In this document: in pieces, positions 1 through 64,000 of the stretch
Numbering within the stretch: position 1 is the first letter of the stretch
Layout of the letters: every line of letters begins with the position of its first letter
Source of the DNA: Cylindrospermum stagnale PCC 7417
Lineage (GTDB): Bacteria; Cyanobacteriota; Cyanobacteriia; Cyanobacteriales; Nostocaceae
NCBI RefSeq assembly: GCF_000317535.1
Contig: NC_019757.1
Span: forward strand, 3,550,501 to 3,614,500
Direction: 5' to 3'
DNA: 64,000 nt
Made by a program: the position numbers and the translations under genes
The notes under the pieces: model-generated
Seen by the model: the letters and a program-made list of their open reading frames with translations, nothing else
Database searches by the model: none
Told to the model about the DNA's origin: nothing

Positions 1-21
1 TTTTTATTAAAAATTTTTAAA

Positions 22-390
22 ATGAAATATTTGCAACGTTGGGAGCAATATGCTCCTGAAGCGTATGATGCTATTCGTCGGAATGCTGATGATGTAGCAG
101 AAATTTCCAGAAGCACGGGTTGGAGAGAGTTTCCTATTAAACGAATTAAAGACCACCTTTTCTACCGTCAGCACTTGCTAGATGATAGAGTTGATTTCTT
201 TGACCCTCATCCAGAGATAGCAGATGCTTGGATTAGGTTACAGCAAGGTAATTTTAACTCTGAAGATTTGCGACTACTTGAACATGAATACTTTGAGTCT
301 CGGTTTGAGGCTATATTCCATACTAACTACCGTACTGCTCATGAGGCAACTGAACGCTCTGGCCGCGTATGGAGTCCACCTCTAACATAA
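22..390 (+). CDS. Small toxin-tip-like protein (predicted polymorphic-toxin C-terminal domain)
   Basis: The 122-residue product has no signal peptide or membrane segment. It is rich in charged and aromatic residues, with a C-terminal block HEYFESRFEAIF followed by YRTAHEAT and a short tail ending in SPPLT. Proteins of this look occur, as I recall them, as C-terminal domains of large secreted polymorphic toxins; that family link is recognition from memory, not a search. The next gene, 60 bp downstream, looks like its immunity partner. The reading frame is open back to the window edge, so a longer protein cannot be excluded. The 21 bases before the ATG are almost pure A/T and look non-coding, so I prefer a stand-alone or orphaned toxin tip. 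The activity is unknown; conserved H and E residues would suit a nuclease or metal-binding site. Confidence 0.6.
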   Translation: MKYLQRWEQYAPEAYDAIRRNADDVAEISRSTGWREFPIKRIKDHLFYRQHLLDDRVDFFDPHPEIADAWIRLQQGNFNSEDLRLLEHEYFESRFEAIFHTNYRTAHEATERSGRVWSPPLT

Positions 391-449
391 CTAGAGATCA
401 AATGAGTTAAAACTGAAGTATCCAACACTTACAGACCAGATGATGTTTT

Positions 450-689
450 ATGGCTTTTTATGTATTGATTTTAAAAGACAGGGAGGATGAAACCAGCGTT
501 ACTTATCGCTTCGGACCAAACGAAGATCATTTAGGATCTTTGTGGCTAGATAAATCTAGTGGTGAAGTTAAGGAACTTCAAGAAACACCTGCTCAAAACC
601 CGCAGGCATTTTTCCAAGGCGCATCTGTCAAAATTCGGCAACACTGGAAAAAAGGATGGTTTCCTGAAAAAACGTGCTGGGCATCTTGA
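450..689 (+). CDS. Small hypothetical protein, possible immunity partner of the preceding gene
   Basis: This is a 79-residue soluble protein without signal peptide or cysteine cluster; its only Cys is near the C-terminus, in TCWAS. Visible motifs are YRFGP, an LGSLWLDK strand-turn and HWKKGWFPE. The gene starts at ATG 450, 60 bp after the toxin-like gene, in the same direction, which is the usual arrangement of a toxin tip and its cognate immunity gene. The product is short and acidic in its middle part, as many immunity proteins are. The immunity role is inferred from position and size. The next gene downstream, ndhD, is convergent and unrelated. Confidence 0.55.
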   Translation: MAFYVLILKDREDETSVTYRFGPNEDHLGSLWLDKSSGEVKELQETPAQNPQAFFQGASVKIRQHWKKGWFPEKTCWAS

Positions 690-807
690 GAAGAGTTTGG
701 CATTGATAGTCTATTTATGAGGCTAGATTATCAATGCTCTATTCTTTCTCAGGAAGATAGCTAGAAATTCTCAAACTTAGCGATCGCAATTTTCCGCCAA
801 ATCAGGC

Positions 808-2496
808 TTACTTCAAAGTTCCTAAAACAGGCGCTACCTCAGCCTTTTGAACTTTAGGAGCCAAGAATCCCTCAGCATAGATGCGGGGATTGGATTGGGC
901 GACTACAGTATAAGATTGACGAACCTGAGCATTTATCGCCACAGTTTTCACATCGTACATCTGCATAGCCACCTTGGGGTAGAAACCGATGCCAATAATC
1001 AAAACAAGAAAACAGGCAGCAATAAAGACTTCACGGGGTCGAGCATCACTATAAACTGTTTCAGTTGGCAAGAGACAGTCTGTACCAAAACAAGCTGTTC
1101 CCTCATCTTCCAGATTTTCCGAGGCTACATTGTTAATGTCGCAGATTAGTGCTGCGCCAGAACCGTAAAACACCTGTCGCAACATCGAAAGTAGATAGAT
1201 TGGTGTGAGGATGACTCCCACAGCGGCGAGGAAAACTGTCACAGTGCAGAAGGTTGAACTATAGACATCGCTGGTTGTCAAACCGACAAAAACCGAGAGT
1301 TCACCGACAAAACCACTCATACCAGGGAGAGCTAAGGACGCCATCGCACTGATTGTAAATAGGGCAAATACTTTAGGCATTGCTTGACCAATACCGCCCA
1401 TGTCTGCCATTACCATTGTCCGGGAGCGATCGTAGGTGACACCTGCCAAGAAGAAGAGCACCGATGCGATTAAACCATGCGATAGCATCTGCAACATCGC
1501 GCCGTTGATTCCCAAATCTGTGAAAGACGCAATACCCAGCAACACAAACCCCATATGAGAAATTGACGAATAAGCCAAACGCCGCTTCATATTCGTCTGA
1601 GCAAAGGAGTTTAATGCACCATAGATAATGTTGACAACACCTAGAATAGCTATAACTGGTGCAAAGTAAATATGTGCATCAGAAAGAAGTTCAAGATTGA
1701 GGCGAATCAGCCCGTATCCACCCATCTTCAGCAGCACACCAGCTAGTATCATTGATACTGGAGATGATGCCTCGCCGTGGGCGTCGGGTAACCAAGTATG
1801 AAGGGGAAAAATAGCCAGCTTGACACCAAAGGCAATCAGCAATCCTGCATAAAGCAGCAGTTGTAGACCAAGGGGATATTCCTTCATGGCGAGGGCAGCT
1901 ATATCAAAGGTCACATCACCGCCGCCGTATAGCCCCATTGCCAGCGCTGCTACCAATATAAATATAGAAGCTGCCGCGGTATAAAGTAAGAATTTTGTAG
2001 CTGCGTAGCGACGGTTTTTCCCGCCCCAAATGCAAATAAGTAGGTATACGGGAATTAGTTCCACTTCCCACATTATGAAAAATAGCAGCAAGTCTTGGGC
2101 GACAAATACCCCTACCTGTGCGGAATACAGCACCAGCATCAGGAAATAGAAGAGACGGGGACGGCGATCAACTTGCCATGCTGAAAAAATCGAGAGTGTG
2201 GTGACAAATCCCGCTAGAAGCACAAGGGGGGCTGAAAGTCCATCAACTGATACTGCCCAGTTTAGTCCTAACTGAGGCATCCAGGTATAATTCTCAACGA
2301 GTTGAAAACTATCACTGCTGGCATCGTAATGTTTCCAAAAGGCATAGCACATTAAGGCAAAGTCTGCGATCCCTACACCGAGTGCATACCAACGTACAAG
2401 CTTGCCATCTTTATCGGGCAGCACAGGGATGAGTAGGGAAGCAACGAGTGGTAGCAAGACAATCGCGGTAAGCCAGGGAAATTGATCCGCTGTCAT
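808..2496 (-). CDS. ndhD: NAD(P)H-quinone oxidoreductase subunit 4 (NdhD1/D2 type)
   Basis: This 562-residue integral thylakoid-membrane protein is the proton-pumping subunit of the cyanobacterial NDH-1 complex, which passes electrons from ferredoxin to plastoquinone in respiration and cyclic flow. It shows about fourteen hydrophobic segments, the antiporter-like core with [33 protein letters not shown] and the loop motif [12 protein letters not shown]. The N-terminus resembles the NdhD1/NdhD2 branch more than the CO2-uptake forms D3/D4; that sub-assignment is from memory. Length is normal. The C-terminal ~90 residues carry a soluble acidic loop with several cysteines before the last hydrophobic segment. 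The ATG at 2496 is the natural start. It lies 216 bp downstream of thrS on the same strand, separated by a terminator, so it is probably transcribed alone. Confidence 0.96.
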
Positions 2497-2603
2497 GTAT
2501 ATAAGAAAAAATACTTATCTGTGAATGATGTCATTCTACTAAAGTTTGTAACAATTTCTTTAGAATCTTTATTCCAGCTATACCCTATGTATGCCTCTGC
2601 GTT

Positions 2604-2637
2604 GAAAAAAAATCCCCCTTGCCACCAACAGCAAGGG
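2604..2637 (-). terminator. Rho-independent terminator of thrS
   Basis: Read on the minus strand, a 7-bp stem (CCCTTGC / GCAAGGG, 8-base loop) is followed within two bases by an uninterrupted run of eight T. It lies 76 bp beyond the thrS stop codon and before ndhD, so it fits termination of thrS transcripts. Confidence 0.75.
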
Positions 2638-2712
2638 ATGTAGGGTGTATATTAAAGGGCGATAGGTGAGATTAAGCCTACCGCTAGTGGGAATTACCCA
2701 GGCTATCGTTTG

Positions 2713-4557
2713 CTAGAAGTTGTCGAAGTTAGCGATCGCCACTTTCATCTTCTCCAACACCTCATCCACAGCTATAGCGCCCAACTCCCCGGAAGCGCGG
2801 GTGCGGATACTCAAGCTGTTGCTTTCCACTTCCTTGGCTCCCACCACAGCCATCACAGGTATTTTGTCTTTTTCCCCATTGCGAATTAGTTTACCCAAGC
2901 GATCGCCACTGCTGTCAACTTCCGCACGAATTCCCGAAGCTCTAAACTTCGCCGCCACATCCTTAGTAAAATCTAGCTGTGCTTCACCCACCGGCAGCAA
3001 TCTAAATTGCACCGGTGCCAACCACAAGGGGAAATCACCCGCATACTCTTCAATCAAAATCCCAATCAATCGTTCCAGCGAACCAAACGGCGCACGGTGA
3101 ATCATTACCGGACGTTTGCGGGAACCATCTTCAGCAACATATTCTAAATCAAAACGTTCAGGCAAATTGTAATCTACCTGCACCGTTCCCAACTGCCATT
3201 CTCGCTCTAGCGCATCACTGAAGATAAAATCTAACTTAGGTCCATAAAACGCTGCTTCCCCAATCCCCTCAAAATATTCCATTCCCAACTTTTCCACAGC
3301 GCGGCGAATCGCACCTTCGGCTTTATCCCAAACTTCATCGGAACCGATGTATTTATCACTAGCAGGATCGCGGAAACTGAGTCTAGCTTTAAAGTTCTTC
3401 AGTTGCAAACTATTGAACACTGACAAAATCAAATCTACAACACTGAGGAATTCGCTGTCTAGTTGTTCTGGAGTCACAAATAAGTGAGAATCATCCACCG
3501 TAAAACCGCGCACCCTTGTTAAACCGCCCAATTCCCCTGATTGTTCATAGCGGTAAACAGTGCCAAATTCTGCCAAGCGCATTGGTAGTTCCCGATAAGA
3601 ACGCAATTCGCTCTTATATATTTGGATGTGGAAAGGGCAATTCATCGGCTTGAGAACAAAACCCTGTTCTAAAACTGCTGCTTCCTCATCCTCCGCCATT
3701 AAGGGAAACATATCTTCTTTATATTTCTGCCAATGTCCAGAGGTTTTAAATAAATCCACTCTGGAAATATGGGGCGTTACCACAGGCAAATAACCGCGTT
3801 TAACTTGCTCCTGCTTGAGGAAATCTTCTAAAGTACTTCTTAACAAAGTGCCTTTGGGCGTCCACAAAGGTAAACCCGGCCCCACTTGGTCAGAAAAAAT
3901 AAATAATCCCAGTTCCTTACCAAGTTTACGGTGATCTCGCCGTAGCGCTTCTTCTTTACGCCGCTTGTATTCAACTAGTTGTTCTGGAGTTTCCCAAGCG
4001 GTAGCGTAGATGCGTTGTAATTGCGCCTTGGTTTCATCCCCACGCCAATAAGCACCCGCAACGCTTTCTAATTCAATTGCTTTGGCGTTAATTTCGCTGG
4101 TGTTTTCCAGATGAGGCCCGGCGCACAAATCCCACCATTCATTACCCAAGTGGTAAATTGTGATTGGTTCAGATTTAATATCAGCCAGGATTTCTAACTT
4201 ATAAGGTTCTTTAATTTCCTGAATCCGGCGTTCAGCTTCTTCTCGGCTGACTTCTTCCCGTAATACTGGCAGTTTGCGGTTGATAATCTTCACCATCTCT
4301 TTCTGGATGGCTTTTAGATCCTTGTCGCTAAATGGTTCTGGACTATCAAAGTCATAGTAAAATCCGTTTTCAATCCAGGGGCCAATTGTAACTTGCGCCT
4401 TGGGAAACAGCTTTTGTACTGCCATCGCCATCACATGAGAAGCTGTGTGGCGAATTTTTTTTAACTTCTCCGATTCGCTGGTACGCGGTAAGTAAATTTT
4501 TTCTGGTTGTTCTGATTGATTGGGAGCTTGATTAGGCGACATTGGCTGCTGAACCAT
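2713..4557 (-). CDS. thrS: Threonine--tRNA ligase without TGS domain
   Basis: Charges tRNA-Thr with threonine in the cytoplasm. The 614-residue product begins, after a ~25-residue polar leader, directly with the editing domain (HTASHVMA near residue 38, and the CAGPH motif near 165). The class II catalytic core follows, with motif 2 around FGTVYRYEQSGEL, the zinc ligand Cys in MNCPFH, motif 3 in HRAPFGSLERLIG, and an anticodon-binding domain after about residue 510. The N-terminal TGS domain of the ~640-residue E. coli type enzyme is absent; I recall other cyanobacterial ThrRS of this form. ATG 4557 is the start. It is monocistronic by context, with a terminator downstream and a divergent spacer upstream. 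Cyanobacteria may hold two ThrRS isoforms; which one this is cannot be told here. Confidence 0.95.
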   Translation of the reverse strand: MVQQPMSPNQAPNQSEQPEKIYLPRTSESEKLKKIRHTASHVMAMAVQKLFPKAQVTIGPWIENGFYYDFDSPEPFSDKDLKAIQKEMVKIINRKLPVLREEVSREEAERRIQEIKEPYKLEILADIKSEPITIYHLGNEWWDLCAGPHLENTSEINAKAIELESVAGAYWRGDETKAQLQRIYATAWETPEQLVEYKRRKEEALRRDHRKLGKELGLFIFSDQVGPGLPLWTPKGTLLRSTLEDFLKQEQVKRGYLPVVTPHISRVDLFKTSGHWQKYKEDMFPLMAEDEEAAVLEQGFVLKPMNCPFHIQIYKSELRSYRELPMRLAEFGTVYRYEQSGELGGLTRVRGFTVDDSHLFVTPEQLDSEFLSVVDLILSVFNSLQLKNFKARLSFRDPASDKYIGSDEVWDKAEGAIRRAVEKLGMEYFEGIGEAAFYGPKLDFIFSDALEREWQLGTVQVDYNLPERFDLEYVAEDGSRKRPVMIHRAPFGSLERLIGILIEEYAGDFPLWLAPVQFRLLPVGEAQLDFTKDVAAKFRASGIRAEVDSSGDRLGKLIRNGEKDKIPVMAVVGAKEVESNSLSIRTRASGELGAIAVDEVLEKMKVAIANFDNF

Positions 4558-4957
4558 TGGCGAAGTGATTTCAAATGAAGTTCTGAAAAATTTACCCTAT
4601 GAGGCAATAGTCCACTTGATGATGACGCCGCCGCCACCAGTGGATTCTCCTATAATAGCGGCCCAAGTTCAAACGCAGTTGCCCAAAGAAGCAGCGCCCA
4701 GGAGTTCTTCACACTGTGTATTCCTAGGATTAATTTATAGTTTTTGATTGCTATCTGATCTGATCTATGCCTTTGGATTTAGAGACACACCCCCAAAGGT
4801 AACTGTACAAACCTTTAGCCAGCCTATATAATAAAAACTGTAGCTTATGCTACAAATTGTTTTGATGACTAACTGAATAGATCTATCTGAGAAAATTGTT
4901 AAGAATATTGAATAATGTTAATCTTTAGTAAGAAAGTTTGAAGTATCATCTCAATTT
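4558..4957. other. Intergenic spacer between divergent thrS and DUF2605 gene
   Basis: Four hundred bases that should hold the promoters of thrS (leftward) and of the DUF2605 gene (rightward). It is AT-rich toward its right end. A short open frame with a proline-rich start (4565-4747) lacks any ribosome-binding signal or family resemblance and I do not call it. No RNA gene, repeat or riboswitch was recognised. Confidence 0.5.
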
Positions 4958-5275
4958 ATGCGAGACTCTAATTTACCAGGGACTGAGTTGCTGAAAACAG
5001 TGTTAGAACCGCTGTTAGAGGATTTTCAATATTGGTTTTCGCGATCGCGCCAAATGCTGGAAACCGAGCAACTCTCATTTATGAGTGACCAAGAGCAAAC
5101 TGACTTGCTCATGCGGATTAACCAAGCACAGGCAGAACTCACCACAGCAAAGGTGCTGTTTGCAGCAACTGGAGAACAAGTCGGTATTGATATAGCAACT
5201 TTAAAGCCTTGGCATCAATTGGTAACAGAATGCTGGAATGTGGCAAGGCGCTCCCGTGAAGCGCGAGAAGTCTGA
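4958..5275 (+). CDS. DUF2605 family protein
   Basis: This 105-residue, mainly helical soluble protein belongs to a family confined, as far as I know, to cyanobacteria, with no assigned function. Characteristic stretches are LEPLLEDFQYWF, SRQMLETEQLSFM and LKPWHQLVTECW. It has no signal peptide or membrane segment. It begins at ATG 4958. The next gene, 271 bp downstream and co-oriented, is a DUF2973 membrane protein; these two families are commonly neighbours in cyanobacteria, which suggests a shared role, possibly with this protein sitting on the cytoplasmic face next to the membrane partner. That partnership is inference from context. Family membership is recognised by eye. Confidence 0.85.
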   Translation: MRDSNLPGTELLKTVLEPLLEDFQYWFSRSRQMLETEQLSFMSDQEQTDLLMRINQAQAELTTAKVLFAATGEQVGIDIATLKPWHQLVTECWNVARRSREAREV

Positions 5276-5546
5276 TCTATCCGATCTATCTGTGGCAGAC
5301 TGCTAGGCAACAGCAAGATGAATATTAAAGTCGAACAGATAGCAAAAAATCCTTAACATTATTTTTATTCACAAAATAATGTATCCCATGCTACGTTAAT
5401 TTAAATAAAGGTTAACAAATCGCCCCATATAAATAGGCGCACAGAGAGTGCATAAAATACTTGCCTTAGCTGTGAACTACGAGATCACAGAAGAGAAGCG
5501 CTACAAAATAAGATTTTAAAACTTGCTGCCCCTGGAGGAAAATCCG

Positions 5547-5876
5547 ATGTTACACCTACTTTACATTCTTGCTTTTACTATTCTTGCATTTATAGCTGTT
5601 GCTAACTTAATTCGCAATCTGGTCATGTTTAGTTTTGATCGTGAGCGGACTTATCCTACGAAAGCTTCGTCAATAGGCAATCAAGGCAATTTTGGCTACT
5701 ATGGAGCAAAAAAACAGTTTATACCCCATCCAGAGCTATTAGATAGCGCAGGTAATTTAATTAAAGAACCATTGTTGGTGATGCGTTCGATTAACGTGGA
5801 AGATGCCCGCCAACAGTTAGATGCTCTTTATGAAGCTTCTCCAGGAAAAAAAATCGAAAATCACGAAGAAGGGTAA
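5547..5876 (+). CDS. DUF2973 family single-pass membrane protein
   Basis: The product of about 109 residues starts with one hydrophobic helix (LLYILAFTILAFIAVANLI) right after the initiator, then a soluble tail containing RERTYP and an SINVEDARQQLDALYEASPG segment. I chose ATG 5547 because a strong GGAGGAA ribosome-binding site sits six bases before it and the hydrophobic helix begins there; an upstream in-frame TTG at 5523 would place the ribosome site inside the gene. The protein is probably anchored by its N-terminus with the tail in the cytoplasm. The family is typical of cyanobacteria and its function is unknown. It pairs with the upstream DUF2605 gene. Confidence 0.87.
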   Translation: MLHLLYILAFTILAFIAVANLIRNLVMFSFDRERTYPTKASSIGNQGNFGYYGAKKQFIPHPELLDSAGNLIKEPLLVMRSINVEDARQQLDALYEASPGKKIENHEEG

Positions 5877-6662
5877 CTCATAATTTATCGAGCAAATGCT
5901 GACAACCCCCTGCTCTTAAGCCGGGGATGAAAGCTAATTACAGGATTTACCCCGCCTAAATGTTTTTTGGTATTCAATGTAACGCTTACAGGAGCGATTA
6001 AGTCGCCTCACAACTCAATAGACGCTGATTAAATTTGATTCCTGACAGACTCAAATTTTATAATCTCTGTGTAAAAGCTCAAACAAGTTAATAAACTAAG
6101 GTATCTACCTGCTGAAGCCAGCTTATTCTATTTTTGGTGAAGTGCTTGAGCAGGGTTTTGATTTGAATACTTGGTTACAAAAAAGCTACCACATCAGTAT
6201 CTTAACCAAAAACAGAGAGCGCTATCGTTACTTTGGCGGGCAATGTTCGGTAAACTGCCGCGTAGATGTATCGGACAGCGTCTCACTTTTATAAACCTCT
6301 TGTAAAGATATCTACAGTCCTGTTGACTAGGTTTCGCAGCAGCTACACATATTTATGTAGCCGCGATTTCTAATACCTGGCAAACGTGAGATCCTGCCAG
6401 ACAAGAATAAGTCCAGGGAATATGACGCTAGGGCTAAAAATAAACTTTTGATGAAGTAGTTCTCTCGGACTTGCTTATTTTAAAATTCTCTGTATTAATA
6501 GAAACAGGTATTCTTGGATAATTATACCAGCAACAAAAATCAGTTTAGTTTGTGCAAGAGAAAGACTGAAATTCTGAACACAAATGTATACATTCAGAAC
6601 TATGTTGCTCTTGATCACTCTAGTATCAAAGACAAATTTACCCTCATTACACAACGTCAAAA
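5877..6662. other. Long intergenic region, 786 bp
   Basis: No gene with a credible start was found. A frame without ATG is open from 6100 to a TAA at 6292-6294 on the plus strand (about 64 codons, with motifs such as FGEVLEQGFDLNTWLQ). It could be a decayed coding remnant, but I do not recognise it. A 61-codon frame on the minus strand near 6475-6660 looks like chance. The right end should hold the promoter of the PEP-CTERM gene. Nothing resembling a tRNA or riboswitch was seen. Confidence 0.4.
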
Positions 6663-7322
6663 ATGAAAACCATCACCAAAACTCGTACATTCACTAACAA
6701 ACTTGCTGCGGGAGTTTCCGCCCTTAGTCTTCTGGCGGGTGTCAGCATGGCAGCTGCTCCTGCTCAAGCGGGGACTTTATACGGGTCTCTGGGTCTGTCT
6801 GGAAACGCTACAGTAAGCGGTACTACGAGCGATCCCATATTCACATTCTCGCCTGGCGCTATCAGCCCAGGTGATTTTACTGGTCAATTTGCAGGCGCTA
6901 CGGCTGTGGTTGGACCAACGCCATTTACTCTTAAGCGTGTAGGCGCTACAAACCAGTACAACCTTGTTAACGATGTTGTTGACTTCTTAAAGATTACGCT
7001 AAGCGACTCAACCACAGTGAAAGTTAATCTGCTTAAAGCAAGCCCCGCTTTCAGTCGGTTACCTAATAATCCTCTAAGTACAAACTTTCAATTCCAGATC
7101 ATTGATTTCCTAGATGCCGACTTTATCGAGCCGGACAACACAGTTACTAAAGGAACTCTAGCTCTTAATCTCTCCAAAAGTGGTCAGAGTACTACTTTCC
7201 AACTCACTGCAGATAAGCCTAAGGTGGATATTCCTGAACCTTCTGCCTTGCTAGGACTAGGAGGCTTAGGCGCATTCGCCTTCAGCACTGGGTTAAAACG
7301 CAAAAGACTAGTACAAGCCTAA
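6663..7322 (+). CDS. PEP-CTERM sorting domain protein, secreted
   Basis: The 219-residue exported protein begins with a classical signal peptide (positively charged KTITKTRTFTNK, then a hydrophobic core and an APAQA-like cleavage site near residue 36). The mature part is Thr/Ser/Asn-rich and predicted mostly beta. It ends with a PEP-CTERM tail: the PEPSALLGLGGLGAF motif, a hydrophobic stretch, and the basic KRKR end. PEP-CTERM proteins are recognised by an exosortase and handled at the cell surface, usually in strains that make exopolysaccharide. No exosortase or polysaccharide gene is in this window. No close functional homolog of the body is recognised. It starts at ATG 6663; an obvious Shine-Dalgarno sequence is lacking. 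Confidence 0.88.
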   Translation: MKTITKTRTFTNKLAAGVSALSLLAGVSMAAAPAQAGTLYGSLGLSGNATVSGTTSDPIFTFSPGAISPGDFTGQFAGATAVVGPTPFTLKRVGATNQYNLVNDVVDFLKITLSDSTTVKVNLLKASPAFSRLPNNPLSTNFQFQIIDFLDADFIEPDNTVTKGTLALNLSKSGQSTTFQLTADKPKVDIPEPSALLGLGGLGAFAFSTGLKRKRLVQA

Positions 7323-7369
7323 AAGAAAAGTCTTGAAACTATAAGTCTTTTAGGGAATGAAACAGTGCA

Positions 7370-7408
7370 GGAAAAAGAATGGGGATTAAGTTCTCAATAT
7401 CCCCATTC
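7370..7408 (-). terminator. Rho-independent terminator of the debranching-enzyme gene
   Basis: On the minus strand a 10-bp perfect stem (GAATGGGGAT / ATCCCCATTC, 12-base loop) is followed by CTTTTTCC-type T-rich sequence. It lies 24 bp past the stop codon of the glycosidase gene. The convergent PEP-CTERM gene ends 48 bp away on the other side, so it may serve both directions. Confidence 0.7.
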
Positions 7409-7431
7409 CTCCCTCTGTCACCTATTGCCGG

Positions 7432-9717
7432 TTAGGCTTCGATAACTACGCGGAGATTGCCGCGTTTTTTAATGACTCGACAAGCCGTAGTGCTGCCAGA
7501 ACGCTCGAATTCTAGATCTAGGATGGTGGGGCCAACTCGCAAATTGTGTAATGACAGGCGATTAATCGACTCTGGCAAAGCAGGATCGATAATTCGCAAG
7601 CAGTTATTTTGAGCGTCAGGCACCAAGTTGACGACCATTTGCAGCAGTTGAAAGATACTACCAGTAGCCCAAGCTTGAGGGGTACAGGCAACAGGATAAT
7701 GCACAGGGGCGTTATCACCGTTCAATTCGTAACCACAAAAGAGTTCCGGAGGACGTTGATAGGGCTGCTGATTAGTCATATCGAATAAACCTTGGAAAAG
7801 TTCCAGGGCTTGATCGATCAAACCAAGCGATCGCAATCCAATCGCAATCAGAGAGTTATCATGGGGCCAAACTGAACCAATGTGATATCCCATCGGATTG
7901 TAAGCAGGTGACAAACTGCTCAAGGTGCGAATCCCCCACCCATTAAACATATCTGGCGCCCGTAACCGTTCTGCCACACTGTAGGCTTTTTCAGGCGTAA
8001 AAATGCCCAAATGCAGACAATGGCCGGGATTAGAAGTAATACTATCTGCTTGATTGCCCTCGCCATCTAAAGCTAGGGCGCAGAAGTCTTGGTCTTCTAT
8101 CCAAAAATCTTTATTAAAACGAACCTTCAGTTCTCTAGCTTCTTCTTGCCAGCGTTCTACCAGATCAAGACGCTTCCTCATTCTGGCAATTTCTGCAAGG
8201 CGAGTTTTTGCCGCATAGACATAAGCTTGCACTTCACAAAGGGCAATTGAACCGTGGGCGAGGTTGCCTTTCGAGTCTACAATACAGTCACCAGAGTCTT
8301 TCCAGCCTTGGTTTGTTAGACCGCGTTTAGATTTACGGTAGTAACTTAGATAACCAGTTTCTTTGGTGTGGTGATCAATCCACTCCATTGCTGCTAGGGC
8401 ATTGGGCCAAAGTTGCTCTATGGTTTCTTTATCATTCGTCCAAGCGTAGTATTCAGCATACAACATCAACCACAGGGGAGTGGCATCGACTGTACCGTAG
8501 TAAGGTGTATGGGGAATTTCCTGACAACGAGCCATTTCCCCCAACCGCAACTCATGCAAAATCTTGCCCGGTTCCTCTTCGCGCCACTCATCCTCAGCTT
8601 TTCCTTGAAATGCCGCCAGTAAAGTCAGAGTTTCTTTAGCAATTTGCGGATTTAACATCAAGGTTTGGGAAGCTGTAATCAGGGAATCTCGCCCAAACAG
8701 AGTCGAGAACCAAGGTACCCCAGCCGAAACAGTCTTATGTTTACCAAAAGACTGGCGCAACAAATACATATCTTGTTCAGCTCGTTCAACCACGCGATTG
8801 AAAATGCTTTTATCTGAGCTAATGCGTGTAATTTGTTGTACCCAGTGTTGCTCTTCCATCAACTCAGCAGCTTTTGCCTGTACTAAGGTGACAGCTGCAT
8901 TCACAGTAGAACTTGACTTGTTGTTTGTCAGCATATTCACCCGGTAACCCAGCTTTTGGGTTTCGTGAGAAGCCAACTCTAACTGCCAAACTGCTGTATA
9001 ACCCTTGAAATAGTCTGGTTGGCGATACTGGAATTGGATCCGGGATTCCATCACCAAGCCATCTAAACCTTGATAAGCCAGTGTTAGGGATTCTTCTCTA
9101 GAAGATTGAACCTCGGAGAGTTTAGCGCCATCGACGACAGTAGATGGAACATCCTCATGGGTGGATTCCAATAGGCGTAAGATTTTCCCCCGTTTTTCTC
9201 TGCCAAAGCCCCGAACTTCAAATAAATCAACATAATCTGCATCAAAGCTGAGGCTGAGTTCAAAACTAACGGTTGTCGTACTGAAGTTAGACACTTCTAA
9301 TTCTTCAAAAAGTGCCCCATTGAGTACAAGTTCCCGGCGAATCCCCACACTATCAGCTTTCAGACGCTCTTCAACTCTGGGATTAGTACACAAAACTGAG
9401 AGGGAAAACCCTTTTTCAGCGGTACTGCTGAGGAGAACCGGCGATCGCCCATCAATCTGCAACTCCAGACGGCTGAGAAACCGAGTATCACAGCAAAATA
9501 GTCCCATACTGGGGCTGCCATCATTCAGGGAACAACCGGAAATGTTCCCCATCGTGTCTGTCACCAAAAATAAATCATCATCTTTAACCGTGAGAGTTGG
9601 CTGTTGTCTTTCACTGACAACACAAGGCCATTCCGGGATAGGTAACTGTTCTGCGGGAATAAAAGTTTTTCCGTCCAAGAAAATCTTTTCCGGTGTGATT
9701 AGTGTATCCGGTGTCAT
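7432..9717 (-). CDS. Amylo-alpha-1,6-glucosidase / glycogen debranching-type enzyme
   Basis: This 761-residue cytoplasmic protein has an N-terminal beta-sandwich domain (about residues 30-290, the glycogen debranching N-terminal type) and a C-terminal (alpha/alpha)6-barrel glycosidase domain. Visible motifs are VPWFSTLFGRDSLITA, a typical substrate-groove segment, GTVDATPLWL, KDSGDCIV and GSVWPHDNSLIA. Proteins of this type hydrolyse alpha-1,6 branch points or related glucans and sugars; in cyanobacteria they are annotated as amylo-alpha-1,6-glucosidase, but the true substrate is untested. It starts at ATG 9717. It is monocistronic with its own terminator. Length and domains look complete. 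It probably links to glycogen turnover, but no glycogen gene is adjacent. Confidence 0.88.
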   Translation of the reverse strand: MTPDTLITPEKIFLDGKTFIPAEQLPIPEWPCVVSERQQPTLTVKDDDLFLVTDTMGNISGCSLNDGSPSMGLFCCDTRFLSRLELQIDGRSPVLLSSTAEKGFSLSVLCTNPRVEERLKADSVGIRRELVLNGALFEELEVSNFSTTTVSFELSLSFDADYVDLFEVRGFGREKRGKILRLLESTHEDVPSTVVDGAKLSEVQSSREESLTLAYQGLDGLVMESRIQFQYRQPDYFKGYTAVWQLELASHETQKLGYRVNMLTNNKSSSTVNAAVTLVQAKAAELMEEQHWVQQITRISSDKSIFNRVVERAEQDMYLLRQSFGKHKTVSAGVPWFSTLFGRDSLITASQTLMLNPQIAKETLTLLAAFQGKAEDEWREEEPGKILHELRLGEMARCQEIPHTPYYGTVDATPLWLMLYAEYYAWTNDKETIEQLWPNALAAMEWIDHHTKETGYLSYYRKSKRGLTNQGWKDSGDCIVDSKGNLAHGSIALCEVQAYVYAAKTRLAEIARMRKRLDLVERWQEEARELKVRFNKDFWIEDQDFCALALDGEGNQADSITSNPGHCLHLGIFTPEKAYSVAERLRAPDMFNGWGIRTLSSLSPAYNPMGYHIGSVWPHDNSLIAIGLRSLGLIDQALELFQGLFDMTNQQPYQRPPELFCGYELNGDNAPVHYPVACTPQAWATGSIFQLLQMVVNLVPDAQNNCLRIIDPALPESINRLSLHNLRVGPTILDLEFERSGSTTACRVIKKRGNLRVVIEA

Positions 9718-10419
9718 GGGGCAAAGTTCCGTGTACAGGGCTAGATTTGCGCGATCGTATTCGGGTAAATAAAAGATTAGTCCGAGGTTCAGTCTCTATC
9801 CTAGTCGCCTCGAGGGCGGCTTGTGGGAGACATCAGAACTTCAGTAAAAAGACGTTCTCGAAAAATCATTTGAGCCATTAACGCCAAAATAATCCTCACA
9901 CACTGGTTTTATCAAGGCAGGCATCAAACTGATATCGACAAATCCTTCTTAATGTATATTTTTTATATCTGAAGTCAAGGCTGGAAATTGGGTATTTTTA
10001 GCTGATTTAATGCTTGCTGAACATTCAGAGAGATTAGACATAGGGAATACTCAGCTTATTCCACTTTCTCGCTTCGGCAGCAGAAGTTCTTCACACCAAT
10101 CTGATTCAGCTTGATTCACAAACCTTGATGGGCTTGATTTAGACGGAAACAAATTATAGACTGGGGTATGTAGATATTTAAAAAATCAAGCAAAAAGATA
10201 CTAAGCTTTGACTGTAGTTGCCTAAATCCTGCGCTTCACTTAGGTTAAGTATACCAAGTTTCCCATCGAGGACTAACTGCCAGCAATTACAAAGAAATAG
10301 ACTATCCATTGAGCATTCTTTACATATCGCAACTTTCAGTTTAACTTGTGAGTCCGTTGTAATTTGTACAATGCAGTTGTGAGGTGGATCTTTTCCAGAT
10401 TGGGCGTTTAACGATATTC
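9718..10419. other. Intergenic region between divergent glycosidase and histidine kinase genes
   Basis: About 700 bases without a supported gene. It must hold the promoters of both divergent genes. I noticed only short imperfect palindromes and nothing that resembles a riboswitch, tRNA or insertion sequence. Confidence 0.45.
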
Positions 10420-12405
10420 ATGAGTATTTCGACTTCTGTGCTGAGTGATCTGCTAAAGTCACTACCCTACCTGCGGCCCCAGCTATATTTCAAGGCTTCA
10501 CTAACGGCGCTCTCCCATGCGATGGAAGATCAGGTTTTGGCTGCGACTTTAGTCCAGCCCCTGGTAATTGCTAGTTTCCAACGAGAGCGATTTTACCGCC
10601 AAGAAGCTCATCGTTACCAACGGCTTTCCCAGCGAAGTAATCAAATATATGTATTATCTGCACCGGAAACGGATTTCACCAATAGCTCGGAATACTATGA
10701 AAAAGTAGCCTTTGAGCCAGAGGATGGCTTAAGTCAAGAGTGGCATTTGGTGGTGATTGCGGATAATTATGCTACTTGTTTGGTTTGCCGGGAAAGCCTC
10801 GGCTCCATTGCTAAAAATAAGCAACTTCCGGAGATCAGCCCTAGTTTGGATACGGACACAGGGCGAAGATTTGAAGGGATTTGGACATCAGAGCGGGGTG
10901 TCAGTCTAAAAGCAGCCCAATTGCTATTAGATAGGATTGTTGTTTATAGACCAGTCTTGGCAGAAAAAATTGAGGAGGCACGCCAGCGGTTTGGCATCGG
11001 GGAGCCTAGAAGTAACTCTGGAGGCGCAGCCCTCAATGAGTATGCTTGTGATATTGATACTGACCCCTTTGTGCAGCGCTTAGTGACTTACCTGCAAGCT
11101 AGTCAGTACAAATTACACAAAGCCTACCGTTCTATTACTGCCCAAGCCCGCAAGGAACGCTTGGTTAACTCAATTAGCACCGCTATTCGCCGATCTCTTG
11201 ATCCCCGCGAAGTTCTCAATGTGGCAGCCCAAGAATTGGGGCAGCATTTGGGAACTTGCCGCTGTTTAATTTATCGCGCTCAAGCCACGGATGCCCAAGC
11301 CATTATTGAACATGAGTTTTTGACTCCTGGCATTGTCTCTGTGCGCGGGCAAACCTGGGAATTAGAGAGCAATCCGCTTTTTCGGGAAATCATCCAACAG
11401 GGTGAGGGTGTTTGTGTGGCTGATACGCTGATTGACTATCGTGTTACCAATTCGGCGGCGCTTTCCTTAATTGCCAAAAAGTTCGCCATTCGTTCTTGGC
11501 TGATGGAACCAGTGTTTTATCAGGGGCGATTGTTGGGGATTGTGGAGTTACACTATTGCCGTCTGCCACCCCACGAGTGGCAATCTGGGGAGTTGGATTT
11601 GGTAAAAGCGATCGCTACTCAAGTGGGGGCAGCGCTGATCCAAGCAGAAGCCTTCGCTAACCTAGAAGAACTTAACAAGCAGCTAGAAGCCCTAGACCGC
11701 ACCCGCAGTAACTTGATAGCTATCACTGGACATGAACTCCGTACCCCCCTATCTACTATTCAAGTGTGTCTGGAAAGTCTGGCCAGCGAACCAGATATGC
11801 CTCTAGAGTTGCAGCAAGTGATGTTGAGTACGGCTCTTTCTGACTCAGAACGGATGCGGAAACTGGTGCAAGATTTCCTGACGCTTTCCAACTTAGAAAG
11901 TGGTCGAGTGGAATGGCATCCAGAATCCCTTAGCTTGCAAGAATGTGTAGATTTAGCTCTCAGCCGACTGCGATCGCGCACATCAGAGGATAAACCGCCC
12001 CAAGTCAAAACTCAAATTGCCGAAAACCTGCCTTTGGTTAGGGCTGATGGTGATTGGCTGGTGGAGGTACTGGCAAAACTCATAGACAATGCTTGCAAAT
12101 TTACACCGTCATTCGGAGAGATCACCATTAAAGCTGAACGCAACAGCAATCAGATGGTTGAAGTCACCGTGGCTGACACGGGACGAGGCATTGAACCCAA
12201 TCGTCTGGAAATAGTTTTTGACCGCTTCTATCAAGAAGAGGGAGCACTGCGCCGTACCACCGGTGGCACTGGTCTGGGATTAGCAATTTCTCGCCAAATT
12301 GTCAATGGCTGGGGGGGTGAGATTTGGGCCAAGTCAACGGGCAAAGACCAAGGCAGTCAGTTTCATTTCACCATCCCCATAGTTCAAGGCACTACTGGGG
12401 ACTAG
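10420..12405 (+). CDS. DICT-GAF sensor histidine kinase
   Basis: This soluble two-component sensor has a DICT sensory domain first (about residues 20-200 of the product), then a GAF domain (about 250-410), a short coiled-coil linker, a HisKA dimerisation domain with the phospho-acceptor His in the [11 protein letters not shown] motif (near residue 438), and a HATPase domain with N box DNACKF, G1 DTGRGI and G2 GGTGLGL. There is no membrane segment, so it senses a cytoplasmic signal. DICT domains occur with kinases and cyclases in light- or redox-responsive cyanobacterial proteins; the ligand here is unknown. I prefer ATG 10420; an in-frame GTG at 10384 would add twelve residues. No response regulator is adjacent, so the partner lies elsewhere. 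The 3' end runs straight into heptamer repeats. Confidence 0.92.
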
Positions 12406-12413
12406 GGACGAGA

Positions 12414-12490
12414 AACTGGGAACTGGGGACTGGGAACTGGGAACTGGGAACTGGGAACTGGGGACTGGGGACTGGGGACTGGGGACTGGG
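12414..12490. repeat. Heptamer tandem array (AACTGGG / GACTGGG)
   Basis: Eleven head-to-tail copies of a 7-bp unit, AACTGGG or GACTGGG, occupy exactly 77 bp, beginning nine bases after the histidine kinase stop codon. Only the first base of the unit varies. These are short tandemly repeated repetitive (STRR) sequences as known from heterocystous cyanobacteria. Confidence 0.92.
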
Positions 12491-12505
12491 AAACAACTCT
12501 TAAAT

Positions 12506-12568
12506 CTAATGACTAATGACTAATGACCAATGACTAATGACCAATGACCAATGACTAATGACCAATAA
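12506..12568. repeat. Heptamer tandem array (CTAATGA / CCAATGA)
   Basis: Nine copies of a second 7-bp unit, CTAATGA or CCAATGA, fill 63 bp, with one mismatch in the last copy. It differs from the array just upstream and is separated from it by 15 bases. Each unit holds a stop codon in one frame. Confidence 0.92.
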
Positions 12569-12655
12569 CTGTTACAGTCTATGACGCGATCGCAATATGA
12601 TCCAAGTAGCGGTGTTACGATGCCGTAAAAACGTTAAACGTTGAGAGAATAGTTT

Positions 12656-13075
12656 ATGGCAGAAAAGCTATCTGGACAAACGCCGCTCTATGGTGGCAGC
12701 ACTGGTGGACTCCTGAGCAAAGCAGAACAAGAAGAAAAGTACGCTATCACTTGGACTAGCGCCAAAGAGCAGGTATTTGAATTGCCTACAGGTGGCGCTG
12801 CTACTATGCGAAAGGGCGAAAACCTCTTGTACTTAGCGCGGAAAGAACAAGGCATCGCCTTGGGTGGTCAACTCCGGAAATTCAAAATCACAGACTACAA
12901 AATTTACCGGATTTTACCCAAAGGGGAAACCACTTTAATTCACCCGGCTGATGGTGTCTTCCCTGAAAAAGTTAACCCAGGTCGTGACAAAGTGCGTTAT
13001 GTACCACGCCGCATCGGCCAAAACCCCAGTCCAGCACAACTCAAGTTTAGTGGTAAAGCTACCCACGACGCATAG
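12656..13075 (+). CDS. psaD: Photosystem I reaction centre subunit II (PsaD)
   Basis: The 139-residue stromal/cytoplasmic-face subunit of photosystem I forms the docking site for ferredoxin and helps bind PsaC. It shows the conserved [12 protein letters not shown] start, the basic LARKEQ and [14 protein letters not shown] region, the [18 protein letters not shown] segment, and the C-terminal basic [11 protein letters not shown] tail used in docking. Length and sequence are standard for cyanobacteria. It starts at ATG 12656, with a GAGAGAA-type site upstream. It appears monocistronic: STRR arrays lie upstream and a hairpin downstream, before trpE. A photosystem gene like this is normally strongly expressed and light-regulated. 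Confidence 0.98.
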
Positions 13076-13095
13076 GGGCTAGGTAATTGGTGATT

Positions 13096-13132
13096 GGTAA
13101 TTGGTAAAGAGGAAAAACTCTTACCAATTACC
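13096..13132 (+). terminator. Hairpin after psaD (terminator-like)
   Basis: A stem of about 15 bp (GGTAATTGGTAAAGAG against CTCTTACCAATTACC, one bulged A) with a GAAAAA loop lies 20 bp after psaD. There is no T tract, so it could equally stabilise the psaD 3' end or be one of the inverted heptamer repeats (TAATTGG/CCAATTA) seen around it. Confidence 0.5.
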
Positions 13133-13177
13133 GATTACCGATTAGCGATTACCTAATACCAAATTCCTTAGTAGTTT

Positions 13178-14692
13178 ATGATCTCCCCCAATTTTTCTCA
13201 TTTTTCCCAGCTAGCTTTAGAAGGCAACTTTGTGCCAGTGTATCAGGAATGGATCGCCGACCTGGATACGCCTGTATCTGCTTGGTATAAAGTTTGTGCA
13301 GATCAGCCCTATAGCTTTTTGTTGGAATCGGTGGAAGGTGGAGAAAAACTCGGACGTTATAGTTTATTGGGTGGTGATCCGCAGTGGATTTTGGAAGCAA
13401 GGGGCGATCGCACGATTCAAACACAGCGGGATGGTTCCCAGGTTGTGTTTACAGGTGATCCCTTTACAGCATTAGACAAATGTCTCGCACCATATTACCC
13501 AGTCAAGTTACCGCAACTACCTTCAGGAATTGGTGGTTTGTTTGGGTTTTGGGGTTATGAATTAATTCACTGGATTGAGCCGCGAGTGCCAGTTTATCCA
13601 CCGGATGAAAGAAATATCCCGGATGGATTGTGGATGCAGGTAGACCACCTGTTAGTTTTTGACCAAGTGAAACGGAAAATTTGGGCGATCGCTTATGCTG
13701 ATTTACGTGACAAAGAAGTTAGTTTAGAAGCGGCATATCAACAAGCATGCGATCGCGTTACCCAGATGGTAAGCAAGCTATCTCAACCCCTATCGCCACA
13801 AAATACCAAATTGACCTGGACACCACCAGGAACGAGGGAAAAAGCGGGAACAGATGAATACACCAGCAACACCACCCGCCCAGATTTCTGCGCCAGCGTC
13901 GAAAAAGCCAAAGAATATATTAAAGCTGGCGACATCTTCCAAGTCGTAATTTCCCAGCGATTATCAACAGCATACACAGGCGATCCTTTTGCCCTTTACC
14001 GTTCGCTGCGCCAGATTAATCCTTCGCCTTACATGGCTTACTTTAACTTTAAAGATTGGCAAATTATTGGTTCCAGTCCGGAAGTGATGGTGAAAGCAGA
14101 ACGCGATCCTGATGGTGGGACAATAGCAACAGTCCGCCCGATAGCGGGGACACGTCCACGGGGTAAGACATATCAAGAAGATATCGCCTTAGCCGAAGAT
14201 TTACTCCAAGACCCCAAAGAAATCGCTGAACACGTCATGCTGGTTGATTTAGGACGGAATGACTTAGGGCGTGTTTGCCAAAGCGGTAGCGTTAGAGTGG
14301 ATGAATTAATGGTAGTTGAGCGCTACTCTCATGTGATGCACATTGTGAGTAATGTGGTGGGTAAATTAGCCCCTGATAAGAATGCCTGGGATTTACTCAA
14401 GGCTAGCTTCCCAGCGGGAACAGTTAGCGGCGCACCCAAAATCAGGGCGATGGAAATTATCCATGAGTTAGAACCTAGCCGTCGGGGTGTTTATTCCGGT
14501 GTTTATGGCTATTACGATTTTGAAGGACAATTAAATTGTGCGATCGCCATTCGCACAATGGTATTACACAATAAGACTGTCACAGTCCAAGCCGGTGCCG
14601 GTTTGGTGGCTGACTCTGAACCAGAGAAAGAATACGAAGAAACCCTAAATAAAGCGAGAGGGTTGTTAGAAGCAATTCGCTGTTTACGTTGA
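13178..14692 (+). CDS. trpE: Anthranilate synthase component I
   Basis: This 504-residue cytoplasmic enzyme converts chorismate plus ammonia or glutamine nitrogen to anthranilate, the first step of tryptophan synthesis. It has the N-terminal tryptophan-binding region (SFLLESVEGGEKLGRYS) and a C-terminal chorismate-binding domain with FQVVISQRL, SSPEVMV, TVRPIAGTRPRG, DLGRNDLGR, FPAGTVSGAPK and GVYSGVYGYYDF. All core motifs are present, and the LLES feedback-inhibition element suggests end-product control. It starts at ATG 13178. The glutaminase partner (trpG) is not adjacent. It lies alone between psaD and the accessory island; its end marks the left border of that island. Confidence 0.96.
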   Translation: MISPNFSHFSQLALEGNFVPVYQEWIADLDTPVSAWYKVCADQPYSFLLESVEGGEKLGRYSLLGGDPQWILEARGDRTIQTQRDGSQVVFTGDPFTALDKCLAPYYPVKLPQLPSGIGGLFGFWGYELIHWIEPRVPVYPPDERNIPDGLWMQVDHLLVFDQVKRKIWAIAYADLRDKEVSLEAAYQQACDRVTQMVSKLSQPLSPQNTKLTWTPPGTREKAGTDEYTSNTTRPDFCASVEKAKEYIKAGDIFQVVISQRLSTAYTGDPFALYRSLRQINPSPYMAYFNFKDWQIIGSSPEVMVKAERDPDGGTIATVRPIAGTRPRGKTYQEDIALAEDLLQDPKEIAEHVMLVDLGRNDLGRVCQSGSVRVDELMVVERYSHVMHIVSNVVGKLAPDKNAWDLLKASFPAGTVSGAPKIRAMEIIHELEPSRRGVYSGVYGYYDFEGQLNCAIAIRTMVLHNKTVTVQAGAGLVADSEPEKEYEETLNKARGLLEAIRCLR

Positions 14693-14732
14693 ACCCTTCC
14701 CCACTATTTCGTGGAGGGGGGTATGAGGAATT

Positions 14733-14990
14733 TTATTTTGCTGGTTTTAACCATGTAAAGATTTGTGTGGCTGTTAGATCCAGTTGCAAAAAATGTGGTA
14801 TCGGTAAGCGTTCATCGCCAGTTATTTCTAAAGGCTCTTGTCCTAGTAAAAATACTAATATCACCCGTTCATCTAGGTCAATTAACCATCCTAACTTTGT
14901 ACCGTATTTCAAACAGTAGAGAATATTTCTAATTACTTTGGTAGTGTTCTGTTCTGGTGAGAGAATTTCAATTGTCCAATCGGGATAAAT
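14733..14990 (-). pseudogene. Uma2-family (DUF820) endonuclease remnant, C-terminal part
   Basis: Translating the minus strand gives about 85 residues that match the C-terminal half of Uma2 proteins: YPDWTIEILSPEQ (the PD...E strand of the PD-(D/E)XK fold), then YGTKLGWLIDLDERVILVF and LPIPHFLQLDLTATQIF before the stop at 14733-14735. The frame is closed at 14991-14993 by TAA, exactly where a different nuclease fragment begins on the opposite strand, so the N-terminal ~100 residues and start codon are lost. Uma2 proteins are abundant in cyanobacteria and tied to mobile or defence regions; their function is unproven. Confidence 0.8.
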
Positions 14991-14994
14991 TTAA

Positions 14995-15381
14995 AAACTA
15001 TTTGCAAATTCCCCAGCAGCATCAAAAGGAATCCTTCCGATTTATTTTCAATTTGAAAATCTTCCTGATTCTCTTGTAATCAAACTGCAAATTGGATCAA
15101 GTGAAAATCAAGATATCCGTCAGAAAATATTTGATTTATCACAAAAGCCTCAGCATTCAAAAATTTTCCAAAAGACCAAACAAAATCCAGAATATACACC
15201 TATTTATAAGAGGGCAATTTTGAATAATAGTGATTATAAAAACGCTGACATTGAGGAGTTAATTAAAAAAATGCAGTATTTTTGGCAGGATTTCATTAAA
15301 AATGACTTTTTAGATATAGAGGAAATAATCAATACAAATATAGAGAATATAATGAATGGAGATATATCCACCTCTTCTTAA
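14995..15381 (+). pseudogene. Fragment of a PD-(D/E)XK-nuclease-like protein, C-terminal part
   Basis: The plus strand is open for 128 codons from 14995 to the TAA at 15379-15381, without a usable start near its beginning. The translation includes GILPIYFQFENLPDSLVIKLQIG, which I split here as GILPIYFQFENLPD and SLVIKLQIGSSENQ, followed by a lysine-rich helical tail ending in GDISTSS. This resembles the C-terminal half of PD-(D/E)XK superfamily proteins of the PDDEXK_4 type; that assignment is moderate. The 5' part is missing at the junction with the Uma2 remnant. AT content is higher than in trpE. Confidence 0.55.
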
Positions 15382-15424
15382 GTATAAGAATAGTGTATAC
15401 TCAAAATTAGATTAGGGTAAACCA

Positions 15425-16012
15425 ATGCAAGCCGCTACAACCACTTTACCTCCCACCCTGAAATTAAAAATCAACTTGACAGACGAGCAATATTTTCAAC
15501 TTTGTCAGAACAACCGCGACTTGAGATTTGAACGCACAGCCTCAGGAGAACTACTAATTATGTCACCAACCGGCAGCGATACTGGTAATCGTAACTTTGA
15601 TATCGCTGTTGAAGTAGGAATTTGGAATAAACAAACTAAATTAGGTAAAGGTTTCGACTCTTCCACCGGCTTTAAACTTCCCAATGGTACAGAATGCTCT
15701 CCTGATGTTGCTTGGATTAAAAAAGAGAGATGGGATAGTTTAACTCCAGAACAACAAAGTAAATTTGCACCTATTGCACCTGATTTTGTGATTGAATTGC
15801 GTTTTCCTAGCGATAACTTAAAACCATTGCAAAAGAGAATGCAAGAATATATCGAGAATGGAGTTAAATTAGCTTGGCTGATAGATAGAAAAAATAAGCG
15901 TGTAGAAATTTATCGTCCTCAGCAAGATGTCGAAATTTTGAAAAATCCTACTAGCCTTTCTGGTGAAAATATTCTACCAGGCTTTATCTTAGATTTGACA
16001 GATATTTTATAA
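15425..16012 (+). CDS. Uma2-family (DUF820) putative endonuclease
   Basis: The 195-residue product is a full-length member of the Uma2 family, which has a PD-(D/E)XK nuclease fold. Visible motifs are DLRFERTASGELLIMSPTG near the start, ECSPDVAWI (the PD of the active site), APDFVIELRFPSD (the E strand) and LAWLIDRKNKRVEIYRP. The position expected for the catalytic Lys/Ser after E-L is Arg, as in many family members. It starts at ATG 15425. Its role is unknown; such genes cluster with mobile and defence loci. It sits between two nuclease scars and the large leftward accessory cluster, and is convergent with it. A hairpin lies 135 bp downstream. Confidence 0.9.
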   Translation: MQAATTTLPPTLKLKINLTDEQYFQLCQNNRDLRFERTASGELLIMSPTGSDTGNRNFDIAVEVGIWNKQTKLGKGFDSSTGFKLPNGTECSPDVAWIKKERWDSLTPEQQSKFAPIAPDFVIELRFPSDNLKPLQKRMQEYIENGVKLAWLIDRKNKRVEIYRPQQDVEILKNPTSLSGENILPGFILDLTDIL

Positions 16013-16147
16013 AAATAACCGTTTTTTAGATTGGATATTTTTTGTAATATCGTGTCCGGTTAATCAGTTAACATTGTGTATCACAAGTAATTTGCCGGAC
16101 ATGATAGAACTTAGGTTTTATAGTCTAATATTAAAGTGCATTTTAAG

Positions 16148-16170
16148 CCTCTCTCCGTTTCGGGGAGAGG
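16148..16170. terminator. Hairpin between convergent Uma2 gene and accessory cluster
   Basis: A 9-bp stem (CCTCTCTCC / GGGGAGAGG, one G-T wobble, GTTTC loop) lies between the two convergent genes, followed by a T-rich stretch after 16170. It could end transcripts from either side. The same motif type recurs as a dispersed repeat in Nostoc genomes. Confidence 0.45.
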
Positions 16171-16199
16171 TTTGGAGAGGGGTTAATTTTCCTATTTAA

Positions 16200-18128
16200 C
16201 TACCGATGAGGATAAACATGACGCATTTCAAAGCGGCTTAATTCCCAAAGTGGTAACAAAGCCTGTTTAGCAGCATTAATCTGAGATTGAGAAAAAGAAA
16301 TTTTTCCATGTTCTATCATCCATATAAATGTTCGAGTGATTAAATCTGCTTGCAAACTCTTTTCATACTCACAATTATTTATCCTCACAACTTGTGCATC
16401 TAAACAATTAAGAGCATCTTTAAAAGTCCAACCCAGCGAATTACTATTAATTTCCTCTGGTGAATTTCTCCACTCAACACCGCGTAAATTTCCCATAATA
16501 TAATCCATACCCAAAATTGCTGAATCAGTATTCCGCACCAAATCTGTAAAAGCTTTATAATATGGACGCAATAGGGAAGCAGCAATATTTTCTTTATATA
16601 TATGCAGCCAAGATTGGATATCCCGCAAATAAGGGACTAAATCTCTAATATCATCAATTTCTTTAATAGAGGCACGCTCATATTGATAAATGCTAATTTT
16701 TGATAGCCATTCAGCTTCAGATAATTGTGAATGCTGAGAGTAATAGTTAATAACTTTGGGAATATATTTTTCTAATAACCATTGTTTAGTGTATCTAGCT
16801 GTCCAAGTTCCCCGTGGGCCGATATCTTGTTGCCATGAAGTTACTTTTCCTCGCTCCAAAGATTGTAAATGTACATCATTTAATTCATAAATTATATTAA
16901 TTTGCTTATTAGGTGTTAAAGAAAAATTAACCCCATATTTAGGCAAGATAAAAGCATGATCACGAATACCACGACTTACACGAATTGAAATATCTCCTTG
17001 ATGAAAAATATGCCATTCTGATTTACCTTGAGCATAATCGAATTCATTAGCAAACTTTTGCATTAACTCCCACAAACTTTGCTCAACAGAAAACAGATAA
17101 AAACCTCGAATACCCATAAATTCTATAAATTCAAAATTCCATGTTTCCAGAGCATTTTCAAATTCAATAATTGTCTTTTGGTATTCTTGGCAAACTGCAT
17201 CAATACAAAAACACAAGTCAACCGTTTCTAAATCTGATAAAATTACCGTAGTTTGCCCTAAATATACCTCGAAAGCATTCTTATCTAGTTGTCTAAGAAA
17301 AGAACGGCATCCCCAATCAGGTTTAGTGTTCATTCCTATCATAAATTTTCCCAAAATATATTGATGATTTAAGCTAATTTTTAGACCTCTTAAAATAACA
17401 CCACTAAACTCTATTACACAATCACCACCGACAAAAGCTTTGGGCAAATTACACTCTATTGCTATTTTAGGTTGAACGACAATTACACAGTTATTTTCTC
17501 TTGAATTGGCAGGCTGAAAATTACTTCTTTCTAAAATATTTTGTAAATGTGGATGATTTATAAAAGATTTTTCTATTAGTTTATATTTAGTATAAGTTAG
17601 AATATTGGTTGCATATTTATCGATACTTTTAACAAAACAAAAATTTAGTTTTTTATAAAACTCTGAGGCTATGTGAGGATTTTTTAGCGCATCTATATTA
17701 ATATCAATTACTAATTCTTCCCAATGGTAATGCAGTCGCTGAAAAACCTTTATATAATATCCATTGGTCACAATAAAAAATAATGGTTTTAAATGAACGC
17801 TATAAAATTTAGCTTGCTCAATTGCTTGGTCTAAATTCGTTTGTTGCAATTCTTCAACTTGAACAATAATGAGTGCTGTATCTGCATTTTGTTTCTCGAC
17901 ATCATTTGTAGAAAAATAAATATGAGCAATTTCTGACTTTATTACCTGGTTTCCCAAATTATGTATTTTCAAAGGGTATTGATCATGCCTACATTTATCT
18001 GGGTAGCCAAGATATTGAAACACAGGTAAAACAAACTTGTTTGCTACATCAGCTTCGTTTTGTAAAAGATGATGCTCAAAGGCTTGTAGCCAGGTGATAA
18101 ATTGTTGAATTGGCTCCATAATAGTCAT
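16200..18128 (-). CDS. Unfamiliar protein with degenerate HsdR-N-like (PD-(D/E)XK) domain
   Basis: I do not recognise this 642-residue protein as a whole. Residues 1-140 look like the N-terminal restriction-nuclease domain of type I HsdR: EADVANKFVLPVFQYLGY, then NADTALIIV (Asp83), then DQAIEQAKFYS and FFIVTNGYYIKVF, the usual Q-A-Y and TNG landmarks. The E-x-K pair expected after the third strand reads Q90-V-E92, so the nuclease site looks inactive. The rest (150-642) shows no motif I can name; it is mixed alpha/beta with a helical C-terminus. Start ATG 18128; a second ATG lies three codons later. It is co-directional with and 265 bp downstream of the helicase-like gene. AT-rich, unlike flanking core genes. 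A DNA-binding or sensing role is my inference. Confidence 0.75.
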   Translation of the reverse strand: MTIMEPIQQFITWLQAFEHHLLQNEADVANKFVLPVFQYLGYPDKCRHDQYPLKIHNLGNQVIKSEIAHIYFSTNDVEKQNADTALIIVQVEELQQTNLDQAIEQAKFYSVHLKPLFFIVTNGYYIKVFQRLHYHWEELVIDINIDALKNPHIASEFYKKLNFCFVKSIDKYATNILTYTKYKLIEKSFINHPHLQNILERSNFQPANSRENNCVIVVQPKIAIECNLPKAFVGGDCVIEFSGVILRGLKISLNHQYILGKFMIGMNTKPDWGCRSFLRQLDKNAFEVYLGQTTVILSDLETVDLCFCIDAVCQEYQKTIIEFENALETWNFEFIEFMGIRGFYLFSVEQSLWELMQKFANEFDYAQGKSEWHIFHQGDISIRVSRGIRDHAFILPKYGVNFSLTPNKQINIIYELNDVHLQSLERGKVTSWQQDIGPRGTWTARYTKQWLLEKYIPKVINYYSQHSQLSEAEWLSKISIYQYERASIKEIDDIRDLVPYLRDIQSWLHIYKENIAASLLRPYYKAFTDLVRNTDSAILGMDYIMGNLRGVEWRNSPEEINSNSLGWTFKDALNCLDAQVVRINNCEYEKSLQADLITRTFIWMIEHGKISFSQSQINAAKQALLPLWELSRFEMRHVYPHR

Positions 18129-18393
18129 TAGGTAATCTACTAGCTTGTATAAATTTGCCTTTCCCTATATTTTTCGTCTAAATTACAAATTTATCAAATT
18201 AGTTGAGATTTTATGGTGTTTGTGAATACTGCAATGGAGCTATTCTCCTCTAACTGAGTATGGTTGTGTCTGCATCTTACTAGCAAATTATATGCAAAGA
18301 GTATTTGCGAATTTCTACGCAGCTATTCACCACAAAGATTTACACCAGAAGCATCTGCTGAATATTCATCACTTCAATAAGCTGTTAGCTGTA

Positions 18394-21300
18394 CTAAGTT
18401 TCTTGAGAAAGAATCAAATTCAGTACATTTAACTCATGAGAATTTAAAAGATACTTATCTGTCAAAAGTTTTTGCCTAATTTCTTCTAGACTATAACTTC
18501 TAAAAACAACAAAAGGAAAATCTTTATAATTATGGCCAATAGGTAAAATATTACCTACAGGATACAACAAGCGAATATATGCAGCCAAAATATCCCGGAA
18601 GCGTTGGTCTTCTGGTTCTTCTGATTCATTGGCGAAATATTTACTCATCACCTCACCGCTAATAAATGCAAATAATGGTAAAGCGTAATATTGATCAGTG
18701 TGTTGACTACTCTGTTCCAGTCTTTGTGTTTTCTCCACCCCATCTCTTAACTTTTTCACCAATTCCATAGCATCTTTAATAGCAAACCGTAAACTTTCTG
18801 GATAAGAAGATTTGCGACGGATAATTTCGTGCATATTCTTCCACAGTTCTTCATTAGCATAGGTTGCTATATCAGCCAGTCGCATTTGGTAAGTTTCTTC
18901 TAAAGTATTGTTAGCAATAGGTACTATCAGCAAATTACCGCTAATGTACCCAGGTTCAATTTCACCCAAATCCAGTAACTTATCTAGAGTATGAGAAATT
19001 TGTAAAAACTTATTGTTAAAAGACTCCCGTAGTGCTAAATAATTAGACTCAGTTGCATTTTGAATAACAAAATCTGCTCGTCCTAGTAGCTTTTCTAAGT
19101 TTGTATAAACTTGTTTCAGCAACACATCGCTTTTAGTTTGTTGGTATTCTGTTTTTAATTGACGGATCAGGTTGACCATTTGAGCAGAGAATGTCTCACC
19201 AGCAGCAAAAACAGATTTTCCACCTATAGGAATAAGAATAAAATTATCCCGACCTATACGACCATAACCAAAAATTCTGGTCATGATAGAAGCTTTTAAA
19301 ATCAATAAGATATTTAACAGACTTAGCACACTTTCTTGTAAAGATATTTGTGGGTCATCTTGATAATAAACTGCTTGTTCTGCTAAGTAAAAAACTAGCT
19401 CTTTATCCTGATTATCTATATGCTCATTTCCCCGTCCTCGGTAAATTACCTGAATTACTTCCATCAGGTTTTTCTCGATTTCAAATTTGGGAATTTCTAC
19501 CAAAATATGTTTAGCTTTAGGAAAGGATAAACCCCGACTACCGGAAGCAGTCATAAAAATGACTTTGACATTTTCTTGATGTTTTTGAATTTCTTTCTTT
19601 TCTTCCTCAGAAATATTTGCGTGTATTTCTAAGTAATCTGTACACTTTTCAAATTTGCCCCGATGTCGCTTAATTTTATCAATTAGTTCTGCTAATTTAC
19701 GCTTGTTTTGAATATAAACTATTACCTGTTCAACATCTGACCGTTGTAAGAGAGATTCAATATCTTTTAAAATCTCGTTTTGTAACCCAGCTTCTAAGTT
19801 ATATTTTTGCTTTAATCCCGCTTCTTCGCTAAATTTACAAGACTCAACTAATACTTGATAACTAATAGATAAACTACTGGCTGGGTAGGAGTTAGTATTA
19901 ATAACAGTTGCTTGTAGACCTTTAAACGTTAATGGCTGAACAGAAAGAGGTTGAGCAGTATCTACAGCACGACGGAAATATATTTTATCTGGTTCTGGTG
20001 AAGTATCAGATAAGTGTTGAATAATCACATTTTTATCAACAATAGAAGCATCAGCAACAATTACTTTGGTATTAAAACCATGCTGAGAATCCATTAATTG
20101 ATACCTGTCTATTATCTGATGAATTCCATCTAAGAACTCCACACCTCCATCATCACCTGTGATTTTATCTATCATGATAAATAAGTGCTTAATTCTCCCA
20201 GATATTTCTTGCATTTTTTGAGGTAAAACTTGACCTTCCTTGGTGTTGTAAGCACTTCTAAAAATTTTATCAAAATGCTTTAATGTGTTACCAGTATCAG
20301 TCATTTTCAAGGCTTGAATAGAAGCAGTAGCTATAATATTATTTGATGTTTTTTGTTCTATAATTGTTGAGATAGCCTCGCAAATACTATTTAAAACACC
20401 CAGCTTCTTTTGTCCAATGTCTTGAATTACATCTTCCTTAGTTCGCTTAAGCCTGTCAGAACGTCGTGCTTTTTGTTCAACATCTCTACTATCCAGAAAG
20501 TCAACAGACTTTTCAGTAAATTTACCCTGACGCTGGTTAGAGGTATATTGAACTGTGTAACGTCCACAGTTATCTGTAATTAGGTTACTGTTGGTGTTGA
20601 TAGCTAATAATTTGTCACTACATAATTTTCTGGTATTTTTATCTTTAAATTTTTCGATTATATCCAGATTCACTTGTTTGCGAGGACTGACATAAAAGAA
20701 GAGAAAACCTTCATCTATATGTGCTTTCAAAAAATCGACAATTGCGGTAGTTTTACCAATTCCAGGATTTCCGGTCAAAAATATATAAGTCGATTGAGAA
20801 ACTAAAGTATTTTTAATTAATTCAGCATGAGCATCTCTTAATTTCATGGTTCCAGTTAATCCTAGCTCGTGCATCAATGCTGAAGGAACTAATCCCACGG
20901 AGTTGATAAATCCAGTAATTTTCTCTGTGTGACGAGGTAAAATGGTGATTTTATCCGCAGGAATTGCTAAAAGAGAATCAACAAACTCTTTACCGCGCTC
21001 AAAACTACGATATGCACTACGCTTAATTTGATTTAAAACTTGCTTACGTGCTTCGGGAATATCTTTGGGACTCGAATCATGTTTATAAATCTGATAACAG
21101 GTTTTCAAAATCTCTACATTTTCGCGTTGAATGGATATTGTGCTGATTCCGCGATCGCTATATCCTATGGAATTGAAGACTGCACCTGCTGTATCTGGGA
21201 GAATAGTGGTTTCTTGGAGAAATTCATAGAAGCTATGGAGATAGCAAGCAGCTTGAATTGACTTGGTACTTTCTTTATCTCTATATTTAAAAGCAGTAAA

Positions 21301-22011
21301 ATATGTCTTTAAACCTTCTGAGAATTCTAAACCTAAAGACTCAGTATCAATCCGAAGATTAGAAAAGACACTTTTTGAACGTAAGTAGCTAATATCTCTC
21401 ATTAATAAACGGCGGATAATTTCTATATAATCAATATTTTTTACATCTTCATTAGAGGTGATAGAAAACACTGATAAATCAACACAAATAACTCGATACT
21501 CTCTCCGATAACGTAATAAAATTAAAGTATCTGCATTGAGAAATTCACCTTTCTTCTTATAGCTTGCAATATATTGAGAAATGTTATCTAAGTTGTCAAA
21601 TTGAGATAATACTTCACTAAACCACTGGAAATCATTTTTATTGTCATAAGTACCAATACTGTTATCACCATTAAACCGACATTGATAATATAAGATTTCT
21701 ACATTTTGTAACTTGTATGGCTTATCCCAACCCGCAGATTTTATGTATTCTCGAAAGAAATTAAAGCCACTTAAAAAACCCTTTTGAATAAAAAATATAC
21801 TCCAAGTTTCAGCCATATCTCTTTCTAAACTGCTGATAACTTTATCAACAACTCGCTGTCGGATTTTAGGTAACTTTAGCTGCTGCAATTCCTGACGGTA
21901 TAAATCACCAAATCTCTGCTTAATTTTATTTTCTTCAATGTAAGCAAGAATACCAATATTAAAACCTACTTCAAACAAACGTCCCAAATCTTCAGCTATT
22001 TTGGATTTCAT
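18394..22011 (-). CDS. Large SF2-helicase-like ATPase of unknown system
   Basis: The 1205-residue soluble protein has a helical N-terminus with a possible degenerate nuclease-like strand pair (NADTLILL and YRVICVDLS, residues 159-180). A two-lobe helicase core follows: Walker A GNPGIGKTT (414-422), Walker B-like LFIMIDKIT (610-618), a third strand VIVADAS (650-656), motif IV-like QVIVYIQNKRKLAELI (762-777), motif V-like FMTASGSRGLSFPKA (819-833) and motif VI-like QVIYRGRG (854-861). The last ~330 residues are helical. Motif II reads D-K-x-T rather than DEAD/DEAH. The insertion between Walker A and B is unusually long (~190 residues). Start ATG 22011, 75 bp after the upstream gene ends. I know no named family; an ATP-driven nucleic-acid motor in a defence-type operon is the best reading. 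Confidence 0.8.
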   Translation of the reverse strand: MKSKIAEDLGRLFEVGFNIGILAYIEENKIKQRFGDLYRQELQQLKLPKIRQRVVDKVISSLERDMAETWSIFFIQKGFLSGFNFFREYIKSAGWDKPYKLQNVEILYYQCRFNGDNSIGTYDNKNDFQWFSEVLSQFDNLDNISQYIASYKKKGEFLNADTLILLRYRREYRVICVDLSVFSITSNEDVKNIDYIEIIRRLLMRDISYLRSKSVFSNLRIDTESLGLEFSEGLKTYFTAFKYRDKESTKSIQAACYLHSFYEFLQETTILPDTAGAVFNSIGYSDRGISTISIQRENVEILKTCYQIYKHDSSPKDIPEARKQVLNQIKRSAYRSFERGKEFVDSLLAIPADKITILPRHTEKITGFINSVGLVPSALMHELGLTGTMKLRDAHAELIKNTLVSQSTYIFLTGNPGIGKTTAIVDFLKAHIDEGFLFFYVSPRKQVNLDIIEKFKDKNTRKLCSDKLLAINTNSNLITDNCGRYTVQYTSNQRQGKFTEKSVDFLDSRDVEQKARRSDRLKRTKEDVIQDIGQKKLGVLNSICEAISTIIEQKTSNNIIATASIQALKMTDTGNTLKHFDKIFRSAYNTKEGQVLPQKMQEISGRIKHLFIMIDKITGDDGGVEFLDGIHQIIDRYQLMDSQHGFNTKVIVADASIVDKNVIIQHLSDTSPEPDKIYFRRAVDTAQPLSVQPLTFKGLQATVINTNSYPASSLSISYQVLVESCKFSEEAGLKQKYNLEAGLQNEILKDIESLLQRSDVEQVIVYIQNKRKLAELIDKIKRHRGKFEKCTDYLEIHANISEEEKKEIQKHQENVKVIFMTASGSRGLSFPKAKHILVEIPKFEIEKNLMEVIQVIYRGRGNEHIDNQDKELVFYLAEQAVYYQDDPQISLQESVLSLLNILLILKASIMTRIFGYGRIGRDNFILIPIGGKSVFAAGETFSAQMVNLIRQLKTEYQQTKSDVLLKQVYTNLEKLLGRADFVIQNATESNYLALRESFNNKFLQISHTLDKLLDLGEIEPGYISGNLLIVPIANNTLEETYQMRLADIATYANEELWKNMHEIIRRKSSYPESLRFAIKDAMELVKKLRDGVEKTQRLEQSSQHTDQYYALPLFAFISGEVMSKYFANESEEPEDQRFRDILAAYIRLLYPVGNILPIGHNYKDFPFVVFRSYSLEEIRQKLLTDKYLLNSHELNVLNLILSQET

Positions 22012-22086
22012 GCTGTTGAGTTTTCTAAATATATTTTTTTCAATTCTGACAAAAAGACTCTTTTTGGCTCTGCGTTAACCTCTGGA

Positions 22087-23691
22087 TCACTCTGCGTTTA
22101 ATATTGTTCTCACAAGAGTTAAAAATGCTAAAGAGTTAAATTCACCTCTTCCTCTTATGTGATTAAACAAAGAAAGCTTACCAACGGATTTATCTCCGAT
22201 CAGATTTTCGTAGGGATCTAGTTTGATATGAATTTTTTTGTCGGCTTTTTGGTAGCGCGAGAAATGAAATAAAGTCAAATACTGCAAGATATCATCTTTT
22301 AACGAACCATCAAAAATAAGTCCTTTGCGAATATCTTCATCATCGAGAATTCCTTGATAAATATTTAACAGTGTGGCATAAGAAATGACACCTCTGTAGT
22401 ATCTTTCTTCATCTTTACCAACTTTCATGCCATTAAATAAGTTGAAAAATAAAACTGATTTTTTGCTAGGATCTTCGAGTAAATTTGTCAGTTCTGTTGT
22501 GTCTTGAATGTATAAGGAACTTGCTTCGATATCCTCTAGTCTAACTGCATAGTATTTATCAAAAAACATCGGGTATATTTTGATATCATGATATTCAGAT
22601 TTTAATCCTTTAATTACATCTCTTGACATGAAGAAAAGCCCATCACCTTCTTCTGTTTGTGTCATGTGCAAGGTGCTGGTATAAGGTGCTTTAGCAATAT
22701 AGACAATGTGCTTATATCCCAAGTTGTAAAGTTCAGTCACTTTATCTATAATCACGCTGGGATTTGTAAACATTTGTTGATTGTTATAGTTGTCAGAAAA
22801 AGTTGTAGGTAACTGAAATTTAACCACCCCATTTTTCATGTTTACACCGATAATTTCTCCCATTAAGTTAGAGATTTTTGCAGAACTATTCCACTGACTA
22901 TCGCTTTCACGACTGGAGACAATAATAATGGCTAGTTTGTCTAATTGGGGAGATTTAGAGTAAGTATTAAAACTAAACTTTTTGGGTAAAACAGAGTATA
23001 AAGAACTCATCACATTAGGAATTTTATATGCCAAATCTCTAATATCTATTCCCTGTTGATTAGCACGATGTGTTTCATTGAATAAATGGGATAAAACAGC
23101 GGACAAAGAAACTATAAATTTTTCTATTGGTGCATCATCTTCTTTATTATTCAGATGTAATCTTAAAATTGGAATAAATAATCTTTTCTGCTTGTCTAAT
23201 AAGAGTTTGAGGCAGATATAAGCAAGCAAACCATAAGTAAATTTATAAACAAAAGCCTGATGAGGTTCTAGTTTTTTATCTTCTAGACGATAGGGAAATA
23301 ATAAAAGTTGGCGATTGTTGAAATGTTGATTGTAAATTTTAAAACATCTATGATCATTTAAAGGTGCAAAAATTACTGGTAATGCACGAATACTGGTTAA
23401 ATCATATTCCATGCTAAAGGTTTCTTGATCATCTGTAGCAAAAAAGTGAATGTCGTTGATAGTAACTTTAGCTGGTAGAGTGCAAAGAGAATTTGTTTCT
23501 GTATTCGGTTTTCCCAGAGATATGTATTTCAAAACTTCTTTGGGATTTCCTCTCACAACGGGTTTGAAAAATGTATTGTTATTAAAAATATTCTGAGTAT
23601 CTTCTTCAAGAATGCCGTTTTTTACAGAAATATGTACAGGATACTCTCTTGTAGGGAAGGAAGTTTTGCGCTTGAGGATATTTTGCAGCAC
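22087..23691 (-). CDS. C-terminal part of the interrupted accessory protein
   Basis: If translated on its own, this frame starts at GTG 23691 and gives 534 residues; no convincing ribosome-binding site precedes that codon and the frame is open 86 codons further upstream, so an independent start is doubtful. The second half has alternating strands and helices (LDKLAIIIVSS, YKHIVYIAKAPYTSTLH, KIYPMFFDKYYAVRLED, KSVLFFNLFNG), which suggests a Rossmann- or RNase-H-like fold. I considered a PIWI-type domain because of its fold pattern and the helicase and nuclease-like neighbours, as in PIWI-RE islands, but I see no PIWI-RE signature, so that is only a guess. Function unknown. Confidence 0.6.
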   Translation of the reverse strand: MLQNILKRKTSFPTREYPVHISVKNGILEEDTQNIFNNNTFFKPVVRGNPKEVLKYISLGKPNTETNSLCTLPAKVTINDIHFFATDDQETFSMEYDLTSIRALPVIFAPLNDHRCFKIYNQHFNNRQLLLFPYRLEDKKLEPHQAFVYKFTYGLLAYICLKLLLDKQKRLFIPILRLHLNNKEDDAPIEKFIVSLSAVLSHLFNETHRANQQGIDIRDLAYKIPNVMSSLYSVLPKKFSFNTYSKSPQLDKLAIIIVSSRESDSQWNSSAKISNLMGEIIGVNMKNGVVKFQLPTTFSDNYNNQQMFTNPSVIIDKVTELYNLGYKHIVYIAKAPYTSTLHMTQTEEGDGLFFMSRDVIKGLKSEYHDIKIYPMFFDKYYAVRLEDIEASSLYIQDTTELTNLLEDPSKKSVLFFNLFNGMKVGKDEERYYRGVISYATLLNIYQGILDDEDIRKGLIFDGSLKDDILQYLTLFHFSRYQKADKKIHIKLDPYENLIGDKSVGKLSLFNHIRGRGEFNSLAFLTLVRTILNAE

Positions 23692-23949
23692 ACCTTTGAG
23701 ACGATTGATTTTAAACTGAATATTAAATTCTTGTAAATATTTATAAATACTCCGAAGAAGTTGGTCTTTTGCTATTTCGTCAGAACCTTGTAGTTTCTTA
23801 ATTACTTTTTTATCAAAAGCTTCTACAGGATCATATTTTAATTCATCGTTTGGCTCGTAATTATCATTTTTAGGATTGAGAGAAGACGCAAATAAAAAGT
23901 AGTATAAAAACGCTATTTTTAAAACCTTTGCTGCAAATAATTCTCGTTG

Positions 23950-25083
23950 TTAAGGATCTGCAAGTGCATCTTTGTGTTCTTTACTATCTGGGTTAAGGAT
24001 ATTTAGACGAGAATCAAAAACGCTTTTACCACCGTCAGTATGAACTTTACCATCAAACTTCAATTTCAGTCCAAATACAAATTGAATTTCTCCCAGATTT
24101 TCATCTTTTGTTTCTCCCAAAGACCCCTCTACTATGGGAATAATTGGTAGCATATTAAATGCTTCACCACGAGAAAAAGCATCTTTGTAATTAACTGAAG
24201 CACCTGCATAGTTTACGAGGTAATCACCATCAGCTTTGTTGATATTGTTGATGTATTCTTCTATCAGTTTTAGTCTTCTAATTAAATCTTGTAAATATAT
24301 AGCACCTGCCGCATTCAGCTTGCTAGTATTGGTGTTAATATTTTCTAGCAGAAATTCTAAATAATTGATCTGTGCTTGTTTTTTTAGTTTCCCTAATGTT
24401 TGCTTGTTGACAACATCTCGCAAACGGAAAAGGTCAGAATTTTTATCTTTCTCTAAGTCTTCAAGAATGTATTCTAAGTCTTGTCTTTCTTCAGAATTTG
24501 TACCTGCAAATTTTACACGAATATAATTTTCTAAACCTTTTCGTAATTCTGCATCAAAATCATGTGTCTTCTGCACGGAAATAGTTAGTTTATGAACTTT
24601 TAGCAGTTCTCTGTTTTCAGGATTTTTTTTATTAAATGTTAACCGTTGCTTTTGCAGATTTTTATAAGAAAGAAAAGGATAGGTAAAGTCTAATTTAGGT
24701 GTTGTACCTTTAAAATTCTGTAAATCTGTAATTAGTTTGCTAACAAATTCCTCTATTGATTCACTATTTCCTAATGATGATTCTAATAATTTTTTGACAC
24801 AATCTCTAATAGTGCGAATTTGAGTCTGAAACTTTTTGTCAGAACCTGGACTAATATTTATAGTTGCAGAACGCACGCTGTTTGCAGATGAACCCAAGGG
24901 ATTCTCTACTTGCAAATCGGCAACTTCATTAGCTACCTGATCAATATTGATTCGTAACCGTTTGTTATCATCAGAAGTTTTAACTATTTCCTGATTTGGT
25001 TTCTGTAAAACTAATAAAATTTTCGCTAATAAATCAGTATAATCTACATATACTAAATCTTGTCCGTCGGTTATACTATTCAC
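23950..25083 (-). CDS. N-terminal part of the interrupted accessory protein
   Basis: This frame codes for 377 residues from GTG 25083 to the TAA at 23950. The product is soluble, lysine- and asparagine-rich, and mostly helical, with a long acidic/basic helical centre (EERQDLEYILEDLEKDKNSD). The beta-containing end (IQFVFGLKLKFDGKVHTDGG) runs into the stop without a natural-looking C-terminus. No known domain was recognised. As the first gene after purQ's far side it probably carries the operon promoter. If the TAA is real, this is a truncated product; a functional stand-alone protein is possible but less likely given the open frame beyond. Confidence 0.6.
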   Translation of the reverse strand: MNSITDGQDLVYVDYTDLLAKILLVLQKPNQEIVKTSDDNKRLRINIDQVANEVADLQVENPLGSSANSVRSATINISPGSDKKFQTQIRTIRDCVKKLLESSLGNSESIEEFVSKLITDLQNFKGTTPKLDFTYPFLSYKNLQKQRLTFNKKNPENRELLKVHKLTISVQKTHDFDAELRKGLENYIRVKFAGTNSEERQDLEYILEDLEKDKNSDLFRLRDVVNKQTLGKLKKQAQINYLEFLLENINTNTSKLNAAGAIYLQDLIRRLKLIEEYINNINKADGDYLVNYAGASVNYKDAFSRGEAFNMLPIIPIVEGSLGETKDENLGEIQFVFGLKLKFDGKVHTDGGKSVFDSRLNILNPDSKEHKDALADP

Positions 25084-25091
25084 CTGGTTAA

Positions 25092-25098
25092 CTCCTAA
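25092..25098 (-). promoter_or_regulatory. Shine-Dalgarno site fixing the GTG start at 25083
   Basis: On the minus strand TTAGGAG ends eight bases before GTG 25081-25083. It decides the start of the first accessory-operon gene, for which no in-frame ATG of similar quality exists nearby. Confidence 0.75.
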
Positions 25099-25245
25099 GT
25101 AGTATCAACATGGTTTGTTATAGCTACTTAGTATAAATCATTGGTTTAAGTATTGGTTTTTAAGTTGAATAATTATTTGCTGGATCTAGCACCGGAAAAT
25201 TTTTAGAAAAGGGCGCTTTTTAAATTTTCACGCCCTATATTTGCT

Positions 25246-25920
25246 CTACGCCAAGGCCGCTACTTTCTCTAATAAGCCTTGAAACAACCTTAACCCATCA
25301 CTACTACCCAGGGAGGAATCTGAAGCCCTTTCTGGGTGCGGCATCATCCCCAATACGTTACCTTGAAGATTACAAATCCCGGCGATATTGTTCAGCGAAC
25401 CGTTGGGGTTGTCCCCTTGATAGCGGAACAAAACTTGTCCGTTATCTTCAATTTCTGATAAAGTTGCCTTATCAGCGTAGAATCGCCCCTCTCCGTGAGC
25501 AATGGGTAAGGTGATAATTTCCCCTTCAGCATAACCTTGAGTCCAAGGTAAATTATTCCGCTCAACTTTTAAGGGAGTGCGATCGCAAATAAAATGCAAA
25601 TCCTGATTTCTGGTTAATACTCCAGGTAATAAACCAGCTTCAGTTAATACCTGAAAACCATTGCAAATACCGAGGACAAACTTACCCTTTTGGGCGTGTT
25701 CGACAACCTGCTGCATCACAGGTGACAACCGGGCGATCGCACCGCAGCGCAGATAATCCCCATAACTAAAACCACCAGGCACGATTACCACATCCAAATC
25801 GTGAATATCCGTCTCTTGATGCCAAACCATGCGCGTCGGCTGTCCCAGCAAATCTCTAGTGACATAAGCCACATCGCGATCGCAATTAGAACCCGGAAAA
25901 ACCAAAACCCCAAATTTCAT
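25246..25920 (-). CDS. purQ: Phosphoribosylformylglycinamidine synthase, glutaminase subunit
   Basis: This 224-residue class I glutamine amidotransferase releases ammonia from glutamine for the FGAR-to-FGAM step of purine synthesis, working with PurS and PurL in the cytoplasm. Visible features are MKFGVLVFPGSNCDRD at the start, the oxyanion/nucleophile elbow VLGICNGFQVL (catalytic Cys), VPGGFSYGDY, and the His-Glu of MMPHPERA. Length is normal. It lies 80 bp downstream of purS on the same strand with a hairpin between; the pair is a standard cyanobacterial arrangement. PurL is not in the window. It marks the right border of the accessory island. Confidence 0.97.
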   Translation of the reverse strand: MKFGVLVFPGSNCDRDVAYVTRDLLGQPTRMVWHQETDIHDLDVVIVPGGFSYGDYLRCGAIARLSPVMQQVVEHAQKGKFVLGICNGFQVLTEAGLLPGVLTRNQDLHFICDRTPLKVERNNLPWTQGYAEGEIITLPIAHGEGRFYADKATLSEIEDNGQVLFRYQGDNPNGSLNNIAGICNLQGNVLGMMPHPERASDSSLGSSDGLRLFQGLLEKVAALA

Positions 25921-25961
25921 ACTTTAGTCATTAGTCATTGGTTATTAGTCATTAGGAGATA

Positions 25962-25997
25962 GGGGAGATAGGGAATTTGTCGTCTCCCTATCTCCCC
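25962..25997. repeat. Perfect inverted repeat between purS and purQ
   Basis: A 13-bp perfect stem (GGGGAGATAGGGA / TCCCTATCTCCCC) with a 10-base loop sits in the purS-purQ gap beside ATTAGTC-type heptamers. Having no T tract, it is more likely a repeat or an mRNA-stabilising hairpin than a terminator, but it could adjust PurS:PurQ ratios. Confidence 0.65.
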
Positions 25998-26000
25998 AGA

Positions 26001-26279
26001 TCAAATGACTCCCGTCTGTGATTCCACCTCAATCAACTCAAAGCGATAATTTTCAATCACCGGATTTGCTAACATTTGATCACAGATGCGATCAAGGTTT
26101 TGACGCGCTTTCGGCTCATCAGGCGAGATGATGGTGATTTCAATGTACTTGCCGATCCGCACTTGTTCAACGTTGTCGTATCCCAGTTGCTTGAGGCCAG
26201 ATTGTACAGCCACACCAGCAGGGTCTAAGACTGAAGGACGAAGCGTCACGAAAATTTTAGCTAGATACTTCCTTTGCAC
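26001..26279 (-). CDS. purS: Phosphoribosylformylglycinamidine synthase subunit PurS
   Basis: This small (92-residue) structural subunit bridges PurQ and PurL in the FGAM synthase complex and helps channel ammonia. It has the family's start, KYLAKIFVTLRPSVLDPAGVAV, followed by LGYDNVEQVRIGKYIEI and the terminal ANPVIENYRFELIEV. Length and sequence are typical. It is co-oriented with purQ. A FurB/Zur-type regulator is divergent from it with about 145 bp between the starts; that spacer must hold both promoters. Confidence 0.95.
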   Translation of the reverse strand: MQRKYLAKIFVTLRPSVLDPAGVAVQSGLKQLGYDNVEQVRIGKYIEITIISPDEPKARQNLDRICDQMLANPVIENYRFELIEVESQTGVI

Positions 26280-26423
26280 AGGCTTTTGCTGAATGCTGCG
26301 ATCGCTATACTATAACTTTCTGCTCCAACTGAGTGAAAATAACCTCACAGAGCAGTTACAGTTAGTTTATCAATTAGCTAGTATAACAGCTTCAACTACA
26401 GAGGCAAATTAACACCATTGTCT

Positions 26424-26828
26424 ATGAGAGCCATCCGCACCCGCAGTCAAGAGCGTATTTTAAACCTGCTGAAAACCGTTAAGCAAGGCATTTCCGCCCA
26501 AGATATTTACGTAGAATTACGTAACCGCAGTCAGAGTATAGGTTTAGCAACAGTTTACCGCTCACTGGAAGTCCTAAAACTCGAAGGACTGGTGCAAGTG
26601 CGGACTTTGGCCAACGGTGAAGCCCTCTACAGCCTATCGCAGCAAGACAAACACCACCTAACTTGCCTGCAATGCGGTGTCTCAATCCCAATTAATCAAT
26701 GCCCCGTTCATGATCTAGAAGAGCAGTTGCAGAACACCCACAAATTTAAAGTTTTTTATCACACTCTAGAGTTTTTTGGTTTGTGTAACCAATGTCAGGT
26801 AAATCAAGCTGCTGAACTGAGTCAGTGA
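26424..26828 (+). CDS. zur: Fur-family regulator, FurB/Zur type
   Basis: The ~135-residue dimeric metal-sensing repressor has an N-terminal winged helix (QERILNLLKTVKQGISAQDIY, then GLATVYRSLEVLKLEGLV as recognition region) and a C-terminal metal-binding dimerisation domain with the structural-zinc CxxC pairs CLQC and CNQC and the HHLTCLQCG motif. The sequence closely resembles, from memory, Anabaena FurB, which acts as the zinc regulator Zur. I chose ATG 26424, because the product then begins MRAIRTRSQERI; a TTG six bases upstream is possible. It is divergent from purS. Targets are not visible; no clear Zur box was found by eye. Confidence 0.88.
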   Translation: MRAIRTRSQERILNLLKTVKQGISAQDIYVELRNRSQSIGLATVYRSLEVLKLEGLVQVRTLANGEALYSLSQQDKHHLTCLQCGVSIPINQCPVHDLEEQLQNTHKFKVFYHTLEFFGLCNQCQVNQAAELSQ

Positions 26829-26829
26829 A

Positions 26830-27147
26830 CTACTCTGCCGTAAGACGGACAGAGCTTCCCAATTCATCGGGAATAGCCTCAAGGACTCCGTAGTTCTATT
26901 GGTCTAACATTCCCTCCAAGGGCAGAAGTCCTGGTTCCCAAGACCTAAACCTTTTACTTGCGACACTTACCTATCAGCTTGGTTTTCGCTTACGGCATTG
27001 GTGGTCAAGAGATGGATATCTTACCAGAAAACCTGGGGATTCGTCATCCATCTGATATTTGTTTTTGCTGTGCAAAAAATCAATTCCAGATGCAATCCTC
27101 ATCCCCCGCTCACAATCCCCACCTTATGAGTACATTGAAGGTGGGGA
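26830..27147 (-). mobile_element. Decayed IS200/IS605-type tnpB element with terminal hairpins
   Basis: On the minus strand the segment around 26960-26890 reads as a broken TnpB C-terminal tail (VLGTRTSALGGNVRP, then frame stops). It is followed by two hairpins: TTCCC/GGGAA near 26863-26880 and CTCTGCCGT/ACGG-A-CAGAG at 26837-26858, as found at IS605-type right ends, where TnpB guide RNA is encoded. The other border has a perfect 10-bp stem (27116-27125 with 27138-27147, 12-base loop). No intact transposase remains. The right-end sequence is one I recognise from Nostoc genomes; the extent is approximate. Confidence 0.5.
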
Positions 27148-27195
27148 CTTCCGCGTTCCATTAAAGAATTTTGAATTGATTCGTCTGCCCATTTC

Positions 27196-28194
27196 TCAAC
27201 TAATACGGTTGTTTTTTCCAGGAATTTCACCATTGAGCAGAGAATCAGCCTGATAATCTGAGACAACGGAACGTATACCCTCTAAGGCAGCGGGAATAGT
27301 CCGGGGGTCTATAAAAATGACCTTGCTGCTATCACTTTTACCAATGGTTGCACCCATATCCAGATAACCCAAAGCAAACAGAACTTCTATGGCTTTGTTA
27401 GTGTCAGGGTTGGTTTTGATTTTTTGGGCAATAATTTCTGCCGACTCAGCTATAGCTTGTGCCCTGAGAACCTGTTGCTGGCGTTCAGCCTGTGCTTTGA
27501 GAACGATCGCCTTTTGTTCAGCTTCAGCCTGCAAAATTACCGATTTTTGCCGGGCTTCTGCATCGAGAATTTGGGCATCAGCTTTACCTCTAGCGCTATT
27601 AACAGCAGATTCGCGATCGCCTTCTGAAGTCAAAATTGATGCCCGTTTGCGCCGTTCCGCCGACATTTGCATTTCCATTGCTTCCCGCACCGCTTGAGAA
27701 GGGATAATATCTCGCAGTTCTACCCGCGTCACCTTCACACCCCAAGGATCAGTTGAAACGTCCAAATCTTGTAACAAAAGTTCATTGATTTGAGAACGGG
27801 CAGTAAAGGTTTGATCTAACTCCAGTTGTCCCATTTCCGAGCGAATTTGGGTCAGCACCAAGTTCACCATCGCCGACTGGAGATTTTCTACCTTATACCA
27901 GGCTTTTTCCATATCCACAATCCGCCAGTAAACCACCGCATCCACCTCAATACCAACGTTGTCGCGGGTGATGCACTTTTGGGGAGGAATATCTAAAACT
28001 TTTTCCCGGATAGTTTCTCGGTAGACGACTTTATCAAAAAAAGGAATCACAAAATTTAGCCCTGGTTGCATTTTTTTGTTATAGCTACCCAATCTTTCGA
28101 CCAAAGCTTCATTACCTTGATTAATAACTCTCACAGATCCCGCAACAGCAGAACCACCAAAAGCCAAAAAGACTAGCAAAAAGAACTGTTCCAT
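27196..28194 (-). CDS. SPFH / band-7 (stomatin-prohibitin) membrane protein
   Basis: This 332-residue protein has an N-terminal membrane anchor ([21 protein letters not shown]), an SPFH domain ([25 protein letters not shown] to about residue 190), a long Ala/Glu/Lys/Gln-rich coiled coil (about 190-260) and a C-terminal tail with the stomatin-like motif [22 protein letters not shown]. It forms oligomeric assemblies on membrane microdomains. It lies about 250 bp downstream of an NfeD gene on the same strand; SPFH-NfeD pairs are a known functional unit in membrane quality control. Starts at ATG 28194. The protein looks complete. Confidence 0.93.
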
Positions 28195-28229
28195 TGTAAG
28201 TCTCCTAATTTTTGATAAATAGGTTTCAA

Positions 28230-28440
28230 TTGACTAATTACCCTTACGGGTGATGCCTCCGGCACGCCTGAAGGCGAACACCAGTCGCTCATGGGGAGCC
28301 ACTGCGTTGGGGAGGCAGCGCGGTGGACGGGTTCCCCGGCATAAAGCGACTGCCGTCGGCTCCGCCGACTTGTTCGCGCAGCGTCTCCCCTTGGGAGAAG
28401 CATGTGGCGTGGAAACCCCCAAGACCTCGCTGGCTCACGA
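28230..28440. repeat. Mosaic of palindromic dispersed repeats between nfeD and the SPFH gene
   Basis: About 200 GC-rich bases made of short palindromes (for example CCGTCGGCTCCGCCGAC and TCTCCCCTTGGGAGA). The block GGGGAGCCACTGCGTTGG (28293-28310) and the following ACGGGTTCCCCGGC recur at 40850-40882. Such modules are dispersed in Nostoc genomes. It separates two genes expected to be co-transcribed, so it would form strong structures in the transcript. Confidence 0.8.
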
Positions 28441-28444
28441 TTGA

Positions 28445-28876
28445 CTAAGAATGCAGCACATTTTCTGGCATCACAATCAACGTGGTGCCTTCTCTTCTAA
28501 CTACATAAACTGTTTGCTGGGGTGCTACGCTGAGTTTGTCATCATCACATTTTGCCCGCCAAGAATTTCCCTCGTATAGCACCCTTCCGGTTTGCCCAGC
28601 GGGAATTGCTGTTAAAGTTTCTCCAATAACTGCATCCTGAATTTTCGACTTACGTCGTCGCGGTTGCAAAAACCGCCTTGTTAGCAAAACCAGCGAGATG
28701 GAAAGCAATAGCCAAACCACAACTTGCAGCCATATTCCCAAACCTAATTGGGACAGCACAGCTACGACTAAAGCGCTAATTCCCATCATGAAAGCCACAA
28801 AAGCTGATGGTAAAAAGAGTTCCACTAAACACAGAACCGCTCCTGCCAACAGCCAGATTAAAGTAAAACTTGGCAT
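28445..28876 (-). CDS. NfeD-family membrane protein, short form
   Basis: This 143-residue protein has two to three hydrophobic segments in its first ~70 residues (TLIWLLAGAVLCLVELFLP, FVAFMMGISALVVAVLSQLG, VVVWLLLSISLVLLTR) and a C-terminal OB-fold domain (IGETLTAIPAGQTGRVLYEGNSWRA). This is the short NfeD type that lacks the serine-protease domain. It partners with SPFH proteins; the SPFH gene follows on the same strand. It starts at ATG 28876. The OB-fold is cytoplasmic by family precedent. Confidence 0.9.
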   Translation of the reverse strand: MPSFTLIWLLAGAVLCLVELFLPSAFVAFMMGISALVVAVLSQLGLGIWLQVVVWLLLSISLVLLTRRFLQPRRRKSKIQDAVIGETLTAIPAGQTGRVLYEGNSWRAKCDDDKLSVAPQQTVYVVRREGTTLIVMPENVLHS

Positions 28877-29197
28877 AGCGCCATCCTAGACACTACATTT
28901 AAACAATTTAAAATTCAAAATGCGAAAACCCAGTACTGGCTATTATTCTAGCCGTCGACTGTATGTAAATTAACTTGGAACAGCTTATCTACACACATTT
29001 CTGAGATTAAATACACCCAGTTACTAACAATTTACGGTCAGCAAAACCTAGTATTTTTAGCAATCAAATTTTGATTAAATTGAGTAGCATGGTGTAGCTT
29101 GAGGTACACAAATCCAGTGTATTCTAGCCCTCGACCCAACGACCGCTAAATTTAATCGAACTTCACGAGTTAATTTATTCATTTAATTTATACCTTG
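28877..29197. other. Divergent promoter region between nfeD and PP2C gene
   Basis: About 320 AT-rich bases that must hold the leftward nfeD promoter and the rightward phosphatase promoter. No gene, RNA or repeat was recognised. Confidence 0.45.
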
Positions 29198-31141
29198 ATG
29201 ATTTCTACTCAGCGGATAATTTATTGTCTAAATCCAGACTGTAATCAGCCGATTAATCCCGTAGGCGATCGCTTTTGCGCCAGTTGTCAAACTCCCCTAA
29301 TTCACCGCTATCTCTGGGCTAGTACCCCAATGTCCGTCGAAATCTCACCAGGCACGAAGATAGCAGATAGGTATGAGGTTATAACACAGCAGATTTGGTT
29401 AGATACTCAACCGGGACTACCGCCATTCGTACCAGAACTATTACCGCCATTCGTTACTCCTTACCTACGGTTATATCAAGAGCGCTTGCACCTCCCCCAA
29501 GCTTATGGATTTGTTGGTTCCTTAACAGGAGATGCAGAAGATATTCTCTTGTTAGAAAATGCGCCCATAGATGAGAGCGGCTTTATTTATCCGACTATCA
29601 GCGACGCCTGGGAGCAAGCAACAGCCGTCAGACAAGTATATTGGCTATGGCAAATTCTCCAACTCTGGAAACCTCTTTCAGAATTGGCAGTTGCCCAAAG
29701 TTTACTCATACCAGACAACTTACGTGTCCAAGGTTGGTGTGTGCGCTTGTTGGAACTTCACAAAACAACAGCACAATCTAGTTTGGCAGATTTGGGTAAG
29801 TCTTGGCAGTCTTGGGTAGTGTCGGCAAACATCACCGTCGCCCAAGATTTACAGAACATAGTCCAGCAGATGTGCCAAGCTGAGGTAGATTTAGCTGCCA
29901 TTGCCACTCAACTTAATGCCTTATTACTCTCATCAGTAGCAGAATTACCCTTAACCCTGAAGGCGGCTGGAGACACAGATACTGGGACAGAACTGACGCA
30001 CAATGAAGACAGTTGCTACCCCACTTCTAGTGACCTAGATGACCCCTTACTGTCGAGGTTGTCAATTGTTTGCGATGGCATTGGCGGACACGAAGGCGGT
30101 GAGGTTGCCAGTCAACTGGCTGCACAGTCGGCAAAGTTGCAAATGCGTGCCTTACTAGCAGAGGTAGCAGAACAAACTGAACTTGTCTCACCAGACTTGT
30201 TGCCGCAACAAATAGAGGCTAGCTTGCGAGTAGTCAATAATCTGATTTGGTCTCGCAATAACGAGCAAAATCGCCAAGGTAGAGAACGCATGGCGACAAC
30301 CCTGGTGATGGCAGTGCAGGTGCCGCAACGAGTGCCAACAAGCGCTGGGTGGCTCTCAGAAAATGCCCATGAACTTTACTTAGCTAATATTGGAGATAGT
30401 CGTGCTTACTGGATAACTCGCAACTATTGCCAGCTACTCACCGTAGATGATGATGTGGTGACGCGAGAAGTCCGCTTGGCCCGGAGTCTCTATTGCCAAG
30501 CAGTTCAAAGACCCGATGCGACGTCCCTTACCCAAGCATTAGGGATAAAAGAGGCTGAATCACTGCGTTTTTTGATTAAGCGATTTATCTTGGAAGAAGA
30601 TGGCATCTTGCTGCTATGTTCTGATGGTTTAAGTGACAATAACTGGGTTGAACAGTCCTGGCAAGATTACGCTATTCCCTTGTTAACAGGGAAACTGACC
30701 GTTGCAGACGCTGCCCGCAACTGGATTAACTTCGCAAATGAGAAAAATGGTCATGATAACACCACCGTGGTTTTGACTCTTTGCCGTGTCTCTTCAGAAT
30801 ATTTGGTACCAATTACTCAATCGCAACTGTCTATAGAGATTCAAGAAGCAGAACCAGAACCAGAACTAGATTTAGAACTAGAACTAGTAGCCGAATCAGC
30901 CTTGGCAGAAAGTTCGCAAGCGCTGCTAGATTTGGATTTCACAGCAGAACCAACTCCCAGTCCAGTGAAGAAACCAATTCTGGGTAAGTCTTTGGTGCTA
31001 CTGGTTGGATTGTTGGTGTTGCTGGTGGGGGGTACGAGTCTGGGATTATTTGCTTGGTGGCAACTTAATCCGCAATCCTTCCAACAGATGTGTCGGCAAT
31101 ATCCCCAAAAATTACAGTTACTGTGTCCGCAGCGCGAGTAA
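29198..31141 (+). CDS. PP2C-family protein phosphatase with zinc ribbon and C-terminal membrane anchor
   Basis: The ~647-residue protein begins with a four-Cys zinc ribbon (CLNPDC and CASC, residues 10-30). A region of about 220 residues (45-250) follows and looks like a degenerate, kinase-like or TPR-free helical domain. Next comes a PP2C phosphatase domain (about 255-530) with the metal-binding motifs CDGIGGHEGG, ANIGDSRAYW, CSDGLSDN and GHDNTTV. An acidic Glu/Leu-rich linker and one membrane helix near residue 600 (LVLLVGLLVLLVGG) precede a short tail. It dephosphorylates Ser/Thr proteins and is probably tail-anchored with the catalytic part in the cytoplasm. I prefer ATG 29198 over TTG 29195. 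All metal ligands are present, so it should be active. No partner kinase is adjacent. Confidence 0.9.
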   Translation: MISTQRIIYCLNPDCNQPINPVGDRFCASCQTPLIHRYLWASTPMSVEISPGTKIADRYEVITQQIWLDTQPGLPPFVPELLPPFVTPYLRLYQERLHLPQAYGFVGSLTGDAEDILLLENAPIDESGFIYPTISDAWEQATAVRQVYWLWQILQLWKPLSELAVAQSLLIPDNLRVQGWCVRLLELHKTTAQSSLADLGKSWQSWVVSANITVAQDLQNIVQQMCQAEVDLAAIATQLNALLLSSVAELPLTLKAAGDTDTGTELTHNEDSCYPTSSDLDDPLLSRLSIVCDGIGGHEGGEVASQLAAQSAKLQMRALLAEVAEQTELVSPDLLPQQIEASLRVVNNLIWSRNNEQNRQGRERMATTLVMAVQVPQRVPTSAGWLSENAHELYLANIGDSRAYWITRNYCQLLTVDDDVVTREVRLARSLYCQAVQRPDATSLTQALGIKEAESLRFLIKRFILEEDGILLLCSDGLSDNNWVEQSWQDYAIPLLTGKLTVADAARNWINFANEKNGHDNTTVVLTLCRVSSEYLVPITQSQLSIEIQEAEPEPELDLELELVAESALAESSQALLDLDFTAEPTPSPVKKPILGKSLVLLVGLLVLLVGGTSLGLFAWWQLNPQSFQQMCRQYPQKLQLLCPQRE

Positions 31142-31479
31142 GAAAAGGTTTTGAGTTCAGCGCCGGATGAGGAATATCCATCTTGTTGTAGAATTGAAGT
31201 TACTGTCAAAACAGGTTTTTACTGGCTTATAAGCCTGCCTATCTTCGATAAAAGCGCTTCTGAGACACCCGTGGGAGTGGACAAGTGCATTGAGGAGGAG
31301 GCAAAAATGGTGTGTTTTCCCACCAACTGCCGATTGGTAAAAGCAACCGCTCAGATTTATCGGTCGCTGACTAATTATCATCAAAGCCTGCATGGGCAGG
31401 CTTTGTTTGTATACAGATTAAGAGATGAAGCGGGACTGTTGCCAGCAGTCTATTTTGAAAAAAGCAAATTCAGTTAGGG
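31142..31479 (+). other. Intergenic region with strong hairpin; possible 3' UTR or small RNA
   Basis: 338 bases separate the phosphatase gene from ftrV. The 31380-31410 part holds a strong terminator hairpin, and further inverted repeats such as GGCTTATAAGCC lie near 31222-31234. Overlapping open frames on both strands carry no family signal. A small RNA ending at the hairpin is plausible; I cannot assign it to 6S, Yfr or another known class. Confidence 0.35.
31382..31410 (+). terminator. Terminator-like hairpin upstream of ftrV
   Basis: A perfect 10-bp stem (CAAAGCCTGC / GCAGGCTTTG) with an ATGG loop is followed by TTTGT. It lies 240 bases beyond the phosphatase stop codon and 75 bases before ftrV. 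Confidence 0.65.
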
Positions 31480-31752
31480 ATGGCTGGGGAGATGGTTGTG
31501 GAACAGCAAAAGCTAGGTGTAGACGTTGTTATGAAAGTTGGCGATCGCGTCCGCGTTAAAGATTCGGTAGTAGTTTACCATCATCCTGAGCATCGCGGTC
31601 AGGCTTTTGATCTCAAAGGTTCAGAAGGCGAAATCGTTGCTATTGTCACCCAATGGCGTGATCGACCTGTCAGCGCTAACCTACCGTTATTAGTTCAGTT
31701 TAGTAAAAAATTTAAAGCCCATTTGCGTGAAAATGAATTAGAAATTATCTAA
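31480..31752 (+). CDS. ftrV: Ferredoxin-thioredoxin reductase, variable chain
   Basis: This small SH3-like subunit of ferredoxin-thioredoxin reductase stabilises the catalytic chain that passes light-derived electrons from ferredoxin to thioredoxin. Diagnostic sequences are MKVGDRVRVKDSVVVYHHPE, FDLKGSEGEIVAIV, RPVSANLPLLVQF and FKAHLRENELEII. It has 90 residues from ATG 31480, or 73 from the internal ATG at 31531 where the conserved domain begins; the extra N-terminal segment is variable in this family, and the sequence does not settle the start. The catalytic chain gene is not in this window. It is convergent with a small hypothetical gene one base beyond its end. Confidence 0.93.
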   Translation: MAGEMVVEQQKLGVDVVMKVGDRVRVKDSVVVYHHPEHRGQAFDLKGSEGEIVAIVTQWRDRPVSANLPLLVQFSKKFKAHLRENELEII

Positions 31753-31753
31753 C

Positions 31754-31975
31754 TTATCGGCGGCGAAACCACTGGAAAATATTCAATTCGCCGCGCATTT
31801 TTTCTAAGTCTCGACGATTTTGTGCTGCTGTTAGCCGGTACCACTCGCAATAACGCTGAAACTCTGAACGTGTCTCAACTTCTTGGTAAAACTGTCGGGT
31901 TGCTTGATGAGTAGCAAAGGTTTCCTCGACTTCGGGTTGAGGAGTGAATATGATATACGGTAAATTTTTAGACAT
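31754..31975 (-). CDS. Small conserved cyanobacterial protein
   Basis: This 73-residue soluble, strongly helical and charged protein contains TRQFYQEVETRSEFQRYCEWY and ends in a basic tail, WFRRR. It has no signal peptide or membrane segment. It resembles small hypothetical proteins I recall from other Nostoc genomes but no function is known. The stop codon lies directly against that of ftrV on the opposite strand. Start at ATG 31975. Confidence 0.7.
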   Translation of the reverse strand: MSKNLPYIIFTPQPEVEETFATHQATRQFYQEVETRSEFQRYCEWYRLTAAQNRRDLEKMRGELNIFQWFRRR

Positions 31976-32090
31976 AATTTTCAGAGCGCTGGGTAGCCAG
32001 TCCTGAGGAATTTAGAAATCAAAACTCTGTAACTATTGAAATTATAGCGATTAGCAGTAAAACTCCTGAAACTTGCAGTTCGGCACTTTG

Positions 32091-32882
32091 TCATAGCCAA
32101 CCGCGCAAGCGATATACAAAACTACCAACGTATTCTTTCAGCGCTCTAGTAAATTGGTCTAGGTTTTCTGTATCAGGTAATAAATTTAGTATCGCGGCTT
32201 TGGGAGTGCTGCCAATTTCTTGCATTTCCCCAAGGCTTACAAGAAAGTCAGTCGGTGCAGCAATCACATCAACACCTTGACGCTGGAAAATCTTGAGAGA
32301 TCGCGGCATGTGCATGGCCGAAGTCACCAACAGCACCCGACGAATGCCACGAGACTCTAGAATTTGGCGGACATTCTCAGCATTTTCATAAGTGTTGAAA
32401 GAATTAGGCTCTTGGACAATTGCCTCGGATGGTATACCAAGGGAAGTCAGTACATTTGCCATATCTGCCGACTCTGGTGAACCGCTACCGCGCCAATCAA
32501 TGCGACCGCCACTGAGAATAATTATCGGCGCTTTTTTTTGGCGATATAGTTGAGCGGCATAAATAACGCGATCGCCTTGTTCACTTAAATCCACAGTCGG
32601 CCTGGGGGGAAAAGCCGACTTAGTGGCACCACCTAAAACCACAATTGCTTCAGCATTCGGCATTGGAACAGGAGGGAGATTTTGCCATTCTAGCGATCGC
32701 ACCAAAGATTTAGCCACCCAAGCATTACTACAAACAAGTAATAAAGTTAGTGAAAAGGCGATCGCGATTGCCGCAGTGCGTGGACGTTTCCATAAAGTTA
32801 CCAATGCCACCAGCAAACTTATACTCGCTAGTCCCAACGGATAAAAAAATAGTGGTAGTAATTTAGAGAGATATAAAAACAT
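32091..32882 (-). CDS. YdcF/ElyC-family (DUF218) membrane protein
   Basis: The 263-residue protein starts with two membrane helices (LPLFFYPLGLASISLLVALVTLW and AIAIAFSLTLLLVCSNAWVA) and continues into a DUF218 domain: AEAIVVLGGATKS, GDRVIYAAQLYRQKKAPIIILSGG, SPESADMANVLTSLGIP, NTYENAENV and VLLVTSAMHMPRS. The E. coli members SanA/ElyC act in envelope integrity and peptidoglycan-precursor metabolism; the biochemical role is not settled. It is upstream of a small hypothetical gene on the same strand. The start ATG is 32882. The heptamer-rich spacer behind it (TAATGGG units) separates it from the next gene. Confidence 0.88.
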   Translation of the reverse strand: MFLYLSKLLPLFFYPLGLASISLLVALVTLWKRPRTAAIAIAFSLTLLLVCSNAWVAKSLVRSLEWQNLPPVPMPNAEAIVVLGGATKSAFPPRPTVDLSEQGDRVIYAAQLYRQKKAPIIILSGGRIDWRGSGSPESADMANVLTSLGIPSEAIVQEPNSFNTYENAENVRQILESRGIRRVLLVTSAMHMPRSLKIFQRQGVDVIAAPTDFLVSLGEMQEIGSTPKAAILNLLPDTENLDQFTRALKEYVGSFVYRLRGWL

Positions 32883-32962
32883 ACTGGGTAATGGCTAATG
32901 GTAATGGGTAATGGGTAATAGTTTTTTCCTTTTTCCCAATTACCCGTTACCAACCCCTAATA

Positions 32963-33472
32963 TTACCTTTCCCAAAACCGGAAATTAAATCCAGAAGTGC
33001 GACGGTAACGCCGGATGGGTTTTCTTTTTGGCTGTCTGGGCTTCCTCTCATTCGCCTGTTCGATTTCTGTGTCTTCTAAAGTCTCAACTGGTAGCTGAGT
33101 TCTAGTTTCTTCCTTGCTTTTCCACCAAGCAATCATCCAGCCTCCTCCTAAACCAGCCATCGCCCCCAACAAGATACTCATTTCTGGGGGATAACGCAAA
33201 AATGAAAAGCCGACGATGAAAATTAACCAGTATTTCAGCCCCGCATCAATGCCATCAGAGGAGGCTATAGTTGGCGGTTGGGGGCTATTTTCAGTTGCTG
33301 TAGTGAACCACCCCAAGGCAAAACCGCCCACGATGCCCAGAAATAGGCTCAGGGGTACTGAGGCCCCTGCCCTCGTTGAGATAATGATTAACAGCAACCC
33401 AAATAGCAGTTGAGAAAAGAAGTTTGGCGAAGAGGATAGAAGATCGCCCAAGAGATTATTTTTTGGTGCCAT
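32963..33472 (-). CDS. Small membrane protein with basic tail, unknown function
   Basis: A 169-residue protein with four predicted membrane segments in its first ~110 residues (LLFGLLLIIISTRAGA, LSLFLGIVGGFALGWF, YWLIFIVGFSFLRYP, SILLGAMAGLGGGWMIAWW) and a strongly basic C-terminus (KPRQPKRKPIRRYRRTSG) that may bind the membrane surface or nucleic acid. I do not recognise a named family. It is co-oriented with the YdcF-like gene and probably shares its transcript. Start ATG 33472. Confidence 0.72.
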   Translation of the reverse strand: MAPKNNLLGDLLSSSPNFFSQLLFGLLLIIISTRAGASVPLSLFLGIVGGFALGWFTTATENSPQPPTIASSDGIDAGLKYWLIFIVGFSFLRYPPEMSILLGAMAGLGGGWMIAWWKSKEETRTQLPVETLEDTEIEQANERKPRQPKRKPIRRYRRTSGFNFRFWER

Positions 33473-33575
33473 ATACCAATTTTGGATTTTGGGTTTTGGA
33501 TTTTGAATTGGGAATATTGATGCTTAGGCTATTTCACCTAGTTGCTATCCCCATTTGGTATCAAATTTAAAAAGG

Positions 33576-35120
33576 CTATTGGCGAATTATTTTATTTAAT
33601 TGTGGCTGTAGTGGTTGAGTTGTATCCAAAATTGTAATGTATGGTTGTTCTTTATCTGTAAAAGGTTCAGCTTGCTTTAGTTGCGACACCAATAAATCAG
33701 CGGTGGCATCAGCAATATCACCAGTACGGTTAACAAGACGCTCTTGTAAAACTTCTAGCGGTGCCGTGCAATGGATAATCTGTAGGGGTAGTTGATGTTG
33801 TCCCGCTTGAGCGATCGCATCTTGCCGCAAATGCTGGCGATCATACTTAGCATCTAAAATCACCTTCCACCCTTGATTTGCCAGGATAATTCCCAGATTC
33901 AACAACCGTTTATAAGTCTTTTCAGTCATTTCAGGTGTATATAAATCATCGCCACCCCGTTGCCAAAGCGGAATTCCCCCCAAATGTTTCCGCACCGCAT
34001 CAGAGCGGAGGTGAATTGCTCCCAGTTGCCGGGCTAAATACCTTGCTGTTGTACTCTTTCCAGAACCCGACAACCCAGACATTAAAATTAGTTGTCCTTG
34101 CTTTGGTTTAGTGTACTCCCAAGCCTGCCGATAATATCCAGCCGCTGTATTTGCCGCCTCTTCTTTAACCGTCACAGGCACACCAGGATCATCTAACAAA
34201 AAAGAAGTCACCTTAGCCCGAACATAAGCTTGACGGCTTAAATACAAAGGCAGCACCTGTAAACCTTCCCAATCACCAGTTTGCTCTACATAGGCATTCA
34301 AAAATGCATTGCCCAAATCTTGACGCTGCCGTGCTTCTAAATCCATCACCGTGAACGCCACATCGTACATAACATCGACAAAGCGAAACGGCTCATTAAA
34401 CTCAATGCAATCGAAAAGGAGAATTTTGTCATGCCATAAAGCAATATTTCTCAGATGTAAGTCCCCATGACATTCGCGAATGTAGTTATTTTGAATTCGG
34501 CTAGCAAATAATTCTGGACGTTCAGCAAAAAAGTTATCTGTATATTGCTTTGTTTGGGTAAACTGCCCCTGAGTCTGGGGGCCACCTAGATACTTCTCAG
34601 TCTGTTCGTAATTCTCATCAAACGCCGCCCGCACTCGCGGCACTTCACCAAAACCGCGAATATAATCATTAGTCTCAGCTTGAGCATGGTACTGAGCCAC
34701 CACCCTTCCCAACTCCTCTAGGTGCGTCTCATTTAACTTACCCTGGTCAAACAGTGAACTAAACAGCGCTTCCTGGGGAAATTGGCGCATCTTCAGCACA
34801 TATTCTACTGGTTCCTCTGTTCCCCCCAGATGATATTGCTCCCCCACCAAAGTCACTGTCAAAACTTCCAAATACAGTTCTCCGGCTCCCCGCTGATTTA
34901 ACCGCAACTCTTCCTGACAAAAATGTTGCCGCTTCTCTAAACTTGAGAAGTCCAAAAAACCGAAATTCACAGGCTTTTTCAGCTTATAGGCGTAATCGCC
35001 AGTCAGTAAGACAAAAGAAATGTGGGTTTGAATCAGTTGAATCGGTTCTTGTACTGCATGGGGATAAAATCCCGGTTGCAACATTTGTTCAATTAAAGCT
35101 GGAAGAGTCCCTTCTGTCAT
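33576..35120 (-). CDS. Fused aminoglycoside-phosphotransferase-like and P-loop kinase protein
   Basis: The 514-residue soluble protein has two parts. Residues 1-320 resemble the phosphotransferase (APH-like) fold, with VLLTGDYAYKLKKPVNFGFLDFS and the catalytic-loop-like ECHGDLHLRNIAL followed by LFDCIEF. Residues 330-514 form a P-loop kinase of the gluconate-/zeta-toxin-like type, with Walker A GLSGSGKST, then IHLRSDAVRKHLGG and the LVNRTGDIADAT lid region. The two-domain arrangement is widely conserved in bacteria but its substrate is unknown. Start ATG 35120. Nothing in the neighbourhood (rplY, purA) points to a role. Confidence 0.85.
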   Translation of the reverse strand: MTEGTLPALIEQMLQPGFYPHAVQEPIQLIQTHISFVLLTGDYAYKLKKPVNFGFLDFSSLEKRQHFCQEELRLNQRGAGELYLEVLTVTLVGEQYHLGGTEEPVEYVLKMRQFPQEALFSSLFDQGKLNETHLEELGRVVAQYHAQAETNDYIRGFGEVPRVRAAFDENYEQTEKYLGGPQTQGQFTQTKQYTDNFFAERPELFASRIQNNYIRECHGDLHLRNIALWHDKILLFDCIEFNEPFRFVDVMYDVAFTVMDLEARQRQDLGNAFLNAYVEQTGDWEGLQVLPLYLSRQAYVRAKVTSFLLDDPGVPVTVKEEAANTAAGYYRQAWEYTKPKQGQLILMSGLSGSGKSTTARYLARQLGAIHLRSDAVRKHLGGIPLWQRGGDDLYTPEMTEKTYKRLLNLGIILANQGWKVILDAKYDRQHLRQDAIAQAGQHQLPLQIIHCTAPLEVLQERLVNRTGDIADATADLLVSQLKQAEPFTDKEQPYITILDTTQPLQPQLNKIIRQ

Positions 35121-35286
35121 AGTTTTTCCAAAATTTCGGATTTTTCACTGCCAATAATCTGCGTATCAAATATAGATGAGATACTGACCGCTGATAGCTT
35201 AACAAAAAAACCAGGGTTTAAACCCTGGTCTGATCAGCAATTATCACAAATTTCAAGTAGCAGTAAAAACAAATTTACCGTTGATA

Positions 35287-35586
35287 TTAGTCTTTAGGAA
35301 AGACAAAGAAACTCACGTGGTAAGGTGTACCCTTTGCCGGATGTATCTGAAGTTCTCGAATCACGGTTTTACCGCGCCACTCAAGCTCAGGAATGTTGAG
35401 ATCAATCTCTGTCTTGTTCACAGTAGCTGATTTAATCAGACGCTCAACGCTTTTGGCATCAACTACTAAATGAATTGATTCAGCACCGCTATGACCATAC
35501 AAATTAGCAGGTATTAGCCCAGAACGGCGCAAAGCTCTCGGCTTACTACCTTCAGGGCGCTTTTGAGATTCGATTGAAAGAGCCAT
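35287..35586 (-). CDS. rplY: 50S ribosomal protein L25, short form
   Basis: The 99-residue product binds 5S rRNA in the large ribosomal subunit. Landmarks are [21 protein letters not shown] at the N-terminus (shown here as [17 protein letters not shown]), [15 protein letters not shown], and the terminal [13 protein letters not shown]. It lacks the C-terminal CTC/TL5 extension. ATG 35586 is the start. It lies 70 bp downstream of purA on the same strand, separated by a perfect palindrome, and could be co-transcribed with purA. Confidence 0.92.
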
Positions 35587-35623
35587 ATAAGTTGTTAGTT
35601 GTCAGTTGTCAGTTGTCAATTGG

Positions 35624-35650
35624 TAGGGGCACAGCAGTGCTGTGCCCCTA
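35624..35650. repeat. Perfect 27-bp palindrome between purA and rplY
   Basis: Two 13-bp arms (TAGGGGCACAGCA / TGCTGTGCCCCTA) flank a single central base. It begins seven bases after the purA stop codon and is next to GTTGTCA heptamers. It is a dispersed repeat type in Nostoc. Lacking a T tract, it could be a weak attenuator or an mRNA 3'-end protector. Confidence 0.8.
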
Positions 35651-35656
35651 CATCAG

Positions 35657-37421
<1,765 letters not shown>

Positions 37422-38465
37422 ATGGCTTTATACGCTGAATTACATAGGCATCTAGGCGGTTCGGTAGTACCCAGAGTTTTGTGGCGATATTTTGAGCGAC
37501 ATTCCTCTGAATTAATTTCTCGCTTTGCTGAATATCCAGAATTTGAAGAGTTTTACACCCGTCCCCGCAACACCCTAGATGAGTATCTGGAATTACATAC
37601 CCTAGTAGAAAGTGTGCAAACTGTAGAGACTTTGCCTTACTTTATCTACCGCTTGTTGCGTGGTGCTTATATCTTTGAAAATTTGGCTTATCTGGAACTG
37701 CGCTACACCCCATATTTACGAACACCTGAACATCTGAGTCAATCTGAGAGAATTGACAAGATGGCAGAAATTGTTGAGGTTGTGGGAAAAGCTAGCCACT
37801 TGCCAGAATATCCAATCGTTACTAGCCAAATTCTCTGTATGCACACGCGCCTACCATATCAGGTTAATAAGGCGATTGTTGATTTGGCAGCACAAAACAA
37901 AAAATATGTCTGTGCAGTGGATGTGGCTGGGGGAGATAGCTATTATCGCGATCGCCTCCAAGAATGGGTTAGCCTCTATGAATATGCCCGCTCTTTGGGC
38001 GTTAACACCACCGGACACCTTTACGAAACCAAGGCTGGTTGTTATCCAGAACTCTTACCCTATCTGATGCGGATTGGTCACGGTATCCAAATTCCTCTGC
38101 TATATCCAGAGTTACTTAAGGATGTAGCTAAACGTGGACAATGTTTGGAAGTTTGCCCCACTACCTACCTAAAAACTGGGACTTTGCAGGATATTCGTCA
38201 ACTCAAGGCAGTTTTTGACAGTTGTTTTCAGGCCGGAGTAGATATCGCCATTTGTACTGATAATGCTGGGTTGCATAATATGCGTTTGCCCTTTGAGTAC
38301 GAAAATCTCTTAACTTACGACATTATCAATTTTGAACAGTTACAAGCTTGTCAAGATGCAGCTTTCCGCCATGCTTTTGCTTGGCCCTACGCCCAACGTC
38401 CCGCATCCTTGCTGAACGGGTTGCTACAACCGGAACCTCCTAAAACTTTGGCGATAAGAGAATAA
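37422..38465 (+). CDS. Adenosine deaminase-family metal-dependent hydrolase
   Basis: The ~347-residue TIM-barrel amidohydrolase begins MALYAELHRHLGGSV, which supplies the first metal-binding HxH pair. Other landmarks are the YLELRYTPYLR strand, VDVAGGDSYYRD, TTGHLYETKAG (catalytic His and downstream Glu), GHGIQ (metal ligand) and ICTDNAGLHN (catalytic Asp). It belongs to the adenosine/AMP-deaminase family and probably deaminates adenosine or a related purine; the exact substrate is not determined. I chose ATG 37422 because the conserved HxH follows directly; an upstream in-frame codon at 37365 would add a hydrophobic stretch unlike the family. It is divergent from purA. Confidence 0.86.
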   Translation: MALYAELHRHLGGSVVPRVLWRYFERHSSELISRFAEYPEFEEFYTRPRNTLDEYLELHTLVESVQTVETLPYFIYRLLRGAYIFENLAYLELRYTPYLRTPEHLSQSERIDKMAEIVEVVGKASHLPEYPIVTSQILCMHTRLPYQVNKAIVDLAAQNKKYVCAVDVAGGDSYYRDRLQEWVSLYEYARSLGVNTTGHLYETKAGCYPELLPYLMRIGHGIQIPLLYPELLKDVAKRGQCLEVCPTTYLKTGTLQDIRQLKAVFDSCFQAGVDIAICTDNAGLHNMRLPFEYENLLTYDIINFEQLQACQDAAFRHAFAWPYAQRPASLLNGLLQPEPPKTLAIRE

Positions 38466-38546
38466 TTTTGCATCTTTTAGATAAATGTGTACTGCACGAT
38501 GTGCAGTACACAAAAACAAAAAATATTAATCGAGAAATAAGTAAGT

Positions 38547-38888
38547 TCAAGCGCCAACACCTTCTGTGGCACCACCAACTGTTTTCCAGGCGGTCAGACC
38601 ACCTTGGATTTCCGATACATCAGCAAACCCAGATTCCCGTAAAATTTGGGCTGCATGGGCTGTATGTGCATCATGTTCGCCATAGATATAGATTTGGCGT
38701 TCTGTATGCAGAGCAGATTTGGCGCGGGATACTAAGTCATCTAAGGGAATGGGGATAGCGCCAGTGATATGACTGTAGTTGTAAGTGTGGCGATCGCGCA
38801 CATCTACAATTGTAAAAGCTGGTTGTCCCCATTCTAGACGAGACTTGAGATCATGAACATCAGCTAACAAACTACTACTCATAAGCAT
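38547..38888 (-). CDS. Rhodanese-like domain protein without catalytic Cys
   Basis: The 113-residue product is one rhodanese domain: AFTIVDVRDRHTYNYSHITGAIPI at the start (FTIVDVRD and the HITGAIPIP turn) and the RESGFADVSEIQGGLTAW end. The active-site loop, normally Cys-x-x-Gly-x-R/S after the fourth strand, reads YIYGEHDAHTAHAA, so the sulfur-carrying cysteine is missing. It therefore cannot be a standard sulfurtransferase; a binding or regulatory role is likely. Start ATG 38888, with a second ATG two codons later. It is convergent with the deaminase-like gene and divergent from mutL. Confidence 0.88.
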   Translation of the reverse strand: MLMSSSLLADVHDLKSRLEWGQPAFTIVDVRDRHTYNYSHITGAIPIPLDDLVSRAKSALHTERQIYIYGEHDAHTAHAAQILRESGFADVSEIQGGLTAWKTVGGATEGVGA

Positions 38889-39031
38889 TACTCGCTTAGA
38901 ACCTTACAAGCAATCTATCAAAGATTCCGTGGTAATTCGGCTTTCTTTACAATTAATCAAAATTTCTGTTGAAGCGTAAATAAAATTGCTTATCCTATTC
39001 AGTGGTTGGCTACTCGCCTACACTAGAATTT

Positions 39032-40729
39032 ATGGCATCTACTATTCAAGCTTTACCAACAGAAGTCGTATATCTCATTACAGCCGGAGAGGTAATCGAC
39101 TCTTTAGCTTCTGTGGTGCGGGAATTGGTAGAAAATTCCCTAGATGCTGGTGCAACGCGCATTGTGGTTTCAATCTGGCCGCAGCTGTGGCGAGTCTCTG
39201 TAGCAGATAACGGTTGCGGAATGAACCTCGATGATTTGCAACAAGCGGCAGCATCTCACAGCACCAGTAAAATTTACTCTAGTGCGGATTTGTGGAAAAT
39301 TACCAGTTTGGGGTTTCGCGGCGAGGCGTTGCACAGTTTAACCATGCTGGCAGATTTAGAAATTTTGAGTCGTCCAGGAGATGGAAACTGTGGCTGGCGG
39401 GTTGTCTATGGCGATAATGGCGAAGTCATGCAAGCAGAAGCAACCGCCATTGCTCCTGGTACAGTCGTCACAGTTGCTAACTTATTCGCTAATTGCCCGG
39501 CACGGCGTCAGGGTTTACCCACCACAGCACAGCAAATCAAAGCTGTGCAAGGAATAATTCAGCAAATCGCCCTTTGTCATCCCCATGTTACCTACCAAAT
39601 CAGGCAAAATGACCGGGAATGGTTTACCATTTGCCCCGCTACCACAGTTAGACAACTGCTACCGCAACTCATACCACAGTTGCGTCAGGGTGACTTGCAA
39701 GAGGTGAAATTAGAATTACCAAATCCTTCGAGGAAGCAGAGGAAGGAGGAGGAGGAGGGCGGGGAGACCCTACGTTCGGCAATGACTTTGGTTGTAGGAT
39801 TACCAGACCGTTGCCATCGCCATCGTCCAGATTGGGTGCGGGTAGCGATTAACGGCCGGATGGTAAAGTCGCCAGAACTAGAGCAGACAATCCTTTCAGC
39901 TTTTCATAGAACATTACCACGCGATCGCTATCCAGTTTGTTTTTTACATCTTGCCATTTCCCCCGACCAAATCAACTGGAACCGCAACCCCGCAAAAACC
40001 GAAATTTATCTCAACGAAATCAGTTATTGGCAAGAGCAAATTACCCAAGCGATTAACCAAGCACTCCGCATTTCTGATGCCAACATCAAAGAATCCGTCC
40101 ACACAACACGGGTGAGTAAATTACTCAAAGCCGCAGAAGAAAAAGGTAGTTACAACTTTAATTCTCAAAATGCGAATAGCGATACTCAGAATTATTTAAA
40201 AGCTGTTGCTCAAGTTAGCAACACCTATATTGTGGCGGAGCATCCTGGGGGAATGTGGTTAGTAGAACAGCACATTGCCCATGAGCGAGTTTTATATGAG
40301 AAATTGTGTGATGATTGGCAACTCGTCCCCGTTGAACCGCCAATCATTCTTTATCAATTATCCCCAGCGCAAGTTTCTCAACTACAACGCATCGGTTTAG
40401 ATATTGAAACCTTTGGCGAACAACTTTGGGCAGTCCGTAACTTACCTACAATGTTGCAGCAGCGTGAAGATTGTGCTGAAGCAATTTTAGAACTCAGTTG
40501 GGGAGGAGACTTACAAACAGCCCAAGTTGCTGTTGCTTGTCGTAGCGCTATTCGTAATGGTACACCGATGCAACTGCCAGCAATGCAGAAGCTTTTAGAT
40601 GATTGGCAACGCACTCGCAACCCCCGCACCTGTCCCCACGGACGCCCGATTTATTTATCATTAGAAGAACCTGCTTTAGCCCGATTTTTCCGGCGTAATT
40701 GGGTAATTGGTAAAAGTCATGGAATTTGA
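39032..40729 (+). CDS. mutL: DNA mismatch repair protein MutL
   Basis: The ~565-residue mismatch-repair ATPase has the GHKL N-terminal domain with VVRELVENSLDAGATRI, VADNGCGMNLDD, HSTSKI and the GFRGEALHSL lid, and a transducer domain with NGRMVKSPELEQ. The C-terminal dimerisation domain contains EQHIAHERVLYE, a variant of the DQHA(x)2E(x)4E endonuclease motif, and the RTCPHGRP motif of nicking MutLs. It therefore probably nicks DNA, with D-to-E and A-to-I changes in the first motif. I prefer ATG 39032; a GTG at 39002 would add ten residues not seen in the family. A Gln/Glu-rich linker carries the insertion KQRKEEEEGGE. It is followed by a 200-bp repeat element. Confidence 0.94.
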   Translation: MASTIQALPTEVVYLITAGEVIDSLASVVRELVENSLDAGATRIVVSIWPQLWRVSVADNGCGMNLDDLQQAAASHSTSKIYSSADLWKITSLGFRGEALHSLTMLADLEILSRPGDGNCGWRVVYGDNGEVMQAEATAIAPGTVVTVANLFANCPARRQGLPTTAQQIKAVQGIIQQIALCHPHVTYQIRQNDREWFTICPATTVRQLLPQLIPQLRQGDLQEVKLELPNPSRKQRKEEEEGGETLRSAMTLVVGLPDRCHRHRPDWVRVAINGRMVKSPELEQTILSAFHRTLPRDRYPVCFLHLAISPDQINWNRNPAKTEIYLNEISYWQEQITQAINQALRISDANIKESVHTTRVSKLLKAAEEKGSYNFNSQNANSDTQNYLKAVAQVSNTYIVAEHPGGMWLVEQHIAHERVLYEKLCDDWQLVPVEPPIILYQLSPAQVSQLQRIGLDIETFGEQLWAVRNLPTMLQQREDCAEAILELSWGGDLQTAQVAVACRSAIRNGTPMQLPAMQKLLDDWQRTRNPRTCPHGRPIYLSLEEPALARFFRRNWVIGKSHGI

Positions 40730-40744
40730 ATTACTAATATTCCT

Positions 40745-40944
40745 AAGAGGATGTCTGAAAAGTTATTTGTGACAACTCAAACAGTAGCATATCCCCCTAA
40801 ATCCCCCTAGCCAAGGGGGACTTTGAGAGGTTTTTGCCCCCCTTGGAAAGGGGAGCCACTGCGTTGGACGGGTTTCCCGGCTTAAAGCAAGTGGCGTGGG
40901 TTGGGGGGATCTCGATCAATTTTGATACGAATCAGACATCCTCT
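40745..40944. mobile_element. MITE-like 200-bp element with perfect 13-bp terminal inverted repeats
   Basis: The termini AGAGGATGTCTGA (40745-40757) and TCAGACATCCTCT (40932-40944) are perfect inverted copies. Inside are a C-rich/G-rich fold-back (ATCCCCCTAAATCCCCCT to GTTGGGGGGAT) and the 18-mer GGGGAGCCACTGCGTTGG shared with 28293-28310. No transposase is encoded. It sits 15 bp after mutL. The structure fits a non-autonomous element into which, or with which, another dispersed repeat is nested. Confidence 0.75.
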
Positions 40945-41070
40945 AAAAAAATTATGCTAAACTAGGTTTTTGTGAAGTTGGCTAGACAAATTTTTGTTTA
41001 TTTTCTGTGTTAACTGAACCTAGTGATTTAAAGTCAATTCAGATTAAATTACCACATATCTAAGAACAAG

Positions 41071-42312
41071 ATGTTTACCAAAATCCGCCGACTTTTGAGT
41101 CTATTATTTAGTAAGTCAAACACAATCAACAATGAACCACTAAATAAAGTGAGTTTGATTGTCATTATTTTGATTGATATTTTTATCTTAATCAATGTTT
41201 TTACAGGACTTGATGATATTAGCCGATGGCATATCAGCCCGACTCAGGCTTATCCATGTTATTCCGAGTGGGAAAATTACCAAACAAGTACCACTAAAGA
41301 TAAAGACTATGAAATTGTCAATTTGTCATCACCATATCAAAGAGAATATCAACCCAGTCTTCAGCAAAACTATCAACAAAACGCAGCAGGACGTCTGGGT
41401 AAAGTTTCTGAAACATGCTTAAAATATGCCGAATCAAAAGATAAGATTATAAATCCTGAAAATCAGCAAACATTCCAATCCATTGCCCAAAAACAAACCA
41501 AAATCAGTACCCTTGAACAAACCAACCGCAATATTCAAGCCAAATATGACTCGACACTCTTAGAAAAAATTGCTGGACAGACTCGTGAACAATCGATTAA
41601 TGCAGTCAGTGCTGAAAAAGCTAAACAGGAATTAGCACAAAATAACCGCCAAATTTCTACCCTGAAACAGGAAATTTCCAATTTAAAAAATCAACTTCTT
41701 GCCAAACCAGAGAGCGTAGGCTTTTTAGGCTTTATTAAGGATGATAATAACTTTAAAGAACTCGAAAAAGGCTATAAGGCGGCATCATTTTGGTATCCAA
41801 GTATCCAACTTGGTTTTCAGTCCATCTTTCTTCTACCGCTGATATTTATCGCTTTATTAGTTCACAACTTTGCTCAAAGAAAAAGATATGGACTCATCGC
41901 GCTAATTAGCTGGCATTTGCTAGTTATCTTTTTTATCCCGCTGATTCTTAAAATCTTTGAATTTCTGCAAATTGGCGTAATATTTAAATTCTTCTTCGAT
42001 ATTATTAGCGCTCTTTTTGGTGGGTTGCTTTTCCTAGTCAGTTATATTTATATCTTGCTGATTCCCCTGGTTGGTTTTGGAATAATCACATTTTTTCAAA
42101 AAATTGTCTTTAACGCTAAACTCCAGGCAGTTAGCAGAGTGCAAAAATCACGCTGTATCAGGTGTGCCAAGAAGATTCAGCCAAATGATGTCTACTGTCC
42201 GCACTGCGGTTATGATCAATACATTGAATGCCAAAACTGTCACGAACTTACATACAAAGGGTTGCTGTACTGTAAGCATTGTGGACACGTTCAAGATTCG
42301 GGTAATTTGTAA
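41071..42312 (+). CDS. Membrane protein with C-terminal double zinc ribbon
   Basis: The 413-residue protein has an N-terminal membrane helix (VSLIVIILIDIFILINVFTGL), a ~190-residue coiled-coil-forming region rich in Gln/Lys/Asn (about 50-210), three or four further membrane helices (about 240-345) and a cytoplasmic tail with paired zinc ribbons: CIRCAKKIQPNDVYCPHC followed by CQNCHELTYKGLLYCKHC. The coiled-coil region between membrane segments may be extracytoplasmic. I recognise no named family. Starts at ATG 41071. It sits alone, divergent in content from neighbours, and has an AT-rich coding sequence. Confidence 0.78.
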   Translation: MFTKIRRLLSLLFSKSNTINNEPLNKVSLIVIILIDIFILINVFTGLDDISRWHISPTQAYPCYSEWENYQTSTTKDKDYEIVNLSSPYQREYQPSLQQNYQQNAAGRLGKVSETCLKYAESKDKIINPENQQTFQSIAQKQTKISTLEQTNRNIQAKYDSTLLEKIAGQTREQSINAVSAEKAKQELAQNNRQISTLKQEISNLKNQLLAKPESVGFLGFIKDDNNFKELEKGYKAASFWYPSIQLGFQSIFLLPLIFIALLVHNFAQRKRYGLIALISWHLLVIFFIPLILKIFEFLQIGVIFKFFFDIISALFGGLLFLVSYIYILLIPLVGFGIITFFQKIVFNAKLQAVSRVQKSRCIRCAKKIQPNDVYCPHCGYDQYIECQNCHELTYKGLLYCKHCGHVQDSGNL

Positions 42313-42387
42313 CTCGATTTTGAAGCAAAAACTCCACGTACCTCTGCTTGAAAATCTTCAATTACTTTGAAAACAACAAGCGAACAG

Positions 42388-43476
42388 CTACGCTGCGCCA
42401 AGGGCGAACGCTAATTGAGCATTTCGCGCTAAAGTCTCCTTGTCAAGCTGATACACTGGATACTGCGGAGTTACCGCCAGTAATTTCTCAATTCTTTCCC
42501 TAGCTGCTTCCACCACCGATTCATCGAGGCTACCTAACTTGAGAGAATCAGCGAAATCTTCAGCTATCTGATAAGTACGCTCAATCGATGATGAATTGAT
42601 ATTGCGGGATACTATAAATAAATCACAACCTGCACGAAATGCCCGCGCCACAGTCCCAGGTTGGATAAACATCTCAGAAACAGCTTTCATATCCAAATCG
42701 TCAGATACCACCACACCTTCAAACCCCAGTTCCTCCCGGAGGAGATGATGCAAAATAGGCTGAGAGAGTGTCGCCGGCACATCAGGATCTATTTTAGGAA
42801 ACAAGATATGCGCTGTCATAATCAAAGGTACTTGCGCCTCAATTAGCGCTTTGAAGGGGATAAGTTCCCGATTTCGCAAGTCTTCTAAAGTTAGATTGAG
42901 TGTTGGTAACTCAATGTGAGAATCTTTGCTAGTGTCTCCATGTCCAGGAAAGTGCTTGGCGCATCCCAAAATGCTCGATTCCTGGAGTCCAAGGAAGTAT
43001 TCACGGGCACCTTGAGCAGCGGTTTCTGGAGTCGTACCAAAGGCGCGAGGCCCAATGATCGGGTTTTGGGGATGGGAAAAAATATCGGCTACAGGTGCCC
43101 AAGATAGATTGATACCCAATGACTTTAATTCTACAGCCGTGGCTTGTGCTACCTGACGCGCGTAAGTTCCCAACAAATAAGCATAAGGGAAGCGGGTAAT
43201 CGGTAACGGTGTCCGCACCACCCTTCCACCTTCATGATCCAAAGTGATGAACATTGAGTCACGTTCAGCATATTGGCGGATTTGGTCGATTAACTGCTTA
43301 AAGCTTTCCAGCCATACCTGATATGGGGTGCTATCCAAAAAGTTCTTTGCGAAGAATATCACCCCAATCGGCTTTAGTTCACTCAGGGCCCGTTTATCGT
43401 CATCACTCAATGTAGTACCAGAAATACCGAGAATCAGGTGGTTCCCAAAGCGCTGTAACTGCTGCAATGCTGGCAT
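42388..43476 (-). CDS. nagZ: Beta-N-acetylhexosaminidase (glycoside hydrolase family 3)
   Basis: This 362-residue GH3 enzyme of the NagZ type cleaves terminal GlcNAc from muropeptide-derived sugars in peptidoglycan recycling. Features include the FITLDHEGGRVVR start of the barrel, SWAPVADIF, the KHFPGHGDTSKDSHIELP substrate loop with its catalytic His, and the VVSDDLDMKAV nucleophile Asp. It has no clear signal peptide and so is cytoplasmic by prediction. The last few codons (ending AFALGAA) come from a dispersed repeat. Start ATG 43476. Next to it on the same strand is an RlpA-like wall protein, so the pair likely acts on the cell wall. Confidence 0.92.
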   Translation of the reverse strand: MPALQQLQRFGNHLILGISGTTLSDDDKRALSELKPIGVIFFAKNFLDSTPYQVWLESFKQLIDQIRQYAERDSMFITLDHEGGRVVRTPLPITRFPYAYLLGTYARQVAQATAVELKSLGINLSWAPVADIFSHPQNPIIGPRAFGTTPETAAQGAREYFLGLQESSILGCAKHFPGHGDTSKDSHIELPTLNLTLEDLRNRELIPFKALIEAQVPLIMTAHILFPKIDPDVPATLSQPILHHLLREELGFEGVVVSDDLDMKAVSEMFIQPGTVARAFRAGCDLFIVSRNINSSSIERTYQIAEDFADSLKLGSLDESVVEAARERIEKLLAVTPQYPVYQLDKETLARNAQLAFALGAA

Positions 43477-43562
43477 AATGTCTTACCTACGGTTGTCAAC
43501 TCATGGCAATAGTAATTGCTAGTGGTGATTCATGCAATTAGCCACGAGTAATGACAAATGAC

Positions 43563-44819
43563 TCAAAAGTCTGAAATTAATCTCAGTTCTTTAGTTGGTT
43601 TATTTGCCAGCATAGAAGAATCCAAGATTGTTTTCGGGGCGTTGGGTTGCAAAATCACCGCTTCATAGGGCACGACTCCAGTAATTTCGCTACCGAGACA
43701 GCGAGCCGCTTCCCGTGACAAATCGATGCTTCTCAGTGGAATGTAGGGGCCGCGATCGTTCACGCGCACAATTACAGCTTTGCCTGTTTGCAAATTCGTC
43801 ACTTGCAAGTAAGTGTTAAAAGGTAGGGAACGATGGGCCACTGTGAGTTCATTTTGGTTGTATGTCTCACCGTTTGCTGTTAAGCGACCATGAAAATAGT
43901 CACCATACCAAGAAGCGGCACCAGAGAGTTTTGTCTGTGAAGGCCGCAAGCCATACATTGCCATCTGCCCTTGCAAAAGTGTGAGGGCTGGTACATTTAA
44001 AGCGATACGCAGATTATTCACCCATTCAATTGCTAACAGATCGCTACTCCGTTCGATTTGGCGAGAGATTTGTTTATCAATGCCGAACAAAAAGCGATGA
44101 CCCAGCATTAAGGCGGGTATCCCGTTAACTAAGGCAGGTCTTAATTGAGTAGCATCTAAATTTGGCGAATTTACCAGTTGCGTTAAGCGCTGTTTCATCG
44201 ACTGTGCAGCAATTTCGTTAGGCAAATTCGCAACTTTGCGGTTATTTACCCACACTTCATAGTTCTGCTCATCTCGGTTAACAACCGCTACTGGTAGGGA
44301 AGCAGAACTATAATTTTGCTCAACAGGATTTTCTAAGCGGAAGAAAGATTGTAGCGATCGCAGAATTTTGTTGGAGAAAAAATATTCGTGAGTAGAACTG
44401 GATTGCATCAACGTCGGCTGTAGCAAATTACTGGCAGTTTTGAATTTTGGTTGTTCAACTACAATTTCTGGCACAGCAGAGCAAAATTTTTGTTTACTGT
44501 CTTTTACCGTAGTCACAGCAGAATCTTGCTGGTTTACTGGGTTTGTTTGTGACCCCTCACTGCCCCAATCGATTCTTAAAAACTTGGCGGGTAGTAGCGT
44601 CGTTTGCCAAAGATTGATTTGCTGGTTTGGCAGCACAAAAAATGGACGATGCTGATTTACCAGTTTAACTAAATGGGATGAGCCTTTTGTCAGCAAAACT
44701 TTCGTTGTTAAGCTTGCTGGTAAGTTTTGTCCAAACGACAAGATAGCACCAATACATGATGTAATCCAAAGAAGTCCAATCAATAGCATAATCCGGTTAA
44801 TTTTATGGTAAGCGCACAC
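43563..44819 (-). CDS. RlpA-family septal ring / double-psi beta-barrel protein
   Basis: The 418-residue exported protein starts with a signal-anchor-like hydrophobic segment ([21 protein letters not shown]), then a ~240-residue low-complexity region, and ends with an RlpA double-psi beta-barrel (about residues 290-395): [48 protein letters not shown] and [10 protein letters not shown]. RlpA proteins are lytic transglycosylases or peptidoglycan binders at septa; the Asp of NDRGP and the Tyr-Gly/HG residues are kept. There is a possible lipobox-like Cys within the first helix (SC), so lipidation is possible. Start ATG 44819 is preferred. It is upstream of nagZ and divergent from crtP. Confidence 0.87.
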
Positions 44820-47873
<3,054 letters not shown>

Positions 47874-47892
47874 CAGGGTCAGTGGTCAGTCG

Positions 47893-47911
47893 GGGCGGGG
47901 TTTCCCCGCCC
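47893..47911 (+). terminator. GC-rich hairpin after crtB
   Basis: An 8-bp perfect stem (GGGCGGGG / CCCCGCCC) with a TTT loop sits 19 bp after the crtB stop codon, within repeated GTAGTCAGT-type sequence. No T tract follows, so termination is uncertain. Confidence 0.4.
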
Positions 47912-47992
47912 GTAGTCAGTAGCAGAAAAAACAACTGACAAATGACTATTGACTCCCCCAAAAAAATCTGCTAAACTTATTTTTCATGACCT

Positions 47993-48084
47993 GGAGAGGT
48001 GGCTGAGTGGTCGAAAGCGGCAGATTGCTAATCTGTTGTACGGCAGGCAACTCCGTACCGAGGGTTCGAATCCCTCCCTCTCCG
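47993..48084 (+). tRNA. tRNA-Ser (GCT anticodon)
   Basis: The 92-base cloverleaf has a perfect 7-bp acceptor stem (GGAGAGG / CCTCTCC, discriminator G), a D arm, the anticodon stem-loop AGATTGCTAATCT with GCT at its centre, a long class II variable arm (TGTACGGCAGGCAACTCCGTACC region) and the T loop GGTTCGAATCC. The long variable arm and GCT anticodon give tRNA-Ser reading AGC/AGU. CCA is not encoded. A T-run follows directly and probably serves as terminator. Confidence 0.97.
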
Positions 48085-48279
48085 TTTTTAATTTATTGAG
48101 ACGCAAAGTTGTACTTGTGTCTGTAAATAAAAATGAATATCTAGCTAAACAATTCTACTCTCTTAGAGGGATGATATCATTTATGCTTTGGAGCCTTGAT
48201 AGGATTCAAGCTAAATTGAAAGTCTAGCTTTTAATCTTACTTTCAGGCTCCTGAATATTCAGAAGAGTCAAAGTAATCT

Positions 48280-49605
48280 ATGCCAAGAGTTAATATCGCC
48301 TTAGCCCTGAGCGTAACAACCATCGCCAGTGGTTTCTTATTAGCAGGTTGCCCAAGTCCTAACCCACCTGATAGCGCAGCCAACAACGGCAGTACCGCCA
48401 CCCCAGCAGCCAACTCAACTACCACAGCTAGCAGTGCCAAAGGGCTGAAAATTGGTAGTTTGTTACCGACAACCGGTGATTTGGCTTCCATCGGACAGCA
48501 AATGGTCGGTTCCGTCCCCTTACTCGTCGATACCGTCAACGCTTGCGGTGGAGTGAATGGCGAACCAGTTACCTTAGTACAAGTAGACGACCAAACCGAC
48601 CCTAAAGCCGGTGCAGCTGGCATGACTAAACTGGCAACCTTAGATAAAGTCGCTGGTGTAGTTGGTTCCTTTGCCAGCAGCGTTTCTACAGCCGCAGTCT
48701 CAGTCGCCACCCCGAATAAAGTCATGCTGGTTTCTCCTGGTAGCACCAGTCCCGTGTTTACTGACAAGGCACAAAAAGGTGACTTTAAGGGCTTTTGGGC
48801 GCGGACTGCACCCCCAGATACCTACCAAGCCCTAGCTTTAGCCCAACTTGCGAAGAAAAAAGGTTTCAAGCGAGTTTCCACAGTTGTGATCAACAACGAC
48901 TATGGCGTCGGCTTTGAAAAAGCATTTGTCCAAACTTTTGAGAAATTGGGCGGAACCATAGTTAATAAAGATAAGCCTATCCGCTACGACCCCAAAGCCC
49001 AGACATTTGACACCGAAGCCACTGCTGCTTTTGCAGGTAAACCAGAAGCAGTACTAGCTGTGATGTACGCCGAAACCGGCAGTCTATTTCTCAAAGCAGC
49101 CTACCAGCAAGGTGTGACTAAAGGGGTACAAGTTATGCTCACAGATGGGGTGAAGTCGCCGACTTTCCCTGAGCAAGTCGGCAAAGGTAGCGACGGTAAA
49201 TATATTTTATCTGGTGCGATCGGTACAGTACCTGGTTCTGATGGTAAAGCATTAACAGCTTTCAACAAGCTGTGGCAAGAGAAAAAAGGCGGTGTACCAG
49301 GAGAATACGCTCCTCAAGCCTGGGACGCTGCCGCTTTATTAACATTGGCAGCACAAGCCGCTAAAGAAAATACAGGCGTTGGCATAGCTAATAAAATTCG
49401 TGAAGTAGCTAGCGGGACTGGCACAGAAGTGACTGATGTTTGTGAGGGACTGAAACTGCTGAAAGAGGGTAAAAAGATTAACTACCAAGGTGCTAGCGGC
49501 AACGTCGATGTTGACGCCAACGGTGATGTCGTCGGTGTCTATGATGTTTGGACAGTAGGAGACGATGGCAAAATTAAGGTGATTGACAAAGTTAGCCCTA
49601 AATAG
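48280..49605 (+). CDS. ABC transporter substrate-binding lipoprotein, branched-chain/neutral amino-acid type
   Basis: The 441-residue exported lipoprotein has a signal peptide ending in a lipobox (FLLAGC, Cys near residue 25), then a Thr/Ser/Asn-rich linker, then a periplasmic type I binding fold (about 55-440) with KIGSLLPTTGDLASIGQQM, QVDDQTDPKAGAAGM and the ASSVSTAAVSVATPNKVML region. It resembles the NatB binding protein of the Anabaena N-I neutral amino-acid transporter; that sub-assignment is a memory-based guess. Permease and ATPase genes are not adjacent. Start ATG 48280. A terminator-like inverted repeat follows 32 bp after its stop. Confidence 0.9.
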   Translation: MPRVNIALALSVTTIASGFLLAGCPSPNPPDSAANNGSTATPAANSTTTASSAKGLKIGSLLPTTGDLASIGQQMVGSVPLLVDTVNACGGVNGEPVTLVQVDDQTDPKAGAAGMTKLATLDKVAGVVGSFASSVSTAAVSVATPNKVMLVSPGSTSPVFTDKAQKGDFKGFWARTAPPDTYQALALAQLAKKKGFKRVSTVVINNDYGVGFEKAFVQTFEKLGGTIVNKDKPIRYDPKAQTFDTEATAAFAGKPEAVLAVMYAETGSLFLKAAYQQGVTKGVQVMLTDGVKSPTFPEQVGKGSDGKYILSGAIGTVPGSDGKALTAFNKLWQEKKGGVPGEYAPQAWDAAALLTLAAQAAKENTGVGIANKIREVASGTGTEVTDVCEGLKLLKEGKKINYQGASGNVDVDANGDVVGVYDVWTVGDDGKIKVIDKVSPK

Positions 49606-49636
49606 AAAGTTTTAAATACAGGATTTCCCAAATTCG

Positions 49637-49713
49637 TAGCGAATTGAAATTAAGTTCAAGGGGATAATAGGTGTCTCACCCATCCGACAAACTAATTTCA
49701 ATTCGCTATTTTT
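49637..49713 (+). terminator. Long-stem terminator after the binding-protein gene
   Basis: A perfect 16-bp inverted repeat (TAGCGAATTGAAATTA at 49637-49652, its complement at 49693-49708) with a 40-base loop is followed by TTTTTT. It lies 31 bp after the stop codon and fits rho-independent termination, or a small fold-back element doing this job. Confidence 0.65.
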
Positions 49714-49854
49714 TATGAAAATGTAGTGTGAAAACCCCAGAACTAGAAGGGTCTTTTATTTATACTATTTTGTCTGTAATCCATATGTAGAATAGGTTTT
49801 AATGTTGTTGATGGTTTCTACAACAGATATCTTCAACAAGTGCTTGTAAAGATT

Positions 49855-49970
49855 AGGACTTACAAAAAAAATCTCTCAGACTCTTATTCCTCCGTGTCTT
49901 CTGCGTCCTCTGTGGTAGCCTACGGCAGGCCCTTTGGTCTACGTTTTTCCGTTACTTGTGCGTAAGTCCT
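49855..49970. mobile_element. Candidate 116-bp MITE with 9-bp terminal inverted repeats
   Basis: The ends AGGACTTAC (49855-49863) and GTAAGTCCT (49962-49970) are perfect inverted copies. The inside holds the Nostoc-typical TCTTCTGCGTCCTCTGTGG sequence and a small palindrome around 49918-49932. No coding capacity. The TIR is short, so the call is tentative. Confidence 0.5.
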
Positions 49971-50027
49971 GAAGATGTAACTGTATCATCAACCCTAAAA
50001 AAATACGTGTCTTCAGTACCTATTATG

Positions 50028-50295
50028 CCAAATCTTAGTTTATTTACCCTATAACCCTTATAAATAAAGGGTTTTATTGTTTTTGATGCCAAGTTTATGT
50101 CAAATAAATCGATGATCTAACCTAAAATCCATACATGGCAAGGGTTTTAGAACTTGGTAAACCAAATCTTAGTTTATTTACCCTACAACCCTTATAAATA
50201 AAGGGTTTTATTGTTTTTGATGCCAAATTTATGTCAAATAGATCGATGATCTAACCTAAAATCCATATATGGCAAGGGTTTTAGAACCTGGTAAA
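50028..50295 (+). repeat. Tandem duplication of a 134-bp unit with internal terminator-like hairpin
   Basis: Two adjacent copies (50028-50161 and 50162-50295) differ at only a few positions. A short third start (CCAA) follows. Each unit contains AACCCTTATAAATAAAGGGTT followed by TTATTGTTTTT, a hairpin with T-rich tail on the plus strand. The unit is not part of any gene. Confidence 0.9.
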
Positions 50296-50460
50296 CCAAT
50301 TTAGCATAGTAAGTACAAAAGAACCAAAATTACTGTACTTTAGCTTCTCGCTCGCGCTTAAGATGGCATATGCATGTAATACTAATATATAATGTAAGAA
50401 TTAGCACTAAAACCAGATTATAGAGCTATTAATACTAATTATTAAGTTGAGGATAAAAAT

Positions 50461-50724
50461 ATGGGTATGCCCTGTGAAGTTAACAGTATCCTTAAACTCA
50501 AGCCATCTCAAGGCTATCCAGCAGAATTAACAAAAGGAGTACAGTATCAAGCTGTCAAGGAAGATTACAGAATTATTCCTATAGATACACCAATTCTTCT
50601 AGTTGATCAAAATTGGATGGCGTATGCAGATATCATTATTTGTAAACTAATCTGGCAGAATAATCAAACTACTGTGATGTTTGAAATCGATAGAATATAT
50701 AACCATCCATTCCCTGTAAAGTAA
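50461..50724 (+). CDS. DUF2584-family small protein
   Basis: This 87-residue soluble, predicted mostly beta protein begins MGMPCEVNSILKLK and continues with ELTKGVQYQAVKEDYRI, VDQNWMAYADIIICKL and the end FEIDRIYNHPF. The N-terminal signature matches the uncharacterised DUF2584 family as I remember it. No function is known. Start ATG 50461. It is eight bases upstream of a membrane/sensor-like gene in the same direction, so the two may form one transcription unit; this is an accessory patch bounded by repeats. Confidence 0.75.
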   Translation: MGMPCEVNSILKLKPSQGYPAELTKGVQYQAVKEDYRIIPIDTPILLVDQNWMAYADIIICKLIWQNNQTTVMFEIDRIYNHPFPVK

Positions 50725-50732
50725 TTAAAAGC

Positions 50733-51398
50733 ATGAGAAAAATAGAAGGGCGTTATTTAAAGAAGATTGTGGTTTACGAAGTTGATTATTTACGCAGAAA
50801 ATTAAAAATTACTCAAGCTTTTATTTTTATAATCTCCATTTTCAGTTTAGTTATCACTGGTTTTGGTGATACAACATCATTTTTTATTGGGGAACAAAGT
50901 CCAATTCCTAGAGAATGGATTTTGTTCAAAAATGAATACAGTGCTTCCGTAATCTCTGTCATTATAATTTTGCTTCTATATCTAATTGTTTGGGCGCTTG
51001 ATTTAAACAATAAAGCAAAAGAAGATAATGAATTAGCTAGTGTAATTAAAGACAATGTTATTCCAGGTATAGAGTTAGAACTAAAAGAACTTAAAAAAAA
51101 TATTAAAACTAAACATAGGTTGGTAGATAATATAAGGCTATCTATTTTTGTTCCTGTAAGGGCAGGTTTATTTAAATGGAACCTTCAAATGGTGTGCCGT
51201 ACAAACAACATATCAGAAAGAGAATTATTAGCAAAATTCAAGCTTTATGAAGGTGTATTGGGATATACATATCTAAAAACAAAAAAGCATAGCATGGAAT
51301 TCATTGATATATCTAATAGTAGTAATTTACCTGTTACATATACACCATTAAAGCAGGAAAATAGTAATTTAATTAACCGTACTATAATTGGTATGTAG
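50733..51398 (+). CDS. Two-helix membrane protein with GAF-like domain, probably 3'-truncated
   Basis: The 221-residue product has two membrane helices (FIFIISIFSLVITGFG and SVIIILLLYLIVWALDL), a short charged helix (about residues 90-130), then a soluble part resembling the first half of a GAF sensor domain: NIRLSIFVPVRAGLFKWNLQMV, ELLAKFKLYEGVLGY and NLPVTYTPLKQEN, shown in pieces. A complete GAF domain would need about 60-100 more residues; the frame ends at LINRTIIGM. The stop lies where an opposite-strand gene begins to overlap. Start ATG 50733. A membrane-bound sensor fragment is the most likely reading; the GAF assignment is moderate. Confidence 0.6.
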   Translation: MRKIEGRYLKKIVVYEVDYLRRKLKITQAFIFIISIFSLVITGFGDTTSFFIGEQSPIPREWILFKNEYSASVISVIIILLLYLIVWALDLNNKAKEDNELASVIKDNVIPGIELELKELKKNIKTKHRLVDNIRLSIFVPVRAGLFKWNLQMVCRTNNISERELLAKFKLYEGVLGYTYLKTKKHSMEFIDISNSSNLPVTYTPLKQENSNLINRTIIGM

Positions 51399-52501
51399 TG
51401 CTCCTCAAGTTGATATTTTATCATTTCTTTTTTATAGTTGTCAATCATATTAAATCTTTGATTAACTTCCTCAATAGTTTTCTTCAGATTATCTTTTAGT
51501 TCATTTATGTTCCCTGTATCAGATTCATAGGTTTGCATAATTTTTAATACTTCTTGTTCAATAGTTTTTGAATACTCGTTAAAACTTTTTTCCACAAACT
51601 GAGTAGCAAAATATTCTAAAGCCGGATCTATACCAAAGGTAAAAGTATTTATCATATCTGATTGGGCGAAAGCAAAAACGCGAGCACCTTGTTGTTTTAC
51701 TTGTTGTTGCTCGTATGTATCTTCTTCCTTATGTTTTAATTTCTCACAAATTATACATTCAGCTTCAAATGAAAACATAGAAGGAAATACATCATCTTCT
51801 CCAAATCCAGCTATTACAATGTCGGTAGGACTATTAAAAATATCTTTACAAAAGAAAAAAGTGATAATCTCTAAAAGTTTTTTTCTCGACAAATCATCTA
51901 CATTCAGTTGACCAAAAACTTTTTTTTGTATTTCTAAAATCTCTGGCTCGTAATTTTTATTAAATAATTCTTGAAACTCATCTAAATTGACGGCAAAAGG
52001 CAAAACCTCTTTACTTGCCCACGTTTCATGAAAATTACTTATTATCTCATTAGAAATTTCAAGGTTGAGCATTTCAACTTCCTCCTCTAATAATTCTTCT
52101 TCTTTAATTTTTTGAAGGACTCGTTCTTGAATTGCTTCTCTAATGTACTCGAAAATATCGTTAGTTATGTTAAAAACATAACTAGATTGATCATCTTTTG
52201 AAAAAAAGTTTTCTAAAAAAATTATAAAATCATCATAATACTCTTTTAGAGTTTTAAAGTGTCTTTCCTCTAATTTTTCTCGATAAAATTTTATAATTAT
52301 TTCTAGAGGAGTACTCATTATTTCAGAATTACCATAAATCATTATGCCTACTGGGTAATTCTTTGAAAGAGCAAATAATTTATTGGCAGAATTATAAGTT
52401 TTAGATTTAGATTTAGGCAAAGCTCTCAATGATATTGTTGCAGCACTATCTGCTGCAAGGGCTACTGCCATTTTTGTAATAATTAAAACTTCTGCTGTCA
52501 C
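51245..52501 (-). CDS. Proteasome-like Ntn-hydrolase candidate of unknown family
   Basis: The 418-residue product starts GTG-Thr. The first 45 residues read like the N-terminal strand pair of proteasome/HslV subunits: Thr2, then MAVALAADSAAT with Asp18, then YNSANKLFAL with Lys41, then PVGIMIYGNSEIM. If the start Met is removed, Thr2 becomes residue 1 and Asp18 becomes 17, as in the proteasome active site (Thr1, Asp17, Lys33; here the Lys is displaced by a loop). An AAGGAG site eight bases upstream supports GTG 52501. Long helical insertions (about 70-220 and 310-365) distinguish it from known Ntn peptidases. The last ~50 residues lie antisense to the neighbouring gene and may not be native. 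A peptidase function is inference. Confidence 0.6.
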   Translation of the reverse strand: MTAEVLIITKMAVALAADSAATISLRALPKSKSKTYNSANKLFALSKNYPVGIMIYGNSEIMSTPLEIIIKFYREKLEERHFKTLKEYYDDFIIFLENFFSKDDQSSYVFNITNDIFEYIREAIQERVLQKIKEEELLEEEVEMLNLEISNEIISNFHETWASKEVLPFAVNLDEFQELFNKNYEPEILEIQKKVFGQLNVDDLSRKKLLEIITFFFCKDIFNSPTDIVIAGFGEDDVFPSMFSFEAECIICEKLKHKEEDTYEQQQVKQQGARVFAFAQSDMINTFTFGIDPALEYFATQFVEKSFNEYSKTIEQEVLKIMQTYESDTGNINELKDNLKKTIEEVNQRFNMIDNYKKEMIKYQLEEHYIPIIVRLIKLLFSCFNGVYVTGKLLLLDISMNSMLCFFVFRYVYPNTPS

Positions 52502-53021
52502 TTAGATTTCTCCTTACTTGATACAGGCACAAATTTTAATTGCGCTGTAGTAAGGGTAACACGTAAGAAAAATAATTGTAAGCTTTTTTACTGTTATTTT
52601 CAATAAATACTATACTATGGATATTAAGAGCATATATCTTTAGTAATATATAATATAGGCTTATTGTATCAACGTTTTAACTCAGATATACGCACATTTG
52701 ACAATAAGTATAAAACTCATCAGTCAATACTTTAAACTTTTAAAGTTATAACATCATATATACAGTAATAAAAATAATTATAACAGCAACACCTAGAAAG
52801 CTGGATAAATTTATAACTTAGGGTAAACAACATATTTGTTTTATTCATGACCATATTCCTTCTTGTACTCGTTTTTGTCCTCTCGCCTAAGTATAGAAGT
52901 CGAGGAGAAAAAAACTGAAGGTCTGTTGACCTGATCCAGGTTTGATGTATATTGTCAATGCATAATTTTTACTAAATTCTGAGTTTTGAGTTAAAAATTT
53001 CTAACTCAAAACTCAAAACTT
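52502..53021. other. AT-rich spacer with a 13-bp hairpin
   Basis: About 520 bases without a supported gene. The right end contains a perfect inverted repeat, GAGTTTTGAGTTA (52981-52993) with TAACTCAAAACTC (53002-53014), 8-base loop, seven bases beyond the stop of the leftward outer-membrane-like gene, so it may terminate that gene. The left part should carry the promoter of the Ntn-like gene. Confidence 0.55.
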
Positions 53022-53843
53022 CTAAAAGCCAGTGAAGTTGTAACCGACTCCTAAGGATAAACCGACATCGGTTTGATCAAAAAATCCGGCATTTACTGCA
53101 ACGTTGGCTGTAAATTGTGCATTTAAAGGTACATCGATACCACCACTTACTAAGAAGGCAATTTGGGAATCGTCACCAGTTTTAATGGCTGCACCTACTC
53201 CTACGTATGGAGCGATAGGTAGCGGTTCATTAAATACATCTCCTCCCTGCCGCAAGGAAAGGTCGTAGGTAATGGGAATGAGAAATGTAGTATTGTCGCC
53301 CAAGATTACCGATGGTCGCACAGATATAGTATTTGTCAGACCAACTTTGCTGATGACTGTGAAGTTACCATCACCTAAGGCGGAGTCACCGCCACCCAAA
53401 CCAATGTTGCCAGCGACACCGATATAGCTTCTGCCTCCACGGGTAGCTCTACCTGCATCAATATCCGATTGCGCCACTTTAGTCGGTTGCACCACTTGAG
53501 GTGCAGATGATTGAGAATTAGGCTCTGTATACCCAGAAACTAGGGCTGCTGATGAGGTGGCCACTGTTCCTGGAAAGGGTGTGACTATAGAACTGGGGGT
53601 GGTCTCTGTCGTGATATTGGGGAACTGCTGCACTCCTGTCACATCGGATACTGTAGAGAGGTTTTGGTTTTGAGTCTGTGGTTCCGCATTTAACTGGTTA
53701 GCAGATCCGGTTAATGGCTGATTGCTCACCTTGTCTACTGTCTGGGCGACTGCGGATAAGCCGCTACCTAGTAGGATGGCGATCGCAGTTACACTTGGCA
53801 ACCAAAAAACACTTTTACGAAGAAACATAGTATTCACATTCAC
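53022..53843 (-). CDS. Outer-membrane beta-barrel-like exported protein
   Basis: The product of 268-273 residues has a signal peptide (FWLPSVTAIAILLGSGLSAVAQ, cleavage after AVAQ), a Ser/Thr/Gln/Pro-rich linker (about 30-125) and a beta-rich C-terminal domain with alternating strands: RSYIGVAGNIGLGG, TISVRPSVIL, YDLSLRQ, PYVGVGAAI, FTANVAVNAGF and VGLSLGVGYNFTGF. The terminal Phe and alternate aromatic pattern fit a small outer-membrane barrel. No specific function is recognised. ATG 53828 is one possible start, as is GTG 53843; the upstream GGAG does not settle which. It is divergent from the YgfZ-like gene. Confidence 0.75.
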   Translation of the reverse strand: MNVNTMFLRKSVFWLPSVTAIAILLGSGLSAVAQTVDKVSNQPLTGSANQLNAEPQTQNQNLSTVSDVTGVQQFPNITTETTPSSIVTPFPGTVATSSAALVSGYTEPNSQSSAPQVVQPTKVAQSDIDAGRATRGGRSYIGVAGNIGLGGGDSALGDGNFTVISKVGLTNTISVRPSVILGDNTTFLIPITYDLSLRQGGDVFNEPLPIAPYVGVGAAIKTGDDSQIAFLVSGGIDVPLNAQFTANVAVNAGFFDQTDVGLSLGVGYNFTGF

Positions 53844-54161
53844 TCCAACAAGAATTTGTCCACAATAGATAAATAAAGGATTTTGTTGATTTTGGTCAAC
53901 AAATTCGGTATTTATCCAACATTTAACACCAAATAGCCAATTTTTACATCTTTACTTTGACGTATACAGTTTGGTTTTGAGGACAAAATAGGGAATGCTA
54001 TATCCTGAGTTTGACAGATGACAAAAATTATCCAGCCACTACCTGCGTTTATTTATCCTTGCCTACACCCATAGGAAAGAAAAAGAGAGAAGCGGCAGAG
54101 CAACTTATTTGCTAAGATTTCCAAGGTGAAAACATCATCAACAAGGCAACTCTTCATCACC
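53844..54161. other. Divergent promoter region
   Basis: About 320 bases between the outer-membrane-like gene and the YgfZ-like gene. A small hairpin, TTGTTGA/TCAACAA, lies near 53884-53903. Nothing else was recognised. Confidence 0.4.
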
Positions 54162-55145
54162 ATGCCAACATCTGCAATTAACGGTACAGACGCACTTTCT
54201 ATCCAAGCAGCGAAAGAAGGGGTTGCAGTGTGCGATCGCTCCCATTGGGGGTGCATCCGTGTTTCTGATGCCGACCGTCTCCGCTTTTTACACAACCAAA
54301 GCACTAACGATTTCCTGCGTCTCAAACCAGGAGAAGGCTGTGATACTGTGATGGTGACATCCACCGCCCGCACGATTGACTTGGCCAGTGCCTACGTTCT
54401 CGATGATGCGGTGCTGTTGCTGGTTTCGCCTAACCGCCGCGAATTCCTCTTACAATGGCTAGATCGTTATATCTTCTTTGCCGATCAGGTGCAATTGACC
54501 GATGTCACCAATGAAACTGCAACCTTCAGCCTGATTGGTCCAGAAAGTGACGCTATCATCGAAAAGCTGGGTGCTGGGGCAATTATCAGCCAACCCTATG
54601 GTAATCATCTGCTAGTTGATGGCAAAGTGATAGTTGCTGTCGGTAGCGGCTTGGCAACTCCAGGATATACACTAATTCTGCCCAGTGCTGCCAAAGACAA
54701 GGTGTGGAGGCAAATTTTAGAATTAGGGGCAGTAGAGTTGAGCGATCGCGCTTGGGATACATTGCGAATCATCCAAGGACGCCCATCCCCAGATTTAGAA
54801 CTGACAGATGATTACAATCCACTAGAAGCTGGTTTATGGCAGACAATTTCCTTTAGTAAAGGCTGTTATATCGGACAAGAAACCATCGCCCGGTTAAACA
54901 CATATAAAGGTGTAAAACAATATCTTTGGGGTATTCGTCTCAGTGGTCCCGTTGAAGTGGGCAGCGTGATTACCATCGGCGATGAAAAAGTCGGTAAACT
55001 TACCAGTTACACAGAAACCGCTGATGGTTACTTTGGGTTAGGTTATATCCGCAGCAAAGCAGGTGGTATTGGCTTAAAAGTCCTAGTAGGAGAAACCGAG
55101 GGGGAAATAGTCGCAGTCCCGTTTGTTTCCCATGAATACCCATAG
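54162..55145 (+). CDS. YgfZ/CAF17-like folate-dependent protein
   Basis: The ~327-residue protein resembles the T-protein/GcvT fold of YgfZ and CAF17, tetrahydrofolate-dependent factors helping some iron-sulfur proteins mature. The hallmark KGCYIGQET motif is present, preceded by YNPLEAGLW and, near the N-terminus, LSIQAAKEGVAVCDRSHWG. The Cys of this motif is conserved. I chose ATG 54162 because homology starts there; an in-frame GTG at 54126 is upstream. It is divergent from the outer-membrane gene and has no clear operon partner. Confidence 0.9.
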   Translation: MPTSAINGTDALSIQAAKEGVAVCDRSHWGCIRVSDADRLRFLHNQSTNDFLRLKPGEGCDTVMVTSTARTIDLASAYVLDDAVLLLVSPNRREFLLQWLDRYIFFADQVQLTDVTNETATFSLIGPESDAIIEKLGAGAIISQPYGNHLLVDGKVIVAVGSGLATPGYTLILPSAAKDKVWRQILELGAVELSDRAWDTLRIIQGRPSPDLELTDDYNPLEAGLWQTISFSKGCYIGQETIARLNTYKGVKQYLWGIRLSGPVEVGSVITIGDEKVGKLTSYTETADGYFGLGYIRSKAGGIGLKVLVGETEGEIVAVPFVSHEYP

Positions 55146-55241
55146 TCAGTCGGAGCGCAACTGAATCAATTACAGGCAGAACGCCAACCTTAGGAATGTA
55201 GAGACATTACGCATAACATCTCTACAATTTCCATTCCCCTT

Positions 55242-56105
55242 TTAGGAGAAATCTGAAAATTTCATAGGAATAACTTCCTCTCGATCCCATCCTGCACCTT
55301 GACAACACTCATCAACCCAATTCGCCAAACACCGGGCATTAGTGCCGGATGATATGTACTTGGGCATCTTGACAAATTTGCCGTTGCTGGGAACTTTGGT
55401 AACTATTGCTAGAGTTGGCAGAGTTTTTCCAATGTGTTGAATCTCGGTGGCTATTGCCAGAGTTGGCAGGGATTTAGTTTTATAGGGAATCTTTGTGGCG
55501 ATGATGAGCGATTGCGCGAAGCGCAGTGCCGAAGGCGATCGCACAGGTGGAGGTTCGCGTAACAGCTTAGTAGGCTGTTTTTGGGAAACTAGCGTCCTGA
55601 CTGGAGGCTGGCGATTAACCTGGGTGGTGGCTACAACCGATGATACAGGTTGGCGCTGGTGTTCAACCCCCGTAGGAATTTTAAATGAAAATGATTTTTC
55701 TCCCCTAGATCCCCCAGTGAATGGCGTTTTTACCGGAGGCTGAAGCTTAACCTGTGGTATAGGTTGATCTTCAGCAATCACCTTGTCAGGCGACTCAATT
55801 TTCATCTGGTTTGTAGCCACAGAAAGCTCTGATTTTAGTAACCTTAACTCCTCATCAGGATTAAAGTTAAGACCTAAAGCCGCAACGATCTGATCGGGAT
55901 CGTTATTCAAATCCAGAATAAAAGAAAGTATCTGCTCAAACTGCGGTTCCAAAACAGACAGAGTCGCCAAAATATAACCAGACAGAGGACGCCGCAGACC
56001 ATCATAGGTGTCCCAAACTCGCATTTTGACCAACCAGAGACGATTTTGCTCGTAGTAAATCAGCCACTTCATTTTCAATGATTGACGTAGCTGCTGAATG
56101 TCCAT
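55242..56105 (-). CDS. DUF5331-domain protein with disordered middle
   Basis: The ~287-residue product begins MDIQQLRQSLKMKWLIYYEQNR and WDTYDGLRRPLSGYILATLSVLEPQ (shown as LRRPLSGYILATLSVLEPQ), a DUF5331-type helical domain of about 100 residues found in cyanobacteria. A Pro/Gln/Thr/Ser/Val-rich low-complexity region follows with two near-identical segments, PTLAIATE-IQHIGKT and PTLAIVTK-VPSNGKF, and a short folded C-terminus with a Cys pair (CLANWVDECCQG). Start ATG 56105 is preferred because GGAAAGTG precedes it at good spacing. Function unknown. It is downstream of a thioredoxin-like ferredoxin gene on the same strand. Confidence 0.75.
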   Translation of the reverse strand: MDIQQLRQSLKMKWLIYYEQNRLWLVKMRVWDTYDGLRRPLSGYILATLSVLEPQFEQILSFILDLNNDPDQIVAALGLNFNPDEELRLLKSELSVATNQMKIESPDKVIAEDQPIPQVKLQPPVKTPFTGGSRGEKSFSFKIPTGVEHQRQPVSSVVATTQVNRQPPVRTLVSQKQPTKLLREPPPVRSPSALRFAQSLIIATKIPYKTKSLPTLAIATEIQHIGKTLPTLAIVTKVPSNGKFVKMPKYISSGTNARCLANWVDECCQGAGWDREEVIPMKFSDFS

Positions 56106-56158
56106 CACTTTCCTCGCTTCAGTCAACAAAATTTAAACTTTATGAATTTCAATCGGCT

Positions 56159-56491
56159 TTATCCCTGAGGATGAAACCGATAATAAAGCATCTGTTTGAC
56201 TCTTTGACCACCTAATAAATGTTGTTCTACCAATAGTGGTACTTCTTCCCGCTTAACGCCGCTATACCAGACCTTATCTGGTAACACTAGCACCATCGGC
56301 CCATTGCCGCATTGTGCTAAACAGCCACTAGATGTGACTGTCACATCAGGAACTGGCAAAGCTTGAAAAGCTGCTAACACTTCTGCTGCACCTTGCCTTT
56401 GACAGGCGCGATATTGGCAGACCCGCACACATCTAGGAAAACTTAGTTTGTTCGTGATTGGGGAATTTGATGGTTGAGTTGTGTCTGACAT
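56159..56491 (-). CDS. Thioredoxin-fold 2Fe-2S ferredoxin-like protein
   Basis: This ~110-residue protein has the cysteine pattern of thioredoxin-like [2Fe-2S] proteins: CVRVCQYRACQ at the start, CLAQCGNGPMVLV in the middle, and a strand carrying WYSGVKREEVPLLVEQHL. It likely holds a 2Fe-2S cluster and moves electrons, as in NuoE-like or ferredoxin-type domains; partner and pathway are unknown. I prefer ATG 56491 over an upstream in-frame GTG at 56506, which gives a Lys-rich stub. It lies between a DUF5331 gene and cysK-like gene, all leftward, but co-transcription is not proved. Confidence 0.85.
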   Translation of the reverse strand: MSDTTQPSNSPITNKLSFPRCVRVCQYRACQRQGAAEVLAAFQALPVPDVTVTSSGCLAQCGNGPMVLVLPDKVWYSGVKREEVPLLVEQHLLGGQRVKQMLYYRFHPQG

Positions 56492-56574
56492 TTTTTTACG
56501 AATCACAGAAGACGCAAATCAATTCAAAATCAAGAATCTAATTTTTGAATTTTGAATCGGAGTGCAGCGACTGA

Positions 56575-57549
56575 CTAATCTACTGATAATCCTTTTGATG
56601 CCAGCCACTCATGATTAAATATCCGTGACTGATACCGGGAACCACTATCACACAAAATAGTAACAATCGTATGTCCTGGCCCCAACTGCTTCCCAAGGGC
56701 GACAGCTGCCCCAACATTAATACCCGTCGAACCGCCCATTAACAAACCATCTTGCCGTAGTAACTGGTAAACAACCCGCAAAGCTTCTTGGTCATCAACT
56801 TGAATAGCATCATCAGCAGGTGCGCCTTCCATATTGGCTGTGACGCGACTGTTACCAATACCTTCAGTGATAGAACTGCCTTCTATCTTGATTTCACCAG
56901 TTTTGATATAGCTATATAGACCGCTACCCAAAGGATCGGCAACGACGCACTTAACCGCTGGATTTTGTGCTTTCAAGTACAACGCCACACCAGCATAAGT
57001 ACCGCCAGTGCCTGTGGATGCCACCCAACCATCAATTTTGCCGTTGGTCTGTGCCCAAATTTCTGACCCTGTGGTTTCAAAGTGGGCGAGGCGATTAGCT
57101 AAATTATCAAACTGATTTGCCCAAATAGCGTTATCTAACTCAGCCGCGATTCTGCCAGATAGCTTGACGTAGTTGTTGGGGTCTTTGTAGGGTACAGCGG
57201 GTACAGGACGGACTTCTGCCCCTAAAGTCGTCAGTGCATCGATCTTTTCTTGTGATTGGGTATCAGGAATAATAATTAGGCATTTGTAGCCTTTGGCGTT
57301 GCAAATATGCGCCAGTCCAATGCCAGTGTTACCAGCGGTGCCTTCGACAACTGTACCACCAGGTTTAAGTAAACCTTTTTTTTCCGCGTCTTCAATTATA
57401 TATAGTGCGGCGCGGTCTTTAACGGAACCCCCAGGATTGAGAAATTCAGCTTTTGCCAGAATTTCGCAACCTGTCTCTTCGCTAAAGCTGTTTAACCGAA
57501 TCAGCGGTGTGTTACCAATTGTACCGACAAATCCATTTTTGATATCCAT
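56575..57549 (-). CDS. Cysteine synthase / O-acetylserine sulfhydrylase family (PLP)
   Basis: The ~324-residue pyridoxal-phosphate enzyme makes cysteine from O-acetylserine and sulfide. Motifs: NPGGSVKDRAAL with the PLP-binding Lys, GTAGNTGIGLAHIC and the phosphate-binding GTGGTYAGVA. C-terminal GGSTGINVGAA is normal. I chose ATG 57549 because the AGGAAA site is placed eight bases before it and the product then starts MDIKNGFVGTIGNTPLIRL, the family norm; the 25 residues upstream are unlike the family. Type cysteine synthase A versus a beta-synthase-like paralog is not decided. No serine acetyltransferase gene is nearby. Confidence 0.93.
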   Translation of the reverse strand: MDIKNGFVGTIGNTPLIRLNSFSEETGCEILAKAEFLNPGGSVKDRAALYIIEDAEKKGLLKPGGTVVEGTAGNTGIGLAHICNAKGYKCLIIIPDTQSQEKIDALTTLGAEVRPVPAVPYKDPNNYVKLSGRIAAELDNAIWANQFDNLANRLAHFETTGSEIWAQTNGKIDGWVASTGTGGTYAGVALYLKAQNPAVKCVVADPLGSGLYSYIKTGEIKIEGSSITEGIGNSRVTANMEGAPADDAIQVDDQEALRVVYQLLRQDGLLMGGSTGINVGAAVALGKQLGPGHTIVTILCDSGSRYQSRIFNHEWLASKGLSVD

Positions 57550-57644
57550 TTTGTATTTTCCTAAGTTCTTGTCTATAAAAATTTGGGGATCTGCTCTCCC
57601 GTTGCCGGAAGACTTAACAACCATTTTCGCTCTTAGCCTTGCAT

Positions 57645-57782
57645 TTAAGATGGGGAATAACAGTTATCGTTGCAGATACTTCGATCTGGCGTAATGGTAT
57701 CCCTAAATATTGTGCCTTCTAAAGAGGCATCTTGTAGTGTGGCATCAGTCAAGTTAGCTTCGCGTTCGCTGAGATAGTTGCT
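57645..57782 (-). pseudogene. C-terminal remnant of a pentapeptide-repeat protein
   Basis: The minus strand is open for 45 codons between an in-frame TAG at 57783-57785 and the stop at 57645-57647. The translation contains EANLTDATLQDASLEGTIF, a run of A(N/D)LxxA pentapeptide repeats, then a short tail. There is no start codon and too few repeats for a working helix. It is the trace of a decayed gene upstream of the cysteine-synthase gene. Confidence 0.65.
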
Positions 57783-57978
57783 CTACAAACTCGTTGAACT
57801 CAGGGACGGTCTTATTTTATCTTCCCATAAAATTTACACGGCATGAACAGATGTTCATGTAACAGCATTTTAAACGTAACTTTACGGTGGTTTTTAAATA
57901 AATGAGTCAGCTAATATACAACATTAGTGACTAATAAAGGCTGATATCATTTCACTGTCCTAGACAGGGTGGACACCG

Positions 57979-58284
57979 ATGACATCTCAAGATGAACACA
58001 ATAAAGAACTTCAAAGCCGGGTTGAAAGACGACTCCGGGAACTAGAAACTCAGGTCAATGATCTAGATGCTACTGCACCTTTTCATAAAACTGAGAAGCA
58101 TCAGCCTATAGATATCCAAAAACCGTGGATGAAAAAAGCAATTCTTGGTGCAAAGCTTTTTGGTATTGCTGTTGCGACATTTGTTGCAGCGCAAATAGCC
58201 TCAAAGGTAGTGGGAGTTATTATGTTCGCTGCTCTGGGTTGGTTAGTTTACAAACTATTTTTTGAATCCAAAATAAATAAATAA
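57979..58284 (+). CDS. Small membrane protein heading the dynamin operon
   Basis: The 101-residue product has a charged coiled-coil-like N-terminal half (QSRVERRLRELETQVNDLD) and one or two hydrophobic helices in the C-terminal half (KLFGIAVATFVAAQIASKVVG and VIMFAALGWLVYKLFFES). It begins at ATG 57979 and ends 23 bp before the BDLP1-like gene. It is probably a membrane partner or adaptor of the following GTPases. No family recognised. The tight spacing makes co-transcription very likely. Confidence 0.72.
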   Translation: MTSQDEHNKELQSRVERRLRELETQVNDLDATAPFHKTEKHQPIDIQKPWMKKAILGAKLFGIAVATFVAAQIASKVVGVIMFAALGWLVYKLFFESKINK

Positions 58285-58307
58285 ATATTAATTAGAGCAT
58301 CGCTACC

Positions 58308-60383
58308 ATGAGTTATCAAGTTGGAACTGACAAATTCATCAATGATTTAGAGCGTGTTGCTCAAGTGCGCTCAGAGATTTCTATCTGCTTGAGAAAAATC
58401 GCCGACACAATTAACCAATCTGAGTTATCTGGCGATATTTCATCCGGAAAACTTAGTTTATCACGAGATATTGAAGATATTACCGTAGCCAGTAAAAACC
58501 TCAGCCAAGGTGTGTTCCGTCTGTTAGTTCTGGGCGATATGAAACGGGGAAAAAGCACATTTCTTAATGCGTTAATTGGTGAAAATTTGCTGCCGAGTGA
58601 TGTTAATCCTTGTACAGCAGTGTTAACTGTTTTACGCTATGGCTCGGAAAAGAAAGTCACTATACATTTTAATGATGGCAAAAGACCACAACAGTTAGAT
58701 TTTCAAAGCTTCAAATATAAATATACTATTAACCCAGACGAAGCTAAAAAACTAGAACAAGAGCAAAAGCAAGCGTTTCCAGATGTTGATCATGCCGTAG
58801 TTGAGTATCCCTTAACCCTACTGGAAAAGGGAATTGAAATTGTCGATAGTCCAGGTTTGAATGATACAGAAGCGCGGAATGAACTATCTCTAGGTTATGT
58901 AAATAATTGCCACGCTATACTGTTTGTTATGCGAGCATCTCAACCCTGTACTTTGGGTGAGCGTCGCTACCTAGAAAATTATATCAAAGGTCGAGGATTG
59001 ACGGTTTTCTTCTTAATCAATGCTTGGGATCAGGTGCGAGAATCATTAATTGATCCTGATGATATAGAGGAACTAGCAGCATCTGAAAACAGATTACGAC
59101 AAGTATTTAAAGCCAATTTAGCAGAATATTGTGCTATAGATGGTCAAAATGTTTATGAAGAGCGTGTGTTTGAACTTTCTTCAATTCAAGCACTCAGACG
59201 ACGGTTGAAAAACCCCCAAGCTGAATTAGGGGGAACTGGCTTTCCTCAGTTTATGGGAGCGCTGAATACTTTTCTCACTAGAGAAAGAGCGATCGCTGAA
59301 CTGCGTCAAGTCAGAACATTAGCCAGACTTGCCAGTAATCATACCCGTGAAGCGATCGCCAGACGCTTACCATTACTCGACCAAGATGTTGATGAATTAA
59401 AAAAACGGATTGATTCTGTAGAACCAGAGTTCAACAAACTCACAACTATTCGAGATCAATTCCAAAAAGAAATTATCAATACTAGGGATACCCAAGCGCG
59501 AGCAACTTCTGAATCATTCCGCAGCTACGTCTTAAGTTTAGGTGATACCTTTGAAAACGATTTCCTGCGCTATCAACCAGAATTAAATTTGTTTGATTTT
59601 CTCAGCAATGGTAAACGGGAAGCATTTAACGCTGTATTACAAAAAGCCTTTGAACAATACATTACTGATAAGCTTTCTGCTTGGACTTTAGCTGCTGAAA
59701 AAGATATTAATGCAGCTTTTCGGGAACTCTCTCGTAGTGCGGCAAAATATGGCGCATCTTACAGTCAAGTAACAGACCAAATCACCGAAAAGCTTACAGG
59801 ACAGAAAGTCACAGTCAATACTACTACAGAAGATGATAATTCTCCGGGATGGGCAAAATGGGCCATAGGATTGTTATCTTTGTCTAGTGGTAACTTGGCT
59901 GGTGTAGCGCTAGCGGGTGCAGGTTTTGATTGGAAAAATATCTTGTTAAACTATTTCACCGTAATTGGTATTGGTGGGATGATTACGGCAGTAACAGGAG
60001 TTTTTCTTGGTCCCATTGGATTTGCGCTACTAGGCTTGGGAGTGGGATTTTTACAAGCAGATCAAGCGCGTAAAGAGTTAGTAAAAACTGCTAAAAAAGA
60101 ATTAGTAAAATATCTACCGCAAGTAGCTTCGCAGCAATCTCAAATTGTATATAATGCTGTCAAAGAGTGCTTTGATGCTTACGAAAAAGAAGTAAGTCAG
60201 CGGATTAATGATGATATTACATCTCGCAAAGCTGAATTAGATAATCTGCTGAAGCAGAAAGAAACACGGGAAATCAATCGAGAAAGTGAGTTAAAAAGAT
60301 TTAAAACTTTGCAGGAAAATGTAATTGAACAATTGCAAAAAATTGAAGCGGCATATAGTAATTTATTAGCTTACTATAGCTAA
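58308..60383 (+). CDS. Bacterial dynamin-like protein, BDLP1 ortholog
   Basis: The 691-residue large GTPase has an N-terminal GTPase domain with P-loop GDMKRGKST (residues 76-84), a conserved Thr switch in the NPCTAVLTV segment, DSPG (180-183) and NAWD (238-241) for guanine binding. It continues with long helical neck and trunk segments (about 330-540, 600-691) and a hydrophobic paddle (about 545-590, FTVIGIGGMITAVTGVFLGPIG) that inserts into membrane. The sequence is very close, from memory, to Nostoc punctiforme BDLP1, whose crystal structure is known and which tubulates lipid bilayers. ATG 58308 is the start. It lies between a small membrane protein and a second dynamin-like gene in one likely operon. 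Confidence 0.95.
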   Translation: MSYQVGTDKFINDLERVAQVRSEISICLRKIADTINQSELSGDISSGKLSLSRDIEDITVASKNLSQGVFRLLVLGDMKRGKSTFLNALIGENLLPSDVNPCTAVLTVLRYGSEKKVTIHFNDGKRPQQLDFQSFKYKYTINPDEAKKLEQEQKQAFPDVDHAVVEYPLTLLEKGIEIVDSPGLNDTEARNELSLGYVNNCHAILFVMRASQPCTLGERRYLENYIKGRGLTVFFLINAWDQVRESLIDPDDIEELAASENRLRQVFKANLAEYCAIDGQNVYEERVFELSSIQALRRRLKNPQAELGGTGFPQFMGALNTFLTRERAIAELRQVRTLARLASNHTREAIARRLPLLDQDVDELKKRIDSVEPEFNKLTTIRDQFQKEIINTRDTQARATSESFRSYVLSLGDTFENDFLRYQPELNLFDFLSNGKREAFNAVLQKAFEQYITDKLSAWTLAAEKDINAAFRELSRSAAKYGASYSQVTDQITEKLTGQKVTVNTTTEDDNSPGWAKWAIGLLSLSSGNLAGVALAGAGFDWKNILLNYFTVIGIGGMITAVTGVFLGPIGFALLGLGVGFLQADQARKELVKTAKKELVKYLPQVASQQSQIVYNAVKECFDAYEKEVSQRINDDITSRKAELDNLLKQKETREINRESELKRFKTLQENVIEQLQKIEAAYSNLLAYYS

Positions 60384-60466
60384 CGATTAACCTCACTTCC
60401 CAATCACTCCCCTAACATCTCTCTGCTAGCAGGGAGGGGTGAAACGAACCTATGGAATAGGGATTT

Positions 60467-62803
60467 ATGCAACAAGAGTACGAAGGTTACAGGGAGCTTG
60501 CAGATTCTCTTAAATCTGCGGCTGTATTACTAAATTTAGAGCGTAAATCGCAACTGCATCAAGATCTCATTACCATCTGCGATCATCTGGCTAATCCCAG
60601 CTTACGGATTGCGGTATTTGGCCCTTTTAATCATGGCAAGTCAACTTTGATAAATGCCATGCTGGGAAATCGCACTTTACCGATAGATTTGATTCCGACA
60701 ACAGGTGCAGCTATTACTGTTAAGTATGGCACAAATTTGCGAACTCGCATTATGTTGGTAGATGGTACAGAAATCTACCGCAGTGGGACAGAAATTTTAC
60801 AACAGTTTGCCATTCTTGATGGCAATAGGCAGATGCGAAAAGATGTGGCGTCTGTGGAAGTTTTTTGTCCCCATTCCTTCTTGGAAACGGGTGTGGAATT
60901 TGTTGATTTACCAGGGACAAATGACAGAGAAGCACAAGATCAATTAGTGCGCGATCGCCTTTTAAATGCAGACTTAGTTATCCAATTACTAGATGCACGC
61001 AAGTTAATGACTTTAGGTGAGCGGGAAAACTTGCGAGATTGGCTATTAGATCGCGGCATTAAAACAGTTATCTTTGTTGCTAATTTTATTAACTTACTTG
61101 AACCAGACGAGCAAAAACAAATCCAAAATCGCCTGCTATTTATGGCTGAAAGTTTTCGCGCGGAATTACCTCCTGGTTTTAGTAATTTATATAGAGTTGA
61201 TGCTTTACCTGCCTTACGAGCAAGATTAAAAGGTGATGTTGCGGCGGCACAAAGTAGCGGTTTAGCCGCTTTTGAAACAGCTTTACAAAATATTGTGGAA
61301 ATTTTGCAACAAAATCGCGGCGGTGTGCGCTTGCCAAGAGTGCAGGCAATTGCCTCGCAAATTCTACCATTATTAATTGCTAAGATTTATACTCTAGCTA
61401 TTGAAATTAAATTATTTGATGATAAACAAAATGCTAAAATTGAAATTAAGCAGAAAGCTGCTAACCTAATTAAACAAGGCTTTAGTACTAGCATTTTTGA
61501 GTTACGCAATTGGATATCTTTACCCAATTTGCTGGCGAAATATCAAGCTGATGCTGCTATGGCGATGGCAGAAAATAGCTTTAAAGCTTGGCAAGTAGGT
61601 AGCTTAAAAAAAGACCTGACAGAGTTACAGTTAGCTGTGGTGAAATGGCTTTATCAAGCTTATGATTTTTTCCAGGGAGAAAGACCAGAAGACTTATTAA
61701 TTCCTTTCCCCAACGAACCAGAATTAACTCTACCCCTGAAGCCAAATAATACTAATAATAATAATTTGGATGAACCTGGTTCGATAGCCGTAGGTGGTGG
61801 CATTGGGTGGTTATTAGGTGGACCAGTGGGAGCGGCTGTTGTTGGCAGTATTTCCTATTTATTAAATAAGAATATTCAAAAACAAGATGAACAATCAGCC
61901 AAGGAATCTTACCATCAACAGGTTGCCAAAATTTGTATAGCAGCGGCTGAAAATTATTTATCTCGTTTTAGCAGTCAAGGATTATCAATTTTGGCTGAAT
62001 ATGAGCAGAAAGCAGCAAAAGTGATTCACTTTGAAGTTAGTCAGGAACCGTTAGAAATTACTAAGAAGCGGGAAGATGTGCAGCGGTTGCAAAATGGTTT
62101 TAATCAATTGCTGCAAGAATTAGCAAAAGCAAATATACCTGCCAAATATCAACCTTATAAAGAAGTACCAAAATCTAGAAATACCACTAAGGAATCTTCC
62201 CCAGTAAATCAGACTACGAACCAGCAAAGACAGGAAAATACTGCTCCGAATGCCGAGAAAAAGGTAGAACTTCCGCGTCAAAAAGTTTCCTCACCGTCAC
62301 CGCAGCAAAATACTGCTCAAAATACCGAGAAAAAGGTAGAACTTCCGCGTCAAAAAGTTTCCTCACCACCACCGCCGAAAAACACTGCTCCAAATACCGA
62401 GAAAAAGGTAGAACTGCCGCGTCAGCCAGTTTCGCCACCATCACCGCGTCCTGAAGAGGTAGAGGCGAAATTCCGCAATTGGGAACTAGATGAGGAAATA
62501 GCGCGGATGAAAGCTGAAATGCGTTCCTCTGGTTCGCAAACTGGTAAGCAGCCAAATCAAAGCAATAAAGCACCTAATCAACCTAATAACCTGGTAGAAA
62601 AAGATAAAATTACTCGCGCCTATAGCATTTTAGGATTACAGCCGAGTGCTTCCCTTGCTGAAGTCAAACAGGCTTATCGAACTTTAGTGAAAAAATGCCA
62701 TCCAGATTTATTTGTGAATCAGCCACAACTGCAAAAGCAAGCGCAAGAGAAGATGAGGTCAGTTAATGAAGCTTACACGATTTTATCGGCTAAAAATAAC
62801 TAG
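60467..62803 (+). CDS. Dynamin-like GTPase with C-terminal J domain
   Basis: The 778-residue protein starts with a dynamin-type GTPase domain: P-loop GPFNHGKST (52-60) and DLPGTND (147-153). The guanine-specificity motif near residue 206 reads NFIN rather than N/TKxD. A helical stalk follows with a glycine-rich hydrophobic stretch (SIAVGGGIGWLLGGPVGAAVV, about 440-460) that may be a paddle or membrane segment. Next is a linker containing three 24-residue repeats (about 590-662), and a J domain at about 712-776 with the HPD tripeptide near 745-747. The J domain should recruit DnaK/Hsp70. It lies 83 bp after BDLP1, co-directional. Fusion of a dynamin with a J domain is unusual; the pairing suggests chaperone-assisted disassembly of membrane coats. 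Confidence 0.88.
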   Translation: MQQEYEGYRELADSLKSAAVLLNLERKSQLHQDLITICDHLANPSLRIAVFGPFNHGKSTLINAMLGNRTLPIDLIPTTGAAITVKYGTNLRTRIMLVDGTEIYRSGTEILQQFAILDGNRQMRKDVASVEVFCPHSFLETGVEFVDLPGTNDREAQDQLVRDRLLNADLVIQLLDARKLMTLGERENLRDWLLDRGIKTVIFVANFINLLEPDEQKQIQNRLLFMAESFRAELPPGFSNLYRVDALPALRARLKGDVAAAQSSGLAAFETALQNIVEILQQNRGGVRLPRVQAIASQILPLLIAKIYTLAIEIKLFDDKQNAKIEIKQKAANLIKQGFSTSIFELRNWISLPNLLAKYQADAAMAMAENSFKAWQVGSLKKDLTELQLAVVKWLYQAYDFFQGERPEDLLIPFPNEPELTLPLKPNNTNNNNLDEPGSIAVGGGIGWLLGGPVGAAVVGSISYLLNKNIQKQDEQSAKESYHQQVAKICIAAAENYLSRFSSQGLSILAEYEQKAAKVIHFEVSQEPLEITKKREDVQRLQNGFNQLLQELAKANIPAKYQPYKEVPKSRNTTKESSPVNQTTNQQRQENTAPNAEKKVELPRQKVSSPSPQQNTAQNTEKKVELPRQKVSSPPPPKNTAPNTEKKVELPRQPVSPPSPRPEEVEAKFRNWELDEEIARMKAEMRSSGSQTGKQPNQSNKAPNQPNNLVEKDKITRAYSILGLQPSASLAEVKQAYRTLVKKCHPDLFVNQPQLQKQAQEKMRSVNEAYTILSAKNN
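62237..62452 (+). repeat. Three 72-bp in-frame tandem repeats within the J-domain dynamin gene
   Basis: Three head-to-tail 72-bp units encode 24 residues each, beginning NTAPNAEKKVELPRQKVSS with small changes per copy. The GAGAAAAAGGTAGAAC segment recurs at 62255, 62327 and 62399, exactly 72 apart. It forms a flexible Pro/Lys/Glu linker before the J domain. Confidence 0.9.
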
Positions 62804-62847
62804 CTTTCTCCCAAATTTTCCTCATAATTAACGCATTTTATGCTGAT

Positions 62848-62887
62848 GCAAAAACGCAAAGACGCCAAGATATGACTTAGCGCCTTT
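62848..62887 (-). terminator. Terminator of the peroxiredoxin gene
   Basis: On the minus strand a 12-bp stem with two G-U wobbles (AAAGGCGCTAAG / CTTGGCGTCTTT, 6-base loop) is followed by GCGTTTTTGC. It lies about 30 bp beyond the peroxiredoxin stop codon and between convergent genes. Confidence 0.65.
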
Positions 62888-62917
62888 ACGTGTGTTGTGC
62901 TGAATAATCTTCGGAAC

Positions 62918-63556
62918 TTACTTGTTAGGTTGAGGAGTCAAACGCAGATAGGGTTTGACTTCTTGATAACCTTTGGGGAATTTTTCTTTGAGTACTTCTG
63001 GATCTTTGAGTGAGGGGACAATCACGCAATCATCCCCATCTTTCCAGTCAGCGGGGGTAGCTACGCTGTAATTATCAGTTAATTGCAGGGAGTCAATTAC
63101 TCGCAATAGTTCATCAAAGTTGCGTCCTGTGCTGGGGGGGTAGGTGAAGCTAAGACGCAGTTTCTTGTTGGGGTCGATAACGAAGACGGAACGCACTGTG
63201 ATGTTTGCAGCTGCGTTGGGGTGAATCATATCATAAAGGTCAGAAACCTTTTTGTCTGAATCTGCCAAAATTGGGTAGTTAAGAGTGGTGCTTTGGGTTT
63301 CTTCGATATCTCCCACCCATCCTTTGTGGGATTCTACATCATCAACGCTGAGTGCGATCGCTTTAACGTTGCGCTTATCAAATTCTGGTTTCAGTTTGGC
63401 AACAGTGCCTAACTCAGTCGTACAAACAGGTGTAAAGTCAGCAGGGTGAGAAAACAGCACTACCCAGCTGTCACCTGCCCATTCATAAAAATTTATGTCG
63501 CCGTGTGTCGAGGCTTGCGTAAAGTTGGGTACTGTGTCACCAAGACGGAGAGTCAT
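62918..63556 (-). CDS. 1-Cys peroxiredoxin (Prx6 type)
   Basis: The 212-residue cytoplasmic enzyme reduces peroxides using one peroxidatic cysteine. The active-site motif is FSHPADFTPVCTTELG with Cys45; Arg of the FPxxR-type site is in VRSVFVIDPNKKLRL. The C-terminal dimerisation arm with VIVPSLKDPEVLKEKFPKGY is typical of the Prx6 group. It lacks a resolving Cys, so glutathione or another thiol probably regenerates it. Start ATG 63556. A terminator follows. It is monocistronic by context. Confidence 0.94.
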   Translation of the reverse strand: MTLRLGDTVPNFTQASTHGDINFYEWAGDSWVVLFSHPADFTPVCTTELGTVAKLKPEFDKRNVKAIALSVDDVESHKGWVGDIEETQSTTLNYPILADSDKKVSDLYDMIHPNAAANITVRSVFVIDPNKKLRLSFTYPPSTGRNFDELLRVIDSLQLTDNYSVATPADWKDGDDCVIVPSLKDPEVLKEKFPKGYQEVKPYLRLTPQPNK

Positions 63557-63683
63557 GCGAGATTCCCTAGTAGTTAAAAAGGCATATGTGTTCTATTCTG
63601 CCATAATGACACAAAACACCGGTTCCCCCATCGGGCTTCAGCGGTTTGCAACAAAATTTTAAGTTTTCAGATGTAAGTCTCCT

Positions 63684-64000
63684 TTATTTTTGGTTGGCGA
63701 TAATGTGATTGTAGGCAAGGATAGTTTGACGAGCGATCGCATGCCAACTGAAATGCTGTAAGGCATATTTTTGGGCATTTAATCCCCTCTGCTGGCATTC
63801 AGCGGGATTTTTGAAGGCTTCTTGCAGCAAATCTTTGAGTGATTGCACATCCGTTGTTCCCACCCAACCAGAGGCACTATCTACTACTTGCTGGCAAATA
63901 TGCACTTGGTCAGAAATTACCACAGGTATTCCGGCTACCATCGCCTCAGCAACAGCAATTCCAAAGTTTTCATAGTATGATGGCAAAACAAATAAATCAG
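63684..64000 (-). CDS. Glycosyltransferase family 4-type, 3' part (cut by window edge)
   Basis: The frame is open from the window's right edge. The edge-side codons read DLFVLPSYYENFGIAVAEAMVAG, the C-terminal nucleotide-sugar-binding motif of GT4 glycosyltransferases (E-x7-E with PSYYENFG and AVAEAMVAG), followed by PVVISDQV and a helical end. Only the last ~105 residues lie in the window; the N-terminal acceptor domain and the start codon are outside. Sugar donor and acceptor are unknown. Confidence 0.88.
   Translation of the reverse strand, partial: DLFVLPSYYENFGIAVAEAMVAGIPVVISDQVHICQQVVDSASGWVGTTDVQSLKDLLQEAFKNPAECQQRGLNAQKYALQHFSWHAIARQTILAYNHIIANQK

Follow-up and report, generated by a model that had tools for sequence, protein, structure and literature searches.

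Several described systems pair an Argonaute-like protein with a helicase. DdmDE of Vibrio cholerae and Lactobacillus casei is an anti-plasmid system of two genes, one for a long Argonaute-like protein that lacks catalytic activity and the other for an SF2 helicase as effector (PMC12409362). ApsAB of E. coli ST38 and relatives likewise comprises adjacent genes for an Argonaute-like protein and a helicase-nuclease, with a QG in a MID-like region; it acted on plasmids and on none of eight phages tested, and systems like it are reported from cyanobacteria, beta- and gamma-proteobacteria (PMC11096173). In pPIWI-RE loci, the gene for a PIWI protein of about 1000 aa has as its neighbour one for a similarly sized SF2 helicase (PMC3702460), and we found cyanobacterial examples of them. 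The pair of genes analysed here, A and B, resembles all three, DdmDE and ApsAB being compared with it by their published descriptions.

The pair lies in a window of 64,000 nucleotides of Cylindrospermum stagnale PCC 7417 DNA, between genes that we take to be purQ and trpE, as the original prediction named them. That prediction had described an AT-rich block of three co-directional large genes. Indeed, GC content in 1-kb windows is 0.30-0.35 across 16-25 kb versus 0.42-0.48 in the flanks (12-15 kb and 25-29 kb), with low GC setting in already near 14.5 kb, and all three genes are encoded on the minus strand (Table 1). On the trpE side, where that prediction placed nuclease-gene scars, lies at least one gene, Uma2, that is open and no scar.

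Table 1. Features of the A-B locus in window coordinates
Feature	Position	Strand	Description
Uma2 gene	15425-16012		Open, 195 aa; Uma2 E 1.1e-45
Gene C	16200-18128	-	642 aa; in the originally predicted cluster, outside the A-B module
Gene B	18394-22011	-	1205 aa, open, SF2 helicase-like
B helicase core	19222-20871	-	About residues 381-930
B residues 1-380	20872-22011	-	Possible variant PD-(D/E)XK-like domain; motif residues D161, an acidic one at 178, K246, K250, Q253, Y257
Gene A	22087-25083	-	998 codons, interrupted; Argonaute-fold protein; open orthologs about 1000 aa
MID-PIWI part of A	22090-23178	-	About model residues 640-1000, downstream of the stop; contains the invariant QG; boundaries approximate because transferred from the L073 ortholog
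In-frame TAA of A	23950-23952	-	Codon 378; relatives hold intact copies

A and B form a conserved two-gene module whose pairing is far above chance. In 92 of 101 distinct loci, B follows A directly, in most cases with an overlap or a gap within 10 nt. These 101 loci, among which near-identical genomes may still count twice, remained from 125 after removal of loci lacking a B that reaches 900 aa (12), exact duplicates (7), and loci with less than 3.3 kb upstream (5); before duplicate removal, and under a stricter overlap rule, A preceded B in 97 of 108. The loci are distributed patchily over several phyla, including cyanobacteria, beta- and gamma-proteobacteria, and over conjugative plasmids. 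Trichormus variabilis ATCC 29413 has a pair on a plasmid (AVA_RS29110 and AVA_RS29105), and Anabaena catenula FACHB-362 an intact one on the chromosome. A match to B is missing from 333 of 386 cyanobacterial genomes, and several genomes carry broken or rearranged copies of the pair. In Nostocaceae, the pair often occupies one fixed site by purQ, which was found in 13 of 41 mapped loci and adjoins A in 11. A phage or prophage origin found no support: 50,697 phage records gave no match and 217 pattern matches in viral contigs included no relative.

Gene C does not belong to this unit. The three-gene cluster of the original prediction fails on genome distribution: C occurs in 14 and B in 53 of the 386 cyanobacterial genomes, with three genomes common to both (G000, G278, and G376). 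In G376, B belongs to a distant subfamily and lies on another contig, so that two of the 14 genomes with C also hold a B of the same subfamily. Moreover, of 12 fetched C loci, 8 have C immediately next to purQ and lack A-B. A three-gene unit that includes C was rejected on these grounds. Its supposed HsdR-N-like domain is not borne out either, HSDR_N_2 scoring 19.9 bits, under the Pfam cut-off of 25. Type I restriction-modification was rejected, since neither a methyltransferase nor a specificity subunit is among the Pfam hits of genes A to C and of the Uma2 gene, as originally noted. Nor did 212 downstream genes yield a conserved third gene following A-B, their largest cluster spanning 9 loci.

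In the window, A reads as two open frames (23950-25083 and 22087-23691), and both halves carry the mark of purifying selection. At the level of sequence, the A family went unrecognised by the Pfam, PADLOC, NCBIfam, and PHROG models tested, with no convincing match. The Pfam Piwi model PF02171 matched neither the two window pieces (up to E 1) nor 26 A orthologs and 7 A' proteins (up to E 0.1), nor anything else in the genome of the window. The remaining Pfam matches of A, U_exon (E 0.036) and GAP1-M (E 0.2), are weak and far below cut-offs where these are given, PRK13654 reached E 0.0021 with 17.2 bits against a cut-off of 391, and phrog_2500 gave a weak E of 0.011. In sequence searches of the PDB, the A profile retrieved one unrelated row (E 0.08) and the A' profile none. 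Comparison of A by hhalign with 16 pAgo proteins (14 search hits and two copies taken from loci, one of them already among the hits) gave no link; this comparison is blunt, because PIWI-RE against pAgo gives nothing either.

The fold is what places A. An AlphaFold model of the intact A ortholog from locus L073 reached pLDDT 88 and pTM 0.86, and in a Foldseek search of the PDB with this model rows 1-27 are all Argonautes (one titled merely as a complex), followed by a sharp break. The global TM-scores of these rows, by query length, are 0.17-0.27, which makes the similarity a remote one, and it scarcely extends to residues 1-146 of the model. As modelled, A has the fold of the Argonaute/PIWI superfamily, with MID and PIWI (RNase H) domains. 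Among the matches listed for A, DdmE was not identified, which excludes nothing.

Motifs were compared in alignments of 48 A and A' proteins (59 were listed) and of 42 B proteins (61 were listed). In the MID domain of pAgo proteins, the pocket for the guide 5' end is marked by Y-x3-K .. Q .. K. The QG of A is invariant (48/48) and R645 is present in 43 of 48, while no Y-x3-K is conserved at 80% ahead of the QG. Catalytically active pAgo proteins carry a DEDX tetrad. In the sequence alignment of A and A', no Asp reaches at least 80% conservation in the middle of PIWI strand 1 or in strand 4, except D732 at the end of strand 1 (45/48). As the aspartates that normally serve catalysis in PIWI domains are not evident, A probably does not cut its target.

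B is SF2-helicase-like, as first proposed: Helicase_C matches with 35.1 bits over a Pfam cut-off of 23.5. A PDB sequence search with the B profile retrieved helicases (best E 0.0011) plus weak rows, and the fold search, whose matches were filled by helicase cores, placed the core closest to RNA helicases such as Brr2, Prp2, and eIF4A. The 380 residues ahead of it may form a variant PD-(D/E)XK nuclease. Searches of this region against Pfam and the PDB gave single-member matches or E values of 0.12 and weaker, so the case for a nuclease is one of motif and strand order. A hit to a TnsA C-terminal model (E 0.11) came from a single one of 22 members. Further, position 616, which belongs to motif II, is Lys in the window copy of B and Glu in all 42 aligned B proteins (window copy left out). 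Given the stop in A and this non-conservative exchange, the window copy of A-B is probably non-functional.

The genomic surroundings speak to defence in part. Known defence genes lie nearby in three of eight fetched plasmid regions with A-B, DISARM and Mokosh genes being near some. A broader survey showed no clear defence excess in PADLOC matches, with 123 proteins from 22 A-B loci (at most six proteins of at least 180 aa per locus) set against 115 proteins, of 132 selected, from 20 control regions of the same genomes. Among the best 25 of 63 families at A-B loci and the best 25 of 36 control families, kinase models numbered 3 versus 3 and MkoA 2 versus 2, and other PADLOC models had one or two members each.

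A-B combines conserved pairing, a helicase core, an Argonaute fold, carriage on plasmids, and a patchy distribution, and we infer for it an activity in defence. The reading we favour, with fair though by no means full confidence, is a defence module in which a guide-binding, probably non-cutting Argonaute works with a helicase effector, like DdmDE, ApsAB, or PIWI-RE. A would probably bind a small nucleic-acid guide via its MID domain, recognise invading plasmid or phage nucleic acid, probably without cutting it, and recruit B, much as DdmE recruits DdmD. B, as the effector, would then unwind and destroy the target by means of its SF2 helicase and perhaps an N-terminal nuclease. The undescribed, possibly nucleic-acid-triggered conflict system of the original prediction gains support for A and B from their order, their plasmid carriage with defence genes nearby in some regions, and their folds; including C was wrong. 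It had named conserved order and fold as the checks to make: the order of A and B is conserved and the fold of A is unlike that of housekeeping enzymes, but the core of B is nearest to ordinary RNA helicases.

Identity with PIWI-RE was rejected by family tests: RNaseH_pPIWI_RE (PF13032) matches neither in the genome of the window nor among the Pfam matches of A, and hhalign gave a probability of 0.2. The absence of a clear PIWI-RE signature, noted at the outset, thus agrees with the family searches, but the fold puts A in the wider PIWI/Argonaute superfamily. pPIWI-RE loci moreover run from REase through the DinG helicase to PIWI-RE, three genes in all, whereas A-B has two with A first. That A-B forms an undescribed class of its own in Argonaute-guided immunity, present in several phyla, its Argonaute too diverged for current sequence models and its helicase bearing its own N-terminal variant PD-(D/E)XK domain like a PIWI-RE system with nuclease and helicase fused, and standing beside PIWI-RE, DdmDE and ApsAB, is a tentative proposal to which we give somewhat less than an even chance. 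Searches of the open-licence PMC literature did not find the family. It is rather unlikely that A-B is instead a distant branch of the published ApsAB/DdmDE anti-plasmid assemblage, with which it has in common a pair of adjacent genes for these two functions, the QG found in the ApsB MID motif, and, for ApsAB-like systems, a reported presence in cyanobacteria, beta- and gamma-proteobacteria (PMC11096173). Against this, the gene order is reversed, partners having been retrieved downstream of apsA while the Argonaute-like gene is upstream in A-B, and the RNase H fold seen in the A model is not conserved in ApsB according to its authors. ApsA exceeds 1400 aa and ends in a nuclease with K1435, whereas B has only about 1200-1300 aa, and the full Y-x3-K..QG..K motif of ApsAB is not conserved in A (PMC11096173 for ApsAB). 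The nuclease of DdmD is C-terminal, after the helicase, whereas B has its roughly 380 additional residues before it. No Ddm model appeared among the PADLOC matches of A and B up to E 1 in a 2023 library that may hold none, the sole match of B being mad8 (E 0.0014).

Less probable still is a chromosomal maintenance or repair pair, with A as a guide-free nucleic-acid scaffold and B a helicase that serves replication or RNA metabolism. The fixed purQ-adjacent site in a number of Nostocaceae, as for a vertically kept gene, and the purifying selection on A would suit such a role, as would the resemblance of B to Brr2, Prp2, and eIF4A, which however says little because SF2 cores all look alike. It sits poorly with the many cyanobacterial genomes that have no B match, the broken or rearranged copies, and carriage on conjugative plasmids, in some cases near DISARM and Mokosh genes. 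For the window copy itself, it is highly improbable that the system still works split, the two pieces of A being made separately and reassembling. Each piece is an open frame that was under constraint, and split Argonautes exist, 8ok9 (the AfAgo and AfAgo-N complex) being among the Foldseek matches of A. Yet the second frame starts 86 codons past the stop, so that a stretch is lost; the other two-frame A loci (L043/L116 and L081) break elsewhere, near residue 825, and offer no precedent; and B carries Lys at the otherwise invariant Glu of motif II.

Argonaute searches commonly begin from sequence models. Here, an Argonaute-fold family that stands beside a helicase gene in 92 of 101 loci was missed by the models tested from all four collections (Pfam, PADLOC, NCBIfam, and PHROG). 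A congener (G030) carries an ordinary pAgo operon in the same purQ-trpE interval, with a protein of the same superfamily beside a Cas4-like nuclease; it differs in the length of the pAgo (about 760 aa), in a clear Piwi match, in a separate PD-(D/E)XK gene, and in having no helicase gene between C and trpE. Congeners with a canonical pAgo or a diverged A in the same chromosomal interval thus offer a natural comparison. If A is guide-dependent, the family would widen the range of effector partners of Argonautes and might help to explain plasmid barriers in filamentous cyanobacteria.

In a 7.61 Mb cyanobacterial genome in 4 contigs, the AT-rich stretch between two genes that we, like the original prediction, take to be purQ and trpE carries three genes, A, B, and C, all on the minus strand and placed as first described, with the leading gene interrupted.

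Genes in the purQ–trpE interval of the window
Feature	Position	Strand	Description
Gene A	22087-25083	minus	998 codons, single in-frame TAA at 23950-23952
Gene B	18394-22011	minus	1205 aa
Gene C	16200-18128	minus	642 aa
Uma2 gene	15425-16012	plus	open frame, next after C

The Argonaute-fold gene A and the SF2 helicase-like gene B form a tight module. Among 101 distinct loci with enough sequence upstream of B, A lies directly upstream on the same strand in 92 and elsewhere in the locus in 5, while it was not found in 4. The gap has a median of 3 nt, with both genes overlapping or ≤10 nt apart in 54 of the 92 pairs. No third gene is conserved downstream across these 101 loci, the biggest cluster comprising 9. 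Two subfamilies exist, A/B (~1000 + 1210 aa) and A'/B' (~1060 + 1300 aa), and A matches A' in hhalign with probability 98 (E 1e-14). An A-B-A arrangement with a second, different A downstream of B occurs in L086:4966-14656 and L075:511-10213, followed in L075 by a partial B; in Achromatium (L144:4255-12014), an AcrB-type transporter, not A, directly precedes a B' homolog.

C stands apart from this pair. In 386 cyanobacterial genomes sampled evenly across the phylum, B is matched in 53, C in 14, and both in 3; in one of these (G376), B belongs to the distant subfamily and lies on a different contig from C. C often lies next to purQ in Nostocaceae: of 12 C loci fetched, 8 have these two genes side by side and lack A-B, among them that of the congener G030. 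Rare co-occurrence with B and these purQ-adjacent copies rule out C as a module member. Thus, of the predicted three-gene cluster, the A-B order holds and C drops out. In G278 (L067), C is on the opposite side of A, with a Uma2 gene in between. The HsdR-N-like domain ascribed to C is not upheld, as this candidate N-terminal match falls below the Pfam cut-off; the L067 homolog is shorter and lacks the matching region, and its scan carries no weight here.

By record title, 61 B rows comprise Cyanobacteriota (46), Pseudomonadota (8), Chloroflexota (3), Bacillota (2), Actinomycetota (1, a metagenome bin; other rows include bins too), and one unassigned. Both subfamilies can occur under one title, as in Dolichospermum planctonicum NIES-80 (L080, L129) and Nostoc sp. 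S4 (L108, L131). B of A-B is present on 11 of 72,556 plasmid records, 6 of them predicted conjugative, and has no match in 50,697 phage records.

Two changes probably leave the window copy inactive: the stop in A and Lys 616 in the Walker B/DExx motif of B, where Glu is invariant in an alignment of 42 relatives. Compared with four relatives, A has a dN/dS of 0.18-0.23 upstream of its stop and 0.12-0.20 downstream, indicating selection on both halves until recently; for B, the value is 0.14-0.16. Intact A-B copies exist outside the window.

Known defence genes lie near A-B on three plasmids. On Trichormus (T.) variabilis plasmid C, A-B lies ~8.5 kb upstream of a gene matching the full DrmD (DISARM) model, itself followed by a cytosine methyltransferase gene; on Nostoc N6 plasmid pNPM2, an MkoA-MkoB (Mokosh) pair follows it at ~5 kb; and on an Acinetobacter plasmid, a PDC-S37/Hhe gene comes right after it. 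The T. variabilis block (L172:15689-26458) is unusual: after A-B come two large proteins of 828 and 1853 aa, both matching TmtA in part, and DrmD. The Acinetobacter plasmid copies L174 and L175 encode an enlarged A (~1190-1210 aa), with toxin-antitoxin genes near the former and HNH nuclease and WYL genes near the latter. Three proteins tested from the other five plasmid regions fetched gave no PADLOC match. The proposed check for known defence genes beside the homologs thus finds some on three plasmids but no enrichment: a PADLOC survey of 123 neighbours at 22 loci of cyanobacterial genomes (draft contigs among them may be chromosome or plasmid) against 115 proteins of 20 control regions from the same genomes is not counted as such. 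Among the matches listed, kinase models number 3 near A-B vs 3 in the control and MkoA 2 vs 2; type IIG, PDC-S17, HEC-01A, RTasPolA, and mad3 have 2 members each near A-B, and RT_UG35 and SngC 1 each, while in the control list a single member each matches the type IIG, type I, TmtA, and DndA/SspA models, the one for DndA/SspA probably being a housekeeping cysteine desulfurase.

The most telling genomic context is the purQ–trpE interval of G030, which has no B match and reads C, Uma2, PDDEXK nuclease (E 1.1e-10), Piwi-domain pAgo (E 4.8e-15), second Uma2. Here, a PD-(D/E)XK nuclease and canonical pAgo operon, then Uma2 (L160:10500-14216), occupies the place of A-B in the window; L171 (G338) repeats the order C, Uma2, nuclease, pAgo.

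A would act as a guide-binding, non-cutting Argonaute and B as the helicase effector, two roles also described for the published systems DdmDE (PMC12409362), ApsAB (PMC11096173), and PIWI-RE (PMC3702460). On present evidence, A-B would work most like DdmDE, with which it shares both proposed roles. A-B differs from ApsAB in gene order, and from PIWI-RE in gene order and by failing its sequence model, which rules out a PIWI-RE identity. Since relatives of ApsAB are reported in cyanobacteria (PMC11096173), a distant family common to A-B and ApsA/DdmD is possible, the systems being compared by role and gene order. As ApsAB is reported in the same paper to have no activity against eight phages, plasmids would be the likelier target of A-B, if the analogy with ApsAB holds.
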